Below, one piece after another: positions 1 to 64,000 of a stretch of 64,000 nt of DNA. The number at the start of each line of letters is the position of its first letter. Within the stretch, counting starts at the first letter, position 1. The stretch covers positions 1,674,001 through 1,738,000 of the forward strand of contig NZ_CP016477.1 in the NCBI RefSeq assembly GCF_001693275.1, read 5' to 3'. The stretch comes from Picosynechococcus sp. PCC 7117 (lineage in GTDB: Bacteria; Cyanobacteriota; Cyanobacteriia; Cyanobacteriales; MRBY01). The translations under genes and the position numbers were made by a program. The notes beneath the pieces are model-generated. The model saw nothing but the letters and a program-made list of their open reading frames with translations. It was not told the DNA's origin and made no database searches.

Positions 1-524
1 CCCCCGAAGTCGAAACGGCTGCCCCAGAAGAAACATTAGAGCCAGCACCAACCGTTGTTCCGGAAGTTGATGAAGCGACGCCACCAGCAGAAACAGAAGC
101 GGCCCCTGCTCCAGAAGAAATCTTGCCAACCTTGGAAGAAGAGGTAGCACCAGAAGCAGAATCCAGCCCCTCGCCTGATCTCCCTGAGGCAATGCCAACC
201 GAAGAAGAACCCGCTGCGACCGTTGAGGAGTCAAACCCGAATCAATCTGAGTCAGTGCTAGAGGTTGAACAACCTGCTCCCGCGCCCGAAATTGAAGCAG
301 TCCCTCCAGATACTCCAGAGATTGAAACCCCACAATCAACCGCGCCCGAATCAACACTAGAACCAGAAACATCGTCTCCCCCAGCAACCGCTGAAAGTGC
401 TCCTGAGCCAGAGGTTGAGCCACGCCCCACTGTGCCAGAGTCGGATATTTCCCCAGAGACAGATCCCCTAGAACAGGGCACAGATGATCTAGAGTCTCCG
501 GAAATTCAGTTGTTCCCGGAGTAA
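1..524 (+). CDS. C-terminal part of a Pro/Glu/Ala-rich protein (5' end outside window)
   Basis: The frame is open from base 3 to the TAA at 522-524, so the first 173 readable residues are the tail of a longer protein. No start can be assigned here. The tail is almost entirely Pro, Glu, Ala, Thr and Ser in loose PE/APE/PEPE units, with no predicted fold and no membrane segment. Such acidic, proline-rich tails usually act as extended linkers or spacers in envelope-spanning or cell-surface proteins. The function cannot be named from this fragment. The next gene starts 38 bases downstream on the same strand, but a shared transcript is only possible, not shown. Confidence 0.7.
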   Translation, partial: PEVETAAPEETLEPAPTVVPEVDEATPPAETEAAPAPEEILPTLEEEVAPEAESSPSPDLPEAMPTEEEPAATVEESNPNQSESVLEVEQPAPAPEIEAVPPDTPEIETPQSTAPESTLEPETSSPPATAESAPEPEVEPRPTVPESDISPETDPLEQGTDDLESPEIQLFPE

Positions 525-561
525 CCTAGAGGCGATCTTGATCATCATTGATACTGAAACG

Positions 562-1425
562 ATGACGAAAAAAATTGCATTTCTCGGAATAGGGGTCATG
601 GGGGCACCGATGAGCCTCAACCTCCAGAAAAAAGGTTATCAAGTTACTGTGTGGAACCGTTCCGCTGCCAGTCCCCACTTAGCTAGGGTCGTCACAGCGG
701 GTTTGTCCGTTACACCGGCGATCGCCACTGCGGTACAGGATGCAGATTACATTTTTAGTTGTGTGAGCGATGTCCCCGACGTTAAAGCAGTTCTCTTAGG
801 AGAAGAAGGGGTAATCCACGACGCAAAACCCAATGCCCTAATTATTGATTTCAGCACCATTGGAAAACCGGCGGCCCAAGAAATTACCGAAACACTCAAA
901 ACAAAAAATCTCCGGTTCCTCGATGCCCCCATCAGTGGCGGGGATGTTGGCGCAGAAAATGGCACCTTGACGATTATGGTCGGAGGCGATCGCCCGGATT
1001 TTGACGACGCCAAACCTTACCTCGAAGCCATGGGAAAAAATATTTATTACTGTGGAGATACAGGCAGTGGTCAAGCCGTGAAAATGTGCAACCAAGTCCT
1101 CTGTGCAATCCACATGGTGGCCCTCTGTGAAGCGATTCAGTTGGCTCAATCCCAAGGCCTTGACCCAGATTTAATGATCGAAGTTTGTCAGACTGGGGCG
1201 GCTGGTTCCTGGGCGATCGCCAACCTCGGTCACAAAATTACCGCCAGGGATTTTCGACCGGGCTTTATGATCAAGCACATCATCAAAGACCTCCGCCTAG
1301 TCAATGAAAGTCTCTCAGACTTGGAATTACCCGGTTTAACCTTAGCAACCCAAAAATTTAAAAACACCGCCCAGTTAGCTGATGCCCTCGAACAAGGCAC
1401 CCAAGCCATGTTCCGCTCGTATTGA
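562..1425 (+). CDS. NAD(P)-dependent beta-hydroxyacid dehydrogenase (3-hydroxyisobutyrate dehydrogenase / GLYR family)
   Basis: This 287-residue protein has the N-terminal Rossmann motif GIGVMG at residues 9-14. The family's substrate-loop signature DAPISGG lies near residue 120, and GQAVKMCNQ near 170 holds the expected catalytic Lys. Its length is normal for the family. Members reduce or oxidise small beta-hydroxyacids (3-hydroxyisobutyrate, tartronate semialdehyde, glyoxylate/succinic semialdehyde); which one is not decidable by eye. The frame also has a TTG at 538, but the ATG at 562 starts directly before the Rossmann strand and is preferred. A hairpin terminator follows at about 1450. 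Confidence 0.88.
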   Translation: MTKKIAFLGIGVMGAPMSLNLQKKGYQVTVWNRSAASPHLARVVTAGLSVTPAIATAVQDADYIFSCVSDVPDVKAVLLGEEGVIHDAKPNALIIDFSTIGKPAAQEITETLKTKNLRFLDAPISGGDVGAENGTLTIMVGGDRPDFDDAKPYLEAMGKNIYYCGDTGSGQAVKMCNQVLCAIHMVALCEAIQLAQSQGLDPDLMIEVCQTGAAGSWAIANLGHKITARDFRPGFMIKHIIKDLRLVNESLSDLELPGLTLATQKFKNTAQLADALEQGTQAMFRSY

Positions 1426-1449
1426 TTCTTCTAAGACTTTCCCAAAAGC

Positions 1450-1484
1450 AAAAAACTCCTACCCTAGGGGCAGGAGTTTTTATT
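1450..1484. terminator. Bidirectional rho-independent terminator between the dehydrogenase gene and psbC
   Basis: AACTCCTACCC and GGGGCAGGAGTT form a strong stem with a very short loop. It is flanked by an A-run on the left and a T-run on the right, so it can stop both the rightward dehydrogenase transcript and the leftward psbDC transcript. Confidence 0.8.
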
Positions 1485-1523
1485 CATGAAACTCAGTAAC
1501 TAAACTGACGCCTCAACAGATTC

Positions 1524-2906
1524 TTAGTCGAGTTCGTTCATGTTCAGTACAGGCTCAGTCTCACGGTCAATCCCTTTCTCGAAACCAGCCTCAGCCGCCC
1601 GTGCACGACCAGCATGCCACAGGTGACCAACGAGGAAGAAGAAGGAAAGAACAAAGTGAGAACCAGCCAACCACTGACGGAGGTTCACAAAGTTGAAGGA
1701 GTTAGGCTCCGTAATAATCCCACCAACAGAGTTAATGGAAGCATTAGGGGCGTGGGTCATGTATTCAGCCGCACGACGAAGCTGCCAAGGCTGAATGTCA
1801 TTGCGGATTTTATCGAGGTCAAGACCATTGGGGCCACGGAGGGGCTCCAGCCAAGGACCACGGAAATCCCAGAAGCGCATGGTTTCACCACCGAGAATGA
1901 TTTCACCGGTAGGAGAACGCATCAGGTACTTACCAAGACCAGTGGGACCTTGGGCAGAACCAACGTTCGCACCCATAGATTGGTCACGGGCCAAGAAAAT
2001 CAAAGCCTGGGACTGGGACGCTTCAGCGTTAGTCGGGCCATAAAATTCACTGGGGTAAGCAGTGTTGTTAAACCATACAAAGCAAGTCGCGATGAAGGCC
2101 ATCAAAGACAGCGCACCGAGACTGTAGGAAAGATAAGCTTCACCAGACCAAACGAGCGCACGACGGGCCCAACCGAAAGGTTTAGTGAGGATGTGCCAGA
2201 TACCACCAAAGATACAAATCAGACCCACATAGATGTGGCCACCGATAATATCTTCCATGTTGTTGACACCGATCATCCAGCCTTCGCCACCGAAGGGTGC
2301 TTTGAACAGATAACCAAAGATTACTGCCGGGTTCAAAGTTGGATTACTGATGATACGTACGTCGCCACCACCAGGGGCCCAGGTGTCGTATACACCACCA
2401 AAGAACATCGCTTTAAAGACAAGTAGCAACGCACCACAACCCAGGAGGATGAGGTGATAACCAATGATGTTGGTCATTTGGTTCTTGTCTTTCCAGTCAT
2501 AACCAAAGAAGCTGGAATATTCTTCGAGGGTTTCAGGGCCACGGACAGCATGGTAGATACCACCCAGACCGAGAACCGCAGAAGAGATCAGGTGTAATAC
2601 ACCAACGACAAAGTAGGGGAAAGTATCAATAACTTCACCACCAGGGCCGACACCCCAACCAAGGGTTGCGAGGTGAGGCATCAGGATGAAACCCTGCTCG
2701 TGCATGGGCTTCTCTGCGACAAAGTGAGCGACTTCAAACAAAGTCATCGCACCAGTCCAGAATACGATAAGGCCAGCATGGGCAACGTGGGCACCCAAGA
2801 GCTTACCGGAGAGATTGATCAGGCGGGCATTACCAGCCCACCACGCAAAGCCGGTCGATTCGATATCACGACCACCGGAAATGGGCGCATTAGAGAGCGT
2901 TACCAC
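1524..2906 (-). CDS. psbC: Photosystem II chlorophyll-binding protein CP43
   Basis: CP43 is an inner antenna of photosystem II in the thylakoid membrane. It passes excitation to the reaction centre, and its lumenal loop helps ligate the Mn cluster. The 460-residue product begins [14 protein letters not shown] and has the family's His-rich membrane helices and the large lumenal loop with [13 protein letters not shown] chose the GTG at 2906 because a strong Shine-Dalgarno (GAGGAGG) lies just upstream and VTLSN is the conserved start. A longer frame starting at 2972 would run far into psbD. The gene overlaps the end of psbD by 17 nt, the usual arrangement for translationally coupled psbD-psbC. 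Confidence 0.97.
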
Positions 2907-3948
2907 GGGGTAATACCTCCTCAGGGAATACAAATTGTTCGTGAATTTGGTCTTGCGGTGCCATCCATGCACGCATACCTTCGTTCAACAGAATGTTCTT
3001 CGTGTAGAACGTTTCAAATTCGGGGTCTTCCGCCGCGCGGATTTCCTGGGATACAAAGTCATAGGCCCGTAGGTTCAATGCTAAACCCACAATCCCCACA
3101 GAACTCATCCATAGCCCAGTCACCGGCACAAACAGCATGAAGAAGTGCAACCAACGCTTGTTGGAAAACGCAATCCCGAAAATCTGAGACCAGAAACGGT
3201 TGGCGGTCACCATCGAGTAGGTTTCTTCTGCCTGGGTCGGCTCAAACGCTCGGAAGGTATTTGCTTGGTCACTGTCTTCAAACAGGGTGTTCTCTACCGT
3301 TGCCCCGTGGATCGCACAGAGCAGCGCACCACCGAGAATCCCTGCAACCCCCATCATGTGGAAGGGGTTGAGCGTCCAGTTGTGGAAACCTTGTAAGAAC
3401 AGAATGAAACGGAAGATACCAGCGACACCAAAGCTGGGGGCAAAGAACCAGCTAGACTGACCCAAGGGGTACATCAGGAATACACTGACGAATACCGCGA
3501 TGGGGCCAGAGAAGGCGATCGCATTGTAGGGGCGGATACCCACCAGACGGGCAATTTCAAACTGACGCAGCATGAAACCGATCAGACCAAAAGCACCGTG
3601 GAGGGCAACAAAGCTCCAGAGTCCACCGAGTTGGCACCAACGGGCAAAGTTCCAGTTGGCTTCGGGGCCCCAGAGGAAAAGGAGGGAGTGACCGAGGCTG
3701 TCAGCAGGGCTGGATACAGCAACAGTCAGGAAGTTACACCCTTCGAGATAAGAAGATGCTAATCCGTGGGTGTACCAAGAAGTAACGAAGGTGGTACCAG
3801 TCAACCAGCCACCGAGAGCCATGAAGGCGCAGGGGAACAGGAGGATACCGGACCAACCGACGAAGACAAATCGATCTCGCTTCAACCAGTCATCGAGGAC
3901 ATCAAACCAGCCTCGTTCCTGGGGCGCGCGTCCGACTGCAATAGTCAT
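2890..3948 (-). CDS. psbD: Photosystem II D2 reaction-centre protein
   Basis: This 352-residue protein is D2, which pairs with D1 to bind P680, pheophytin, QA and the non-haem iron in the thylakoid membrane. It begins [16 protein letters not shown] and ends [10 protein letters not shown], both diagnostic of D2. The five-helix pattern and full family length are intact. The ATG at 3948 follows AGAGGA by a suitable distance. psbC overlaps its last 17 nt and is co-transcribed. The upstream 314 bases form a long leader/promoter region separating it from cobU on the same strand. Confidence 0.98.
2907..2926 (-). promoter_or_regulatory. Internal ribosome binding site of psbC within psbD
   Basis: On the reverse strand GAGGAGG lies 9-10 bases before the psbC GTG at 2906, inside the psbD coding sequence. 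It decides the GTG start over the upstream ATG of the same frame. Confidence 0.8.
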
Positions 3949-4262
3949 AGTTTTTAATTCCTCTTGTCTATATGAATGAACAAGGGTTGGATATTAAATG
4001 GCTTACGCTAGTTTCCTTGTTATGGATTCTCCCTGTCAAATGAGCAAAAGCCAATAGGTATAAATCCTATGGTCAGGGGAGTTTCCGAGAATCATGTAAG
4101 CGGGTCAACCTTATGAAATATAGGCTATTTCAGATGGTTAACGTTTCTTAAAATAACACATACTCCATAGGCATATAGCCTTCTGAAGGATTTCATAACC
4201 TGAGTGTAAACACTTTTCTTAATATCTAGCAGAGTTTTTGTTACAAAAAGATACAATCAACC
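3949..4262 (-). promoter_or_regulatory. psbD upstream region / leader
   Basis: This 314-base AT-rich gap separates the cobU stop from the psbD start, both on the reverse strand. It must contain the psbDC promoter and leader, but I could not pick one convincing -35/-10 pair. An HLR1-like repeat lies at its distal end (4240-4257). No open frame of note was seen. Confidence 0.5.
4240..4257 (+). promoter_or_regulatory. HLR1-like (RpaB) direct repeat upstream of psbD
   Basis: GTTACAAA and GATACAAT are separated by two bases. This fits the HLR1 consensus (G/T)TTACA(T/A)(T/A)-N2-repeat with one mismatch. RpaB binds HLR1 in high-light-responsive photosystem genes. The site is about 290 bases from the psbD ATG, so its role depends on a distal start site; this is inference. 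Confidence 0.35.
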
Positions 4263-4820
4263 TCAGCTGAGGGGCATTTTTACCGGAGGCAAGGGATGTC
4301 CTAGGGTTTTGATATCCAAGGCATGGCCACCCACCAATAAATAGACTTGATCGGAAACGAGGCCCACTTCGCGGATCAAACGGCCCAGGCGATCGCGAAA
4401 TAAGCGTCCTAATGGGTAAGTGGGGACGAGGCCCCAACCCGTTTCTTCGGCGACGAGAATTAGCATCCGTGGGGAACTTTTAATCGCCTCCAAAAATGCT
4501 GTGGTGAGCTGTTGCCAAGGAGCAGGCTCTGTTTCTAAATGATTGGCCACCCACAGACCGAGGGAATCTACAAGGACGCAGTGGTCTTCGGGGATACGTC
4601 GCATCGCTTCGGTTAGATGGACTGACTCACCCATAAATCCCCAATTTTTCGGGCGGCGATCGCGGTGGTGTTGGATGCGGGCCATCCATTCGGGATCGTC
4701 AGGATTTTCAGTGGCCGTCGCAATGTAGGTGATGGGGCGTTGGGACTGGAGTGCAAGGTGTTCGGCCCATTCACTTTTGCCGGAGCGGACAGCGCCCGTA
4801 ACGAGGATGGTTTGGCCCAT
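4263..4820 (-). CDS. cobU: Adenosylcobinamide kinase / adenosylcobinamide-phosphate guanylyltransferase
   Basis: CobU phosphorylates adenosylcobinamide and then attaches GMP from GTP, late steps of (pseudo)cobalamin nucleotide-loop assembly. The 185-residue product has the P-loop GAVRSGKS at 9-16, and the HHRDRRP segment at 51-57 supplies the guanylylated His. 'VLVDSLGLWV' and 'LILVAEETGWG' are also family features. The ATG at 4820 sits right before the first strand; an in-frame GTG at 4835 is an alternative. It lies 36 bases downstream of lgt on the same strand. Confidence 0.93.
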   Translation of the reverse strand: MGQTILVTGAVRSGKSEWAEHLALQSQRPITYIATATENPDDPEWMARIQHHRDRRPKNWGFMGESVHLTEAMRRIPEDHCVLVDSLGLWVANHLETEPAPWQQLTTAFLEAIKSSPRMLILVAEETGWGLVPTYPLGRLFRDRLGRLIREVGLVSDQVYLLVGGHALDIKTLGHPLPPVKMPLS

Positions 4821-4856
4821 GGATAATGTTGTCACTAGAGGAGCAATGGTAACGGT

Positions 4857-5732
4857 TTAAGTCTCGGAATTGTCTGGGATAGCTTCTGCCTCTCGCAATT
4901 CCCTCGGCGATCGCACATCGGGTAAGCGTCGTTTCAGAACATATAACCAGACTAATCCCAAAATACCGAGGGCCATTCCTGTCAAACTGACCAATTGGGC
5001 GACGCGAATCCCACCAAGCATCAAACTGTCAGTGCGCAAGCCTTCGATCCAGACGCGGCCAGCACTGTAGGCGATCCAGTAGGTCAGGAAAATTGTGCCT
5101 GTTTTGAGGCGATCGCCATGGCGCAAACCCCAGAAAAACAAGTAGAGGAGTAACGCAAAAACCCCAAGATTCCAGACAGATTCATAGAGGAAAGTCGGGT
5201 GAAAATATTCATATTCCACAAGGTTTAAAGGGCGATTTTGGAGGGGAATATAAAGCTTCCAAGGCAAATCGGTTGGTGCCCCAAAGGCTTCCGAATTGAA
5301 AAAATTTCCCCAGCGACCAATGGCTTGCCCCAAAATCAGAGCAGGCGCAATCAAATCCCCCAGTTGCCAAAAAGAAAGGCGATTCAAGCGACAAAAAATT
5401 AAGGCCGCAATCACACCGCCAAGGATCGCTCCGTGGATCGCAATGCCCCCTTGCCAGATTGCAATAATATCCTGGGGGCGATCGGCGTAGCTGCGCCATT
5501 GAAATAGCACATAATACAGTCGCGCGCAGGGAATCGCCCCAATAATTCCCCAAATGACGTAATCGGTTAGCAACTCCGGTTTAACCCCCCGTCGCTTTGC
5601 CAAAAATTGAGAGAGATTCACACCGATCAACACGGCGATCGCGATTAAAAGACCATACCAACGGATTGCAAAATTACCCACCTCAAACAAAATGGGGCCA
5701 GGGGATTGGAACTGCCAAGCGAAAATCATCAT
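4857..5732 (-). CDS. lgt: Prolipoprotein diacylglyceryl transferase
   Basis: Lgt moves diacylglycerol from phosphatidylglycerol to the lipobox Cys of prelipoproteins at the plasma membrane. The 291-residue sequence has about seven hydrophobic helices. The family signature [13 protein letters not shown] lies near residue 145, with a following PW, and '[10 protein letters not shown]' comes further on. The start overlaps the queF stop by 4 nt (ATGA), which suggests translational coupling. Clients encoded in this window include the CyanoQ lipoprotein, the RND adaptor and the 18593 lipoprotein. Confidence 0.96.
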
Positions 5733-6130
5733 GCTTGTTCTTTGGTGTGGGTGACTTCAATGACAGTATGCACATTACCACGGGGCTGGTAGTCTCCTTT
5801 GATCGTCATTTCGAGGGGATCACAGGCCGCGACCAGGTCATCGAGAATTTGATTAACTGCTTCTTCGTGGGAAATATAGCGATCGCGGTAACTGTTGATG
5901 TAGAGCTTGATCGCTTTTAACTCCACCACTTTCTGATCCGGTACATAGGTAATGTAAATCGTTGCAAAATCCGGATAGCCAGAAAAAGGACATTTACAAG
6001 TGTATTCTGGCAGGGTGATGTTAATGGTATAGCGACGTCCGGGACGGGGGTTCGGGAAAGTAATGAGTTCGCCATTTTCAATTTCCCGCTCACCGTACTT
6101 TAGGGTTTGCGCTTCTGTGGTCTGGCCCAT
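5729..6130 (-). CDS. queF: NADPH-dependent 7-cyano-7-deazaguanine reductase
   Basis: QueF reduces preQ0 to preQ1 in queuosine biosynthesis in the cytoplasm. The 133-residue length is the unimodular type. CPFSGYPD at 47-54 supplies the Cys that forms the thioimide and the proton-relay Asp. The later [14 protein letters not shown] matches the conserved EsKSlKLY substrate loop. The ATG start is unambiguous. The stop overlaps lgt by 4 nt. I looked for a preQ1 riboswitch in the roughly 150-base leader and saw none. Confidence 0.95.
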
Positions 6131-6225
6131 GGATAAAACCTTAATATTTTTTAAAGAAACCGTATTGTATTGTACAAATTTTTTGGAAGTCCTCGAAAAC
6201 CTTGAGATTTGTACTAGAGAGACAC

Positions 6226-6250
6226 AAAAAAATCCCCTTACGAGGATTTA
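6226..6250 (-). terminator. Terminator downstream of gatC
   Basis: Read on the reverse strand, AAATCC and GGGATTT pair across a short loop and are followed by a run of seven T. This separates the ycf3-gatC transcript from queF-lgt-cobU. Confidence 0.65.
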
Positions 6251-6279
6251 TAACAGCAAATTAAACTGAATAATTTTAC

Positions 6280-6573
6280 TTATTCACTTTCGCCGAGGAT
6301 CTTGGGGACTCGGAAATAATCATCTTCGCGATCCGGGGCATTATCGAGTAAAAGTTGGCGATCGCCAAAGGTTTTTTGCTCATCGGCACGGGTGATATTA
6401 CTCACGTCAATGGCTCTGGTGGTCGGCTCTACATTGTCCGTATCCAGTTCGCTGAGTTGTTCAACATAATCCAAAATCGCGCTGAGTTGGGAGGGTAGGC
6501 GCTGTTCCTCTTCCGATGTCAATTCCAACCGTGCCAGATGGGCAACCTTGCGAACCTGTTCAAGATCAATCAT
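6280..6573 (-). CDS. gatC: Glu-tRNA(Gln)/Asp-tRNA(Asn) amidotransferase subunit C
   Basis: This 97-residue small subunit of the GatCAB amidotransferase helps convert misacylated Glu-tRNA(Gln) to Gln-tRNA(Gln) in the cytoplasm. It begins MIDLEQVRKVAHLARLELTSEE and has the conserved LDYVEQLSELDTDNVEPT segment, typical of GatC. Its length is normal. It follows ycf3 with a 53-base gap on the same strand. GatA and GatB are not in this window. Confidence 0.95.
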   Translation of the reverse strand: MIDLEQVRKVAHLARLELTSEEEQRLPSQLSAILDYVEQLSELDTDNVEPTTRAIDVSNITRADEQKTFGDRQLLLDNAPDREDDYFRVPKILGESE

Positions 6574-6626
6574 GTTTAAATTCTCAATGTAAATGCTTTC
6601 TTTAAAGTTCTAAATATCGAGCTAGC

Positions 6627-7148
6627 TTAGAAAAAGACGTCCATTTCCGAGCGGCCGGTGGTTTTCAGCCAGTTTTGCGCTTCGATGTAGTTGTTCGGCG
6701 CGATGCGGATCGCCTGCTTCCAATATTCTGCGGCCTTATCAAAGAGCGCTTCTGATTCGTCTTCATTGCCAGATTGCTTTGCTTTTTCGCCTTGGTAGTG
6801 ATAGACCACCGCAATATTATTTAGGGCCTGGGGCATCCGGGGATTGAGATCAATGGCTTCATGGTAGAGTTCTAGGGCTTTGTTGTGATCGCCGTTACTG
6901 GCATAGATCAGGCCCATATTGTAGAGGATATAGCTACGATCATTGGGGTCATCTTCAAGTCTCAGGGCTTCTTCGTAGTTTTCGAGGGCTTCGGAATATT
7001 CCCCATCGGCTTGGGCCGACATCCCATCGCGATAATAGGCAAAGGCTTCTTTGGAACGGTTATTGGTGGGCAGAATTTTGAGGATGATATCGGCCATCAC
7101 CGTAAAGCTTTTGTCGATGAAATTATCGTTGCGCTGTGTTCTGGGCAT
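6627..7148 (-). CDS. ycf3: Photosystem I assembly protein Ycf3
   Basis: Ycf3 is a peripheral thylakoid TPR protein needed to assemble the PsaA/PsaB core of photosystem I. The 173-residue product begins [20 protein letters not shown]. It has three TPR units at roughly 35-68, 72-105 and 115-150, including the diagnostic [16 protein letters not shown] and [15 protein letters not shown]. Length and both termini match the family. gatC follows on the same strand. Confidence 0.96.
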
Positions 7149-7216
7149 AATGGTTACGTTGCGAGGGATGCTCTATTTACTTTACCTTGATTTGTTTGTG
7201 ATTTTAGCGGATTGCG

Positions 7217-8197
7217 ATGGCGGTGTATTTTTTCTGGGGAGAGGATGATTTTGCGATCGCCCAAGCGGTGGATCAGATTAAGCAATCGGTTTTAGATCCA
7301 GCTTGGCTATCGTTTAATTTTCAGACCTACGATGGCAGTAAAGAGGAAAGTATTATTGATGCGCTGAATGAGGTAATGACGCCGCCCTTTGGCATGGGAG
7401 GACGGTTAATTTGGCTAAATGAAGCGACCCTGTGCCAATCTTGCTCGGATAGTCTTTTGCAGGAATTGCACCGGACATTACCCGTGGTTCCGGATAGTTC
7501 ACACCTGTTAATTACGAGCCGTAAAAAACCAGATAAGCGGCTAAAATCGACAAAATTTATCCAGGAACACGCGAAAGTACGGGAATTTTCGCCGATTCCC
7601 CCGTGGCAGACGGAAGCCCTTGCGGATCGGGTCAGAAGTACGGCGCGGGAATTGGGGGTGAATTTAGATCGACCAGCAACGGAATTACTGGGTGAGGCGG
7701 TGGGCAATGATACGCGACGGCTCTGGAATGAGTTAGAAAAGCTCAGAATTTATCAGGGGAGCCGGACACAACCGTTAACACAAGTAGAAATTCAGCAACT
7801 GGTGGCAGCAACGAACCAAAATAGTTTGCAACTCTGTGAGGCGATCCGGGAAGGCAATGGTGGTTTAGCGATTCAATTGGTGGGGGAACTGTTGGCGCAA
7901 AATGAGCCTGCCCTGCGGATTGTGGCGACGTTGATCGGTCAATTCCGGATGTGGACAATTATTAAGGTAATGATCGAGGCTGGGGAACGGGACGATCAGG
8001 CGATCGCCAAACTGGCCGATCTCAAGAATCCCAAACGATTATATTTTCTGAAAAAAGAAATTTCCCGGTTGCGGGGCCAGCAACTGCTAAAAACCCTACC
8101 GATTTTGCTCGAACTCGAAGCCGGACTGAAACAAGGGGCGATCGCCGAGGAAATTCTCCCGACTAAAATTCTCGAACTCTGTCAGCATTTCCGCTAA
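7217..8197 (+). CDS. holA: DNA polymerase III delta subunit
   Basis: HolA is the clamp-loader wrench that opens the beta sliding clamp during replication. The 326-residue protein starts MAVYFFWGEDDFAIAQAVDQI, where a degenerate P-loop-like N-terminus is typical. It continues with HLLITSRKKPDKRLKSTKF, NDTRRLWNELEKL and the C-terminal collar helices near PTKILELCQHF. Its length fits. It is divergent from ycf3 with a 68-base gap. Confidence 0.92.
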   Translation: MAVYFFWGEDDFAIAQAVDQIKQSVLDPAWLSFNFQTYDGSKEESIIDALNEVMTPPFGMGGRLIWLNEATLCQSCSDSLLQELHRTLPVVPDSSHLLITSRKKPDKRLKSTKFIQEHAKVREFSPIPPWQTEALADRVRSTARELGVNLDRPATELLGEAVGNDTRRLWNELEKLRIYQGSRTQPLTQVEIQQLVAATNQNSLQLCEAIREGNGGLAIQLVGELLAQNEPALRIVATLIGQFRMWTIIKVMIEAGERDDQAIAKLADLKNPKRLYFLKKEISRLRGQQLLKTLPILLELEAGLKQGAIAEEILPTKILELCQHFR

Positions 8198-8317
8198 ACC
8201 CTTGCAACCATGGCAGAAAAAAGTTGCCCCCTGGAACTTCCCTCCCTAAAACCTATTCTTTAATATTAAATACGTTTAAAATTTGCCATCGCTGATTTTT
8301 ATTCCCCATCGGTCATT

Positions 8318-8803
8318 ATGCTTTTACCCCGTCGCTTCCAAGATTATTTGCTGGGCAGTTGCCTTACCCTCAGCGCCCTGGGCTTGGGGCTAGCGCCCCA
8401 ATTAACCCTCAAACCGGAAATTCTTGGCTGGCAAAATCAGGCGATCGCCCAACAACCGAGCACCGCAGACATTAATCGCTATGCCGAAGCCTATCTGGCG
8501 ATCTACGGCAACAACAGCATGGATAATCTCTTGTTGGATGTCGAAAATCTCATTGGCCGCAAACCGGACTGGGAAATTCGCTGTGATCAGCCCCAGAGTA
8601 TTAACCGTCTCAATAACCGTGCCGCCATTGGGAAAGTGCGTAACTACTGCAACAATGTCTTGCCCAACCTCATCGACGACATTATGCCCCGCAGCACCTT
8701 TAATCGCATTAGTAATCAGCTGCCCAATAATCCGACTCTCCAGGAACAAATTCAGGATGCCATGTTCGATATCCTCAAACAAAAACAGGGTGGCGGCCGT
8801 TAA
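8318..8803 (+). CDS. Exported hypothetical protein
   Basis: A hydrophobic N-terminal stretch (about residues 10-28) followed by AIAQQ near residue 43 looks like a Sec signal peptide. The mature part of about 118 residues has two Cys (in EIRCDQP and NYCNN) that could form a disulfide in the periplasm. I do not recognise the family; related short secreted proteins appear common in cyanobacteria. A terminator follows at 8838, so the gene is probably monocistronic. Confidence 0.7.
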   Translation: MLLPRRFQDYLLGSCLTLSALGLGLAPQLTLKPEILGWQNQAIAQQPSTADINRYAEAYLAIYGNNSMDNLLLDVENLIGRKPDWEIRCDQPQSINRLNNRAAIGKVRNYCNNVLPNLIDDIMPRSTFNRISNQLPNNPTLQEQIQDAMFDILKQKQGGGR

Positions 8804-8837
8804 CTAACTCGCCCGCATATATCGAATACAATTCCTT

Positions 8838-8866
8838 TCCCCCAGCACCATGGGGGATTTTTTTTG
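8838..8866 (+). terminator. Rho-independent terminator
   Basis: CCCCCA and TGGGGG form a stem around a short loop, followed by eight T. It closes the 8318-8803 transcript. Confidence 0.8.
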
Positions 8867-8940
8867 CTCACAGATATACCCAAAAAAGGCGATCGCCAAG
8901 GAAAGCGATCGCCTGAAAAACTGAGTTAAAAACTAACCAT

Positions 8941-9813
8941 TTAGAGCAGGGGCGACAGACGACTCCGATAACGTTGCTGATTTAACCCCTCCGCATAGAG
9001 CGAACCTTGAGGATTCCCCGAATAACGGGCGGCTTTATTTTGGAGTCGCACAATTCGATCATTGGTGGCTGGGTGGGTACTCAAAAATTCCGGGGGACGA
9101 CCACCACCACCACTGTTGGCTGCCATCAACTTTTTCATAAATGAAGCCATCGCCTCTGGGGCATAGCCGACCCGGGTCAACATATTAAACCCAAGATCAT
9201 CCGCCTCCGTTTCGTCACTGCGACTGTTGGGATAATCAACGGCGATCGCCACCCCCAACTGGACAATCTGACTACTATCCAAGCCCGTCGCCGCCAAAAT
9301 ACCCTGGTTCCGGGCCTGCATTCTCATCTGTTCTAGGGAATGTTTCGCCGCAATATGACCAATTTCATGGCCAATCACACTAGCAAGTTCTGCCTCATTG
9401 GCGGCGGTTTTAATTAGCCCTGTGTTGACATAGTTGTAGCCTCCCATGGTGGCAAAGGCATTCACGCTGTCATCTTCGACGACAAAGAATTTGTAATTTA
9501 AATTTGGGCGTGTGCTTTGGCGCGCTAAACGTTGACCAATTTCGTTGATGTAGCTCACAACCCGCTGATTTTGATAGAGTTTAACCTGGCCGGAACGGGT
9601 CAGTTCATTGTGAATTTGTTGACCAAAGTCCTGTTCCTGGGCATCCGAGAGATTGGAAATTTGATAACTCTGCACCCCCCAGATTAAAACGCCCCGCAAA
9701 AGATTTTCAAAAAAACCCGCCTGGCTAACGGTGGGTGTCGCAAGGTTGACGCTGATCGCGACAATGCAGGCTAATAGGCCATACATCCAGCGGTTTTTTC
9801 GATGATGCAACAT
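8941..9813 (-). CDS. M48-family zinc metalloprotease, exported
   Basis: This 290-residue protein has an N-terminal hydrophobic signal segment (about 10-32, ending SQAGF). The zinc-binding HEIGH motif lies at 149-153, and ETEAD at 201-205 supplies the third ligand. 'LSTHPATNDRI' near the C-terminus is also typical of periplasmic M48 proteases of the BepA/LoiP/Oma1-like group. Such enzymes do quality control of envelope proteins. There is no TPR extension, so it is shorter than BepA. A second HIP1-rich inverted repeat lies just after the stop (8888-8914). Confidence 0.9.
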   Translation of the reverse strand: MLHHRKNRWMYGLLACIVAISVNLATPTVSQAGFFENLLRGVLIWGVQSYQISNLSDAQEQDFGQQIHNELTRSGQVKLYQNQRVVSYINEIGQRLARQSTRPNLNYKFFVVEDDSVNAFATMGGYNYVNTGLIKTAANEAELASVIGHEIGHIAAKHSLEQMRMQARNQGILAATGLDSSQIVQLGVAIAVDYPNSRSDETEADDLGFNMLTRVGYAPEAMASFMKKLMAANSGGGGRPPEFLSTHPATNDRIVRLQNKAARYSGNPQGSLYAEGLNQQRYRSRLSPLL

Positions 9814-9949
9814 GATGCTTGTGTTCCTGTGGCTGTTTTGAATAGGGAAGGTAGATTGGATGACAAACCGAAGGCTTGTTCTTTTCTATAGTAACCAATC
9901 GCAATTTTCCGTTATGTTCTCAGACGGTCGCCCCCAGGACTTTAGTTCC

Positions 9950-10231
9950 TTAATTCATGTTTTGGTAATAGTAAAAGTTGAAGGTTTCAAACATACCGCC
10001 GACAAAACCACAAGCGATCGCAATGACTAAGACCCCTTCCCAAATGCGCCCATTGCCAAAAACTTTTAGCACATTCCCAAAGGCATCCGTTAACAATTCA
10101 ACAGTTACCCCAGGGAAAATCCCCACCGCCGCACAGAGGGTCAAGAGTAAACCGCAAACCACCATCGGTGCCAAAAAACTCATCGTGACGGTGATACACA
10201 GTGAAGGAAAAAATCTAGGGGTCGCTTTCAT
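9950..10231 (-). CDS. Small hypothetical membrane protein
   Basis: The 93-residue product has two strongly hydrophobic segments, about residues 15-40 and 62-82, and ends FNFYYYQNMN. There are no catalytic motifs and I do not recognise the family. The ATG at 10231 is the only good start. It stands alone between the M48 protease and the DUF2470 gene, both on the same strand but more than 130 bases away. Confidence 0.6.
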   Translation of the reverse strand: MKATPRFFPSLCITVTMSFLAPMVVCGLLLTLCAAVGIFPGVTVELLTDAFGNVLKVFGNGRIWEGVLVIAIACGFVGGMFETFNFYYYQNMN

Positions 10232-10457
10232 AAGTCAGGGGATCCTTAGGCACAAGCACTCGTTTTCTTTAGGATATGGCGCGTTGAGCTGACTTTAGAG
10301 TAGCCAATTAAACGGAATGCATACTATAAAGGACATGATTCTTAAATTTTTATAAAATTTTGAGATATCCTAGACCGCCAAAAAGCCGCCCATCCCCACA
10401 GAACGCTTAGGATAGACGACTTTAGACAAATTATGGTTTAAGTTGCCGGGAGTTTGT

Positions 10458-10742
10458 TTAGGTGGGATTACCTTGGGCTGCTTGCATCATTTCCACTAAA
10501 ACAGTGTGGGCCTCCTTAGCATTGGCTAAAGTTTTTGGAAAAGGGATGCGTACCGCTTCTGTGCCTGTGGTGTCGGTCACTTCAAGGGCCATCCCCGTTT
10601 CATCCAGGGACAACATTTTTGCGGCTTCTGCGCGATGGCACTGGCCAAAATGTTTCGCGTACAGGAGAACCGCGTCGCCATGGTCTTTGTTCATGTGGTT
10701 ACAAATGCGATCGCTCACGGCGGAGGTAATAATTTCAGACAT
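10458..10742 (-). CDS. DUF2470 family protein (HugZ C-terminal-like)
   Basis: The 94-residue product begins MSEIITSAVSDRICNHMNKDHGDAVLLYAKHF, the hallmark of DUF2470, where NHMNxDH is conserved. This domain forms the C-terminus of haem-utilisation/pyridoxamine-oxidase-like proteins and also occurs alone in cyanobacteria. The frame can be extended to 10799, but the extension is a non-conserved hydrophobic stretch; the ATG at 10742 begins the domain. A link to haem or iron metabolism is inference from the family. Confidence 0.82.
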   Translation of the reverse strand: MSEIITSAVSDRICNHMNKDHGDAVLLYAKHFGQCHRAEAAKMLSLDETGMALEVTDTTGTEAVRIPFPKTLANAKEAHTVLVEMMQAAQGNPT

Positions 10743-10831
10743 GGTTTGTAAAAAAATACGATAAATCTTTATCAAAAATAATAGGCTGCTGACTCTCACA
10801 AGTCTGGCTAAACCATTCGGCTGTCGGGGAA

Positions 10832-11755
10832 TTAACTAGCCAGTAAATCAACCAGGGCAGCTTTGAGATCCGGAAATTTAAACTGGAAGCCAGCCTCTTC
10901 GGTTCGTTTGGGTAGCACTTTTTGCCCTTCTAATACGACTTTCGCACCATCACTGAGGAGTAATTCTAAAACAAAGCCCGGTACCGGGAGCCAAGCTGGG
11001 CGTTTCATGACAGATCCTAGGGTCTGGGCGAGGGTTTCCATGGTGACTGGATTGGGGGCAGTGCCGTTGTAGGTGCCTTGCCAATCGGCTTGGGTAAGGG
11101 CCATTTCAATCAAGCTAACGAGATCATCGCGGTGAATCCAAGAAACCCATTGTTTACCTGTGCCGAGGGGGCCGCCGACAAAGGTATTGAAAGCGAGAAT
11201 CATCTTGGCGAGGGCTCCTCCTTCTTTGGCGAGGACAATCCCAAACCGGAGAATGACGGTGCGAGTGCCGTGGTTTTGGGCTTCTAGGGCCGCCGTTTCC
11301 CATGCTTGACAAACGTCTGCGAGGAAGTCGTTACCGGGAGGGCTCGTTTCAGTGTAGATGGCGGTTTCACTGGTGCCGTAATAGCCGACGGCGGAGGGAT
11401 TAATGAGTACCTGGGGTTTTTGGTCAGCTTTGGCGATCGCCTCGACGATTTTTTCTGTCCCCCCCTGGCGACTATGGCGAATTTCCTGCTTATAGCTGGG
11501 TGTCCACCGTTGTTCCGCAATGGGAGCCCCAGCCAGATTCACCACCGCATCACAGCCAGAGATACAGTCCTGCCAGGGGCCTGACTCCGTGGGGATATAG
11601 GCCAAAATTTTGAGCTTTGAATAGACAGAAGCCGGAAAGATGCCTTGGGCTTTGGCCTCACTGCGGGTCAAGACTAAAAGCTCATGGGCAGGGTACAAAC
11701 GTTCAACCAAACGTTGCCCCACAAGACCTGTTGCACCAGTAATCGCAATTTTCAT
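10832..11755 (-). CDS. TIGR01777-type NAD(P)-dependent sugar-epimerase-like protein
   Basis: This 307-residue extended-SDR protein has the Rossmann motif GATGLVGQRL at residues 7-16. It also has VNLAGAPIAEQRW, PSAVGYYG with the active-site-like Tyr, and the C-terminal DUF1731-type end (LPVPGFVLELLL...PKRTEEAGFQFKFP). The family is called YfcH/SDR39U1; substrates are unknown. An ATG start directly precedes the first beta strand. It is divergent from the HNH gene. Confidence 0.9.
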   Translation of the reverse strand: MKIAITGATGLVGQRLVERLYPAHELLVLTRSEAKAQGIFPASVYSKLKILAYIPTESGPWQDCISGCDAVVNLAGAPIAEQRWTPSYKQEIRHSRQGGTEKIVEAIAKADQKPQVLINPSAVGYYGTSETAIYTETSPPGNDFLADVCQAWETAALEAQNHGTRTVILRFGIVLAKEGGALAKMILAFNTFVGGPLGTGKQWVSWIHRDDLVSLIEMALTQADWQGTYNGTAPNPVTMETLAQTLGSVMKRPAWLPVPGFVLELLLSDGAKVVLEGQKVLPKRTEEAGFQFKFPDLKAALVDLLAS

Positions 11756-11902
11756 TGAAAAAAGTTTAAATCATCAAGGATATACACAAATTGTGGCGTA
11801 ATGGCCCCAGTGGCGACAACGCCCCCTGTCTTTGAGAGCTGTGCTAGCATAGGCGGAAATATTGAGTCTAGCGTCTTTTTTTACAAAGATTACGGGGAGA
11901 AT

Positions 11903-12403
11903 ATGGCCAAGGTATTGGTGCTAAATGCCTCTTATGAGCCGCTCAACATTACCAGTTGGCGTCGGGCAGTGGTGCTGTTGCTCAAAGACAAGGCCGAAAG
12001 CCTAGAACACAATGGCCGCGTCATTTACCAGAATTTTCCTCTCCCCACCGTCATTCGCCTGCGCCACTACATTAAGGTGCCCTACCGCGAGATTCCCCTC
12101 ACTCGCAAAAATATTCTGGAACGCGATCGCCACACCTGCCAATATTGCCGTAAGCGTGGCGAGCAACTGACCCTCGACCACATTATTCCGCGATCGCGCG
12201 GTGGCGTAGACAGTTGGGAAAACCTCGTTACCGCCTGCATGCGTTGCAATGTTCGTAAGGGCAATCGCACCCCCAAAGAAGCAGAAATGGAGTTACTGAT
12301 CCAGCCGCGCAAACCCCACAGTAGCCTTTATTTCGAGCTTTTGAAATACACCCGGGATGATCTCAACCACGAATGGCGCAAATATGTGATCGGCATTAAC
12401 TAA
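11903..12403 (+). CDS. HNH endonuclease family protein
   Basis: The 166-residue protein begins MAKVLVLNASYEPLNITSWRRA, the conserved start of a cyanobacterial/bacterial HNH family. The HNH core follows: CQYC, LDHIIPRSRGG, ENLVTACMRCNVRKGNRTP, with two CxxC pairs for structural zinc. An upstream ATG in frame at 11801 adds 34 residues without similarity and is not used. The substrate is unknown. It is not next to any phage or restriction gene, so a housekeeping role is more likely than a mobile one. Confidence 0.88.
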   Translation: MAKVLVLNASYEPLNITSWRRAVVLLLKDKAESLEHNGRVIYQNFPLPTVIRLRHYIKVPYREIPLTRKNILERDRHTCQYCRKRGEQLTLDHIIPRSRGGVDSWENLVTACMRCNVRKGNRTPKEAEMELLIQPRKPHSSLYFELLKYTRDDLNHEWRKYVIGIN

Positions 12404-12415
12404 ATCCCTAACGCT

Positions 12416-13678
12416 TTACTGGAAGACTTCTTCGGTTTGGGGGAAGACAGGGGTGCCGTCAGTCAAATTGAGAATGCCCGTGGTAATCACCTGTTCCCCG
12501 GTGGTTAATCCTTCTAACACTTGATAGCGATCGCCTTCAATGGCGCCTAACGTGACGGATTTTTGGACGGCAATCAGGGGGGGATCGTTTTCCCCTTGGG
12601 CGTCGGGATTGGGGGCAGTGACAAAGACAAAAGTTTCTGCGCCAATGCGGGATACAGCCGTGACAGGCACCGAAACCCCGGTTTGCTGACTCAGAATAAG
12701 TTTGGCCTTGACCAGTTGCCCTGTGAAAAGGCGATTGTCAGGGTTATCGAAGCTGGCCTTCGCCAAGATGGTTTGGGAGGTAAAGTCTACTTCTGGGGAA
12801 ATAAAACTTACTTGACCCCGACCCACGGTTTCGAGGGTGCGATAGTCGATCAGCTCGACGGGGAGGGAGAGACGCAGATCGGGAGCCTGCTCGATGGGCA
12901 CAAAAAAGTTAAGACTCAGGCGTGTATTTTGGGCAATGGTGGCAATGGTGGCTCCCTGTTCGAGGTAGTCTCCTTGTTGCACGGTTAAGTCACCGATGGT
13001 GCCCGCAACGGGGGCTGTTACTTGGGTTTCCCGGAGATCTTCATTGGCGATCGCCACCGTATTACTTGATTGGCGGAGGGTGGCTTTGGCTTGATTTACA
13101 CTTGCTTGGGCAGCCTTGATCCGTTGATTGATGGTATTTAGCCGCGCCTTGGCCACCTCTAGATCCCGTTGGCTCTGGTCGAGATCCCGCTGGGGTAAAG
13201 CCCCGGTATCCACTAGGCTTTTAATCCGTTGGAGATCCTGTTCCCGGAGTTTTAAGTCGGCTTGGGTCTCTAGTTTTTCCGCATTGACAGCACTGAGTTG
13301 GGCTTCGGCATTGGCTTGGGCGGCCCGGGCCGCTTCTACCCCGGCGATCGCCTGTTGCAAAGAAGCCTGACTGCGTTCTGATTTGAGGGTCAAAATGGGC
13401 GTTCCTGCCGTGACAGTATCCCCCTCTTGGATTTGAATGGCTTGAATAATGCCGTCTACTTCTGGTTTGAGGGTCACGAGATTATCCGCTTCTAAAACCC
13501 CCACGTATTCAGTGGTGGTGGCGAGCAGATCTGAATCTAAGGTTTCAAATTTTACTGGTACTCCCTGGGGAGTTTGGGCTTGGGGCGGTGGCCCACCACA
13601 ACCACTAAGGCTCACGGCACAGCTGACAACTAGACCTAAGACCACTGGCGATCGCCAATCACTCCGGGACGCACCCAT
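12416..13678 (-). CDS. RND efflux periplasmic adaptor (membrane-fusion lipoprotein)
   Basis: This 420-residue HlyD/AcrA-type adaptor has a lipobox LSGC with Cys at 27. A barrel-lipoyl half (VDGIIQAIQIQEGDTVTAGTPIL) follows. A long alpha-hairpin coiled coil (about 105-215) comes next, then the second lipoyl half (VTAPVAGTIGDLTVQQGDYLEQG) and beta-barrel domains. It would link an inner-membrane RND pump to an outer-membrane channel. No RND transporter gene is adjacent in this window. GAGGA precedes the ATG. Confidence 0.9.
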   Translation of the reverse strand: MGASRSDWRSPVVLGLVVSCAVSLSGCGGPPPQAQTPQGVPVKFETLDSDLLATTTEYVGVLEADNLVTLKPEVDGIIQAIQIQEGDTVTAGTPILTLKSERSQASLQQAIAGVEAARAAQANAEAQLSAVNAEKLETQADLKLREQDLQRIKSLVDTGALPQRDLDQSQRDLEVAKARLNTINQRIKAAQASVNQAKATLRQSSNTVAIANEDLRETQVTAPVAGTIGDLTVQQGDYLEQGATIATIAQNTRLSLNFFVPIEQAPDLRLSLPVELIDYRTLETVGRGQVSFISPEVDFTSQTILAKASFDNPDNRLFTGQLVKAKLILSQQTGVSVPVTAVSRIGAETFVFVTAPNPDAQGENDPPLIAVQKSVTLGAIEGDRYQVLEGLTTGEQVITTGILNLTDGTPVFPQTEEVFQ

Positions 13679-13735
13679 ACATCAATTCCTCAACCAGAAT
13701 AAAATCACTCCTAACAAGGGTACACAAAGTTTCCC

Positions 13736-14962
13736 TTAACTGGGGGACTCCGGCGGATGATCCGTCGGCAATTCAGGCGTTTTTGCTTCCGGTTCTGGCG
13801 CCACGGATTGGCTAGTTTCAATACCCACAATTCCGGAGACCATCGCCAGCACTTGGCCTTCTTCCCTCGCCTGCCAAGGGTCTAAAATATCTTTGATCAA
13901 TACCTCTCGGACGATCACTTGACCGATAACTGCTAGGGGTAACGCCAAGAACAGCCCCAAAAACCCCAACTGCAATGTCACCGCAAACAAAACCTGGGCC
14001 AAAAGCGTTACGGCAGGGAGTAGGGAGACTTGCCGGGCCATTACCCAAGGGGTTAAAACATTTCCCTCTACCTGCTGAATTACGAAGTATAAGATTAAAA
14101 CTGCCCAGATTTTCCATGGAGCTTCCAACAGAGCAATGAGGATGGGAGGAATTACGCTCAAAGCCGGGCCAATATTCGGAATAAAGGTCAGTAAACCAGC
14201 CAAAATCGCCTGGGGTAGAGCCAATGACAGCCCCAAAATCGAAAGACCCACATAGCTCAGGATGCCAATACAAAACATATTGAACATAATGCCTGCGACC
14301 CAGCCTTTGAGATCGGCGTCGCAGAGGGTGAGGATTTCGTCGGCCCGACGGCGATAAAAAGAAGGAAACAAACGGATAAATCCCTGGCGATAGGGTTGGG
14401 GATCCGCCAGAAACATCAAGGTCAAAACCGTCAGCAGCAAGACATTTAAAAGTACCTTGAGGGAGTCGGAAAATAAACTCCAGCCGCGATTGAGCAGCTC
14501 ATTGAGCAGGGTCGGGATTTGGGGGATCACCTCATCGAGATTCGGCAGTTGTTCACTGATCGGCAGACCAAAGTTTTCTTCAATTTTGAAAATTTGGGAA
14601 TCTAACCATTCATCGATTTCATAAAAGCCTGTATTGAGCTTGCTAAACAAAATTTGGAACTGGCCAATAAAAGGCGGAATGACGATGGTGAAGGCGAGCC
14701 AGAGGATCAATACCACCATAAACAGGGCGGTAAATACGGCGAAGGAACGCCCCATTCGCAGTAAGGGTTGGTTGAAACGGGCCGCAAGGCGATCGCCCCA
14801 GGTTTGCAGCTTAATTACCAGCACATTGAGGGCATTAGCCAGGATCACCGCCGTGAGTAACAACAGTAAAAACGCTTTAATTTGCCAGAGAATATACAGG
14901 GAACTCAGAAGAACAATGAAGCCACTCCATTTCCGAAAATCCACGTTACTCACACGCCTCAA
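13736..14962 (-). CDS. AI-2E family transporter (PerM/YdiK-like)
   Basis: The protein has up to 408 residues and seven to eight hydrophobic segments, with the family motifs IPNIGPALSVIPPILIALL and VEGNVLTPWVMARQVSLLPAV. Members export small molecules or act as ion/proton antiporters; the specific substrate is not inferable. The start may be TTG 14962 or a GTG at 14953 or 14944, because the first residues are not conserved. The C-terminal 35 residues are a Pro/Glu tail. It lies 57 bases upstream of the RND adaptor on the same strand. Confidence 0.88.
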   Translation of the reverse strand: MRRVSNVDFRKWSGFIVLLSSLYILWQIKAFLLLLLTAVILANALNVLVIKLQTWGDRLAARFNQPLLRMGRSFAVFTALFMVVLILWLAFTIVIPPFIGQFQILFSKLNTGFYEIDEWLDSQIFKIEENFGLPISEQLPNLDEVIPQIPTLLNELLNRGWSLFSDSLKVLLNVLLLTVLTLMFLADPQPYRQGFIRLFPSFYRRRADEILTLCDADLKGWVAGIMFNMFCIGILSYVGLSILGLSLALPQAILAGLLTFIPNIGPALSVIPPILIALLEAPWKIWAVLILYFVIQQVEGNVLTPWVMARQVSLLPAVTLLAQVLFAVTLQLGFLGLFLALPLAVIGQVIVREVLIKDILDPWQAREEGQVLAMVSGIVGIETSQSVAPEPEAKTPELPTDHPPESPS

Positions 14963-15013
14963 GTTAGTGCTGTTGTTTTGATTATGTCTTAGTTTTGACT
15001 AACCCTTGCCCTT

Positions 15014-15214
15014 TTAGGAAGTCTGGGACGTACTCCGCCACCACAAGAGCCCGGCCATCACCATCGCCGGGAGTAAAATTGCCGCCAAAGCACCGCCATT
15101 AGATGGGGCGATCGCCGCTAGGTTGAAACCATAGGGCAGACCATACTTGATTAACGCTGCCCCCACCGCCGAAATCACCAACACCTTAACTAAAGAAGAA
15201 AGCTGTGCACCCAT
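15014..15214 (-). CDS. Small hypothetical membrane protein
   Basis: The 66-residue product from the ATG at 15214 (MGAQLSSLVKVLVIS) has two hydrophobic segments, about 8-30 and 40-58, separated by a Pro/Ser/Asn/Gly loop. The frame continues upstream to 15277, but that part is polar and reads like leader sequence. The family is not recognised. It lies between the response regulator and the AI-2E transporter on the same strand. Confidence 0.6.
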   Translation of the reverse strand: MGAQLSSLVKVLVISAVGAALIKYGLPYGFNLAAIAPSNGGALAAILLPAMVMAGLLWWRSTSQTS

Positions 15215-15299
15215 CGAAATTATTGTCCCTTGATGTTTTCGCCAATGATCATCTGGTCGGCAGTTCAACAAATACAAATATTGGTCAAGTTTAGCGATT

Positions 15300-15854
15300 C
15301 TACTTCAACTTCTGTTTCACGAAATTGACCAACTGTCCCATTTGTTTTCTGAGCAGATCGATTTCCCCTTGGAGAACATTTACCTTCGCCTGTAACGCTA
15401 CGATTTCTGCTGCCATTGGATTTCCCGTTGTGCTCGCGCTGAGGGAAGAAGGAGAAACTTCTGGGATTGTTTGGGCCTGTTTTTTCGCCTTCGCCATCGC
15501 ATCTTTGATCGCGTTGATCAGTTGCTTTTGGTCAAAGGGCTTTTCGATGAATGAAAACAGTTCAAAGGGTTCCGGGAGCTTTTCGGTGACTTCTTCCTTG
15601 CGGCCAGACATCAGCACTAGAGGAATTGCCTTTAGTTCCGGGCGTTTTTGAATTTCTTGGTATACTTCCCAGCCGCTCATCTTCGGCAGCAGAAAATCCA
15701 ACATGATCAGATTGGGATGTTCCGTATTGATGAGATTGAAGCCCTCAAGTCCATTCTTGGCCTCAATGACTTCAAAATTCCCCTCTGGCAGCATATCCTT
15801 GACCCGCATACGGATCACCTTGCTGTCGTCAATCACTAGGATTTTGTGGGTCAC
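15300..15854 (-). CDS. Response regulator: receiver domain plus C-terminal coiled coil
   Basis: The 184-residue protein has a CheY-like receiver: DDS at 9-11, phosphoacceptor Asp at 53 in MLDFLLPKMSG, the switch Ser in LMSGRK and Lys in IEKPF. A linker follows and then a predicted coiled coil (about 145-180, VALQAKVNVLQGEIDLLRKQ). There is no DNA-binding or enzymatic output domain, so the coiled coil likely mediates partner binding, as in PatA/TaxP-like or single-domain regulators. AAGGAG six bases before it decides the GTG at 15854; the upstream GTG at 15869 has no such site. No histidine kinase gene is nearby. Confidence 0.9.
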   Translation of the reverse strand: MTHKILVIDDSKVIRMRVKDMLPEGNFEVIEAKNGLEGFNLINTEHPNLIMLDFLLPKMSGWEVYQEIQKRPELKAIPLVLMSGRKEEVTEKLPEPFELFSFIEKPFDQKQLINAIKDAMAKAKKQAQTIPEVSPSSLSASTTGNPMAAEIVALQAKVNVLQGEIDLLRKQMGQLVNFVKQKLK

Positions 15855-16127
15855 AACATACTCCTTCACAACATAAAATAGCTGGCTGGGTCGTCTCTAT
15901 GATGGCGTGAGCTTGGTAAAAATTTTAAAAGCTTCAACCAAGATTTACGATCATCTAGAAGTTAAGCGATTGAGTTTTCCTCAGTTTGACATACTCATCG
16001 ACCTGAAGCCACCGTGACTTTGATCACTGGGCTAGCCCCGTACCTGGGGATGTTAGGTTAACTAGATTTTCAGTAAACTAATTCTAAAAATCCCAGAACT
16101 TCCCTCAACAGCGTTTTTATAAAAATT

Positions 16128-17030
16128 ATGGCTTCTTCTGCGTCTCACTCCTCCAGCGCCCCGATTTTGCCCATGCCCAGTTGGGTCAAAGCTCCCCTCG
16201 GTAAAGCCAGTGAGATCTCGACAGTCCAGCGAATCGTTAAGCAACGGGGCATTCACACCATCTGTGAGGAAGGAAAGTGCCCAAATCGAGGTGAGTGTTA
16301 CGCCAATAAAACCGCAACATTTCTATTGATGGGGCAAGTGTGCACCAGGGCCTGTGCTTTCTGTCAGGTGGATAAAGGCCAAATCCCCCTCCCCCTTGAC
16401 CCGGAGGAACCCCAAAAAGTGGCGGAGTCGGTGCGGCTGTTGGGACTGAATTATGTGGTGTTGACTTCAGTGGCGCGGGATGACCTTGCCGATGGGGGAG
16501 CTGGCTGGTTTGTGGCGGTAATGGCCGCGATCCGGGCTGAAAACCCAGGAACACAAATCGAAGTGCTGACCCCAGATTTTTGGAGTGGGAAAGGGGCAGA
16601 AACGGCCCAGACAGAACGGGTAAAAACGGTGGTGGCAGCGCAACCGGCTTGTTACAACCACAACATTGAAACGGTGGAAAGGCTCCAGGGCCCTGTGCGG
16701 CGGGGGGCAAAGTATGGGCGATCGCTCCGGGTTTTAGAGTTAGTCAAAGCGTACAATCCTGAGATCCCAACGAAATCGGGTTTAATGCTCGGTCACGGGG
16801 AAACGGAAGCGGAAATTATTGAAGCGTTGCGGGATTTACGGGCCGTGGGCTGCGATCGCCTCACCCTAGGCCAATACATGCGCCCGTCTCTAGCCCATTT
16901 ACCTGTACAAAAATATTGGACACCGGCAGAATTTGAACACCTAGGGGCGATCGCCAAGGAAATGGGCTTTTCCCATGTGCGTTCAGGGCCTCTGGTACGT
17001 AGTTCTTACCACGCTGGTGAATCGCTCTAA
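16128..17030 (+). CDS. lipA: Lipoyl synthase
   Basis: LipA inserts two sulfurs into protein-bound octanoyl chains of 2-oxoacid dehydrogenases and the glycine cleavage H protein. The 300-residue sequence carries the auxiliary cluster ligands C46, C51 and C57 ([12 protein letters not shown]) and the radical-SAM cluster ligands C72, C76 and C79 (CTRACAFC). The terminal RSSY supplies the Ser ligand. Cyanobacteria often have two lipA copies; which this is cannot be told here. Confidence 0.96.
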
Positions 17031-17159
17031 AACCAGCTGAGAGTATTGCGATTTATGAAAGAGTATTACTAGATTATGTCGTTTTGGGACAATGCTACCG
17101 ATGGGGTTCCCTAAGCTTTTAAGCTAAAAAAGTAAGGCCCAGTTTCGGGAGAAGAAACT

Positions 17160-17672
17160 ATGTTCAACTATGCCCTCAAAAAGCAACCGTTTTCCCTCAA
17201 CTTATCGGCTATTGTCATGACGATCTTGGGGTTTTGGTTGAGTGCCTCTTTTCTCCTCGATTTTGTGATCATTCCTGTGTTGTCCATGACCGGAATGATG
17301 GCCGACAGCGGTTTTATTAGCACTGGCTATGTTTTGTTTGAGGTGTTTAATCGTTTAGAGGTGGTCTGTGCCGCCGGAATTCTAACGATCTTTTTTGGGT
17401 TTAAATTTGAACATCTCTTTGGCGATCGCCAAGCCTTAAATGCCCTCGTCATTGCCAGTATTTTGTTAAATATTGCTTTGCTTTATACCTATTTGATTAC
17501 GCCTCAATTGGCTGGCTTTGGCTTAGAAATGTCCGGCTTCAATGGCACAGCAACGATGCCTTTGCAAATGTCCGTGTGGCATAGTTTGTACTGGGTCTTA
17601 GAGGCCGCGAAATTTGTTTTGGGGATCACTTTGCTGCGGTGGTGCTACCGTCGGGCCTGTGCGATCGCCTAA
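17160..17672 (+). CDS. Hypothetical membrane protein, four helices (DUF4149/TMEM205-like pattern)
   Basis: The 170-residue protein has hydrophobic segments at about 15-45, 62-82, 95-118 and 138-160. A conserved-looking FNRLE lies after the second turn and a W-x-x-x-E-x-x-K arrangement (YWVLEAAKF) in the last helix. This layout recalls DUF4149-type proteins, but I am not certain. GGGAG precedes the ATG. A terminator lies 32 bases past the stop. Confidence 0.7.
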   Translation: MFNYALKKQPFSLNLSAIVMTILGFWLSASFLLDFVIIPVLSMTGMMADSGFISTGYVLFEVFNRLEVVCAAGILTIFFGFKFEHLFGDRQALNALVIASILLNIALLYTYLITPQLAGFGLEMSGFNGTATMPLQMSVWHSLYWVLEAAKFVLGITLLRWCYRRACAIA

Positions 17673-17703
17673 ATCGTCCATTCAGTTTTTTAAACAAATC
17701 GAT

Positions 17704-17725
17704 GCCGCCCCAAGGCGGTTTTTTT
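17704..17725 (+). terminator. Rho-independent terminator
   Basis: CCGCC and GGCGG pair over a four-base loop and are followed by seven T. It lies between the converging membrane-protein gene and nfi; its T-run touches the nfi stop codon. Confidence 0.8.
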
Positions 17726-18404
17726 ATGGGAAATTAGGTTTTCGAGAAGCCAATTTATCCGCCAAGCGCGTTGGTTCTGGCAGACGGTATTTCGGCGTAC
17801 AGGCGAGGACGAAATCAAGGGCTGTGGCTAAACTGATCCGATGACCCACAGAAATATAGAGGGGACGCACCTTCGTCCGACTCCGGAGCACTGCACCAAT
17901 GGTTTCACCGTGATCCTCTAAAGGCACCCACTGCCCTTTTTCGAGGGGCACCTCTTGGTGGGTACCGATGTAGCGGGATTTTGCCACCCCAATCGTCGGT
18001 AAATCTAACAAGACCCCCAAGTGAGAGGCTAGCCCTAAACGGCGTGGATGGGCGTAACCTTGGCCGTCACAGAACAATAAATCTGGTAGATGCGTAATTT
18101 TTTCTAATGCCTCCAAAATGGCGGGCACTTCCCGAAAAGATAACAATCCCGGTACATAGGGAAAAGAAGTGGGACAGCGGGCGATCGCCGTTTCGAGGAT
18201 CTCTAGATCAGGAAAGGACAAAACCACCACCGCCGCCCGTGTGATTGAGAAGCGCGCCTCAAAGCCCACATCCACCCCCGCAATGGTTTTGACGTTCGTT
18301 GGTAAGTCATCTTGAAGCACGATCCATTGCCTTAGAGACGTTTGAATCTCCCGGGCCACCCCAGGGGAAACATCCCAAGGATGACTGTGGTGTAAAACAA
18401 GCAT
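17724..18404 (-). CDS. nfi: Endonuclease V (deoxyinosine 3'-endonuclease)
   Basis: Nfi nicks DNA one base 3' of deoxyinosine to start repair of deaminated adenine. The 226-residue protein has the conserved IAGVDVGFE with catalytic Asp, and [15 protein letters not shown]. It also has [20 protein letters not shown] with the second metal-binding Asp and GVAKSRYIG. The second acidic residue of VDxxy is retained. Length is normal. The ATG at 18404 is the natural start. Confidence 0.94.
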
Positions 18405-18592
18405 TTATATAATTCCTCATCTGCATTTCGAGGGGTTTACGGGAAAAGTTTTGGCACAATTAACAAGTAACCGTTAAATTTCACCAATTAATTGAGAATC
18501 AATCTGGCACTTTCCTCTACACTGGAAGCAACTTTTTAAAACTTCATTTTCATCCACCCCCTACCCCAGCATTTTGTGTCGAGGTTTCCGCC

Positions 18593-19336
18593 ATGCGTCA
18601 AGTATTTCTGTTGTTGCCCCTTGTTGCCGTGGGTTTAACGCTCGGGAGTTGCTCTCTATTGCCCGGTGGTGGCGGTGATGAACCGACCCCGGAAACCCCC
18701 CAAACCACAGCACCGACTCCCGCTCCGGAGCCAGACGCTGAATTGTTTGCCCCCCCGACAACAGAAACATTGTCTTCTGTGCTGATCCCATCCACTGACC
18801 CCGATGCCCGTCGTCGGGCTACCACAGAAGGCCGCCCCGATCCCTTTGCGGATCTTTCCCTTGCGCCCCAAGTGACTTTAGCACCTCCCCCAGCTCCGAC
18901 ACCAACTACTTCTGGTGCACAACCGGGTGCCCCTGGCACAGCCAATGGCGCTGGCACTCCTGGACAAACCACCCCTGGTACAGCTCCTGGGAGCGTGGCG
19001 ATCGCCCCACCGCCACCCCCTCTAGACTTTAGCCCCATTCTTCCATCCCTACCAGAACCCACTGCCGCAAATAACACCAAAGTGACGGGGGTCGTACAGA
19101 TCAATGGTATTGATTATGTGATGGTGGAATCTCCCGACGAGCGTTTTAGCCGCTATGTGAAGGTAGGAGACTACGTCGCTAATGGTCAGGTACTCGTAAA
19201 AGCGATCGCCTTTAATCGGGGCGTTCCCGTGGTCACCCTGGAGCAGTATGGCATGACGATTCAGAAAAAACTCAATGAAACTTCGGTGGCGAGTAATCCC
19301 GGAGAACGCACTGTGCCGACCTTAGAAGAAGGTTAA
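18593..19336 (+). CDS. Proline-rich lipoprotein with a C-terminal PilP-like domain
   Basis: The 247-residue protein has a lipoprotein signal (LTLGSC, Cys at 20). A low-complexity Pro/Thr/Ala/Gly region follows over about residues 26-150. A small beta-rich domain lies at about 160-235 (GVVQINGIDYVMVES ... KVGDYVANGQVLVKAI). The last part resembles the PilP fold pattern (V..G..YV.V.....V..GDY), but cyanobacterial pilus machines are usually described without PilP, so this is tentative. It would be anchored in the plasma or outer membrane. GAGG precedes the ATG. Confidence 0.75.
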   Translation: MRQVFLLLPLVAVGLTLGSCSLLPGGGGDEPTPETPQTTAPTPAPEPDAELFAPPTTETLSSVLIPSTDPDARRRATTEGRPDPFADLSLAPQVTLAPPPAPTPTTSGAQPGAPGTANGAGTPGQTTPGTAPGSVAIAPPPPPLDFSPILPSLPEPTAANNTKVTGVVQINGIDYVMVESPDERFSRYVKVGDYVANGQVLVKAIAFNRGVPVVTLEQYGMTIQKKLNETSVASNPGERTVPTLEEG

Positions 19337-19440
19337 GCTCGTTCAAAACACAAGCCAACCACCATTGAAATATTGCCCCAGGGGGAGCAGGCAAAACGGT
19401 ACAATGCTCCTAGAATTCGATGTGAAAAAGGATAGCGATT

Positions 19441-19737
19441 GTGACAACTCCGGGCACTGTAACAGAACTGATCACAGAATGTTTGCGGCGGGAAGATTTA
19501 CCCCTGGCTATTTATCGGGAGGTGGCGGCCCATCTGCAACAGGTGCCCCAAGTACAGGTGGAATTAGAGTTGCGGCGATCGCCAAAATTTAATTATTTCC
19601 ACAGTCAAATTGGGGAAATGCATTTACGCTATCCGGCGGATCTTCCCCAAGGCGATCGCCAACAAATTGAAGCAATTCTTTCCTTCTACGCCGGACGCTA
19701 TGGTGCCTGGCAACGGGACAGCGTTACCTCCGAATAG
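19441..19737 (+). CDS. Conserved hypothetical protein
   Basis: The 98-residue soluble product has no signal peptide or membrane segment, and begins with GTG after AAAGGA. Charged helices surround the segment ELRRSPKFNYFHSQIGEMHLRY. I do not recognise the family. It lies between the lipoprotein and the small beta-barrel-like gene on the same strand. Confidence 0.65.
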   Translation: MTTPGTVTELITECLRREDLPLAIYREVAAHLQQVPQVQVELELRRSPKFNYFHSQIGEMHLRYPADLPQGDRQQIEAILSFYAGRYGAWQRDSVTSE

Positions 19738-19879
19738 AGCCGTCCTTCTCCACTAAAACCCAATTCCTGAATGAAAATCCTACAATGGAGATGTAAAGAA
19801 ACTTGGCAAACCCTTGATTTCTGTCTCCTAAGCGAGACTTTTTCTGGCAAGTTTCAAGTGTTTTGAGGAGTGCTCAACC

Positions 19880-20344
19880 ATGAAAAAAATAATTGCTTTA
19901 CTTAGCCTCGGTAGCGTTATGCTCACTGCCGGTGCAGCCCAGGCCCAAATCACTCCCACGAATCAATACAGTTACATTGGCGTTGCTGGTAATGTCGGTT
20001 TAACAGATCCCGATCGTAGTGTTGCCGATGATGGGGTCACGGTCATTAGTAAAATCGCGATTCTGAACAATTTATCCTTCCGCCCTGGCGTCAATTTCGG
20101 GGATGATACCTCTGTGACGCTACCAATCACCTATGACTTTGCTGGTCGGGGACGCGTCAATCCCTATGTTGGCGGCGGCATCGTCACAGATTCTGGCGAT
20201 ACAGATTTCTTGGCCACTGGCGGCTTTGACTACCGTTTCTCACGGGATTTTGTCGGAAATGTGGGGCTTAATGTCGGTTTTTCCAATGATGCAGATGTGG
20301 GCCTTACCCTAGGGGTTGGCTACGTTTTCCCCCGAAACCGTTAA
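19880..20344 (+). CDS. Exported small beta-barrel-like protein
   Basis: The 154-residue protein has a clear signal peptide (MKKIIALLSLGSVMLTAGAAQA, cleavage after AQA near 22). Alternating polar/hydrophobic strands rich in Gly, Asp and aromatics follow. It ends GVGYVFPRNR, as small outer-membrane barrels do. The size would suit an eight-stranded barrel. The family is not named here. GAGGAG precedes the ATG and a terminator follows at 20406. Confidence 0.78.
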   Translation: MKKIIALLSLGSVMLTAGAAQAQITPTNQYSYIGVAGNVGLTDPDRSVADDGVTVISKIAILNNLSFRPGVNFGDDTSVTLPITYDFAGRGRVNPYVGGGIVTDSGDTDFLATGGFDYRFSRDFVGNVGLNVGFSNDADVGLTLGVGYVFPRNR

Positions 20345-20405
20345 GTTTTCATCTTAAAGGATTACCCATTAAGCCTTTAGACGTTACGAATTATGTTGAT
20401 TTTCC

Positions 20406-20431
20406 GCCTCCCTATCCTGGGAGGTTTTTTC
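20406..20431 (+). terminator. Rho-independent terminator
   Basis: GCCTCCC and GGGAGG pair over a short loop, followed by six T. It closes the upstream exported-protein gene. Confidence 0.8.
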
Positions 20432-20480
20432 TCGGAGCCGCAAACTTTTATAGTGATCTGAGGCAGTTTTTGGACGAGCA

Positions 20481-21806
20481 ATGACCCTTTCTGACACAAA
20501 ATTAGGTGGTTTTGACCCGCAGCTTCCCCCAGAACAGGGAGTGATCGACAGTTGCGTGCATTGTGGCTTTTGTTTGGATACCTGTCCGAGCTATCGGGTG
20601 CTCGGCTCGGAGATGGATTCTCCCCGGGGCCGTATTTACCTGATGGATGCGATCGCCAAAGGGGAGGCGGAAATTAACAGCGCGACGGTACAACATTTCG
20701 ACAGTTGTCTGGGGTGTTTGGCCTGTACTTCGGCTTGTCCGTCGGGAGTCCGTTATGATGAACTGCTGGCCTCGATGCGGGCGCAAATTGAGCGCAACTA
20801 CACCAGAAGCCTCGGCGATCGCCTATTTCGGTGGCTGATTTTTAATTTGTTTCCCTATCCTTTGCGCTTAAAATTGCTGCTGCCGTTGTTGTGGGTTTAT
20901 CAAAATTCGGGTCTGCAATGGCTCGTCCGTAAATTAGGCATTCTCAAACTAATTCCTCGACTGGCGGCGATGGAGTTGATTCTGCCGAAAGTTAATCTCC
21001 AGGCCAGCAAAAAAGTATTACCCACCCTAATTCCAGCCCAGGGGGAAAAACGGTACCGCGTTGGCATTGTGCTGGGCTGTGTCCAACGGTTGTTCTTTTC
21101 TTCGGTGAATGAAGCAACGGCGCGGGTCTTAACGGCCAATGGCTGTGAAGTGGTGATTCCCCAGGGTCAGGGATGTTGTGCGGCGCTTCCGGCCCACCAA
21201 GGACAAACGGCACAAGCCCAAGAACTCGCGCGGCAGATGATCGATAGTTTTGCCGATCAAGACCTCGATTACATCATTATCAATGCCGCCGGTTGTGGCC
21301 ATACCCTCAAGGAATACGGACGAATTTTGCAAGATGACCCAGACTACGCCCAAAAAGCCCAGGATTTTGCCGCTAAAGTGCGTGATGCTCAGGAATTTCT
21401 CGCAACGGTGGGTTTAACGACCCCTTTAAATCCTTTAACATCCGAAGCTTTTCCCCTGGTTTATCAGGATGCTTGCCACCTGCTCCATGGCCAAAAAATT
21501 GCCGCCCAACCGCGCGATCTACTCCGACAAATTCCCAATGTGCAGCTCCGGGAACCCGCTGAACACAATCTCTGTTGTGGCAGTGCCGGGGTATTTAACC
21601 TCCTTCAACCGGAAATTGCCGCCGAACTGGGGGAACGGAAAGCCAGAAATTTAATGAATACTGGGGCGAAGGCGATCGCCTCGGCGAATCCAGGCTGTAG
21701 TCTGCAAATCCAAAACCAGCTCCAGCAGCAAGGACAAACCATTCCCCTGTGGCATCCGATGGAACTGCTCGATTTTGCCATTCGCGGCGTCCCCTTGCCC
21801 CTATAA
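20481..21806 (+). CDS. glcF: Glycolate oxidase/dehydrogenase iron-sulfur subunit (GlcF-like)
   Basis: The 441-residue protein has two 4Fe-4S motifs, [12 protein letters not shown] near residue 17 and [12 protein letters not shown] near 77. Two CCG domains follow, with CCAALPAH and CCGSAG. This is the architecture of GlcF, the electron-transfer subunit of glycolate dehydrogenase that oxidises photorespiratory glycolate to glyoxylate. Related LutA/HdrD-type proteins share the domains, so substrate assignment is by family. The stop lies 29 bases before the ddl start. Confidence 0.85.
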
Positions 21807-21835
21807 TGATCCCGATATCTATGGTGGAGAACGTG

Positions 21836-22897
21836 ATGGCACGGCAACGGGTTGGTTTATTGTTTGGCGGGAAATCTGGGGAGCATGATGTTTCCATCGT
21901 TTCAGCGGCGGCGATCGCCAAAGCCTTTGCCCAGGAAGATAACCCCCACAAATACGAACTCCTCCCGTTTTACATCGACTGTAATGGTATTTGGCACGAC
22001 CCAGAGATTTCCCAACAGGTACTCACTGCCGGCAAAGCCCTCCCCGTAGAAACCGTTGATCCGGCCAGTCGCTGGCAATTTCCCCAGGCAGCCCCCAGCA
22101 TTGATGTGTGGTTTCCCATTGTCCACGGCCCCAATGGGGAAGATGGCACCCTCCAAGGCCTACTGACCCTCATGGAAAAGCCCTTTGTGGGGAGTAAAGT
22201 GCTCGGTTCAGCGGCGGGTATGGATAAGCTGGCGATGAAAATGGTTTTTGCCCAGGCGGGTTTGGCCCAGGTGGATTATGTGGGCGTGTTGCGTTCTGAA
22301 GTCTGGTCTGGCCCCTGTGTTTTCCCAAAGGTCTGCGACAAAATTGAAGCCCAGCTCAATTATCCGATGTTCGTTAAACCCGCAAATCTGGGGTCTTCCG
22401 TGGGAATTAGTAAAGTGCGCACCCGTGACGAACTAGAAAAAGCGCTGGATCTCGCGGCAGAATATGACCGTCGGCTTATTGTTGAAGCTGGAGTGACAGC
22501 TCGTGAAGTGGAATGCGCCGTCCTAGGAAATGATCAGCCCAAAGCTTCGGTGGTGGGGGAAATTCGCTTTGACAGTGATTTCTACGACTACGAAACGAAA
22601 TACACCGACGGGAAATCTAGTATGCACATTCCTGCGGAGATCCCAGGGGCGATCGCCCAACAAATTCAAGAACTCGCCATTAAAGCCTTCCAAGCCCTCG
22701 ACTGCCGTGGCATTGCCCGGGTGGATTTTTTCTATGTGGAAGCGACCCAGACGGTGTTAATTAACGAAATTAATACCCTGCCTGGGTTTACAGCCCTGAG
22801 TATGTACCCGCAATTGTGGCAACAAAGCGGCGTTCCCTTCCCTCAATTGGTGGATCGCCTGGTGCAATTTGCCCTAGAGGATGTCCCACAGGCTTAA
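21836..22897 (+). CDS. ddl: D-alanine--D-alanine ligase
   Basis: Ddl makes the D-Ala-D-Ala dipeptide for peptidoglycan. The 353-residue ATP-grasp protein begins [20 protein letters not shown]. It has [25 protein letters not shown] and ARVDFFY with [11 protein letters not shown], all diagnostic. The ATG at 21836 lies six bases after GGAG; in-frame upstream starts at 21749 and 21821 would overlap or abut glcF and lack conservation. This is the DdlA-like length class. Confidence 0.95.
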
Positions 22898-22922
22898 CAT
22901 TCTCGGAAAATTCTTTGTAAAA

Positions 22923-22955
22923 AAGCCCCCCTAAATTGAGCTAGGGGGGTATTTG
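22923..22955. terminator. Bidirectional terminator between ddl and pgk
   Basis: GCCCCCCTA and TAGGGGGGT form a strong stem over a nine-base loop, with A-run on the left and T-rich sequence on the right. It lies between two converging genes. Confidence 0.75.
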
Positions 22956-22980
22956 TTAGAGCAAAAGAACGGTTAAAAGT

Positions 22981-24177
22981 TTAGGCATCATCGAGGGCAA
23001 CAATACCGGGAAGCTCTTTTCCTTCGAGCAGTTCGAGGCTGGCACCACCACCTGTGGAAATGTGACTCATTTTGTCTGCAACACCAACTTTTTCGACGGC
23101 CGCAACGGAGTCTCCACCCCCAATAATCGTGACCGTACCAGTTTCAGTCGCACCAGCAAGGGTCTTGGCGATCGCCTCGGTACCCACGGCAAATTTATCG
23201 AACTCGAATACCCCCATTGGGCCATTCCAGATCGCTGTACCACAGCCATCAAGAGCTTCTTGGAAGACCTTCACAGAATCGGCACCAATGTCGAGACCCA
23301 TCCAGCCATCGGGAATTGCGTCAACGCTGACAGTTTTAGCTTCAGCATCGGGGGCAAACTTGTCTGCGACAACCACGTCAGTGGGCAACAAAATTTTCCC
23401 CTGGGCCTTTTCCATTAAGCTCTTTGCCAAATCGATCTTGTCATCTTCGACGAGGGAACCACCGACGGATTTCCCTTGGGCTTTGTAGAACGTAAAGATC
23501 ATCCCGCCGCCAATCAAAAGCTTGTCACACTTTTCGAGGAGGGTTTCGATGACGCCAATTTTGCTGGATACCTTAGAACCGCCAACAATCGCCACGAGGG
23601 GACGTTTGGGGGCTTCGATGGCGCCCTTGAGGAACTGGAGTTCTTTTTCGATCAAAAGACCCGCAACAGAAGTGCCAACATGGTGGGTTACGCCTTCGGT
23701 GGAACCATGGGCACGGTGAGCCGTCCCGAACGCATCGTTGACATAAATGTCTGCATTGGCCGCGAGTTGCTTGGCAAATTCGGGATCATTCTTTTCTTCG
23801 CCGGGGTTAAAGCGGAGGTTTTCTAGTAACGCCACTTGACCATTGCCGAGGTTGGCGATCGCCTGGTTCACATCATCTCCAACGCAATCATCACACTTGG
23901 TGACAGATTGGCCCAACAATTCAGACAAACGAGCGGCCACAGGCGTTAAGCGCATCGAATCAACCACCTGACCCTTCGGACGACCCATGTGGCTCCCAAG
24001 AATTACCTTGGCACCTTTCTCAGTCAAATATTTGATGGTGGGGAGTGCTGCCCGAATCCGGGTATCGTCAGTGATTACACCACTCTCATTGAGGGGTACA
24101 TTAAAATCAACCCGGACAAACACGCGCTTACCGCTTAAATCTGCCTCTGTTAAATTTGCAACTGATTTCTTAGCCAC
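22981..24177 (-). CDS. pgk: Phosphoglycerate kinase
   Basis: Pgk interconverts 3-phosphoglycerate and 1,3-bisphosphoglycerate in glycolysis and the Calvin cycle. The 398-residue sequence has [10 protein letters not shown] near 20, [21 protein letters not shown] and the C-terminal [11 protein letters not shown] and [14 protein letters not shown] nucleotide motifs. Length is full. The ATG at 24177 is preceded by GGAGG. Confidence 0.98.
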
Positions 24178-24335
24178 AATTAGGATCCTCCAAATGCTTG
24201 CTTTTTATAAAGTTCTGTCATCTTGTCATCAGAAGAAGACCATTTTTCCGAGAAAATTGAACTAGAAGTTCCAAATCCAGAAAAATATCTCCATGCAGAT
24301 TTTACCGGAGCCTGTGTCTAGGAGGTAGAGCTACC

Positions 24336-24740
24336 ATGTTTAAAACCATTCTTTTTCCCGTTGATAAAAGTCGTGAAGCCCGTGAAGCGGCGGAAACCGT
24401 GATTCAGCTTGTGAAATCCTTCCAAAGTCGTTTAGTCTTGCTCTCCGTGGTCGAACCGACAGAGCCAGAGGAACGCCAGGGGGTGATGAATTCCGAAGAA
24501 GCGGTGGCGAAGCTCCTCCAGGGAGCCCATGATCTCTTTGCCCAAGCGGGGATCGAAGCGGAGATCATTGAACGGGAAGGGATGCCATCTTTTACCATTT
24601 GTGATGTGGCCGATGAAATTGAGGCTGATTTAATCGTGATGGGCTGTCGGGGTATGGGCTTAACCCAAGAAGGAGTCGCCGAAAGTGTCACGAGCAAAGT
24701 TACGAATCTTTCTCCTTGTCCGGTCTTGATTATCCCCTAG
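24336..24740 (+). CDS. Universal stress protein (UspA family)
   Basis: The 134-residue single-domain Usp protein begins MFKTILFPVDKSREAREA. The C-terminal ATP-type motif GCRGMGLTQEGVAESVTSKV matches G-x2-G-x9-G-S/T loosely, followed by CPVLIIP. Such proteins bind ATP and modulate stress survival; the target is unknown. GGAGG precedes the ATG. It is divergent from pgk. Confidence 0.9.
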   Translation: MFKTILFPVDKSREAREAAETVIQLVKSFQSRLVLLSVVEPTEPEERQGVMNSEEAVAKLLQGAHDLFAQAGIEAEIIEREGMPSFTICDVADEIEADLIVMGCRGMGLTQEGVAESVTSKVTNLSPCPVLIIP

Positions 24741-25212
24741 GGACTTGCTCTGCCAGTTAAATATCCAGCTTGAGATCACTTCTCTTTTTTTCTACAGGGC
24801 GGAGGCGATCGCCTTTTGCTGTTCAGCCTTTTCGCCCATGGCAATGTCAGAATTTTGATTTTTAATGAAGCAAGACTCAAAAAATCATTAAGTATTTATA
24901 TTTATTCCAGTGCTTCTGTCTCTGAGCAGAGAATGATTAAATACAGATCAAAATTGCGACAATTTTCGCAGATAAAAAATTGATCATCTTGTCTATGGCG
25001 AAAGTAGGAGTCGAAATTAACATTCATCACTTATGATTGCATTAAGATTTAACAAAATAGGTACTGTAGCGTCCCAATTAAAACAATAGATGTCTAGTTA
25101 TATTTCTATGGGGAAAATAAAAAATAAAAGAGCAATCCTTTAACGGCAATGAGTATCATTGGGTCTGTAAAGTATTGTTCTTGCATCGTCACAGTAGGTT
25201 GAAATAGCGCTT
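24741..25212. other. Non-coding gap
   Basis: This 472-base stretch is AT-rich, with one HIP1 site near 24808. I saw no tRNA, no strong terminator and no convincing small frame. It presumably holds the promoter of the MshEN-like gene at 25213. Confidence 0.5.
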
Positions 25213-25767
25213 ATGAATGCAGCATCTACCAACAATGGTCCGAAAATTCAGTTGATCGGCGAAGTCCTTGAAGATGCAGGCTTAATTTCCGAAGCCCAAT
25301 TACAAACGGCTCTTTTTGATCAGCAAATTTATAGTGATTTAAAATTTGGTGAAATTTTGACTTTGCGGGGCTGGATTCGTCAACCCACGGCTGATTTTTT
25401 TGCAAAGTATGCTAAACAAGAGTTGATCTTAATTGATAGCAAACGGCTTGGTGATTATTTACTTGAAGCGGATTTACTGACCACCGAGCAGCTCGCCCTA
25501 ATTCTTGATGAGCAACGGCTAAACCATATGTTATTCGGCAGTTTAGCGGTGTTGAAAGGTTATATTCCCCAGAAAACCTTGAATTTTTTCCTGCGTCGTA
25601 TCCTAAATCAACATGTTGGCGATCGCCGATTTTGGCAGACTACCCATCATCCCAAAACATCTCTCGCCCAGCAGCCCAACGCGAAAGCGACTCAACCCCC
25701 ACTCTCTAAAGAGACCTTAAACACAGCCAAGGAGACTGATCCCACAGAAATTAACTGGATTGGTTAA
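25213..25767 (+). CDS. Protein with two MshEN/GspE-N-like repeats
   Basis: The 184-residue soluble protein has two homologous units at about residues 14-63 and 79-126. They read (I/L)G(E/D).L.(E/D)A.L(I/L)(S/T)..QL...L..Q...... FG....L.G.I...T..FF. This resembles the N-terminal domain of type II secretion/type IV pilus ATPases (MshEN), which can bind cyclic-di-GMP, here without the ATPase. The C-terminal 45 residues are polar and probably disordered. Function is unknown; a regulatory or adaptor role is inference. Confidence 0.7.
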   Translation: MNAASTNNGPKIQLIGEVLEDAGLISEAQLQTALFDQQIYSDLKFGEILTLRGWIRQPTADFFAKYAKQELILIDSKRLGDYLLEADLLTTEQLALILDEQRLNHMLFGSLAVLKGYIPQKTLNFFLRRILNQHVGDRRFWQTTHHPKTSLAQQPNAKATQPPLSKETLNTAKETDPTEINWIG

Positions 25768-25884
25768 TTTACTCTTGATTGTTTTTAAAAATAGAACTTA
25801 ATCCTGAACAAGTCTGACCCATGGCGATCGCCATCTACGCGGATCGCCGCATTCTAATGGCGAAACAAATATAATGTAGCGGAC

Positions 25885-25918
25885 AATAAAAAAAAGAGAG
25901 GACTAAAATGCCTCTCCG
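25885..25918 (-). terminator. Terminator downstream of psaC
   Basis: On the reverse strand GAGAGG and CCTCTC pair over a nine-base loop and are followed by eight T. Confidence 0.8.
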
Positions 25919-26003
25919 GAAATGACCAGAATGGTTGAAAACGTTAATGGGATAGTGTTTTAATATAACCCAATACAAAAAGGCTTGTGTTAAATGGGCG
26001 AGT

Positions 26004-26255
<252 letters not shown>

Positions 26256-26354
26256 TTAACTCCTACAAGAATGTGGTTTGATTATGTCAGCATTCTGGAT
26301 TATGGGTTAGTTTACCGCAGGGCTAGAAGTCCCTTGGCGAAAAGGTGATATAAG

Positions 26355-26372
26355 TTTACGTTGCGTTACATA
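26355..26372 (+). promoter_or_regulatory. HLR1 (RpaB-type) site upstream of psaC
   Basis: TTTACGTT and GTTACATA are separated by two bases. They match the HLR1 consensus (G/T)TTACA(T/A)(T/A)-N2-repeat at 15 of 16 positions. HLR1 sites bind RpaB, which activates photosystem I genes in low light. The site lies 106-123 bases before the psaC ATG, a plausible activator position. Confidence 0.55.
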
Positions 26373-26503
26373 TCCCTAAAAAACCGGCGTCTCTAGGCAA
26401 TTTTGAGCGTTTTTTGAAATTTTCTGGGGTGCTTTTTGGGGGCAAAACCAGGGTTTCTATTGATTCGATGTTGACTACAAAATTTTAGGAACAAAACTTT
26501 ACT

Positions 26504-27082
26504 ATGGCCATCCGCTTCCAAGCTCTCGAAGTTGTTGCCCTCTCCGTACCAGAGGCACCCCGTCCGATTCAAGAGTATCTCCAAGACATTGATTGTCTGG
26601 TGGGGGCGATCGCCGATCCAGAACGCACCGAAAAAATTGCCCCGGATCAATACCAACTCAAAATGCGGCCCATTGGTTTTTTAGATCTGTACAAATTTCA
26701 GCCCATTGTGACCTTGAAAATTTGGTGCGATCGCCACTACCAAGTCCATATCAAAAGTTTGGACTACCAGTTGCGGGGTCTAGAACCCTTTATGAAGGGC
26801 TTTAAACTCGATGTGACTGGTCGATTACAACCCATCGCTGATGAACAGGAGCAATGGTTACTCGAAGGTGAAGCGGATCTCCAGGTTAAACTCGAATTGC
26901 CGCCGCCCCTCTGGTTTACCCCCAAAGCACTGGTGAAAAAAACGGGCGATCGCCTTTTGCGGGAAATTCTCCAACGCATCAAGGGGCAACTCCTTGACCA
27001 GTTAGTGCGTGACTACCAAGTTTGGGCCAACGGTACCCGCGAAAATTCTACCTGTGGCGATCGCCTTGAAACTCACCCGTAA
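26504..27082 (+). CDS. DUF1997 family protein
   Basis: The 192-residue soluble protein opens MAIRFQALEVVALSVPEAPRPIQEYLQ. It has the DUF1997 core (YQLKMRPIGFLDLYKFQPIVTLKIW, GEADLQVKLELPPPLWFTPKALV). The family is widespread in cyanobacteria and plastids and has no settled function; the fold may be lipid- or polyketide-binding-like, which is inference. It is divergent from psaC and shares the 254-base upstream region. Confidence 0.82.
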   Translation: MAIRFQALEVVALSVPEAPRPIQEYLQDIDCLVGAIADPERTEKIAPDQYQLKMRPIGFLDLYKFQPIVTLKIWCDRHYQVHIKSLDYQLRGLEPFMKGFKLDVTGRLQPIADEQEQWLLEGEADLQVKLELPPPLWFTPKALVKKTGDRLLREILQRIKGQLLDQLVRDYQVWANGTRENSTCGDRLETHP

Positions 27083-27236
27083 ATTTCCCGAAGGATACAC
27101 CCTGGTGCCATGGATAAAAATTCCGTAAAATCCAAAAATTTCCGATAAAATAGCAGATTTTGCCGCCACAAAAGTTAATTTCCGCTCTCTGGAAAAATCG
27201 CTATGATGAAACTGAATGTACAGTTACCCTAACCCT

Positions 27237-27359
27237 ATGGATATCAAATTACTTTTATTGGCTTTGACTGGTGTCTTTACCGTGGCTTGTCTCTTTTTCG
27301 GTACCCAAAATGGTTTTTATGATTCCGATGATTACCACGGCAATGGTTCTGCCCACTAA
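27237..27359 (+). CDS. ndhP: 40-residue single-helix membrane protein, probable NDH-1 subunit NdhP
   Basis: The frame reads ATG to TAA for 40 residues: one transmembrane helix (about 3-22, LLLLALTGVFTVACLFF), then a polar tail ending NGFYDSDDYHGNGSAH. Size, single helix and the acidic, HGNG(S/T)AH-like tail match my memory of NdhP, a small subunit of the thylakoid NDH-1L complex involved in cyclic electron flow. The identification rests on memory of a short sequence. If it is not NdhP, it is still a real-looking small membrane gene, isolated between DUF1997 and the beta-CASP gene. Confidence 0.55.
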   Translation: MDIKLLLLALTGVFTVACLFFGTQNGFYDSDDYHGNGSAH

Positions 27360-27489
27360 TGCCCCTACCCACATTTTTTGGGGAGTTTCGCCACAAGTTC
27401 CCTTAAGCATGTCTTTTATTGTTCGTTGAGATACTCTAGGATCTCCTGCGGCGATCGCCTCCTTGGGATTCTAGGATTTTTTGTGCCCA

Positions 27490-29142
27490 ATGCCCCCTGC
27501 CGTCGCGCCTGATTTGCCTCAATTATCCTGTCTGCCCTACGCCACTGGCCAACAAGCAGAAGGTGTTTGTCTGCTTCTGACATTGGGGCCTTATCAACTG
27601 CTCCTCGACTGTGGTGTCAAGGATTTTGAGCATTTTCTGGCCCAGGATAAAATGCCCGATGCTGTTTTTTGCAGCCATGCCCACCGGGATCACGCTGAGG
27701 GAATTCTCGCTCTACATCGCCATTTTCCCGCAGTCCCTATTTATCTCAGTGCTGCGACCCAAGCATTGTTGCCCCTCAATTGGCCTGGGACAAAAGTTCC
27801 CGCTGAGTTGGGTCAAGTGCTGCCCTGGCGATCGCCCGTAGAAATTGCAAAAAATTTAACCCTGCAACTTTTCCCCGCTGGACATTTACCAGGGGCGGCG
27901 GCGGCCTTGTTTACGCTCCATACCCCAGAGCGAGATTACACGGTATTTTATACAGGGGATTTTTCCGTTTCCCATTTTCAGTTGGTGAATGGCTTATCCA
28001 TTGAGGCCCTGCGGGGTCTCCAGCCCGATGTGTTGATCATCGAGGGTAGCTATGGCACCATGCGTCACCCCCACCGCCGTCAACAGGAAAAATATCTCAC
28101 CCAACGGATTCTCGACGCCCTAGACGCTGGTCAATCGGTAATTTTGCCGGTACCGCGCCTCGGCCTCGGCCAAGAAATCCTCAAATTACTGCGATCGCAC
28201 CACCAATTTACGGGCAAAAAAGTCGATATTTGGGTGGAAGGTCAAGTGGCCCGTGGTTGTGATTTGTATCTAGAGATTTTGCCCGAACTGCCAAATCCAG
28301 TACAAAATTTCGCCCGTCACCAAGCCCTCTTTTGGGATGACCGGGTGTATCCCCGGATGCACCGCCTCGCTCCAGGTGAATATCCAGATCTACACCAGGG
28401 CAACCATGTGATCATCACCGATTACACCAATGATTTCGCCAAGTATTGTGAGGCAGAGGAATGTTCTTGTTTACTCCTGTTACCGGAACATCCAGGGGTT
28501 TGGTTAGATATTGAAGCGCCTCCCCTCGCGGCGATCGCCCCTAAAAAGCACGTCCAAATCGAAACCTATCTCCTCGCCGAACACAGCGATGGTCGCAATA
28601 CCACCCAGTTAATCCATAACTTGCGGCCCCAACACGTTGTCTTTTTCCATGGTTCTTCCCAAGACCTAGAAGATCTCACCGCCCTCGAAGAACTCCAAAG
28701 CCGCTACCAACTCCATTGTCCCGCCGCTGGCAAGTTAGTTGAGCTTCCCATTGGGGCCACTTTTATCCAACCAGCAGGCCCCCACAGCACAGAATACGAA
28801 GGGGAAATCAATGAAGTGGGGGCTTGGATCACCATCAGTTTGCCCAATAGCCTCAACGATGATCCCCGCTGGCAAACCTTTGCAGATACGGGCCTGGTGG
28901 AAGCGCGCTGGCAAGGGGAAGAACTCGTACTGCGGGGCATTAACGAGCGGGAACTGCTGCACCATAATGTCGATGCCCAACGATTTAACAACTTAGATTG
29001 TTGCCTCAACTGCCGTTTCCAAAAAGGATTGCGCTGCCAACAACCAAAATCCCCCCTGTATCGCTTTAAGGTGACACCAGAGGGGTATTGTCCGGAGTTT
29101 CAGGCGATCGCCCAGGCTCCAGATCTGTCAGAAGAAATTTAG
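27490..29142 (+). CDS. Beta-CASP metallo-beta-lactamase-fold RNase-like protein
   Basis: The 550-residue protein has the MBL metal motif HAHRDHAEG (HxHxDH) near residue 75. YTGDFSVSHF supplies the later Asp, and VFFHGSSQDLEDL near 380 supplies a further His. The insert between them (RILDALDAGQSVILPVPRLGLGQEIL) looks like a beta-CASP domain of the CPSF73/RNase J superfamily. An extra C-terminal region holds CCLNCRFQKGLRCQQ and CPEF, perhaps a zinc site. The substrate is unknown. The ATG at 27490 is used; a TTG at 27481 is the alternative. The stop overlaps the convergent 29139 gene by 4 nt. Confidence 0.85.
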   Translation: MPPAVAPDLPQLSCLPYATGQQAEGVCLLLTLGPYQLLLDCGVKDFEHFLAQDKMPDAVFCSHAHRDHAEGILALHRHFPAVPIYLSAATQALLPLNWPGTKVPAELGQVLPWRSPVEIAKNLTLQLFPAGHLPGAAAALFTLHTPERDYTVFYTGDFSVSHFQLVNGLSIEALRGLQPDVLIIEGSYGTMRHPHRRQQEKYLTQRILDALDAGQSVILPVPRLGLGQEILKLLRSHHQFTGKKVDIWVEGQVARGCDLYLEILPELPNPVQNFARHQALFWDDRVYPRMHRLAPGEYPDLHQGNHVIITDYTNDFAKYCEAEECSCLLLLPEHPGVWLDIEAPPLAAIAPKKHVQIETYLLAEHSDGRNTTQLIHNLRPQHVVFFHGSSQDLEDLTALEELQSRYQLHCPAAGKLVELPIGATFIQPAGPHSTEYEGEINEVGAWITISLPNSLNDDPRWQTFADTGLVEARWQGEELVLRGINERELLHHNVDAQRFNNLDCCLNCRFQKGLRCQQPKSPLYRFKVTPEGYCPEFQAIAQAPDLSEEI

Positions 29143-29453
29143 TCTTGGTTTTTGGAATCGGGGAAATGGGGGAAAATTTGCTCCGCTTCTGGGCAATCTT
29201 CGGCGATCGCCAGTTCCACGTCCATCTTCGGCACCGAGGCGAGTTTTTGGGTAATGGCACCGACGCTTTCTAGGCGCACTAATTCTTCCCAGGAGGAAAT
29301 TTCGTCATCTTCTTCCGTTTCATAACGGATTGTGAGAATTTCTCCCTCAAACGCTGTAATGGTTGCATTTTCAATCCAGCGCTGTTGATCCCGCAAGAAT
29401 ATACAAACTTCTTTTTCGTCGTTGCAGATTTGGTTAATCTTGCGGTGTAGCAT
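29139..29453 (-). CDS. Conserved cyanobacterial hypothetical protein (DUF6679-like)
   Basis: The 104-residue acidic protein begins MLHRKINQICNDEKEVCIFLRDQQRWIENATITAFEG. The pattern, with ISSWEELVRLESVGAITQKLASVP in the middle, recalls a cyanobacterial DUF family. GGAG lies 7 bases before the ATG at 29453 and supports it; upstream in-frame ATGs at 29504 and 29513 are less likely. Function is unknown. It is convergent and overlaps the beta-CASP gene's last 4 nt. Confidence 0.72.
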   Translation of the reverse strand: MLHRKINQICNDEKEVCIFLRDQQRWIENATITAFEGEILTIRYETEEDDEISSWEELVRLESVGAITQKLASVPKMDVELAIAEDCPEAEQIFPHFPDSKNQD

Positions 29454-29537
29454 AAGCTTCTCCAAGGTTTGGGCAGAGCACAGTAACATTTCTCTACTAA
29501 GCATTGTAGACAATCTCCCTGCACTTTTACAGTCTTT

Positions 29538-30425
29538 TTAGGGGTGATATTGATTTAAAATTTTGCGGATATTTTCTGCCACTGAGGCGACTTGTTCAAC
29601 CATTGCTAAATGACCGCAGTGATCAATTTCTCGGACATTATTGCCCATACAACCAAAACTAGGATGAAAGCTGGCTAAATGGCGCACATACTTCAGTTCC
29701 ATGACGGGATCTTGCTGTCCTGCCAAAAAATAAACCGGTTGGCCTAATTGCGCCACCAACTGCGGTAGATAATGCACTTCTTGTTCGGTGGTTGTTTCGA
29801 GGAGAGCACCGAGGGCGGCAGTGGCATCGGCCTGGAGAAAGTCATGAATTCTCTGTTTTCCCCATTGTCTTGAGAGGGGACGATGCACCATTAACCGGGC
29901 AAAAAATAAGTCCAATAACGGTAAATGTTTCAGGAAGGGCCAGCGATTTTTGACGAGGTTCTGGCCAGCATTGCGAAACTTTTCAAAGTCTTCTTTGAGA
30001 TAAATGCCCCCCCCAGCATTGATACAGATAATTCCCCGCACCCGTTCGGGACAAATGGCGGCCCCCCATAGGGCAATACTCCCCCCTAGGGAATGACCCA
30101 CAAGCCAAACGTTTCTGAGGTTGAGGGTGTCGAGTAAATGTCGAAGATCGGTGCCGTAATCTTGGAGAGTGTAGCCTTGGTCTGGGTAGCGATCGCCTTG
30201 GGTCTTAGCAGCAGATTCCCCAAAACCTCGGAGATCGTAGGCGAGACAGGCATAATCTTGCTTTAAAAGATCAATGAGGGGCTGCCAATAGGCGCGACTT
30301 AGGAGCCAACCATGGATAAAAACAAGAGTGGGATATTCGGTCTCTTCTCCGGCAGGATCTGCGGGGCGATCGCTGGGGGTAAAGTCATAGGCATGGAGCA
30401 CATCGCGAATTACCGTTGTTGCCAT
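29538..30425 (-). CDS. Alpha/beta hydrolase
   Basis: The 295-residue protein has the oxyanion motif HGWLLSRAYW, the nucleophile elbow GHSLGGS with Ser near 113, an Asp in GQQDPVME and a His in IDHCGHLAMVE. This gives a complete Ser-Asp-His triad in alpha/beta-hydrolase order. There is no signal peptide, so it is cytoplasmic. The substrate is unknown. It lies 84 bases downstream of the 29139 gene start on the same strand. Confidence 0.88.
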   Translation of the reverse strand: MATTVIRDVLHAYDFTPSDRPADPAGEETEYPTLVFIHGWLLSRAYWQPLIDLLKQDYACLAYDLRGFGESAAKTQGDRYPDQGYTLQDYGTDLRHLLDTLNLRNVWLVGHSLGGSIALWGAAICPERVRGIICINAGGGIYLKEDFEKFRNAGQNLVKNRWPFLKHLPLLDLFFARLMVHRPLSRQWGKQRIHDFLQADATAALGALLETTTEQEVHYLPQLVAQLGQPVYFLAGQQDPVMELKYVRHLASFHPSFGCMGNNVREIDHCGHLAMVEQVASVAENIRKILNQYHP

Positions 30426-30510
30426 AAAATCTTGTTACCAATGGGCTCACAGTTCTACCACCCTTTATCTTACCCAAGAGCGTTCTCCCAGGTTGCCCTG
30501 TCTAGGGACA

Positions 30511-31233
30511 TCATGAAAGGTGCAGCAGGCGATCGCGCACATTACTCGCAATTCGTTGGCCTAAATACTCAGGAATCGCGCTTTCATTGGGGCCAAAAAG
30601 ATACAAAATCAGCCTTGTATTGCCACGCCAAGACACCAAATTCGCATTAATCACTAACAAATCTTCCTGCCAAATCGCATACATGGCCCGGTACAACAAA
30701 CCTTCCTGTTCCTTGGCTTCGATGATTAGAGTCGGCAGGTGAAAAACAGGGTCAATGTAAAATTCCGTATGCACCTCGGCGAGCCCCTCTGCAAAATCAA
30801 ACTCGACGGCCAACATTTCCTCTACTTCAAAGCGCCCAGCCAGGGCTTCCCGCACTGCTCGACAGACGTTTCCGGCGGTATTTGGGGCGAGGGGCTGATT
30901 ATTGCGATCAAGACTAATCTTAATAAAAACGAGCATCGGCGCTTGGATTTGTCCATACAGACTGAGGCTATGGATCTTCAAACCGTAGGCTAAGAGAATC
31001 CCGAAAATGTCACTTAAAAGAAAAGATTGGTTTCGGTAGGCAAACTGGAAGACGCTCCGGTTGCCTTCGGGACTAATCTCAACAATCGGCTTCTTGGCCC
31101 GGTAGAGCTGGTAGGCTAACTGGAGATTTTGAAATTGCGCTTCGCTACTGACGAATTGTTCGTAAAATTCGGGAAATGAACGGTTGAAACGTTTCAGTAG
31201 ATCTAAATTAGAAGATTTGAGGGTGGCGGCCAT
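30511..31233 (-). CDS. Hypothetical protein with ACT-like domains
   Basis: The 240-residue soluble protein has two segments with the betaalphabetabetaalphabeta rhythm of ACT domains: FLLSDIFGILLAYGLKIHSLSLYGQ near 72-96 and GLLYRAMYAIWQEDLLVINANLVSWRG near 178-204. These resemble the ACT repeats of GlnD/UridylylR proteins, but no catalytic domain is present. A ligand-sensing role is inference. The ATG at 31233 is preceded by a weak ribosome site. Confidence 0.65.
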   Translation of the reverse strand: MAATLKSSNLDLLKRFNRSFPEFYEQFVSSEAQFQNLQLAYQLYRAKKPIVEISPEGNRSVFQFAYRNQSFLLSDIFGILLAYGLKIHSLSLYGQIQAPMLVFIKISLDRNNQPLAPNTAGNVCRAVREALAGRFEVEEMLAVEFDFAEGLAEVHTEFYIDPVFHLPTLIIEAKEQEGLLYRAMYAIWQEDLLVINANLVSWRGNTRLILYLFGPNESAIPEYLGQRIASNVRDRLLHLS

Positions 31234-31462
31234 AGTTAATGGGGGGCAGTGGGGCTAAAGATACTCAACGATAAAGACGATGATGCGTTTGTGATCTCCG
31301 AATAACCCTTATTTTCTACAGTGTACTCCAGGAATTTTGCTCTTTCTGCTCCCTAGTGCCCCGGCAGCCCACAGTCAGCCTTCGCAAAAGATCTTGTAAG
31401 ATTATCAAGAATATTTATTTGTCATGTCCTGCGACTTCATCCGAGGCGATCGCCCCCATAAA

Positions 31463-31975
31463 ATGAGCATGGGTTTCCTAAAACGACTATTTAATCCCAC
31501 CGTTGATGTTCCAAATGTCCAGATCAGTGATTCACAACTTGAGTCTGCTGGCCAACCGCGTATTTTCTTTAGCCTAGATCGCGACCTAGATCTCTACGAA
31601 CTAGAAGAACTCTGTGATCAAGTCGGTTGGGCCAGACGCCCGATTCGTAAAGTCCGCAAAGCGATCCAACATAGCTTTCTGGTGGTCACCGTCTGGGAAG
31701 TGCGCAATAGTAAACGGCGGCGTCTCATTGGGTTTGCCCGGGCCACCTCTGACTGTGCCTTCAATGCGACGGTGTGGGATGTGGTGATTCATCCCCAGTT
31801 CCAGAGCCAGGGTTTAGGTAAAGGCCTGATGCAGTTCATTATCAAAAAACTGCGAGAGTCAGATATTAGCAATATTACGCTTTTTGCTGATCCCCAGGTG
31901 GTGGAGTTTTATCGGCGGTTGGGTTTTATCCTTGATCCAGAAGGGATTAAAGGGATGTTTTGGTATCCAAGCTAA
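31463..31975 (+). CDS. ycf52: GNAT acetyltransferase, Ycf52/plastid-GNAT-like
   Basis: The 170-residue product is a single GNAT domain. The acetyl-CoA loop [12 protein letters not shown] (Q/RxxGxG/A) and [13 protein letters not shown] at the end are typical. The central [23 protein letters not shown] matches Ycf52 of plastids and its plant NSI/GNAT descendants, which acetylate lysines or N-termini of plastid proteins. The ATG at 31463 (or 31469) is preferred; a frame from 31424 exists but adds HIP1-like sequence with no similarity. Confidence 0.82.
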
Positions 31976-32028
31976 AAATGATTTCGCAAACCGCCTGCAG
32001 CTAAGTTATACTAGCTGAGGTATTTCAC

Positions 32029-32102
32029 CGGGATGTAGCGCAGCTTGGTAGCGCGCCTGCTTTGGGAGCAGGATGCCGCAGGTTCAAATCCTGTCATCCC
32101 GA
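32029..32102 (+). tRNA. tRNA-Pro (anticodon TGG)
   Basis: The cloverleaf is complete: acceptor CGGGATG (32029-32035) with CATCCCG (32095-32101), D-stem GCGC/GCGC, anticodon stem CCTGC/GCAGG with loop TTTGGGA, and T-stem GCAGG/CCTGT with TTCAAAT loop. The anticodon TGG at 32063-32065 decodes proline. The CCA end is not encoded. A T-run follows at once and may stop transcription. Confidence 0.95.
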
Positions 32103-32510
32103 TTTTTTAAGTTTTAAAACTTTCTGGTGGCGATCGCCGCCATTAATTTGACCACCCCAGGTCAGCCAAGACACTTCAATCAAAAGCCTAGATCGCCCCA
32201 GAATAATTGAATTTTTTGTGTTAGAGTCGAAGTCGTTGGCCAGCCTATGCCGATACTTTTCTATCTGCAATGGAACTTGAGTATAAACATTTACGAAATG
32301 GAACTCCAATTTACGGAGCCACGTCTCTAGAATACATTGATAAACTGCAACATCCGTCATCCATGGGAGACCCCAGTTTATCTAGATCATGGCGTAGATT
32401 GCCGCTTTTTTAATGGGGATTTCTAAGACGTAAACCACAGTATTTTGACGGCTTATTTTTTTAGGATTAATTTTTCTAATCTTGCAGTTATTTTGTTTGA
32501 GGTTTTATTT
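32103..32510. other. Non-coding gap before the Tic22 gene
   Basis: After the tRNA T-run this 408-base stretch shows one HIP1 site and AT-rich sequence toward the Tic22 start. A 47-codon frame (32270-32413) and a longer reverse frame overlapping the tRNA are present but have no recognisable features. Confidence 0.45.
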
Positions 32511-33353
32511 ATGAAAAGTCTGGTTCGTTTGGGTCAAAAAGCCCTACTGATGGGCACGGTAATCGCCGGCACAATCTTAGGTGTTAATGGCAGTGTGTTG
32601 GCGCTCCCTGAGGCAGCCGTCGTCGAAAAGCTCCGGCCAATTCCGATGTATATGCTGATCAACGACGAAGGACAGCCCATTTTTGCGACAGTCACCGACC
32701 AGAATGGCGGCGAGTCGGGGGTTACGGGCGTTTTTGTGAGTCTTTCGGATGCCGAAAACCTCGTGGCGGCCCGCCAAACAGAATCAAAAAGACTCCTCGA
32801 TGCGGAACGGGCAAAACCCAATGCCGATCCCCAAATTGTCGCTGAACTAGAAGCTCAAGCGGCCCTGTGGCAAGAGGCCAACGTTCTTCCCATCGGTTTG
32901 GATAAGATCTACCAGTTTGCCCAGAGCGATGAAGCAGAAGATTTGACCTTTAAGTTTTTGCCGACCATGGCGCAGTTAAATGCGGCGGCCCAAGTGACGC
33001 AACAGGAAAACTTCCCCGGTGTGCCTTTATTTTTCCTCTCGATTCAGGAAAAGGATGCCAACGGACAAGATATTGTTTCTTTCCCAACTCTGGCAGGGGA
33101 TGACAACAATGGCAACGGTGAGATCCCTGTTTTCTTTGAAGTGCAGCCGATTCTTGAGCAATTAGATGCTTTCCCGGAAGATGAAGAGCTGAGTATTAAT
33201 GTAATGCCCCTTGAGGTATTTATCGCAAAACTGCTCGATGAGGATCTACCCGCAGAGGAGCAGGAATTTTTGGAGTCGATGACCCTAATTCCCTCGACGG
33301 AATCGGCCCAGTTGATCCAAGCTGTCATTGAGCAGCAACGGCAACAACAATAG
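32511..33353 (+). CDS. Tic22-family exported protein
   Basis: The 280-residue protein has a signal peptide (MKSLVRLGQKALLMGTVIAG, with cleavage about residue 28 after VLA). The Tic22 fold motifs follow: PMYMLINDEGQPIFATV, VTGVFVSLSDAENLV and GVPLFFLSIQ. Cyanobacterial Tic22 sits in the periplasm/thylakoid lumen and helps outer-membrane or envelope biogenesis. The ATG at 32511 starts the signal peptide; the in-frame upstream start at 32445 would place a hydrophobic block before it. Confidence 0.9.
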   Translation: MKSLVRLGQKALLMGTVIAGTILGVNGSVLALPEAAVVEKLRPIPMYMLINDEGQPIFATVTDQNGGESGVTGVFVSLSDAENLVAARQTESKRLLDAERAKPNADPQIVAELEAQAALWQEANVLPIGLDKIYQFAQSDEAEDLTFKFLPTMAQLNAAAQVTQQENFPGVPLFFLSIQEKDANGQDIVSFPTLAGDDNNGNGEIPVFFEVQPILEQLDAFPEDEELSINVMPLEVFIAKLLDEDLPAEEQEFLESMTLIPSTESAQLIQAVIEQQRQQQ

Positions 33354-33374
33354 GGTATTGGGAACGGTTGATTC

Positions 33375-34250
33375 TTGAGTGAGATTATTGCGGCTCAGGA
33401 TTTAGTACGGTGGCGACAGTGGGCCAAAACCCAGGCGATCGCCACCGATATTTCTGTTGAGGAAGTGGATTGGTTTCTCCAGGGGCTGACCACCGTGGAT
33501 CGGTTGAGTTTGCGGCTGGGGATTCGGGAAGACGTGCAGAGTCAGGTGTCTTTGGTTGAACTTTCACGACTCTGGGAACGGCGCTGCCAAGAGAAAATCC
33601 CGGTGCAATATCTTGTCGGGAAAACGCCCTGGCGCAATTTTGAGCTAGTTGTTTCCCCTGCGGTCTTGATCCCTCGACCCGAAACGGAATATTTAATTGA
33701 TCTGGCTCAGGCGAGTCATCATGATTTACACACAGGTCATTGGGTCGATCTAGGAACGGGCAGTGGGGCGATCGCCTTGGGTCTGGCCGACAGTTTTCCC
33801 GCAGCGACGATTCATGCTGTTGATCAGAGTGCCGCTGCCCTTGAGGTCGCCCGAAAAAATGCGATCGCCTACGGATTGCAAGATCGAATTCAGTTTTACC
33901 ACGGCAGTTGGTGGGAACCGCTGCAACACCTACAGGGACAGGTGGCGGGTATGGTTTCCAATCCCCCCTATATTCCTGCTGTCTTACTGCCGGACTTGCA
34001 GCCAGAGGTTTATCGCCACGAACCCCACAGCGCCCTTGACGGGGGCATAGATGGATTAGCTGATCTGCGAATTTTGGTGAATGAAGCGCCGGATTATCTG
34101 ATTTCTGGTGGTATTTGGCTCGTTGAACTGATGCGTGGCCAGGGGGAAGCGGTGGCGCAATTACTCGCAGACAATGGTCATTACACTCAAATTCAGATCA
34201 TTCATGACTTTGCCGGGGGCGATCGCTACGTATCTGCTCAGCGCAAGTAA
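33375..34250 (+). CDS. prmC: Peptide chain release factor N5-glutamine methyltransferase
   Basis: PrmC methylates the GGQ glutamine of release factors. The 291-residue protein has an N-terminal helical domain, VLIPRPETEYLI, the SAM motif DLGTGSGAIAL near 122 and the catalytic NPPYIP near 197. It starts at TTG 33375, since a stop lies just upstream in frame and no ATG is near. The gene begins 22 bases after the Tic22 stop and may share its transcript. Confidence 0.95.
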   Translation: MSEIIAAQDLVRWRQWAKTQAIATDISVEEVDWFLQGLTTVDRLSLRLGIREDVQSQVSLVELSRLWERRCQEKIPVQYLVGKTPWRNFELVVSPAVLIPRPETEYLIDLAQASHHDLHTGHWVDLGTGSGAIALGLADSFPAATIHAVDQSAAALEVARKNAIAYGLQDRIQFYHGSWWEPLQHLQGQVAGMVSNPPYIPAVLLPDLQPEVYRHEPHSALDGGIDGLADLRILVNEAPDYLISGGIWLVELMRGQGEAVAQLLADNGHYTQIQIIHDFAGGDRYVSAQRK

Positions 34251-34404
34251 ATATTAGTTTCATCGTGATCAGAGTCACGATAGCTTGCTTTAGGAAAACT
34301 TAATTTTAATTTGGGCTAGATATTTACTCTAGGACGGGAATACTCATTTTAGATAAGATAATAATAGTCGGTACTATAGGTTGCATCAGGATTAGGTGCG
34401 CGCT

Positions 34405-36027
34405 ATGAAGTTTTTTCTCTTCCAAGCATGGTTAAGAATACGGCGACGGAGACTTAACTCTCAGATTAATGAGGATGGCTTTGTTTTGCCATTAGTGTTT
34501 GGGATCGGGCTATTCATGCTTATTGTTGGGGCAACAATGATTTTCCGAAGTCAGGATGATCAAACTACGGCGATCGCCCAGCGTGAAACATCTTCTGGTT
34601 TAGCGGCAGCAGAAACGGGGATTAACCGGGTCTATAATTTTCTCACTGCAAACCGTGTTTTTTCCCAATATCCATCAGACAATAGCCTCACTTCCTACAG
34701 TTGGCAGAATGGTCAAACTTGGGAAACATTAGTTCTTAATGCCAGTACCAATCCAGTGATTGTTGATCAGTGTCTAACAGAAACTGCTATTGATGAGTCT
34801 ATTGATGAACTAGAACGATATATTGACGATGTATGGGTAAATGTCGATGAAAATCGACCAGAAGAAGGGCAATTTCAAGTAGTTAGTTATGAATATGTTG
34901 GTGTCTCCAAAGATGAAGAATCAGATATTGATGCAGGCATTCTTATTGGGCGCGGTCTTCTCCAAGTGAAGGGACGAGTAAATACCGACAGTGAAGATGA
35001 TACTGGTGATAATGAACTAGGCACTGCAGTCAGTTCTGTTTATGTAGAAATTCCAATTCTCAAAAACCAGCCTTCTATTCAAGGTGTTCCTGGACTCTGG
35101 ACTTTTTCTCCTTATCTAGCCGGAAATCAAAAAGTAGAAGGAGATATTATGATTAGCGGCATTACTGGCTCAGGCTGTGACATTTTTGCCGATGGAGTCA
35201 TCGAAGACTTAGAAGATGCCATCGTCGGTCCAGGAGAAGTGATTCCCGCCCCAGGTCTTCCTTTTCCAAGTCTACCAGCGCTCCCTGCTCTGGCAGATCG
35301 TAACGAACTTGCCGCTATCAATGGTAATGGCCTTGATTTGACGTTCCCTCGCTCAGGAGATAAACATATCCTGCGAACTATCAATGGCGTTCCGACTGAA
35401 GTTTATCACTACAATATCGGTACTGCCCCTGATGGCTCAAAAAGTCCTGTGAGTATTAATCTAGGGGGCAACGGACGCATTACGATTCGGACGGGAACAA
35501 AAACAGTTTCAGGACAAACCCGTCAGCAAATGGTTATTTTTCATGCAAATGGGAGTGTAAACATTGGCGGAACTTCTACTATCCGTCACTTAGAAATGAG
35601 TACGGTCAATGCAGCCCAGAACAAATCTTTCTTCCAACTTTATGGCAAGGGAAATACGGGAACACCCGCTGGCTCATTTGCTAAACCCGACTATTACTTC
35701 TGTGTGAACGGGACTCCAGAGTCGAGCTACTTTGTCTTGGGGCCTGACTACACCTATGGTGTAAATGGTGGAGGAGGAGCGGAAGCAACCATTTATGGCA
35801 CAGTTTGGGTAAAGCAAGTTTCCAACAGTGAACTTACCCTACTTGATGGCGCTACCCTGCCCTGTGGGTCAAGTTCCAACCAAATTATTGTCAAACAAGA
35901 ATTAACCGAAGATGACCTTATAGAAGTAGAAGCTATTCTTGGGGAAGCGCCAATACCAGAAGGCAGCAATCCCAATCCGCCTATCCTCCGACCTTTTATC
36001 AATTGGAAACGTTTACCCAATGGCTAA
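34405..36027 (+). CDS. PilX-like minor pilin / pilus-cluster protein
   Basis: The 540-residue protein has one N-terminal hydrophobic segment (about 27-48, GFVLPLVFGIGLFMLIVG). It is preceded by a Gly-Phe like a prepilin site and by an RRRR cluster. SSGLAAAETGINRVYNFL follows, as in PilX N-terminal domains. The rest is a large secreted region with few HIP1 sites. Its gene leads a co-directional cluster of prepilin genes and overlaps the next start by 8 nt. It may be the large PilX-type component of a minor-pilin tip complex; related cyanobacterial clusters include Synechocystis pilA9-slr2018 and Hps loci. Confidence 0.75.
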   Translation: MKFFLFQAWLRIRRRRLNSQINEDGFVLPLVFGIGLFMLIVGATMIFRSQDDQTTAIAQRETSSGLAAAETGINRVYNFLTANRVFSQYPSDNSLTSYSWQNGQTWETLVLNASTNPVIVDQCLTETAIDESIDELERYIDDVWVNVDENRPEEGQFQVVSYEYVGVSKDEESDIDAGILIGRGLLQVKGRVNTDSEDDTGDNELGTAVSSVYVEIPILKNQPSIQGVPGLWTFSPYLAGNQKVEGDIMISGITGSGCDIFADGVIEDLEDAIVGPGEVIPAPGLPFPSLPALPALADRNELAAINGNGLDLTFPRSGDKHILRTINGVPTEVYHYNIGTAPDGSKSPVSINLGGNGRITIRTGTKTVSGQTRQQMVIFHANGSVNIGGTSTIRHLEMSTVNAAQNKSFFQLYGKGNTGTPAGSFAKPDYYFCVNGTPESSYFVLGPDYTYGVNGGGGAEATIYGTVWVKQVSNSELTLLDGATLPCGSSSNQIIVKQELTEDDLIEVEAILGEAPIPEGSNPNPPILRPFINWKRLPNG

Positions 36028-36529
36028 TTTCTGGTCACTACTGTTGTGTCTAAATCGACGACAAGACCGAGGATTTACTTTCATTGAAGTCCTCGCAGGA
36101 ATTTTAATCGCACTGATCTTTACTTTGATCGCGACTCAGGCGATCGTGATCGGTACAGTGTTTAAAGTTCGAGCACGCCGAATTAGTGAAGCCACCAATG
36201 TTATCCGTGCCGACCTCGAAGAATTGCGATTTTTATCTACTTCCGCAAACCCTGAAAATATTAATAGTCAGTTAATTCAACTCTGTCAGGCAAGCTTCTC
36301 CACAGCCTTTATTAATTCTTTTGCTGGCACTTTGCCTCCCGTGGATTCGCCAGTTACTCTCCTCAATAAAAGCTACGAGCTACGCCGAGAAGAAAGCTAT
36401 CCCGAATGGAATGTCCTTCGCTTAAGTTACTCTATCAGAGATACAGATAGTCCCAATGGTGTTGTAATTGCAGAGCTACAGGCAGAAATCACTCCGGAAG
36501 CATCTACTGAATGTCCTTGGATTAGATAA
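36020..36529 (+). CDS. Type IV prepilin-like protein (PilV-like minor pilin)
   Basis: The 169-residue protein has a class III signal: RQDRG then FTFIEVLAGILIALIFTLIAT, with the expected Glu at mature position 5. The globular part contains two Cys that may pair. The ATG at 36020 overlaps the previous gene's stop by 8 nt and fits translational coupling; an upstream frame to 35939 lies wholly inside the previous gene. Processing by the prepilin peptidase PilD is expected. Confidence 0.85.
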   Translation: MANFWSLLLCLNRRQDRGFTFIEVLAGILIALIFTLIATQAIVIGTVFKVRARRISEATNVIRADLEELRFLSTSANPENINSQLIQLCQASFSTAFINSFAGTLPPVDSPVTLLNKSYELRREESYPEWNVLRLSYSIRDTDSPNGVVIAELQAEITPEASTECPWIR

Positions 36530-36547
36530 GGAAAAACGAATAACTTA

Positions 36548-37090
36548 ATGATTAATCAACCATGCATTGTTCCCGCTGAAAAAGGCTTTACGCTAATTGA
36601 ACTCCTTACAGGGATGTTGATTGTGGGGATTCTAGCTTCAATTTCAGCCCCTAGTTTCTTGGGACTCGTCAATCGTGGTCGAGTGAATGAAGCGCTTAAT
36701 CGTACTCGAGGCGCTCTTCAAGAGGCACAGCGAGAAGTTATTAAAAAAAGCAATACTTGTAATCTTACTTTTAGCCCATCCGGTCAGACTGTCAATATTA
36801 TCGGAGGATGCTTAGTTACTGGCCCCAGAGTAATGTCTCGAGTAACCTATCGTCATACCCTTGCTAATAATGACCCTGCTAATGTCATCGAATTAGATTT
36901 TAAGGGTGTGCCAGTAGAGGATAACTTTAATGATGGTCAAGAAGTATTTGTCTTTCGTGGAAATGGAAACTATGAACGCTGTTTGGTTATCTCGCGGGCT
37001 TTGGGATTAATTCGTGTCGGCATCTATAATACATCTGGAACAAGTGACACATCCACTGATGCAACTAAATGCATTACAGGTCAAGTATAA
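36548..37090 (+). CDS. Type IV prepilin-like protein (GspH/FimT-like minor pilin)
   Basis: The 180-residue product has the prepilin motif EKG-FTLIELLTGMLIVGILASISAPSF at about 12-36. This is followed by GRVNEALNRTRGALQEAQREVIKKS, typical of GspH/FimT. Cys pairs in the globular part (CNL, GGC, ERCLV, KCIT) may form disulfides. It is paralogous to the gene at 39858, sharing NRGRVNEA, REVIKKS and YERCLVISR-like segments. The stop-to-start gap from the previous gene is 18 bases. Confidence 0.88.
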   Translation: MINQPCIVPAEKGFTLIELLTGMLIVGILASISAPSFLGLVNRGRVNEALNRTRGALQEAQREVIKKSNTCNLTFSPSGQTVNIIGGCLVTGPRVMSRVTYRHTLANNDPANVIELDFKGVPVEDNFNDGQEVFVFRGNGNYERCLVISRALGLIRVGIYNTSGTSDTSTDATKCITGQV

Positions 37091-37201
37091 AGTGAAAACT
37101 CTACTACAATCTAAAATAAAGCAATTCCGATTAATTGTAGATTTTATCTATAAAAACTATTTTGTAATCATCATTTTCTTTCCCTTTGAGTCTCCTAAAC
37201 C

Positions 37202-39670
37202 ATGAAAGTCGGTAAGTTTGCACGCTACAAATCTTTAAAACATCGCGGCTTTACGCTTGTGGAAATTCTTTTGGCGATCGCCATGAGTTCCATTGTGGTA
37301 AGTGCAGCAGGCTATGCCATCGTTTTTGTCAGTAAGAAAAATCAAGTCTCTGAACTACAGTCAGTACGTCGGATTGAACTAAACCGCGCCCTAGACTTTA
37401 TCGCCGATGATGTTCGTGAAGCAAGTAGTGTGAGAGGAAATGAGGATAGTCCCGCTGATACTCGATTACAAATTATCAAAGCAGATAATAGTGTTGTTGA
37501 ATATTACTACGATCCAGTTGCTTCTAGTGATGTTTGGTCAGGGCCCGGAGTGATTCGTAGAAAAGAAGGCGACAGTCCAGCCGAAGTACTGGTAGACGGT
37601 ATTGCTAGCGACATTAGTAGTCTTTCTGGTACTGGCTGTTCAGGTGATGATAATCTTATCGCGATTCCAAATACAGGATTTGTGGTTTGTATCAACAGTG
37701 CTTTCCGGACTGCGGATCTTGCCCTTTATGGTCGCCTTAATGTTGAGGATAAAGCCAGTCTTTCTGAAGAAGACTTTCTAATTGTTGCGACAAAATTTGT
37801 GACCCGAAATGCACCGCCTCCCCAAAGATGCATTATTCCCGATTTAGTTGGGAAAACAAAAACTGAAGCCCAAGATCTATGGGATACTGCTGGTTTTATC
37901 AATAATTTGAATCTCATTGGAACTGATAATGAAATTGCGATCCAAGGGCTTCCTGCCAATAGCGTTCAGGACTGTAGCAGCACAACGATGGACGCAGGTG
38001 ATGACGATGACATTTGCACAGTGCCGAACTATGATAATGGCTCTACAATGATTAGTTCAGCTTACAGCAACTGGAATAGTAGTGATTTTACTGGGAGTTT
38101 TACTGCTAACGGCTTTGAAATCGATTCAAGCACCGATCTAAGCACTATAAACCGAACCATCGAAAGCCAAGCTCTTTCTCCTCAACCCTTTCAAAATAAT
38201 GGAACAGAGGTTATCTGCACTGCTTCTATTCAGGTGACTGAAAAAACCTGCACTGTTCCTAATGTCACTGGTCAATTAAATACTGTGGCCATTGCGAACC
38301 TGACTACTGCAGGTTTCACAAATATCGATCAAGAAGTTCGTCCAGGAACAATTAGCTTTACTGTCGATTATCAGTCGCCTACTGCAGGAGAAAACATATT
38401 CTGTTCTGCTCCGGTTACTATTGGCGAACCAAAATGTACTGTTCCCGAGTTCCGGGGAACAAACTCTGATAATCGTGCAACCCTTTGGAGTAGCGCCCAA
38501 TTTACTGGAAACCTAACCTACACTGGCCCAGCTAATACGAACCTAACTTGGCAGAGTATTGCTCCTGGGACAATTGAATTTTGTGATGCTGATATCGAAG
38601 TTAAGCCTGCTGCAACCTGCACAATTGATCCTGACCTCTTAGTCGGTCGAAATGTGAGCACGGCTCAAAGTAACTGGAGCAGTGCAGGTTTTTATGCTGA
38701 TACTTTTGATTCTACTGAGGTTGCCAGTGGAGCCAATATTGCGGGTTTTGAATTTAGAGATCCTATTTCAGGAGATGTTATGACCGAAACCCTAAATGCT
38801 GATGGTGAATACGAAATAGACTGCGGCACTCTCATCAAAGTGGATGATCAAGTCTGTACTGTACCGATTATGGAGCGTACAGGAGTCGCCGATCCAGCAA
38901 AAATCAGTTTGAGTACAGCCAGAACCAGATGGACAGGTGCTGGTTTTCCTGCAGGAAACCTAATCGAAGAGAAATTCTTAAGTACTACTGATGTAGTAAA
39001 TGCTCAAAGTATTGCGGCTGGGACTGATTTAATCTGTAGCTCATCTGTCACAATTACTGGGACTGGTTGTGTGGTTCCAGATTTAGTGGGCAAAACTGCT
39101 TCGACAGTACAAAGCATTTGGACAGGTGCTGGGTTTACCACAACCCTTGGCTCTTCTCTTACTGGTTGGCACAATGGTAGCACTCTCAATGTTTCTAATA
39201 ACTTGTCTAGTACCAGTTGGAATACTTTTACAACCTTTGGCCAGACACCAACACGAGGAGACCTGAGAGCTTGTACTGCGACAGGCACTGTCTCTAACAA
39301 TGCCCCTACCAATGTAACTGCAAGTCTTACATCAGCTAATGCTAGTAATAATGTAACCGAGTACACCGTTAACATTACCTGGGATTTCTCACTCTCGGCA
39401 GGTCGTTATTATGTCTTTACTTGTGAAAGCAACAACAAAAATCAGACTTGTAATCCTACAGTAAACCGTAGTGACATCGAAAACTCAACCTCAATTGTGC
39501 GCTTTAATGGCAATCCCATCTTTACAGATAAACAGGCAACTCATATCTTCACCACTTCTTCTACGAATAAACAAAGATGTTATGCAGTCGTTGCTAGAAA
39601 TATTAGTGGGGATTCTCTAACGCCTCAAAGTATAGTCACAACAACGCCAAAGTCTTGCATTGTCTACTAG
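37202..39670 (+). CDS. Prepilin fused to seven PASTA-like repeats and an FN3-like end (putative pilus-tip adhesin)
   Basis: The 822-residue protein starts as a type IV prepilin (KHRG then FTLVEILLAIAMSSIVVSAAG, cleavage after residue 16) and has a pilin-like region to about 205. Seven repeats begin at residues 210, 272, 350, 412, 473, 552 and 623. Each opens C-x-(V/I)-P or CTID, carries (G)-x-x-x-x-x-A-x-x-x-W-x-x-A-G-F in the middle and has a second Cys near its end (such as FCSAPVTIG or ICSSSVTI). Some show QS-P-x-A-G as in classical PASTA domains. Residues 700-815 look like a fibronectin-III domain. The disulfide-stabilised stalk suggests a surface adhesin or peptidoglycan/glycan binder; binding partner unknown. 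Two HIP1-poor, AT-rich neighbours flank it. Confidence 0.82.
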   Translation: MKVGKFARYKSLKHRGFTLVEILLAIAMSSIVVSAAGYAIVFVSKKNQVSELQSVRRIELNRALDFIADDVREASSVRGNEDSPADTRLQIIKADNSVVEYYYDPVASSDVWSGPGVIRRKEGDSPAEVLVDGIASDISSLSGTGCSGDDNLIAIPNTGFVVCINSAFRTADLALYGRLNVEDKASLSEEDFLIVATKFVTRNAPPPQRCIIPDLVGKTKTEAQDLWDTAGFINNLNLIGTDNEIAIQGLPANSVQDCSSTTMDAGDDDDICTVPNYDNGSTMISSAYSNWNSSDFTGSFTANGFEIDSSTDLSTINRTIESQALSPQPFQNNGTEVICTASIQVTEKTCTVPNVTGQLNTVAIANLTTAGFTNIDQEVRPGTISFTVDYQSPTAGENIFCSAPVTIGEPKCTVPEFRGTNSDNRATLWSSAQFTGNLTYTGPANTNLTWQSIAPGTIEFCDADIEVKPAATCTIDPDLLVGRNVSTAQSNWSSAGFYADTFDSTEVASGANIAGFEFRDPISGDVMTETLNADGEYEIDCGTLIKVDDQVCTVPIMERTGVADPAKISLSTARTRWTGAGFPAGNLIEEKFLSTTDVVNAQSIAAGTDLICSSSVTITGTGCVVPDLVGKTASTVQSIWTGAGFTTTLGSSLTGWHNGSTLNVSNNLSSTSWNTFTTFGQTPTRGDLRACTATGTVSNNAPTNVTASLTSANASNNVTEYTVNITWDFSLSAGRYYVFTCESNNKNQTCNPTVNRSDIENSTSIVRFNGNPIFTDKQATHIFTTSSTNKQRCYAVVARNISGDSLTPQSIVTTTPKSCIVY

Positions 39671-39687
39671 GTAGTTGATATGTATTT

Positions 39688-39716
39688 GGCTTTAAAATGA
39701 TGTATCCATTAAAGCC
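39688..39716 (+). other. Hairpin after the PASTA-pilin gene
   Basis: GGCTTTAA and TTAAAGCC form an eight-base perfect stem over a 13-base loop, 18 bases past the stop. There is no T-run, so it could be an mRNA-stabilising or weak-terminator structure. Confidence 0.4.
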
Positions 39717-39857
39717 TATAGATGCCACTTGCTCAAAATGAAAATAAAATGATTATTTTTTTGAGAGGCTGAATTAGATTCCCATACCCTATACGAACGA
39801 CTAACAAAATTTGATTGTATGATTGACTTAAGTCAAGTCTAGGGAGTTCATCTGCCA

Positions 39858-40382
39858 ATGAAGATAGCAAACTTTATCAGCAGAAAAAATATAAATCTAA
39901 ATTATGGCTTCACCTTATTTGAATTATTAGCAGGGTTAGTGATTGTTGGAATTCTTGCCGGAATTTCTGTCCCTAGCTTTTTGGCGTTTGTAGAAAGGGG
40001 CAGGGTCAATGAAGCGGCAAATATCTTACGTGGGGTGATTCAAAGTTCCCAGAGAGAAGCAATTAAAAAAAGTACAGACTGTACAATCCAATTGCCAGCC
40101 AAGCAAACCAAAAACCCGACCATTTCTTCGACTTGTTCAATTGATGGCCCTCGTCGTTTAAAGAACGTTGTAATTCAGTATAATCAAACAGATCAAATTT
40201 CGATTGACTATCAGGGACGATTTAACCGAAAGCGAACAATTGTACTTTATAGTGAAAATACAAATTATAAACGTTGTTTAGTCGTTTCAAGTTTTATCGG
40301 TATGACGAGAACCGGGATTTATACAGATCAAGGTCTCAATACAGTCAGTGCCGACTATTGCCAGAAAACAAATGTAGGTTGA
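39858..40382 (+). CDS. Type IV prepilin-like protein (GspH/FimT-like minor pilin)
   Basis: The 174-residue product has the prepilin motif NYG-FTLFELLAGLVIVGILAGISVPSF at about 17-41. GRVNEAANILRGVIQSSQREAIKKS follows, closely resembling the 36548 gene product. C-terminal YKRCLVVSSFIGMTRTGIY repeats a feature of the paralog. The 187-base gap after the PASTA-pilin suggests its own promoter. GGGAG precedes the ATG. Confidence 0.87.
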   Translation: MKIANFISRKNINLNYGFTLFELLAGLVIVGILAGISVPSFLAFVERGRVNEAANILRGVIQSSQREAIKKSTDCTIQLPAKQTKNPTISSTCSIDGPRRLKNVVIQYNQTDQISIDYQGRFNRKRTIVLYSENTNYKRCLVVSSFIGMTRTGIYTDQGLNTVSADYCQKTNVG

Positions 40383-40471
40383 GATACGTGAAAACTGCCA
40401 ATAAAAAAGGCGATCGCCTGACCGCCTCATCACTTTTACAAGGAATTTTTTTAAAACCGAATAAATTTTAA

Positions 40472-40930
40472 CTAGCTTGCTTCAGCATCACCTGGGATCA
40501 ACTGTAAGAAAGCATCAAAATCCGCAAGGGCATTTCTATATTCCGTTGTAGTCGCAGTTGCATTCCGGGCTTGGGCCGCAACATCTAGACGTTCCAAATG
40601 AGCAAAGATTTCATCGATGAGATCCTTGGCTGCTTTTTGGTCATTCGGCAGCAGGGTATTCGCAAGATAGGTCAGATCACGACGTAGGAACCCGAAAGGC
40701 CCGTGAATATAGGTGCGTGTATCTACCCAGTTATCGGCTTGAACAAATTCCCCAAGGGTCTCCATGCCTTCGCGGGCTTCGCTAACAGGCACCATATAGG
40801 TTTGGATTTGGGAAATCCGGTCGGGGGTGTAGGTATCAGGTACTTTGACCGCAGGGCTAGAGCAACTGACGAGAAAAGTGGTGATGACCACTAACAGCAA
40901 GGACAAAACTGACCGCAAACGTAGCATCAT
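40472..40930 (-). CDS. psbQ: CyanoQ (PsbQ-like) lipoprotein
   Basis: CyanoQ is a lumenal lipoprotein that stabilises photosystem II and its oxygen-evolving side. The 152-residue sequence has a lipobox VVITTFLVSC with Cys at 23. A four-helix-bundle body follows, including MVPVSEAREGMETLGEFVQADNWVDTRTYIHGPFGFLRRDL and a helical C-terminus. It starts at ATG 40930 (or 40927). The IS605-type element ends about 70 bases upstream, inside what would be its promoter region. Confidence 0.93.
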   Translation of the reverse strand: MMLRLRSVLSLLLVVITTFLVSCSSPAVKVPDTYTPDRISQIQTYMVPVSEAREGMETLGEFVQADNWVDTRTYIHGPFGFLRRDLTYLANTLLPNDQKAAKDLIDEIFAHLERLDVAAQARNATATTTEYRNALADFDAFLQLIPGDAEAS

Positions 40931-41005
40931 GGTTATGTATTAAAGCTTAATGACGTTATCAGGTTTTCAATTGCCAACATCATCTCACAATTGACGCTCA
41001 TTCAA

Positions 41006-41023
41006 CCAACCTTACGGGTATGG
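41006..41023 (+). repeat. Right-end hairpin of the IS605-type element
   Basis: CCA-ACC pairs with GGT-A-TGG over TTACG, leaving one bulged A. The tnpB stop codon lies just to its left. It mirrors the hairpin at 43513. Confidence 0.55.
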
Positions 41024-41178
41024 ATGGAGATTCTTGATTCACAGACTCTTGCCTAGACAAAGCGAACCTTGCCCCCGACAGACCGTCTCCACAAGCTTTT
41101 TCTTGAACGGTGCGCCCCACCGCTCTTTGTTTAATTACAATCGCACTGGCGATATCCCGTGGCATTAATGCCCCACAA

Positions 41179-41186
41179 CTGACACA
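41179..41186. repeat. Target-site duplication, left copy
   Basis: CTGACACA (plus strand) flanks the IS1-family element here and again at 41967-41974. Eight bases is normal for IS1-family insertions. Confidence 0.9.
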
Positions 41187-41193
41187 GGTAGTA

Positions 41194-41685
41194 CTAAAGG
41201 GGTAATGAGGAATTGTAGTGATGGATGAAATTCCACAATAGTCCAATGTGATTAAATACACACTTGGAGAAGGCTAGACTGCGTCTCACAAACCGTGACA
41301 TCCTTTGCCTCACAGTACAATTAAAGCGCTCAATATAACTGGTTTTACCACTCTGTTTGCTAACCACCCGATGACGCTTTGAAGGGAATACGCCACGGTA
41401 GGCTTCCCACTCATCCGTGTAGAAGACTCCACATTGCCGATATACCCCAGGCAATGACGCCCACAGTGCTTTTGCACTCTCTCGACCACGGCAACCAACG
41501 TGCAGACCAATAATTTCCCGGGTTTGAACGTCAAGGGCCAGCCAGACCCACTGTTTATTGCCTTTGTGGTCAACAAAAGACCAGAGTTCGTCACACTGCA
41601 CCTTTAAAGACCCCTTTTTTTGGGGACAACCTTGGCCCTTCTTGGTACTTGTGCTGCTTTCATATTGACGTAATTTTGCAGCCAT
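41194..41685 (-). CDS. insB: IS1-family InsB' frame (DDE transposase part)
   Basis: The frame supplies the catalytic part of the IS1-type transposase. CDELWSFV holds the first Asp, VFYTDEWEAYRG the second, and ERFNCTVRQRMSRFVRRSLAFSK the Glu. It has no good start of its own and is expected to be made as an InsA-InsB' fusion by -1 frameshifting at the A7 run (41615-41621). The stop lies inside the terminal repeat. Confidence 0.85.
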   Translation of the reverse strand: MAAKLRQYESSTSTKKGQGCPQKKGSLKVQCDELWSFVDHKGNKQWVWLALDVQTREIIGLHVGCRGRESAKALWASLPGVYRQCGVFYTDEWEAYRGVFPSKRHRVVSKQSGKTSYIERFNCTVRQRMSRFVRRSLAFSKCVFNHIGLLWNFIHHYNSSLPL

Positions 41686-41903
41686 TGTTCAGAAACTTGA
41701 ACAGCTCTGGCGATGCCGGCCATCGAAATACGTTCGAAAAGCAGACGGTCAATCAGAGCGCGGGTTTCAGCATCAATGAGTTTATTGGTGGGATGTTCCA
41801 CGAATTGACGACCGCATTGCTTGCAGAGAAAGCGCTGTTTACCGTTGTGGATGTGCCCATTTTTGACTGTATGTTGGGATTGACAGCTGGGACATTGAGG
41901 CAT
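41604..41903 (-). CDS. insA: IS1-family InsA (zinc-finger and helix-turn-helix DNA-binding part)
   Basis: The 99-residue InsA has CPSCQSQHTVKNG and FLCKQCGRQF, a four-Cys zinc ribbon, then a helix-turn-helix (ISMAGIARAVQVSEQWLQNYV). Alone it represses and binds the ends; its C-terminus reaches the slip site and continues in the InsB' frame. It begins at ATG 41903. Confidence 0.88.
   Translation of the reverse strand: MPQCPSCQSQHTVKNGHIHNGKQRFLCKQCGRQFVEHPTNKLIDAETRALIDRLLFERISMAGIARAVQVSEQWLQNYVNMKAAQVPRRAKVVPKKRGL
41615..41621 (-). promoter_or_regulatory. Candidate -1 frameshift slip site between insA and insB'
   Basis: On the reverse strand a run of seven A follows CCCC. InsA reads CCC-AAA-AAA-AGG and stops soon after. 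A -1 shift in the A-run gives AAG-GGG-TCT and joins InsB', the same logic as IS1. Confidence 0.75.
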
Positions 41904-41966
41904 GGGTCGGAGTCAATGACTTCCGTTCTACCTTAACAAAACCGTCATTACCCTTTTAGTACCACC

Positions 41967-41974
41967 CTGACACA
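41967..41974. repeat. Target-site duplication, right copy
   Basis: Second copy of CTGACACA, matching 41179-41186 exactly. Confidence 0.9.
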
Positions 41975-43063
41975 ATTATGCTGACGGTCTGACAGTGCTT
42001 TTTGGTGAACATGGCCACAATCAGGGCATTCCTGAGAGGTTCCACGGGCATCTACTTTGAGGTACCCTTTGCCTCGTTTCCAGCAGACCCAGGGCAAAAT
42101 TACATTGAGGAATTGGCCATGGCCAGCATCAAGCATGTGTTTTCCTAGCATCCCACGGGACAACCCTTTGAGATTCAAGGCTTCCACTGCAATCACATCC
42201 CCCCTATCACATAAGTGATGAGCCACCTTAAAGTGAAAATCCTTGCGGGTATTCTTGATGTGCTCATGCAGCTTTGCTATTTTGCACTGGAGTTTCTTCC
42301 AGTTGCTAGACCCTTTTACTTTTTTTCTGAGTCGTCGTTGCAGCAATTTCAGCTCGCGTTGCAACTCAACAAAAAACCTAGGCCTCTCAACTTGCAACCC
42401 ATCAGAGGCCGACAAGAAATATTCCAGCCCAACATCTACGCCAACTACTGCCCCTGCCAGTGGCGCATCGGGAACGTTTATCTCTGACGTAAAACAGAGC
42501 ATCACATAATAACCCGATGCACGCTTGACCACCCTTGCTTGCTTTACTTGAAAGCCTTCTGGGTAGTCTCGCGATTGTCGAATGCCAATCTTGCCAATAC
42601 TTGGTAGCTTGACCCACCCATCCCCCAAAAGATTCTTCCCTAGCTGAGGGAACATGAATGAATGCATTTGCCCTGGTTTTTTAAACCGTGGGAACCCAAA
42701 ACCCCGCTCTTTTCTGTCTTTGAACGCCTTCTCTAAAGTTTTGAGTACCTGTTGAAGGGCTTGGGCATTGACAGATTTGAGTTCTGGGCTAGATTTCTTT
42801 GCTTTAGTGAGGGATTTAGCTTGAAAGAAATAATTCGGGTAAGGGGCATCCGCTGCCATGATGTACTCGCTATGCAGCGGGCAAGCATTGACAGGGCACT
42901 TTCTTGAAGCGCTCCAATCTTTGCGCTCGCGCAGGGCGTAATTCCATATCTTGCGACAAACATTGAGACTATTTTCTATGGTCTCAATCTGTTGCTTGGT
43001 TGGCTTTAGCTTGTACTCATGGGTCAGTGTTAGCATAGTTATATTTTAGCTTAGTCGCCTAAA

Positions 43064-43477
43064 GTGTCACCCCCCTTAAAACGTCTTTATCACTGTTCTT
43101 ATAACATTCAATTTTATTTGGTCGCTTGCACTAAATATCGTCGCAAATGTATTACCCGCCCGATGCTGGACAGAATGCAAGAGATATTCTCTGCCACCCT
43201 CAGCAAATGGGAGGGAGACTTACTTGAGTTCAATGGGGAAGCTGACCATGTTCACTTATTGATTTCCGTCAATCCCAAAGTTCAGCCTTCCAAGCTGGTT
43301 AATAATCTCAAAACCGTTTCGAGTCGATTACTCCGAAAGGAATTTGGCGATCATTTAAATGCGGTTTATCACGGCAAGCCTATTTTTTGGAGTCGCTCGT
43401 ACTGCCTCATTTCTTGTAGGGGCGCCCCTATTTCTGTCCTCAAGCAATACATTCAGCAACAACCTGAGATTGACTGA
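43064..43477 (+). CDS. tnpA: IS200/IS605-family transposase TnpA (HUH Y1)
   Basis: The 137-residue protein is a complete Y1 transposase: YNIQFYLVACTKYRRKCI start, HUH motif DHVHLL (His 62 and 64) and the catalytic Tyr 129 in VLKQYIQQQ. The GTG at 43064 starts it. It is divergent from tnpB with a 27-base gap, and appears intact. It nicks and rejoins single-stranded DNA at the end hairpins. Confidence 0.9.
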   Translation: MSPPLKRLYHCSYNIQFYLVACTKYRRKCITRPMLDRMQEIFSATLSKWEGDLLEFNGEADHVHLLISVNPKVQPSKLVNNLKTVSSRLLRKEFGDHLNAVYHGKPIFWSRSYCLISCRGAPISVLKQYIQQQPEID

Positions 43478-43512
43478 CTTGCTCCCTCCGGTCGCGCTTC
43501 GCTACACCACCC

Positions 43513-43532
43513 CCTAACCCTTAGGGTATAGG
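43513..43532 (+). repeat. Left-end hairpin of the IS605-type element
   Basis: CCTA-ACCCT pairs with AGGGT-A-TAGG over a single T, leaving a bulged A as in the other end. It lies 36 bases after the tnpA stop. Confidence 0.6.
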
Positions 43533-43617
43533 CGGAGTACTGCGAAGAATTCTGATAGGACTGAGATTAGGTTTTCTGCTGGTGCCATTCATATTTTTTT
43601 ATGGCTCCCCTAGTTTT

Positions 43618-44469
43618 CTAAGCAAGAAATTCACTCAGTACAGGGGCGATCGCCTCTGGGAAATGCTCCTGGGGATAATGTTTCGCTTCGGGCAGGGCTT
43701 CCCAACGGTGGGCGGTTTCTGTTTTGACCCAGTTTTCGATCTGGTCATTGTCTAACCAAGGATCTTGAGTCCCCCAAAGAAACAAGGTCGGCGCAGGCCG
43801 ATTTTTGAGGCGATCGCCCAAGTCTGGCAAAACTTTGGCTAACTCAAAGCGACGCACCGTCGTCATCAGGGCACGACCCACGGCAGAACTGGTTTTGTAG
43901 GGTTTGCGGTAGGTGGCGAGGTCGCTATCACCAATCACGAAGCCACTACCTTTTTCGAGGGTGCGGTCTACCAACAGCGGATCCTGGGTGAGCATCTCCC
44001 CAGCGAGGGGTAAGCCCCACTGCTGCATCACCCAGGGCAGTTTACTCCCCGGCAGGATCGGACTATTGAGAATCACCAGGCGATCGCAAATTTCTGGTTC
44101 GTTGAGGGCAAATAAAACCCCCACATGGCCGAGAAATCCCTGGGTGACAATGTGGCAACGCTCAATTTTTAAAGCAGCGAGAAAATCCTTTAACGCCCCT
44201 TGGAACGCCTCGGCTCGGTAGGAAAATTCCCGACTGCTGGGGTAGCTCGAAAAACCAGATCCAGGCCAATCCGGGGCAATACAGTGAAAATTTGCGGCCC
44301 CTAAACGTTCCAACACACCGCGCCAACCGTAACTGTGGGCGGGCAGTCCATGGAGAAAGAGGATCGGCAGGCGGCCATTGTCTTGTTTTTCGGTCTCGCG
44401 GTAGAACCAAGTGAGGTTGCCGACGGTAATTTTTTCTGTGGCGATCGCCATGGTTTGATTAGCCCCCAT
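43618..44469 (-). CDS. Alpha/beta hydrolase (haloalkane-dehalogenase/epoxide-hydrolase-like)
   Basis: The 283-residue protein has HGLPAHSYGWR for the oxyanion hole. The nucleophile region VTQGFLGHVGVLFA shows no Ser or Asp in the usual place; the reading has Gly-Phe there, which is odd. GTQDPWLDND and a His in EAKHYPQEHFPE complete the pattern. The weakened nucleophile could mean a non-classical or inactive member; the substrate is unknown. Starts at ATG 44469 or 44451. It faces mraY divergently. Confidence 0.8.
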   Translation of the reverse strand: MGANQTMAIATEKITVGNLTWFYRETEKQDNGRLPILFLHGLPAHSYGWRGVLERLGAANFHCIAPDWPGSGFSSYPSSREFSYRAEAFQGALKDFLAALKIERCHIVTQGFLGHVGVLFALNEPEICDRLVILNSPILPGSKLPWVMQQWGLPLAGEMLTQDPLLVDRTLEKGSGFVIGDSDLATYRKPYKTSSAVGRALMTTVRRFELAKVLPDLGDRLKNRPAPTLFLWGTQDPWLDNDQIENWVKTETAHRWEALPEAKHYPQEHFPEAIAPVLSEFLA

Positions 44470-44593
44470 AACAGTTAAATGAAATTTTCACTGTGGCATA
44501 CTCCTCGACCAAAACAAAGTCCCCTGGGTGAGGCGAGATAGAGCCAGGGAGATGCTATCTTTTTGGGGAGTTTGATCAACGCCAAATAACCCC

Positions 44594-45688
44594 GTGGAAA
44601 GCAAATCGTTACTGCCTCTCTTTTTTCAGAAACCCTCTGGCACCCAACTGCTAGGTCTCTTGAGCGTCCTGCTCGTGGGCCTTGCTGTGTTGATTAGCCA
44701 TCAGCCCCAACTGAACCCTAGCAATATTTTGCCCCTGTGGATTCCGGTTTTGGTCTCGGCGATTGTGGCGGGGATCTTTGGGGTGTGGATCGTGCCCCTA
44801 TTGCGGCGGCTGAAGACGGGTCAAATTATTCGCGAAGAAGGCCCCCAGGCTCACCTCAAAAAAGCAGGAACTCCCACCATGGGCGGCCTCATTTTCCTGC
44901 CCGTTGGTCTAATTGCTGGAGTAATCTTTGCGGGGTTCGATCCAGAGGCGATCGCCGTGGCCCTCGTGACCCTCGCCTATGGTGTCATCGGTTGGGTGGA
45001 CGATTGGCAAGTGCTGCGTCTCAAGTCCAATAAAGGCATTTCCCCCCGGATGAAACTGATCCTGCAAATTGTGATCGCCGTGGTGTTTTGTATTTGGCTT
45101 GCCCTCACTGCTCCAGAACTGACGACAATTACCTTTTTTGCGGGACTGAGTTTACCCCTCGGTGTTTTCTTTTGGGCCTTGGCTGGCTTTGCCATGGTCG
45201 CCGAAAGTAATGCCACGAACCTCACCGACGGTGTCGATGGGCTGGCCGGGGGCACAGGGGCGATCGCCTTCCTGGGCGTGGGTGCCCTCGCTTTGCCCGC
45301 ACATCCTGGCCTGAGCTTACTTTGTGCTTGCTTGAGTGGGGCTTGTCTCGGTTTTATTTACCACAACCGCAACCCCGCAAAAGTTTTCATGGGGGATACC
45401 GGTTCCCTTGCCCTGGGGGGAGGGTTGGCCGCAGCGGGAATCCTGAGCGGCAACATTTGGGGGCTGCTGATTATCAGTGGCATTTTTTGTATTGAAGCTG
45501 TCTCTGTCATTGCCCAGGTCACTTATTACAAAGCCACCAAAGACGAAACCGGTCAAGGGAAACGACTCCTCAAAATGGCCCCGATTCACCATCACCTAGA
45601 ACTCAGTGGCTGGCCCGAAACCCAGATTGTTGGCGCTTTTTATCTGATCAACCTGGGCTTAGTCCTACTCAGTTTCGTCTTGACCTAA
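44594..45688 (+). CDS. mraY: Phospho-N-acetylmuramoyl-pentapeptide transferase
   Basis: MraY makes lipid I at the plasma membrane, the first membrane step of peptidoglycan synthesis. The 364-residue protein has ten or so hydrophobic segments and KKAGTPTMGGLIF. GWVDDWQVLR, NLTDGVDGLAGG and HHHLELSGWPETQIV follow, all diagnostic, including catalytic Asp residues. It starts at GTG 44594. A penicillin-binding protein follows 57 bases downstream on the same strand. Confidence 0.97.
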   Translation: MESKSLLPLFFQKPSGTQLLGLLSVLLVGLAVLISHQPQLNPSNILPLWIPVLVSAIVAGIFGVWIVPLLRRLKTGQIIREEGPQAHLKKAGTPTMGGLIFLPVGLIAGVIFAGFDPEAIAVALVTLAYGVIGWVDDWQVLRLKSNKGISPRMKLILQIVIAVVFCIWLALTAPELTTITFFAGLSLPLGVFFWALAGFAMVAESNATNLTDGVDGLAGGTGAIAFLGVGALALPAHPGLSLLCACLSGACLGFIYHNRNPAKVFMGDTGSLALGGGLAAAGILSGNIWGLLIISGIFCIEAVSVIAQVTYYKATKDETGQGKRLLKMAPIHHHLELSGWPETQIVGAFYLINLGLVLLSFVLT

Positions 45689-45744
45689 AAAGCCTAATGC
45701 GCACGCTAAAATTAGAATCAATTTCCCTTTTCTCCTAGGCACCC

Positions 45745-47550
45745 ATGACCCTCATTTCTCCCCTTGCAAAAGCCTCACGCAAAGAATCGGGTCGCACCGT
45801 TGGCCGGGGTGTTCGTCCCTGGGGAATTATGTTTGCCGTTAGCTTGGCACTCCTGGGCGGCATTGGTTCCCGCTTGGCTTTTTTGCAACTCGTTAAGGGA
45901 GATGAACTGCGACAAACGGCCCGGAACAATAGCGTCCGCATTGCCCCCAAACCACCGATCCGGGGCAATATGTTTGACCGCCATGGCAAAGTACTAGCCA
46001 CCACAAAGCTTGCCCATGCTGTCTATGTGTGGCCCGTAGCCCGCACGAGACCCGATTGGCCAAAAACAAAACAATTGCTCTCCCAGTTGGTAGGCATCGC
46101 CCCCGCCGAAATTGAAAAGCGCCTAGAATCCCAAGATATTTATGCCACTGAACCCTTGGCGATCGCCCGCAATTTGACCCTTGCCCAAGTCACTGCCATC
46201 GAAGAACATCACCAGACCCTTGCCGGAGTAGAGGTGATCATCGAACCGGTGCGTTATTATCCCGAAGGTGATACGGCCTCCCATGTCCTCGGTTACACGA
46301 GAGAATTAACCCCCGAAGAATTTGAGACCCGCCAAGCAGAAGGCTATCGCCTCCAGGATTACATCGGTAAATTAGGTCTAGAAGCGTCCCTAGAATCCCG
46401 TCTGCGTGGGGAATGGGGAGGCCAAGAAATTCAAGTGGACCGCGATGGCCGATTTGTGAAAATCCTGGGAGAAAAACCAGCCCAGGCCGGGGAAGATCTG
46501 CGTCTTACCCTAGACGCTGAACTTCAAAAGGTTGCCCAGAGGGTTTTGGGACGACGCAAAGGGGCGATCGTCGCTCTCGATCCGCGCAATGGCGATGTCT
46601 TGGCGATGGCGAGTTACCCCAACTTTGATCCGAATATCTTCTCTGATCGCATTTCCCCCGAAAAATGGGCCGCCGTCACTGCCCAGGGCGATCCTTTCAT
46701 TAACCGTGCTATTCGTGGGTTTCCGCCAGCATCGACTTTTAAAGTTGTGACCGCCGCCGCCGGGATGGAATCCGGCAAATATCCAGCCAATACAGTGTTG
46801 AGCACCAGTCCTTACCTCGCCGCTGCCGGGGTTCGTTTCTATGAGTGGAACCGGGCTGGTTTTGGGGCCGCTGGCTACGTGAAAGCGATGGCCTGGAGTA
46901 GTAACACCTTTTTTGGCCAGGTGGGGCGGGGTGTTGGCGGTGAAACCCTGATTGATTGGTCGCGCCGCTTTGGGTTTGGTGCCCCCACTGGCATTGAACT
47001 CAACGAAGAAACCAGCGGTCTAATTCCGGATGATGATTGGACCCAAGAGCGCCTCGAGCGCCCCTGGAATGTGGGAGACACCGTAAATATGTCCATCGGT
47101 CAAGGCTTAACGTTGGCGACCCCCCTACAGGTGGCCCAGATGTTTGCGGTGACAGCGAATGGGGGCTATTTGGTGCAACCCCACCTCGTCCAAACCGATA
47201 CTCCGGTGAAAACGTCCCTCAACATGGCCCCCAGTACCCTAGAAACTATTCGCCAAGGCTTGCGGGCCGTGGTCACTAACGGTACTGGTACAGTGCTCAA
47301 TATTCCTGGGATTCCGACGGCAGCGGGAAAAAGTGGCACGGCTGAAGCTCCCCCCCGGGAAAACCATGCTTGGTTCGGTGCCTTTGCTCCCTATGACGAG
47401 GCAGAGATCGTTGTCGTCGCCTTTGCAGAACATTCCGGTGGTGGTGGTGGCTCTGTGGCTGGGCCGATGGTGCGCGATGTGATGGCGGCTTATTTTGAAT
47501 TGAAGGAAAAGGCCGAAAATCCTGAAGCCACAACCGCAACCCCAGAATAG
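45745..47550 (+). CDS. mrdA: Class B penicillin-binding protein (PBP2/MrdA-like transpeptidase)
   Basis: The 601-residue protein has a short cytoplasmic start and one membrane anchor (about 27-48). A dimerisation region and the transpeptidase domain follow, with the SxxK motif (PPASTFKVVTAA), the SxN-type SSNTF and the KSGTAE motif. It cross-links peptidoglycan during elongation; FtsI-like assignment is less likely from the PBP2-like N-terminus (PPIRGNMFDRHG). It lies directly after mraY and may be co-transcribed. Confidence 0.93.
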   Translation: MTLISPLAKASRKESGRTVGRGVRPWGIMFAVSLALLGGIGSRLAFLQLVKGDELRQTARNNSVRIAPKPPIRGNMFDRHGKVLATTKLAHAVYVWPVARTRPDWPKTKQLLSQLVGIAPAEIEKRLESQDIYATEPLAIARNLTLAQVTAIEEHHQTLAGVEVIIEPVRYYPEGDTASHVLGYTRELTPEEFETRQAEGYRLQDYIGKLGLEASLESRLRGEWGGQEIQVDRDGRFVKILGEKPAQAGEDLRLTLDAELQKVAQRVLGRRKGAIVALDPRNGDVLAMASYPNFDPNIFSDRISPEKWAAVTAQGDPFINRAIRGFPPASTFKVVTAAAGMESGKYPANTVLSTSPYLAAAGVRFYEWNRAGFGAAGYVKAMAWSSNTFFGQVGRGVGGETLIDWSRRFGFGAPTGIELNEETSGLIPDDDWTQERLERPWNVGDTVNMSIGQGLTLATPLQVAQMFAVTANGGYLVQPHLVQTDTPVKTSLNMAPSTLETIRQGLRAVVTNGTGTVLNIPGIPTAAGKSGTAEAPPRENHAWFGAFAPYDEAEIVVVAFAEHSGGGGGSVAGPMVRDVMAAYFELKEKAENPEATTATPE

Positions 47551-47643
47551 GCAGCTTATCGCTTGGCTGCATTCAATAGTCTCAGCAGAATATGGCACAA
47601 TAGGCAGGTTTAAATTTCCACAATTGAGTTAACAAAATCCCCT

Positions 47644-48825
47644 GTGAATATGTCTGCGAATCTTGAGTGGCTAACCCGTGGCACCAGCGAAATTTTTCCG
47701 GATAATCCTGAAGAAAATTTAGCCCAGGTTCTCCAGACAGGCGATCGCCCCTTGAGGGTCAAATTAGGCATTGATCCGACGGGTTCAGATCTCCACCTCG
47801 GCCATAGTATTCCGTTCCGTAAACTGCGTGCATTCCAAGATGCGGGCCACACCGCAGTGGTGATTATTGGCGATTTTACCGCCCAGATTGGCGACCCCAC
47901 CGGCAAATCAGAAGTGCGCAAACAGCTCACTGCTGCCGACGTGCAACAAAATGCCGAAACTTACCTAGAGCAACTGCGACCAATCCTCGATTTTGAGACC
48001 CCAGGCCGCCTCGAAATTCGCTATAATTCCGAATGGCTCAAGGATTTAGATTTAGCCAAGATCCAAGCACTGCTGGCGACAATGACGGTGCAGCAAATGC
48101 TAGCTAAAGAAGGCTTTGCCAAACGTTACCAAAGCGAAAACCCGATTTATATCCATGAATTTCTTTATCCCCTAATGCAGGGCTATGACTCGGTGGCCGT
48201 GGATGCAGATGTAGAACTTGGGGGCACTGACCAAAAATTTAATATTGCCGTGGGGCGGGATCTGCAAAGACACTTTGGGAAAAAGCCCCAATTCGGCCTA
48301 TTGCTGCCTATCTTGATCGGTACCGATGGCAAAGAAAAAATGTCCAAAAGTCTCAATAACTATGTGGGCCTCAAGGACAATCACCACACCATGTACCAAA
48401 AGTTACAGAATACCCCCGATAGCTTGCTGAAGGACTATTTTGAACTGCTCACTAAACAAGACCTGCAAACCTTGCCGACAAACCCCCGTGACCAGCAGAA
48501 ACTCCTGGCCTGGGACATTGTTACTCAGTTCCATGGGGCTGAAGCGGCGGTAGATGCGGAGAAAGCTGTACAGGATGTCGCCGCCGCCAATATTCCCGAA
48601 TTTTCCCTGGGCGCAGTGGAATTCCCCTCGCCTCTGTTTTATATTTTGGGGGCTTCTGGCCTGTGTTCCAGCGGTGGGGATGGTCGTCGCCAAATTAAAG
48701 GAGGTGCAGTTCGCCTCGATGATGAGCGGATCACGGACATGAATCTCGCCTTTGAGAAGCCGGAGCAATTAGTAGATAAGGTGCTCCGGGTGGGGAAAAA
48801 GAAATTTGTCCGCCTCGTGCCCTAG
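47644..48825 (+). CDS. tyrS: Tyrosyl-tRNA synthetase
   Basis: TyrS charges tRNA-Tyr. The protein (391-393 residues) has HLGH as the HIGH-type motif in [14 protein letters not shown], the KMSKS loop [12 protein letters not shown] and a C-terminal S4-like end (GGVQLD-like [12 protein letters not shown]). This is the TyrRS long-insert class common in cyanobacteria. GTG 47644 or ATG 47650 starts it; neither has a strong ribosome site. Confidence 0.95.
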
Positions 48826-48971
48826 GATTGGGACTCTGATTTTTGGGGATTTCGTGAACAGTTGTAACATTTCCGGTTGTTCTCAGAAAAAATTCTGCGA
48901 TTAGGGACGGACAACGCGATACCCTAGTTTGAGTCAAAATTTTAAGATCATTTTTATAAATCCGAATTGAT

Positions 48972-49937
48972 ATGACCGCTGAGACCCCTTCGAAACGCAC
49001 TGTGCGGATTGGCTCCCGCAAAAGCCAACTTGCTTTAGTCCAAACCTATTGGGTACGGGATGAGCTCCAAAAGGCTTACCCAGAGATCACCTTTGAAGTC
49101 CAAACCATGGAAACCCAAGGGGATAAGGTGCTGGATGTGGCCCTCTCGAAAATTGGCGATAAGGGGCTATTTACCCAAGAACTCGAAGACGGCATGCTCA
49201 AGGGAGAGACAGATTTTGCGGTGCATTCCCTGAAGGATTTGCCCACGAATTTGCCTGAGGGGTTGATGCTCGGCTGTGTCACGGAACGGGTTGACCCGGC
49301 GGATGCCCTGGTGGTTAACGAAAAGCATCGGGATAAAAAGCTAGAAACCCTCCCAAGCGGTTCGGTGATTGGCACTTCTTCGCTACGGCGTCTGGCCCAA
49401 CTGCGGCACCACTTCCCCCATTTAGAATTTAAAGATATTCGCGGCAATGTGAATACACGTCTGGCGAAGTTAGACCGGGGCGAGTATGATGCGATTATTT
49501 TGGCGGCGGCGGGTCTCCAACGGCTTGATTTTGGCGATCGCATCCACCAGATTATTTCCAGTGATATTTCCCTCCATGCCGTGGGCCAAGGGGCCTTGGG
49601 TATCGAATGCCGGGATGGGGATAAGGAGATTTTGGGTCTGTTGCGGCCTGTACTCGAACATGCCGAGAGCCGCGATCGCTGTTATGCAGAACGCTCTTTC
49701 CTGCGTCAGTTGGAGGGGGGCTGCCAAGTACCGATTGGGGTCAACACAACCATTGAAGGCGATCGCCTAACTTTAGTGGGGATGGTTGCGAGCCTTGATG
49801 GCCAAACCTTAATCCGCGATGAGGTCAGTGGTAGCCGCGCCGATGCGGAGAAATTGGGCATTGAATTAGCCCAAAAGGCGATCGCCCAGGGAGCAGACAA
49901 GATTTTGGCTGAAATTAATGAGGCGAACCGCGCCTAA
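48972..49937 (+). CDS. hemC: Porphobilinogen deaminase (hydroxymethylbilane synthase)
   Basis: HemC links four porphobilinogens to hydroxymethylbilane on the path to haem, chlorophyll and bilins. The 321-residue protein has [43 protein letters not shown] and [10 protein letters not shown] with the dipyrromethane-binding Cys. A strong terminator follows at 49961. Confidence 0.97.
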
Positions 49938-49960
49938 TTCCGTAGTTGAGTGATCAATTG

Positions 49961-49992
49961 CCCCCTCCTCCAGGCGAGGGGGGATTTTTATT
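49961..49992 (+). terminator. hemC terminator
   Basis: CCCCCTC and GAGGGGG pair over a nine-base loop and are followed by TTTTTATT. It also lies just past the stop of the convergent small gene at 49999. Confidence 0.85.
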
Positions 49993-49998
49993 ACAGCT

Positions 49999-50175
49999 TT
50001 ATAACTGGGGTTCTGGTCGATCGGCGGGAATTTCTGGCGATCGCAGTCGATTGTGTTCGCCGTAGCCAAGCTGATTCAGGGTCTCGATATCCCCCTTGGG
50101 TGATGGAGACTTGGCAGCGGATGGATTTTGGGCGATCGCTTTACGCTGTTTTTTTAGTTTAGATTTTCGTCCCAT
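49999..50175 (-). CDS. 58-residue basic conserved small protein
   Basis: On the reverse strand a 58-codon frame begins MGRKSKLKKQRKAIA and ends RSPEIPADRPEPQL. The very basic start and the acidic, Pro-rich 'RSPEIPxDxPxPQ' tail recall a small cyanobacterial family I have seen but cannot name. A start with GRKSKLKKQR could bind RNA or the ribosome; that is inference. It is convergent with hemC, with the terminator between them. Confidence 0.65.
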   Translation of the reverse strand: MGRKSKLKKQRKAIAQNPSAAKSPSPKGDIETLNQLGYGEHNRLRSPEIPADRPEPQL

Positions 50176-50444
50176 GGTAAAGATTCCCTCACAATATGCA
50201 GTGCCGCTTTCAAACGTTCATTGAAGATGACATCGGCTTGCTTTCAGTTACTCAAACGCCCTTCATTCAAGACTTGTTTACCGATTGTCGGTGGGCATCA
50301 TGATCAGAATGGTGGCCCACAAATTTAGAGCCTTGCAGATGATTGGCAAAATCTATCCCTCGACAAGCCATTCATAAAATTGGCACAATGGTTTGTGGTT
50401 TCAAGTTTTTCTAGAAAAATTTTACCCTTGTTTCCGGAGGCTTG
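50176..50444. other. Non-coding gap
   Basis: This 269-base stretch separates the divergent small gene and the acetyltransferase. A 35-codon frame starting near 50196 has no recognisable content. The ribosome site GGAGG of the next gene lies at its right end. Confidence 0.45.
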
Positions 50445-51050
50445 GTGAATCCTCGTCTTTCTTCTGTTTGGAATATCCCGCAACTGTCCTCAGCCGATGT
50501 GGCCCTCAGCCAGAGTACCCTGAGTATTCGGCCTGCTACCCTGGAGGATGCCCGCGCCCTGGCAACGGTCTTGACCCATAGTTTCCACCACTACCAAGGC
50601 ACTTGGGGCTGGCTGACGCCTCTCCTGCGCCTGGGGGTCTATGAAGATTTACACCATCGTCTCAAACAGACCAAAGAGCACCACGCTTGTTTTGTGGCAG
50701 CAATGCAAACGGCGACAGCCCAGGAAATTGTCGGCACAGTGGAAATCTCTGTACGTTATTTAAATGCGCTGGCGATCGCCCCCGCCAAAGCCCCCTATAT
50801 TTCTAATTTGGCAGTAAATCCCCAATACCGTCGCTTGGGCATTGCTCGAAAACTTTTGGCCCGTTGTGAAACCCAAGTGCGTTACTGGCACTATGGCAGT
50901 GTGGCCCTCCATGTTTTGGAAAATAATGAAGCTGCCAAACAACTCTATCTCAGTTGTGGGTATGATATTAAATATGCAGAACGTCCCCTAAGTGCTTGGC
51001 TCCTGCGTCGGCCGCGCCGTCTCTTTGTCCAAAAGAGTTTATCTCCCTAA
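50445..51050 (+). CDS. GNAT acetyltransferase
   Basis: The 201-residue protein has a roughly 25-residue leader and then one GNAT domain: LSIRPATLEDARALA, ISNLAVNPQYRRLGIARKLLARCE with the acetyl-CoA loop, and VLENNEAAKQLYLSCGYDI. The substrate is unknown; related proteins acetylate N-termini or small molecules. GGAGG precedes GTG 50445 by four bases; TTG 50442 is the other candidate. Confidence 0.85.
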   Translation: MNPRLSSVWNIPQLSSADVALSQSTLSIRPATLEDARALATVLTHSFHHYQGTWGWLTPLLRLGVYEDLHHRLKQTKEHHACFVAAMQTATAQEIVGTVEISVRYLNALAIAPAKAPYISNLAVNPQYRRLGIARKLLARCETQVRYWHYGSVALHVLENNEAAKQLYLSCGYDIKYAERPLSAWLLRRPRRLFVQKSLSP

Positions 51051-51114
51051 GTCTTTTTGTTTCTTAGTTCACCGCCGCTGATGTGGCGATCGCCACTGTT
51101 CTTTATCCTTTGCC

Positions 51115-51588
51115 ATGGGCTCTACTCCCCCCTCAACGACAAATTCTCCCATAGACCATCTTGAAATTTTGGCTCAATTGAAGCAGGGAGAGCTTTTGAT
51201 GGTGAACCCCCGCCGTAAAAATGGACTGATTTTGCGCAAAGCCTACCACGGCGATTTTGCTGGCCCAGGGGCGATCATTGGTGGCGTTTTTGATCAAGAT
51301 GTAGAATCGGTAATTCCCGTGGGGGCTCTGTCCCTGTTGGTGCCAGCGCCCGGTACTGAGCGGGAAAAAGCCTACCTCATTCGGCGGCAGTGGGTCCGAC
51401 TCCTGAAGCAGATCACCGACAAACCCGTACCAGAACAGCGGGCCCAAATTATTTTAAATCAGTTTGAAAATTGGTTTGACCTCGACACAGCCGCCCAACT
51501 GTCCGATGATGTTTTTGCTGAGTTGGTCGGGGTACTGCCCCAAACCATTGCTAAAGTGCGTAACCGTGTTAACCGCTCAGAAATTTGA
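51115..51588 (+). CDS. Conserved hypothetical protein
   Basis: The 157-residue soluble protein has a beta-rich core (MVNPRRKNGLILRKAYHGDFAGPG) and a helical C-terminus (LIRRQWVRLLKQITDKP ... TIAKVRNRVN). I do not recognise it. It lies 64 bases after the GNAT gene on the same strand and 84 bases before another unnamed gene, so the three may form an operon. Confidence 0.65.
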   Translation: MGSTPPSTTNSPIDHLEILAQLKQGELLMVNPRRKNGLILRKAYHGDFAGPGAIIGGVFDQDVESVIPVGALSLLVPAPGTEREKAYLIRRQWVRLLKQITDKPVPEQRAQIILNQFENWFDLDTAAQLSDDVFAELVGVLPQTIAKVRNRVNRSEI

Positions 51589-51672
51589 CAGCAAAATGTT
51601 CACCTTTAGATTGTTGTGAACCTCACCTTTAGGGGATGATAGAAACCAGTCACCAAGAGGAGAACAGTTGCT

Positions 51673-52131
51673 ATGGGGGAGAGCATCCCAGAACAGCAGG
51701 CGATCGCCGAAACGATTGCCCTCTTAGAATATTATGGCTTTGAACTCAATGGTCAGACCGCTGCAGCCACCATTGAGCAATGGTGTGCCCATAGTCCCGT
51801 CGCCTGGGTTCGTCTAGCTGTCCTCGAAGCCCTATATCGGGGGCGCTATAAAAAAATTTCGGTCACGGCAATCCTGCGGGTTTGGCAGCGCTGGGAAAAG
51901 CCCCAAGTCCAGTTCAATCGAGAATTTGAAAGCCTGATCTGTGCCGAACTGCCGACCAAAGTCGCCCCCACTCCGCCTGTACAATCTCGCCCCGAAGCCT
52001 CTATCGCTTCAGCACTACCGTCCCCAAGTTTAGGCATTGCCACCTTTTCGCCACCACCGGAGTTAGCAAATTCCGATGCCTATCAAAAACTCAAGGCGAT
52101 CGCCACCCAGCCAGACACTAAAAAACCCTAG
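51673..52131 (+). CDS. Conserved hypothetical protein
   Basis: The 152-residue protein has a helical N-terminal part of about 95 residues, including EQWCAHSPVAWVRLAVLEALYRGRYKKISVTAILRVWQRW. This segment recurs in cyanobacterial proteins without known role. The C-terminus is Pro/Ser/Ala-rich and probably disordered. AGAGGAG precedes the ATG. Confidence 0.68.
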   Translation: MGESIPEQQAIAETIALLEYYGFELNGQTAAATIEQWCAHSPVAWVRLAVLEALYRGRYKKISVTAILRVWQRWEKPQVQFNREFESLICAELPTKVAPTPPVQSRPEASIASALPSPSLGIATFSPPPELANSDAYQKLKAIATQPDTKKP

Positions 52132-52218
52132 GAATACACTAGGGCTGAGTGCAAAAGCCGGATGTTAAATGATGCCGTTGCTGTCTAGGAGTGCGTTGAA
52201 GTTCTTAAGAGAATTTTT

Positions 52219-52542
52219 TTAAAGTTCTTTATCAATCGCAGCAGCGAGGGTTGTTTTGGGCACAGCACCGACTACCATGCTGACCTTTTTGCCCCCTTTG
52301 AAAATCATCAAGGTCGGGATGCTCCGAATACCATATTCGCTGGCGACACCAGGGTTTTCGTCAGTATTGAGCTTAAACACCTTGATTTGATCTTGGTATT
52401 GTTCGGCGATCTCCTCCACGACGGGAGCAACCATACGACAGGGACCACACCAAGGAGCCCAGAAGTCGACGAGTACAGGGACGTCACTTTCGAGGACTTC
52501 TTCTTGAAAGGTTGCGTCTGTGACTGCGGCAGTTTTTGACAT
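52219..52542 (-). CDS. trxA: Thioredoxin
   Basis: TrxA is the general disulfide reductase that links photosynthetic electron flow to enzyme activation. The 107-residue protein has the active site [11 protein letters not shown] (Cys 32 and 35), the buried Asp in VDFWA and the cis-Pro in [10 protein letters not shown]. Its length is canonical m-type. The ATG at 52542 is the only likely start. Confidence 0.97.
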
Positions 52543-53039
52543 GCCTCTAAATTCCTAATTTATACAAGATTTTTCTAAGGATACCTAGGGATTCTAGCAT
52601 AAAGGCTCCGACCCATCTGGAACTTTAGGCAAAATGATAGAAAATTTTGCGTTTGATGCTTTCTTGAAAACTGAAGGAAAACCAATGCTAGGATATAGCG
52701 AGCTTTTTCTATGCTCCATCGCTTAGGGGAATATGACAGCAGCAAACCCTACCAAGAAATGTGATTGATCCCAGGGAGAGTCGGCAACTTTGAGCGCAAC
52801 AATCTGGTTAAATTACTGACAAAAAAAACGCCCGAATACTATGGCGATTCGGACGAAGTATGGTGTGAGGAGTGAACAAAAACTTTCATTCTTTGTCGCA
52901 AAAGTTTTTGCCCACCTCTATTGTAAAGGAAAAAAGAGCGTTTGTTCAGACCCACTCGGCGAGCTGTGAAATTTCTTTAAGGGATTAAATGAATGGGGAA
53001 AGAAAGGGTATTTTTGCAAGCGGTGAGGGAGATGGAATA
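52543..53039. other. Non-coding gap between trxA and the glycosyltransferase
   Basis: This 497-base divergent region holds two imperfect inverted repeats (about 52830-52852, CGAAT/ATTCG; about 52877-52910, CAAAAACTTT/AAAGTTTTTG). I saw no long open frame. It must carry at least two promoters. Confidence 0.5.
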
Positions 53040-54230
53040 ATGCGCATCTTAGTACTCAGTTGGGAGTTTCCCCCCCGGGTTGTGGGTGGAATTGCTCGCC
53101 ATGTGGGGGAACTGTATCCAGAAATTGTCCGCCTGGGCCATGAAGTGCATATGTTGACCTTGGCCACAGGGTTAGCACCAGCCTATGAAATTGTCGAGGG
53201 CATCCATGTGCATCGGGTCGTCGTGCCGGATCACCCTGATTTTTTCCAGTGGGTGGGGGCGATGAACCGGGAAATGCTGGCCTATGGTGCTGCTTTTTTA
53301 GAAAAAACAGGCTCCTGTGCATTGATCCATAGCCATGATTGGTTAGTCGCTGATGCGGCGATCGCCCTCAAACATCAGTTTAAAATTCCCCTATTGGCCA
53401 CCATTCACGCCACGGAATATGGTCGCCACAATGGCATTCACACCGACACCCACCGCTACATCGCCCGCAAGGAAAAAATGCTGTCCCACGAGGCCTGGCG
53501 GGTGATCGTTTGCAGTCAATACATGCGCCACGAGCTGGAGCGGGCCTTGCAAACCCCCTGGCCGAAAATGGATGTGATTTTTAATGGGATTCGGCCAGAA
53601 AAAAAACAACATGCGGTTAGTTTTGACCGTCAGTCTTTTCGTCGTCAGTTTGCCCCCGATGACCATCGGATTGTCTATTATGTGGGACGTTTAACCTACG
53701 AAAAAGGAATTAATGTGCTCCTGAGTGCAGCGCCTCGGATTTTGGAGGTGATGCGGGGGAAAGTCCGGTTTGTGATTATTGGGGGGGGCAATGGCGATCG
53801 CCTCAAGGAACAGGCCTGGAATTTGGGCATCTGGGAACAGTGTAATTTCACGGGATTTATGTCCGACGAGGATTTAGATAAGTTCCAAACCATCGCCGAT
53901 TGTGCTGTGTTCCCTAGTTTGTATGAGCCGTTTGGGATTGTTGCCCTCGAAAGTTTTGCGGCGAAAGTCCCGGTGGTGGTGTCCAATACGGGAGGCTTAC
54001 CGGAGGTGGTCACCCACGGCGAAACGGGCATTGTCACCTATGCGAATGTGGCCAGTTCCCTCGCCTGGGGAATTTTGGAGGTCTTACAACACCCGGAATA
54101 TGCCAAAATCCTCGTAGAAAATGCCTACGCGGATCTGCCCCGGCGTTTTAATTGGGCAAAATTGGCGATCGCCACGGAGCAGGTTTACCAACGTGTGGTT
54201 CAAGAGCGGGCTGCCGTGCTTTGGGAGTAG
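53040..54230 (+). CDS. Glycosyltransferase family 4/1-like
   Basis: The 396-residue GT-B protein begins MRILVLSWEFPPRVVGGIARHVGEL, a glycogen-synthase-like N-terminal loop. VGRLTYEKGINVLLSAAPRI follows, and the donor site GFMSDEDLDKFQTIADCAVFPSLYEPFGIVALE. The E-x7-E pattern is intact. Possible roles are polysaccharide or glycogen/surface glycan synthesis; donor and acceptor are unknown. The ATG at 53040 is preceded by GGGAG; an in-frame ATG at 52989 adds 17 non-conserved residues. Confidence 0.9.
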   Translation: MRILVLSWEFPPRVVGGIARHVGELYPEIVRLGHEVHMLTLATGLAPAYEIVEGIHVHRVVVPDHPDFFQWVGAMNREMLAYGAAFLEKTGSCALIHSHDWLVADAAIALKHQFKIPLLATIHATEYGRHNGIHTDTHRYIARKEKMLSHEAWRVIVCSQYMRHELERALQTPWPKMDVIFNGIRPEKKQHAVSFDRQSFRRQFAPDDHRIVYYVGRLTYEKGINVLLSAAPRILEVMRGKVRFVIIGGGNGDRLKEQAWNLGIWEQCNFTGFMSDEDLDKFQTIADCAVFPSLYEPFGIVALESFAAKVPVVVSNTGGLPEVVTHGETGIVTYANVASSLAWGILEVLQHPEYAKILVENAYADLPRRFNWAKLAIATEQVYQRVVQERAAVLWE

Positions 54231-54239
54231 GACAAAACC

Positions 54240-55751
54240 TTAGCCCAAAAAGAGCTTGTAGGCGGGATTTTGATTTTCGTCCCAGTAACGATAACCGAGT
54301 TGGTCGAGAAACGTTTGCCAATCGTCCATTTCTGCCGGGGGCACCTGGACGGCTATCGCAATCCGTCCATAATCAGCACCATTATTGCGATAGTGGAACC
54401 CACTGATATTCCAATGGGGGCTCATGGTATCGACAAATTTCATCAACGCCCCTGGATATTCAGGAAATTCAAAGCGATAGAACAACTCATGGGTTGCCTT
54501 GGGACTGCGGCCACCAACCATGTGACGCAGGTGCAATTTCGTCAGTTCGTCATCGGTGAGATTGAGGGTTTTAAAGCCATTCGCTTCGAAGGTTTCGGCG
54601 AGGGTCTTAATTTCACTGCGGTCAGCAATTTGTACCCCCACAAAAATATGGGCTTCCTGTTCATCGGCAATGCGATAGTTGAATTCCGTTAAATTGCGAT
54701 CGCCCATGCAACGGCAAAACTTTCGTAAACTGCCCGGTTGTTCCGGGATTGTCACGGCAAAAATTGCTTCTCGCCCTTCCCCTAATTCGGCTCGCTCGGC
54801 CACAAACCGCAGGCGATCAAAGTTCATATTGGCCCCACAGGCAACGGCCACTAAGGTTTCGTCCTGAATGCCTTCTCGCTCCACATAGGCTTTCATTCCG
54901 GCGATCGCCAATGCCCCAGCCGGCTCCAAAATAGAGCGGGTGTCCTCAAATACATCTTTAATGGCCGCACAGGTATCATCGGTGGAGACCAGAATAATTT
55001 CATCGACATATTCCTGGCACAGGCGAAATGTTTCTTCCCCGACATAGCGCACCGCCACCCCATCGGCAAACAACCCCACCTGGGATAACTGCACCCGTTC
55101 CCCTGTTTCAAGAGATTGTTTCATAGCATCGGCATCCACAGGTTCGACGCCAATAATTTTGATCTCCGGCCGCACCCGCTTCACATAGGCCGCAATGCCT
55201 GCAATTAATCCGCCGCCGCCGATCGCCACAAAAATTGCGTGGATGGGCTGTTGGCACTGGCGTAAAATCTCCATGCCGATGGTGCCCTGACCAGCGATGA
55301 CATAGGGATCATCAAAGGGATGAATGAGCGTTAAGCCCTGTTCCTCCGAGAGTTTGCGGGCGTGGGCGTAGGCATCATCATAGGCATTTCCATGCAAGAT
55401 CACCTCGCCACCCCTGGCTTTAACGGCATTGATCTTGACCTGGGGTGTCACCACAGGCATTACAATCACCGCCCTCGTGCCCAACTTTGTCGCGGCAAGG
55501 GCCACCCCCTGGGCATGGTTTCCGGCGGAGGCAGCGATCACGCCACATTGCAGTTGCTCTGGGGTTAGGTGCGCCATCTTGTTGTACGCGCCCCGCAGCT
55601 TAAAAGAAAAGACCGACTGCATATCCTCCCGCTTCAATAGCACATGGTTGTGCAGGCGGCGCGAAAGATTGGGGGCCATTTCGAGGGGAGTTTCTTGGGC
55701 TACGTCGTAAACGCGGGCATTTAAAATTTGGATCAAATAATCGCAATGCAT
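54240..55751 (-). CDS. ilvA: Threonine ammonia-lyase, biosynthetic
   Basis: IlvA deaminates threonine to 2-oxobutyrate, the first step of isoleucine synthesis. The 503-residue protein has the PLP Lys in KREDMQSVFSFKLRGAYN, the GGGGLIAG phosphate cup and two ACT-like regulatory domains at about 325-395 and 420-495 (EAIFAVTIPEQPGSLRKF, LFYRFEFPEYPGALMKFVD). The two ACT domains fit the isoleucine-inhibited form. It converges with the glycosyltransferase, with a 9-base gap. Confidence 0.96.
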   Translation of the reverse strand: MHCDYLIQILNARVYDVAQETPLEMAPNLSRRLHNHVLLKREDMQSVFSFKLRGAYNKMAHLTPEQLQCGVIAASAGNHAQGVALAATKLGTRAVIVMPVVTPQVKINAVKARGGEVILHGNAYDDAYAHARKLSEEQGLTLIHPFDDPYVIAGQGTIGMEILRQCQQPIHAIFVAIGGGGLIAGIAAYVKRVRPEIKIIGVEPVDADAMKQSLETGERVQLSQVGLFADGVAVRYVGEETFRLCQEYVDEIILVSTDDTCAAIKDVFEDTRSILEPAGALAIAGMKAYVEREGIQDETLVAVACGANMNFDRLRFVAERAELGEGREAIFAVTIPEQPGSLRKFCRCMGDRNLTEFNYRIADEQEAHIFVGVQIADRSEIKTLAETFEANGFKTLNLTDDELTKLHLRHMVGGRSPKATHELFYRFEFPEYPGALMKFVDTMSPHWNISGFHYRNNGADYGRIAIAVQVPPAEMDDWQTFLDQLGYRYWDENQNPAYKLFLG

Positions 55752-55832
55752 AGGGCGATCGCCAACGGGAATTTTAGGACAGATAAAGTGTGAGGATTTT
55801 ACTGTAACCCCATCCCGTCAATCCACGAAAGT

Positions 55833-56156
55833 CTAGTTCAACGAAAAGGTTAATTTCTTGAGGGGCGATCGCCAATCTCGCGTTGTTTTCTTGGGGAGAG
55901 GTGGGGCTTGGCATTCCGGTTGTACCACGGGGACTAGGTGCTGCTCTTCAACCACCAGTTGCCCATTATCTAAAGCTTGTCGCCATTGTTTGCCCTGTTT
56001 CCAAGCCTGATATTTGCGGACATTCCAACGGGGATTGCTGGGATAACCCGCAAAGCCAGACCGCAGCGCAGGATGACTTTCCCTAGGGATCGCAGTTTCG
56101 ATGTAAATGCCTTCGGCCAATTCCACCAACCGTTGTACAGCATGGTTTGTCATCAT
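55833..56156 (-). CDS. Conserved hypothetical protein
   Basis: The 107-residue protein reads MMTNHAVQRLVELAEGIYIETAIPRESHPALRSGFAGYPSNPRWNVRKYQAWKQGKQWRQALDNGQLVV in its main part; the last quarter is a basic Pro-rich tail. There is no signal peptide. The family is unknown to me. GGGAGG lies nine bases before the ATG at 56156, which supports this start over the frame beginning at 56180. Confidence 0.7.
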   Translation of the reverse strand: MMTNHAVQRLVELAEGIYIETAIPRESHPALRSGFAGYPSNPRWNVRKYQAWKQGKQWRQALDNGQLVVEEQHLVPVVQPECQAPPLPKKTTRDWRSPLKKLTFSLN

Positions 56157-56458
56157 CTGACTCTGCCTCCCTAATGTCAACGAATATTACAAGATCACAT
56201 TACCCTTTACTAAATGCACCAAAAAACAAGACTGGCTTTTGGTATCAATGGTTGAGAAAAACGCCAGGCGAAATTTCTCACATTCACATATATAACGATG
56301 GACCGCCACAAAAAACAAGCCCAGTCCTTTTATTAACGAAAAAGTATTATTCCGGTATCTTCCCTTTAGTCTAGACGGAAAACGTTGTTTTTACAAATTT
56401 TTAAGATTGTGAACAATAAAAATATTAGATGGCAATCATTGGTGTGATTGTTGAAATT
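56157..56458. other. Non-coding gap
   Basis: This 302-base AT-rich stretch lies between two reverse-strand genes. A 66-codon forward frame (56177-56374) is open but has no recognisable features. GATTGTTGAAATTTTAGGAGG near 56445 is on the plus strand and not linked to a gene. Confidence 0.4.
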
Positions 56459-57523
56459 TTAGGAGGCGATTCTTGCCCCTAAATCAGCCTTGAGAGCCGT
56501 GAGGGTTGCTTGTAATTTTCCGGTTTTGACCCAGGTTTGGGCTAAATCTAAACCACTTTGGAGATCTTTGACTTGCCCACAATGCCACAAATAAAAGCCC
56601 CCATTCCACACAGCAGAATCGGTTAGCGGTGAAGGCTGTCCCTGGAGAAGCGCGGCGAGATCTTGGTAGTATTTCTCCGGGCTTTCTAGGTGAATGTCTT
56701 CACCCCCTAAACCGTAGTCATAGGGATTGGGCTTGAGATAGACAAATCCATCGGCGGATTCGGTTTGATTGGTGACTACAATGGTGGTCTGGGAAATCCG
56801 TAGATCGCCACTACCTTCTAAGCCCTTGATCAGGGTGTAGGGAGGGTTGCCCCGTTCTGTAAAAGTATCGCGAATAATCGCTTCGGTGGGGGGGTGTACA
56901 TAACCCGCGATGGTGTGGGCTTGGCGATCGCCAGAGGGCGACCAGACCAATTCGAGGGTTGCCAGGGACGGGCGTTTGCCCAATTCTTCACGATAGGAAA
57001 TCAGGGTTTGGCTAGCGGGCAGGAGCGTCGGCGTATAGCAGCAGGCAAAGTGGGTGCGCTGGAAGTAGCTTTGTAGTTGCGCAAAACTGAGGGCTTGGAA
57101 ATCGAGGCCCAGGGCTTGCCAAATTTCTCCGAGGGGGAGGCCATATTTCGTCGGCAGGCGATCGCCACCATGCATGAGCACGGGCACCCCAGCGGTTTTA
57201 AGGATCAAAGCCGTGATTGGGGCAATGGGGGCTGTTTTGGTGCGGCCATCGTAGGGAATCCCTAGGATAAATACTTTTTCTCCGTTGGGGAGGGGGTCTA
57301 ATTTTTGGCTGCGGCGGTCATAGGCATCGAGCATCCCTGCCAGTTCTACCCCGGTAGGCCGTTTAATCCGTTGGGAAATGAGGAAGGCCCCGATTTGGGC
57401 GGGAGTCGCGGTACCATCGAGCATCATGTCTAGGGCGATCGCCGCTTCGGCACGGGTCAAACTTTTGCTGGTGTGTTTACCGCTGCCAACTTTCTTCAGT
57501 AGCTCACGAAATTCGGTACTCAT
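56459..57523 (-). CDS. Anthranilate phosphoribosyltransferase-like (TrpD2-type) protein
   Basis: The 354-residue protein has the TrpD-type helical start (LTRAEAAIALDMMLDGTATPAQIGAFLISQRIKRPTGVELAGML) and overall phosphoribosyltransferase-III order. The canonical GTGGDG is replaced by LGIPYDGRTKTAPI, and a GVPVLMHGGDRLPTKYG segment follows. In E. coli the related YbiB (TrpD2) lacks the enzyme activity and binds nucleic acids. So this is unlikely to be the tryptophan enzyme. Confidence 0.82.
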   Translation of the reverse strand: MSTEFRELLKKVGSGKHTSKSLTRAEAAIALDMMLDGTATPAQIGAFLISQRIKRPTGVELAGMLDAYDRRSQKLDPLPNGEKVFILGIPYDGRTKTAPIAPITALILKTAGVPVLMHGGDRLPTKYGLPLGEIWQALGLDFQALSFAQLQSYFQRTHFACCYTPTLLPASQTLISYREELGKRPSLATLELVWSPSGDRQAHTIAGYVHPPTEAIIRDTFTERGNPPYTLIKGLEGSGDLRISQTTIVVTNQTESADGFVYLKPNPYDYGLGGEDIHLESPEKYYQDLAALLQGQPSPLTDSAVWNGGFYLWHCGQVKDLQSGLDLAQTWVKTGKLQATLTALKADLGARIAS

Positions 57524-57598
57524 GGGGCCTTGCTGTGGGTGGGGAATGGATGTTCTCAGATTAAGAAATAATTAGCTTAACTGATTGGCTTCTAAAAA

Positions 57599-58780
57599 TC
57601 AGCTAACTTCGGAACTTGCGGCGATGCCAATTTTTTTCAGGGCGGCGATCGCATGGAGTTGAATCGGTTTGTCGGGGCTTTGGCTAAAGACAGTTAGTAA
57701 AGCCTGGGCGCGGGGATCCTGGAGCTGGCCGAGGGCATAAATGAATGCTTGTTGAATCGACAGGGGTTGGGGCTGGGAAACCTTTTGCCAAAACTGCAGC
57801 AAAATTGTTGTTCCCTGCCCCCGCAGGTTCGGTTCGGTGATTCGGCCAAATGCCTTGAGGGTTTCTAAAACTACTGCGTCAGCCCCATGGTAAAGCAAGG
57901 GTTCGAGCCGGGTTAAACTTTCTGGAATGGCTAACCAACCGAGGGCTTGGATCAGGTTACATTGCAAGGGTTTGGGCGTATGGGGGGATTGCAGCACGGT
58001 GGCGATCGCCTCGGCAGCCTGGGGAATCGGGAAACGACTGAGGGTAAACCCGGCCTGGGCACAAACCTCCAGGTTGAAATCGTAGAGCAACGGCTGGACT
58101 TTTTCGCATAACAAAACCGGATCAACGGACTGGCCCCAAAAGCCCAAACCCTTAACTGCTTCCCGACGCACTGGGGCCGCCGTATCTGTGAGGGCAGACA
58201 ACAGGGCGGTAAAAATTTCCGGTTGGCGAAATTGACTGAGGGTTTCAATGGCTAAGGAACGGATTTGCGGATCTGGATCATCAATGACCGTCAGCAGGGG
58301 ATCAATAATTTGCGGATAGCGTAATTTACAAAGGGCGTTTACGGCGAGGCTACGACTTTCTGGCTTGGCCAACAGCGGCACTAGATAATCCACGGCCTTT
58401 CCTTCTAGCTGCACCAACGTTCTCATGATTTCTTCGAGGAGGAATTCTTCTGAACAATGGTCAATGAGCAAGATCAGACGGGCAATCGCCTCAGGATCTT
58501 GGTATTGTCCCAAGATACGAATCGCAAACCACCGTAATTCTATTTCGGCGGTGTGATCTTCAGCGATGCTCAGGAGAGGGGTGATCGCTGTTGGGCCTAA
58601 TTTTGCAAAAACCTTAACCAGTCGCCAGCGTTCTTGAAATGTTCCTTCCCGGAGTAACTGAAAGGCCCAGGCTTGGGCGGTGGGTTCCTGGCGAAGATCC
58701 GCCGTTGTACATAACTGCAAAAATTCCTGGAGTGTTGGCTGTTGGGCAACATCAGACAGTGCTGTATTTCTTCGCCCCAT
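57599..58780 (-). CDS. HEAT-repeat protein
   Basis: The 393-residue protein is made of about ten HEAT/PBS-lyase-type repeats, with units such as IRSLAIETLSQFRQPEIFTALLSAL and RREAVKGLGFWG. Such repeats occur in phycobilin lyases (CpcE/F type) and in scaffold proteins. No partner subunit lies next to it, so a general scaffold is as likely as a lyase role. It precedes the TrpD-like gene by 75 bases on the same strand. Confidence 0.82.
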   Translation of the reverse strand: MGRRNTALSDVAQQPTLQEFLQLCTTADLRQEPTAQAWAFQLLREGTFQERWRLVKVFAKLGPTAITPLLSIAEDHTAEIELRWFAIRILGQYQDPEAIARLILLIDHCSEEFLLEEIMRTLVQLEGKAVDYLVPLLAKPESRSLAVNALCKLRYPQIIDPLLTVIDDPDPQIRSLAIETLSQFRQPEIFTALLSALTDTAAPVRREAVKGLGFWGQSVDPVLLCEKVQPLLYDFNLEVCAQAGFTLSRFPIPQAAEAIATVLQSPHTPKPLQCNLIQALGWLAIPESLTRLEPLLYHGADAVVLETLKAFGRITEPNLRGQGTTILLQFWQKVSQPQPLSIQQAFIYALGQLQDPRAQALLTVFSQSPDKPIQLHAIAALKKIGIAASSEVS

Positions 58781-58902
58781 GAATTCACTCCCCTTACCAA
58801 GACATAAAAAGTTGACAGACCTTCAAGGTAAGTTCCTCTCGCCGGAAAACTGGTATCACAATTTACAGGGTGCCTGAAATAGTTGCAGAAATTGCATGAA
58901 CC

Positions 58903-59721
58903 CTATGTATTCAACAAATCTTTTGCTGCCAAATTACGGAAGGCGAGCATCTCTTTAGCCGGAGTGCGATCGCCGTTGCAGGCAATGCGTCGTGGGGCGC
59001 TTAAGGTCGTCACGGTAAAACCCAAACTTTGATACAGATCTAAAATTCTGGGCGTGGCTTGGTTAGAGGCAATTGTTGGCGCGGTTTGTGCTGCTAGCCA
59101 GGTGGCTAATCGCTCTTGATCGGCCCAACTAAACCCCCCGGCGGCATACTGACGAAACTCCACATCATAGGGCGGATCAGCATAAATAAAACTATGGTCA
59201 GCAACTGGAATTTTCTCAAAATCTCCCCATTGAAACTGCCAAGCTTGAAATAACTTTTTGTAGGCAAAAAAATCATCCCTATAGTTAATCGAACGATATC
59301 GCCCGAAAGGGACATTAAATTTTCCCTGGGAATTGAATCGACACAAGCCATTAAACCCAGTCCGGTTTAAATAATAAAATAAAATCGCGGCTTCTTGGGT
59401 CTCGCTCTGATTATTTTCAATTAATTCATTAAAACGGTCTCGGCATTGATAATATAAATCAGCATTATTTGCCATTAAAATACTACTTTTTAAACCTTTT
59501 TTGAGCTGCTGATAAAAATTAATTAAATGGAAATTAACGTCATTTAAAATTGCTTTTTGCGGAACCAAACCCAAGGCGATCGCCAAGCCACCACAGAACG
59601 GCTCAATTAATTGATAGTCTTGATAGTCTCGCCAAATTAACCGTAATTTAGGGACTAACCAACGCTTACCCCCAGCCCACTTTAGGGGCGGTTTTAACTG
59701 CTCTGAATTAATCATAGCCAT
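58903..59721 (-). CDS. Dam-like DNA adenine methyltransferase (D12 class)
   Basis: The 272-residue protein has WAGGKRWLVPKL, EPFCGGLAIALG (SAM site) and the catalytic YADPPYD. VTTLSAPRRIACNGDR in the C-terminal part is also typical. D12-class enzymes of this size methylate GATC. No cognate endonuclease lies nearby, so it is an orphan. HIP1 (GCGATCGC) contains GATC, so HIP1 sites could be its substrate; that is inference. Starts at ATG 59721 or 59715. Confidence 0.9.
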   Translation of the reverse strand: MAMINSEQLKPPLKWAGGKRWLVPKLRLIWRDYQDYQLIEPFCGGLAIALGLVPQKAILNDVNFHLINFYQQLKKGLKSSILMANNADLYYQCRDRFNELIENNQSETQEAAILFYYLNRTGFNGLCRFNSQGKFNVPFGRYRSINYRDDFFAYKKLFQAWQFQWGDFEKIPVADHSFIYADPPYDVEFRQYAAGGFSWADQERLATWLAAQTAPTIASNQATPRILDLYQSLGFTVTTLSAPRRIACNGDRTPAKEMLAFRNLAAKDLLNT

Positions 59722-59800
59722 AAAAAAGATGGGGCTTTTTGGTCATTGTTCCCCATCCATCGTCTGATTTCACTGTGCAATGGTCGATCGATACTAACGA

Positions 59801-60175
59801 CTAACGGTTTAAAACATCATTGCGGTGCTGCACTGAACCCACAATGGTGACGACTTCATCGATTAAATCTTGGGACACATTTAATTCCTGGAGGGTCAAT
59901 ACTAAATTTTCGGCGATCGCATCGAAATGGACATCCGTTAGACCCGCATTTTTAACTAAGTCTTGATGGGCAACCCGCATCGAACGACCCGGAAATCGAT
60001 CCGTGCCCCCAAAAGCATAGGTCATAAAATCCTTTTGGTGTTGCTTCTGTTTGGCCATGTCAGTTTTGACAAAAAAACGATTAACTCGTTCATCGGCCAG
60101 AACCTTACCGTAGAATTTCTCCACCGCCAGATCAACTGCCGCTGCGCCGCCTAACTTTTCATACAAACTAGCCAT
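59801..60175 (-). CDS. glbN: Truncated haemoglobin (GlbN, TrHb1)
   Basis: The 124-residue protein starts MASLYEKLGGAAAVDLAVEKFYGKVL. It has His46, His70 and His117 where Synechococcus sp. PCC 7002 GlbN has its distal, proximal and haem-crosslinking histidines. From memory it differs at only a few positions. In PCC 7002 the globin protects against reactive nitrogen/oxygen species. The ATG at 60175 is used; the frame extends to 60208 without conservation. Confidence 0.95.
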   Translation of the reverse strand: MASLYEKLGGAAAVDLAVEKFYGKVLADERVNRFFVKTDMAKQKQHQKDFMTYAFGGTDRFPGRSMRVAHQDLVKNAGLTDVHFDAIAENLVLTLQELNVSQDLIDEVVTIVGSVQHRNDVLNR

Positions 60176-60227
60176 GGACGAATCTCCGTTTATTTGGCAC
60201 CATTTCATTCATCGTAGCAACGAAAAC

Positions 60228-61664
60228 CTAGAGGTCAGCAAAACCTTTTTTCTTTTTCACCTTTTTCTTTTTCTTCGGTGCGCCACCACGACCGGGACGT
60301 CCGCCCATCCCAGGCATTCCCCCACCGAACAGATCACCGAGTCCACCCATTCCAGGTAAGCCTCCCCCTTGACCCATTTGCTGCATCATTTTCCGCATCC
60401 GGGTAAAGTCAGCAATGAGTTTTGAGACATCTTTTTCTGATAACCCAGAGCCCTTGGCAATACGGGTACGACGCTTGGGTGTTTGGGCTAATACATCCGG
60501 ATTTTTGCGCTCCTCCTTGGTCATGGAGTTGATCATGGTCTCCACGCGCTTCAGTTGCACTTCCCCCTGTTCGAGCATATTTTTATCAATTTTGTTACCC
60601 ATGCCAGGGATGAGCTTCAGCATGCCGCCCAGGGAGCCCATATTTTTTAACAGGCGCATCTGTTTGAGAAAGTCATCAAAGTCAAAGCGGGCTTCGAGTA
60701 ACTTGGCCTGCATTTCCTCGACGTCGGACAGATCAACGGCTTCCTGGGCCTTTTCAACGAGGGTGAGTACATCGCCCATGTTGAGGATACGGGACGCTAA
60801 ACGGTCTGGATAGAATGGTTCTAGGGCTTCTACTTTTTCACCAACCCCAATAAATTTGATCGGTTGACCAGAGATCATCCGCACAGATAGGGCCGCACCA
60901 CCTCTGGTATCCCCATCCATCTTGGTGAGAATGGCCCCGGTAACGCCAATTTCTTCGTGGAAGGTGCGGGTTAAACTAGCAGCCTCTTGGCCCGTCATCG
61001 AGTCAACGACTAGCAATGTATCGTCGGGATTGATGCTTTCTTTAATTTGCTTCAGTTCGGCCATCATGTCGGCATCGATCTGCAAGCGACCCGCCGTATC
61101 CACGAGGACGACATCAACACCGAGTTCTTTGGCTTTTTCAACCCCTTGTTTGGCAATGTCAACGGGATTAGCGTCACTGCCCAGGTCGAACACGGGCACG
61201 TCAATTTGTTCACCGAGGGTTTTCAGCTGATCGATCGCCGCTGGACGGTAAACGTCGGTTGCAACCATCAGGGCGGTTTTATTTTGCTTGCGGAGATAGA
61301 GGGAAAGCTTGGCGGTGGCAGTGGTTTTCCCGGTCCCCTGCAACCCGGCCATGAGAATTACGGAGGGCTTATTTTCTGCTTCGGCGAGGGGAACGTTGCT
61401 TTCCCCCATGATTTTGACGAGCTCGTCGTAGACAATTTTGATGAACTGTTGCCCTGGATTAACACCAGAAATAACTTCTGCACCGACTGCCGCTTTTTCC
61501 ACATCAGAAATAAAGCCCTTGACCACCTGGAGGTTAACGTCGGCTTCGAGGAGGGCGCGACGGACTTCTTTTAGGGCTTCTTTGATGTTAGATTCGCTGA
61601 TTTTGTCCTGGCCCCGTAGGGATTTCCAGGCATCTTCTAGGCGTTCGGCTAGGGCGTCAAACAT
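60228..61664 (-). CDS. ffh: Signal recognition particle protein Ffh
   Basis: Ffh binds signal peptides and 4.5S RNA and targets membrane proteins to the translocon. The 478-residue protein has the N domain, the GTPase motifs GLQGTGKTTATAKL near 106, DTAGRLQ and TKMDGDTRGG, and the Met-rich M domain. The C-terminus is extended by GGGMPGMGG-type repeats and a Lys-rich tail. It lies 52 bases upstream of glbN on the same strand. Confidence 0.98.
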   Translation of the reverse strand: MFDALAERLEDAWKSLRGQDKISESNIKEALKEVRRALLEADVNLQVVKGFISDVEKAAVGAEVISGVNPGQQFIKIVYDELVKIMGESNVPLAEAENKPSVILMAGLQGTGKTTATAKLSLYLRKQNKTALMVATDVYRPAAIDQLKTLGEQIDVPVFDLGSDANPVDIAKQGVEKAKELGVDVVLVDTAGRLQIDADMMAELKQIKESINPDDTLLVVDSMTGQEAASLTRTFHEEIGVTGAILTKMDGDTRGGAALSVRMISGQPIKFIGVGEKVEALEPFYPDRLASRILNMGDVLTLVEKAQEAVDLSDVEEMQAKLLEARFDFDDFLKQMRLLKNMGSLGGMLKLIPGMGNKIDKNMLEQGEVQLKRVETMINSMTKEERKNPDVLAQTPKRRTRIAKGSGLSEKDVSKLIADFTRMRKMMQQMGQGGGLPGMGGLGDLFGGGMPGMGGRPGRGGAPKKKKKVKKKKGFADL

Positions 61665-61833
61665 AGGTCTTTTCTCTGGGTGGGCTGTTTAGTGACTGTC
61701 TAAATACTTTACCAAGTTGCGGACTGTAGCAGGTTCGGCAATCTCTCTTTATCAGGGGCGATCGCCTTTTTGTCAAGAAAGGCAAAATTTTGGACAATAG
61801 GGAAAGGTAAAGAATTGTAACGGATGTTTCGGG

Positions 61834-63333
61834 ATGAGTAAGGGCAAGATTGCGGTCATTGGGGCGGGCATTGGCGGTTTAACGGCGGGGGCTTTGTTGG
61901 CGAAACGGGGCTACGATGTCACGGTTTATGAACAGGCGGCGATCGCCGGGGGCTGTGCGTCCACTTTTAAGCGTCGGGGTTTTACCTTCGATGTAGGGGC
62001 GACCCAGGTGGCGGGCTTAGAAGTAGGAGGGATTCACCAGCGTATTTTTCAAGAATTGGGCGTCGCTTTACCCGAAGCAACGGTTTGTGATCCGGCTTGT
62101 GCGGTGTTTTTACCGGGCGAAACAGAACCCATCAACGTTTGGCGTGATGCGGAAAAGTGGGAAGCTGAACGACTCAAACAGTTTCCCACGAGCAAAAATT
62201 TTTGGCATTTATTAAAAATTTTATTTGCGGCGAGTTGGCAATTTCAAGGCCGCGATCCGGTGGTGCCACCCCGTAATCCTTGGGATATTTTGCAGTTAAT
62301 CAAGGCATTTCGTTTAAATACGTTGATCACAGTTCCCTTTGCTTTGATGACGGTTTTAGACGCGTTGAAATTATGTAATGTTGCCGCAGATCAAAGATTA
62401 AAAACTTTTTTGGATTTGCAGTTAAAGCTGTACTCCCAAGTTGATAGTTCCGAAACTGCACTACTCTACGGCGCGACGGCCCTCGCCGTTTCCCAAACGC
62501 CCCAAGGTTTATTTCATCTCCAGGGTAGTATGCAAGCCTTGAGCGATCGCCTGATCGAAGCCCTCGAAAAACATGGGGGGAAATTACTCACTCGCCACCG
62601 CATTAAGGAAATTAACTTGGGTCAAACCAAGCCTCAATTAACAGTCTTTGATCAGCGTCAAAATGAAATTGTTACACAAGCTTTTGATCATGTAGTCGCG
62701 AACACCACGGTTCAAGATTTAATTAAAATTTCAGAGCATCCGCCCAAATCAATTTTTAAAAAAATCTATCAAAAACGCATTGAAAATTTGCCAGATCCAT
62801 CGGGAGCTTTTGTCATTTACTTAGGGGTTAAGGAAGCGGCAATTCCCAAAAATTGTCCACCTCACCTGCAATTTCTCTATGATTATGACCAAGCAATTGG
62901 CGAGAATAATTCCCTCTTTGTTTCGGTGAGTAAGCCGAATGATGGTCGCGCCCCAGAGGGTCACCGGACGATTATCGCCTCCTCTTTTGTCGATCCGGAT
63001 CCCTGGTTTGGCGAAGGTTATGCCGAACTGAAAGAGCGTTACACCCAGGAGGCGATCGCCAAATTAAATCGCTATTTTGACCTTTCCCCAGAAAATATCA
63101 TTGTTCAAGAAGCCGGAACGCCGCGCACCTTTGCTTTCTATACGGCCCGACACAAAGGCTTTGTTGGCGGTGTGGGACAGCGAATTTCCACCTTTGCGCC
63201 CTTTGGATTCGCCACCAGAACACCGTTTAAAAATGTTTGGCTCGTGGGAGATTCTGTCCATCCGGGAGAAGGTACAGCTGGGGTAAGTTATTCTGCCCTG
63301 ACCGCTGTACGCCAAATTGAACAGGTCAGCTAA
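61834..63333 (+). CDS. crtD: C-3',4' carotenoid desaturase, CrtD-like
   Basis: The 499-residue FAD-dependent desaturase begins with the dinucleotide fold VIGAGIGGLTAGALLAKRGYDVTVYEQ and GGCASTFKRRGFTFDVGATQVAG. The C-terminal GDSVHPGEGTAGVSYSA supplies the FAD end. The start resembles my memory of slr1293 (CrtD of myxol synthesis) more than CrtH carotene isomerase. CrtD-type enzymes act on carotenoid precursors in membranes, and PCC 7002-like strains make myxol derivatives. Confidence 0.85.
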   Translation: MSKGKIAVIGAGIGGLTAGALLAKRGYDVTVYEQAAIAGGCASTFKRRGFTFDVGATQVAGLEVGGIHQRIFQELGVALPEATVCDPACAVFLPGETEPINVWRDAEKWEAERLKQFPTSKNFWHLLKILFAASWQFQGRDPVVPPRNPWDILQLIKAFRLNTLITVPFALMTVLDALKLCNVAADQRLKTFLDLQLKLYSQVDSSETALLYGATALAVSQTPQGLFHLQGSMQALSDRLIEALEKHGGKLLTRHRIKEINLGQTKPQLTVFDQRQNEIVTQAFDHVVANTTVQDLIKISEHPPKSIFKKIYQKRIENLPDPSGAFVIYLGVKEAAIPKNCPPHLQFLYDYDQAIGENNSLFVSVSKPNDGRAPEGHRTIIASSFVDPDPWFGEGYAELKERYTQEAIAKLNRYFDLSPENIIVQEAGTPRTFAFYTARHKGFVGGVGQRISTFAPFGFATRTPFKNVWLVGDSVHPGEGTAGVSYSALTAVRQIEQVS

Positions 63334-63407
63334 AAGGCGATCGCCATCGAAATTATCTCTTACTATGTACGGTAGTTCCGTACATTTATTTTTGAACACA
63401 CACAAGT

Positions 63408-63653
63408 ATGGATACAGTCAGCGTCAATCAATTTCGTGAAAACCTGAAATCTTTTGTGGAGACCGTAATTGCTGATCATCTTCCCCTTAAGGTGACTCGG
63501 CGGAATGGCAAAGATTTTATTGTGATCAGTGCTGAAGATTGGGAGAGAGAGCAGGAAACGCTTTACATATTGCAAAATAACGTTCTCATGCAACAAATTA
63601 AAGACTCCCTCGAAACCCACACGAAACAACAAGGCTATCAACCCAACGCGTAG
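63408..63653 (+). CDS. Phd/YefM-family antitoxin
   Basis: The 81-residue protein reads MDTVSVNQFRENLKSFVETVIADHLPLKVTRRNGKDFIVISAEDWEREQETLYIL, the YefM/Phd fold, and ends with a flexible tail that would wrap the toxin. It also would bind the operator upstream to repress the pair. The toxin gene starts 8 bases after the stop. Confidence 0.88.
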   Translation: MDTVSVNQFRENLKSFVETVIADHLPLKVTRRNGKDFIVISAEDWEREQETLYILQNNVLMQQIKDSLETHTKQQGYQPNA

Positions 63654-63660
63654 GAAATGG

Positions 63661-63930
63661 ATGAGATCCTTGGTTTTTGAGGGCAATACATGGGAAATCT
63701 ACGAAAAATTGCGCCAGAAAAATCCAACCCTCCACAAATCACTACGTAAAGTACTAAAAGATATGTTGCGAGACGATCCAAGCATTGGCATCGGAAAACC
63801 AGAACCCCTTAAACACAACTTGTCGGGCTTTTGGTCAAGACGTATCAGTCAAAAAGATCGCCTAATTTACAAATTTGATGACCAAGCCGTCTACATCTTT
63901 GCGATTGGTGGGCATTATGAATCGTTCTAG
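63661..63930 (+). CDS. YoeB/Txe-family toxin (RelE superfamily mRNA interferase)
   Basis: The 89-residue basic protein has MRSLVFEGNTWEIYEKLRQKNPTLHKSLRKVL at the start and GKPEPLKHNLSGFWSRRISQKDRLIYKF in the middle. The end is AIGGHYESF, with the catalytic His-Tyr pair of YoeB. It would cut mRNA at the ribosome when free. It lies directly after its antitoxin, and the frame extends upstream to 63529 only inside the antitoxin gene. Confidence 0.9.
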   Translation: MRSLVFEGNTWEIYEKLRQKNPTLHKSLRKVLKDMLRDDPSIGIGKPEPLKHNLSGFWSRRISQKDRLIYKFDDQAVYIFAIGGHYESF

Positions 63931-64000
63931 TGCATTGGACTCAATGAAGAGGCGATCGCCCCTGACCACCCTTGCAGTACCATTTGGTTAAAGAGACGAC

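Follow-up and report, generated by a model that had tools for sequence, protein, structure and literature searches.

In the bacteria in which they have been studied, minor pilins of the PilW kind prime the type IV pilus and are located at its tip. Modular pilins that end in vWA or lectin domains function in adhesion, probably from a tip position (PMC8179133 and PMC9934059). In PilB (vWA) and PilC (lectin) of S. sanguinis, an N-terminal pilin module is joined to a large C-terminal module that is not specific to pili. The main text of a survey of 264 modular-pilin architectures makes no mention of PASTA (PMC8179133). Cyanobacteria require minor pilins to form flocs and to undergo transformation (PMC12288463 and PMC7125226). 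The transformation proteins of Synechococcus elongatus are PilW, PilA3, RntA, and RntB; like the proteins described below they are cyanobacterial minor pilins, one of them with a PilW domain, a likeness drawn from their description, and the text of that paper does not mention PASTA (PMC7125226). A recent review treats the role of the different minor pilins as an open question (PMC12288463).

PASTA domains form tandem extracellular arrays in the kinases PknB, PrkC, and StkP and in the penicillin-binding proteins PBP1 and PBP2x. In some proteins, PASTA domains act as spacers or regulators and have no known ligand. Here we describe a PASTA array that shares the fold of these proteins, and homology to them at the profile level, but lacks any kinase or transpeptidase, carries two invariant Cys residues per repeat, and is borne on a pilin. 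PASTA domains, modular pilins, and FN3-like tails are all already known, FN3-like domains being an ordinary kind of module. What is new is a tandem Cys-PASTA pilin tail in cyanobacteria that recurs on two pilin types, together with cassette exchange that swaps this tail for FN3-like arrays; full-text searches, which leave the subscription literature mostly uncovered, found no publication that connects PASTA domains to cyanobacterial type IV or minor pilins.

The protein is encoded within a 64,000-nucleotide stretch of the Picosynechococcus sp. PCC 7117 chromosome (the window) by a single 822-codon frame at positions 37202-39670 on the forward strand, which opens with ATG and is free of internal stops. 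Its first 16 residues (37202-37249) form a class III prepilin leader, MKVGKFARYKSLKHRG, followed directly by FTLVE; Gly-1 and Glu+5 are both present, and cleavage would occur after the Gly. The Pfam N_methyl model matches the protein at 25.3 bits against a cut-off of 21.2, bearing out the earlier note's claim of a prepilin leader. The leader is followed by a pilin module consisting of a hydrophobic helix and a head (37250-37813), so that the product combines the leader, Gly-1, Glu+5, and helix by which type IV pilins are recognized. The head, of about 190 residues, is PilW/GspJ/HpsC-like, and beyond it lie seven repeats and an FN3-like end. Its similarities are weak: the HpsC model (NF038304) gives 22.4 bits with the full-length protein and 26.3 with the head against an equivalog cut-off of 200, this match being confined to the N-terminal part of the model, and the GspJ model (TIGR01711) gives 27.9 and 30.9 bits, respectively, against 64.85. 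The head is 29-35% identical to the heads of the syntenic pilins in four sister species. Overall, N_methyl and PASTA matches above their cut-offs occur within one open reading frame, the composition that defines a modular pilin. The protein thus resembles PilB and PilC of S. sanguinis in its pilin module and large C-terminal module of a kind not specific to pili and, by our proposal, in a tip location and in adhesion, and differs from them in that its tail is a seven-fold array of Cys-paired PASTA domains with an FN3-like end (PMC8179133 and PMC9934059).

The seven repeats span residues 209-699 and lie on the forward strand as follows: repeat 1 at 37826-38011, repeat 2 at 38012-38245, repeat 3 at 38246-38431, repeat 4 at 38432-38614, repeat 5 at 38615-38851, repeat 6 at 38852-39064, and repeat 7 at 39065-39298. 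Each contains exactly two Cys residues and the region has no Cys outside these pairs, as expected from the earlier description of seven repeats that each carry a second Cys. The C-x-(V/I)-P start given in that description applies generally, but not to the divergent repeat 5, which begins CTIDP, and the W-x-x-A-G-F core is not kept in every repeat, with Leu in place of Trp in repeat 3, SDF in repeat 2, and AQF in repeat 4. The similarity among the repeats is well above chance, with a mean pairwise score of 50.9 compared with 24.7 +/- 1.1 (maximum, 28.0) in 200 shuffles. In an alignment of 21 domains drawn from eight genomes of cyanobacteria, the only invariant columns are C2, P5, and C53, making the paired Cys, as previously suggested, a feature of the repeat itself. 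All 20 Cys residues of the protein are also kept in a 75%-identical orthologue in a sister species (G001), which has the same architecture, with seven repeats in identical order. The identical architecture and Cys complement of the orthologue led us to reject a sequencing or annotation artefact.

Similarity of the repeats to PASTA domains was evident at three levels. The Pfam PASTA model (PF03793) matches the whole protein at 40 bits, above its gathering cut-off of 23.2, and the G001 orthologue at 48.3 bits. Of the individual repeats of the window protein, just two (1 and 3) matched this model by themselves, both below the cut-off, and 10 of the wider set of 21 domains matched at E values of up to 1; the best Pfam PASTA stretch of the orthologue corresponds to its copy of repeat 6. 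A profile built from the 21 domains of the eight genomes matched the PASTA chains of Mycobacterium tuberculosis PknB in the PDB with a value of 8.9e-8, a match for which the profile was needed, since plain phmmer searches of the PDB returned nothing relevant. Consistent with these matches, AlphaFold modeling of repeat 3, using the 21 natural sequences aligned, gave a beta-alpha-beta-beta-beta fold (pLDDT, 96.8; pTM, 0.80). The best 30 Foldseek matches to this model were all PASTA proteins, it resembles PASTA domains of both PBP1 and PknB, and its superposition on PASTA from Staphylococcus aureus PBP1 by VIA-align gave a Z score of 10.2 at 1.3-1.4 A over 57 residues. Repeat 3 is the one repeat that was folded with confidence, and the other six are assigned to the family by alignment. 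Together, these results establish that the repeats are genuine PASTA domains, confirming the homology asserted in the earlier note, with a PASTA fold in the repeat that was modeled. A full-length AlphaFold model, based on two sequences, was too poor for the shape of the array to be judged (pLDDT, 29.5). In the repeat 3 model, C2 lies within the first strand and C53 just past a short strand at positions 50-51, from which we infer that the two strands are adjacent and that a C2-C53 disulfide would form.

PASTA domains of Bacillus subtilis have been reported to bind DAP muropeptides (PMC4632501). By analogy with these domains, and given that repeat 3 adopts a true PASTA fold, it is possible that the tail binds muropeptides, in which case the beads might anchor the base or tip complex of the pilus to the cell's own wall or grip exposed wall fragments from other cells. 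We consider this rather unlikely, as the seven repeats are on average only 25% identical, a divergence hard to reconcile with a single binding site copied seven times, and FN3-like arrays occupy the same position in sister species, indicating that the role of the tail does not need PASTA. The low mean identity also implies that the repeats are old and were not recently expanded. Recent tandem expansion was rejected on the same grounds, since identity within the protein is 25% and identity to the counterparts in the G001 orthologue is 61-79%. Compared position by position, each repeat is 61-79% identical to its own counterpart in that orthologue and 20-37% identical to repeats at other positions, a pattern compatible with a distinct surface on each bead, although vertical descent alone could explain it.

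The C-terminal end of the protein comprises residues 700-822 (39299-39667), a 123-residue domain with four Cys residues. On its own, it gave no match to the Pfam fn3 model, but it can be aligned to the FN3-like repeats found in the sister species, to which it is homologous, and a profile made jointly from these sequences retrieved Fn3 chains from the PDB (4.7e-5 and 4.2e-4). The suggestion of an FN3-like end therefore gains its support through the profile of the sister repeats.

The gene lies in what would be a four- or five-gene minor-pilin cassette, in the order PilX-like, PilV-like, GspH-like, PASTA pilin, and second GspH-like, with the PASTA pilin as the subunit at the PilW/HpsC position. 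All of the genes are on the forward strand. The first (34396-36027) encodes a PilX/HpsA-like minor pilin with an N-terminal HpsA match of 20.5 bits (cut-off, 400) and has a syntenic counterpart in each of the six sampled species of the genus, in one of them (G003) only partly on the contig. The second (35939-36529) encodes a PilV/HpsB-like minor pilin that is above the N_methyl cut-off and scores 25.1 bits with HpsB (cut-off, 150); the TTG listed as its start falls within the gene before it, and its true start is probably an ATG near 36020. It is followed by a gene for a GspH/FimT-like minor pilin (36548-37090), with an N_methyl match above the cut-off and similarity to GspH, GspG, and ComGD below the cut-offs. 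The last gene, downstream of the PASTA pilin (39858-40382), encodes a second GspH-like minor pilin, again above the N_methyl cut-off, and a second GspH-like gene likewise lies 3' of the pilin in the sister species G002. The names Hps, GspJ, and GspH denote similarity and not membership, as all of the scores fall below the equivalog cut-offs. Upstream of the cassette are a Tic22-like gene and a gene that, read from its sequence, appears to be prmC. Directly 3' of the cassette, at 41194-43477, are an IS1-family transposase, an RNA-guided TnpB, and an IS200/IS605 transposase, and a transposase-like gene also lies beside the G002 cassette (L038:954-1439).

Six pilins of the genome are above the N_methyl cut-off, four of them in this cassette and two paired at 2.99 Mb, one of the latter being major-pilin-like, and the cassette is the only minor-pilin cassette that we detected. 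No PASTA domain was found in other genes of the genome; the weak matches were to a PDH-E2-like protein and PheT, and one further weak match covers 24 profile positions. PilY1 was not found above the cut-off in 20 relatives, in a search for which 14 control genomes gave no positive control.

The order of the genes resembles that of an Hps cassette, which we take to be hpsA-hpsB-pilin-hpsC, and all six heads weakly match the HpsC model. It might be asked, on these grounds, if the PASTA pilin is a pseudopilin for Hps-type polysaccharide export instead of a subunit of the pilus tip. The similarity of the cassette pilins to HpsA, HpsB, and HpsC (NF038301, NF038303, and NF038304) is N-terminal, however, with scores far below the equivalog cut-offs (22-26 versus 200 bits for the PASTA pilin). 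Moreover, as the sole minor-pilin cassette detected in the genome, these genes would be expected to function in the type IV pilus as well. We therefore regard an Hps role as very improbable.

Among six genomes of the genus, PASTA repeats are present in two, that of the window and G001. In the other four (G002, G003, G004, and G005), the syntenic pilin instead has a long, Cys-rich tail of FN3-like repeats. In comparison with G002, the flanking proteins are 90-98% identical on the side compared, whereas identity falls to 25% for the PilX-like protein, 35% for the PilV-like protein, 38% for the GspH-like protein, and 34% for the alignable part of the pilin. At the DNA level, the match to G002 covers 28515-34245 and breaks off close to the stop codon of prmC, some 150 bp short of the cassette, and no match between the window and G002 was detected downstream of the cassette. 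With G001, identity is 73-79% for the flanks and 75-85% for the proteins of the cassette. The contrast between flanks and cassette in G002 indicates that whole cassettes are exchanged and that PASTA and FN3 tails are alternatives, two points absent from the earlier note, and, as judged from the sequences compared, it fits replacement of the entire minor-pilin cassette in one lineage or the other. The cassette has a GC content of 37-44% compared with 51-53% in flanking genes, which is weak evidence for transfer because low GC is common in genes for surface proteins. The FN3-type pilins of G004 and G005 (L037 and L039) end, after the FN3-like repeats, in a CTLN(L)...Cys segment that might be a degenerate PASTA-like domain; this segment did not match the Cys-PASTA profile.

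The alternation of PASTA and FN3 at a single locus suggests that the general job of the tail is presentation and contact. It could also mean that the array is purely a spacer with no ligand, lengthening the tip or setting its stiffness, and that PASTA and FN3-like domains, both Cys-rich beads that coexist in one gene of another genome (G034), are interchangeable as rods. The position-specific surfaces suggested by the repeat-by-repeat identities, which descent alone could also explain, speak against this reading, and we judge it unlikely. A third view of the tail is that it is a DNA receptor at the pilus tip for natural transformation, as the requirement for PilW, PilA3, RntA, and RntB in S. 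elongatus might suggest (PMC7125226). The tail is strongly acidic (pI, 4.25; net charge, -31), which argues against simple DNA binding, and two sister FN3-type tails are also acidic (net charges, -44 and -45). The second GspH-like pilin of the cassette (pI, 9.8; net charge, +11) is the better candidate for binding DNA, and a DNA receptor tail therefore seems quite improbable.

The earlier note took PASTA-like repeats to be unusual on cyanobacterial pilins, but the architecture extends beyond this strain: in addition to G001, six cyanobacterial genomes outside the genus carry Cys-PASTA domains on PilW-like or PilX-like pilins. Three of the six have PilW-like heads. In G181, a single Cys-PASTA domain lies behind a Thr-rich linker; G481 likewise has a single domain; and in G034, a 61%-complete genome, at least three precede several FN3-like repeats on a contig with broken frames. 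This last gene (L079, 552-3481) joins Cys-PASTA domains, a Ser-rich linker, and FN3-like repeats, so that both tail types occur in one gene, and its frame breaks may be assembly errors of a poor genome. The heads in the other three genomes (G125, G169, and G012) are PilX-like. G012 has two adjacent PilX-like paralogues (L080, 68-1732 and 1908-3926) whose heads are 97% identical over 545 residues, with a Ser-rich linker and Cys-PASTA tail on the second gene only, and these genes constitute a natural plus/minus pair for the PASTA tail.

Of 391 genomes of the order that were searched, nine matched: that of the window, G001, the six outside the genus, and G601, which gave a weak, frame-broken match. 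Such counts are minima, because the profile derives from members of this very family and the initial scan was a loose one. Beyond the known pilins, a generic PF03793 search of the order returned mostly non-pilin PASTA proteins, with no new pilin among the matches examined. Three of these matches (L119, L120, and L121, from G024, G507, and G423) are small cyanobacterial proteins, secreted or lipoprotein-like, that combine one PASTA domain with a conserved domain bearing a CYGTGGYDD-type motif, two of the three being lipoprotein-like; L123 and L128 are short proteins; L127 is a possible HNH-type protein; and L124 (G421, 1300-2337) is the end of an RHS-type, non-pilin protein with the PASTA-like stretch NLTGKTRNEARQELRNKGF. 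More distantly, a search run without a positive control gave no matches in 192 genomes of the phylum of a Gottesmanbacteria genome. In the phylum of a Phycisphaerales genome, PASTA proteins were found, with a pilin part in none of the nine stretches examined. One genome of that phylum (G734) encodes large proteins (L132 and L139) of at least 1,000 residues that share the tandem C-x-(V/I)-P...C pattern but have other domains and, in the stretches examined, no pilin part. The presence of Cys-bracketed PASTA on these proteins means that the domain variant is not specific to pilins.

Overall, the protein is probably a modular tip pilin whose tail serves as a disulfide-locked adhesive or receptor stalk. 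Gene order and the description of related minor pilins in PMC8179133 point to a tip location, and the head would be incorporated into the pilus, most likely as part of a tip-located priming complex. The tail, of about 600 residues, would then project as seven disulfide-stabilized PASTA beads with an FN3-like cap, the disulfides keeping the bead chain rigid over a length that we estimate at perhaps tens of nanometres. Exposed in this way, the tail may make first contact with a target such as extracellular polysaccharide, a cell surface, or matrix, providing a contact surface in a lineage where the PilY1 adhesin was undetected. Exchange of cassettes between species would leave the tip bearing either a PASTA or an FN3-like array. 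More tentatively, the prmC-adjacent cassettes might be polymorphic, horizontally exchanged PASTA or FN3 tips that decide partner, surface, or phage specificity in this cyanobacterial genus, their tails replacing the missing PilY1.

These findings add a use for PASTA beyond cell wall kinases and penicillin-binding proteins. The locus is in effect a natural swap experiment, in which two close relatives differ at the cassette while their flanks are 90-98% identical on the side compared, and swapping cassettes or tails should reveal the role of the tip in adhesion, aggregation, DNA uptake, or phage entry. The exchange of tails suggests that these bacteria swap whole pilus-tip cassettes and thereby change what the pilus grips.
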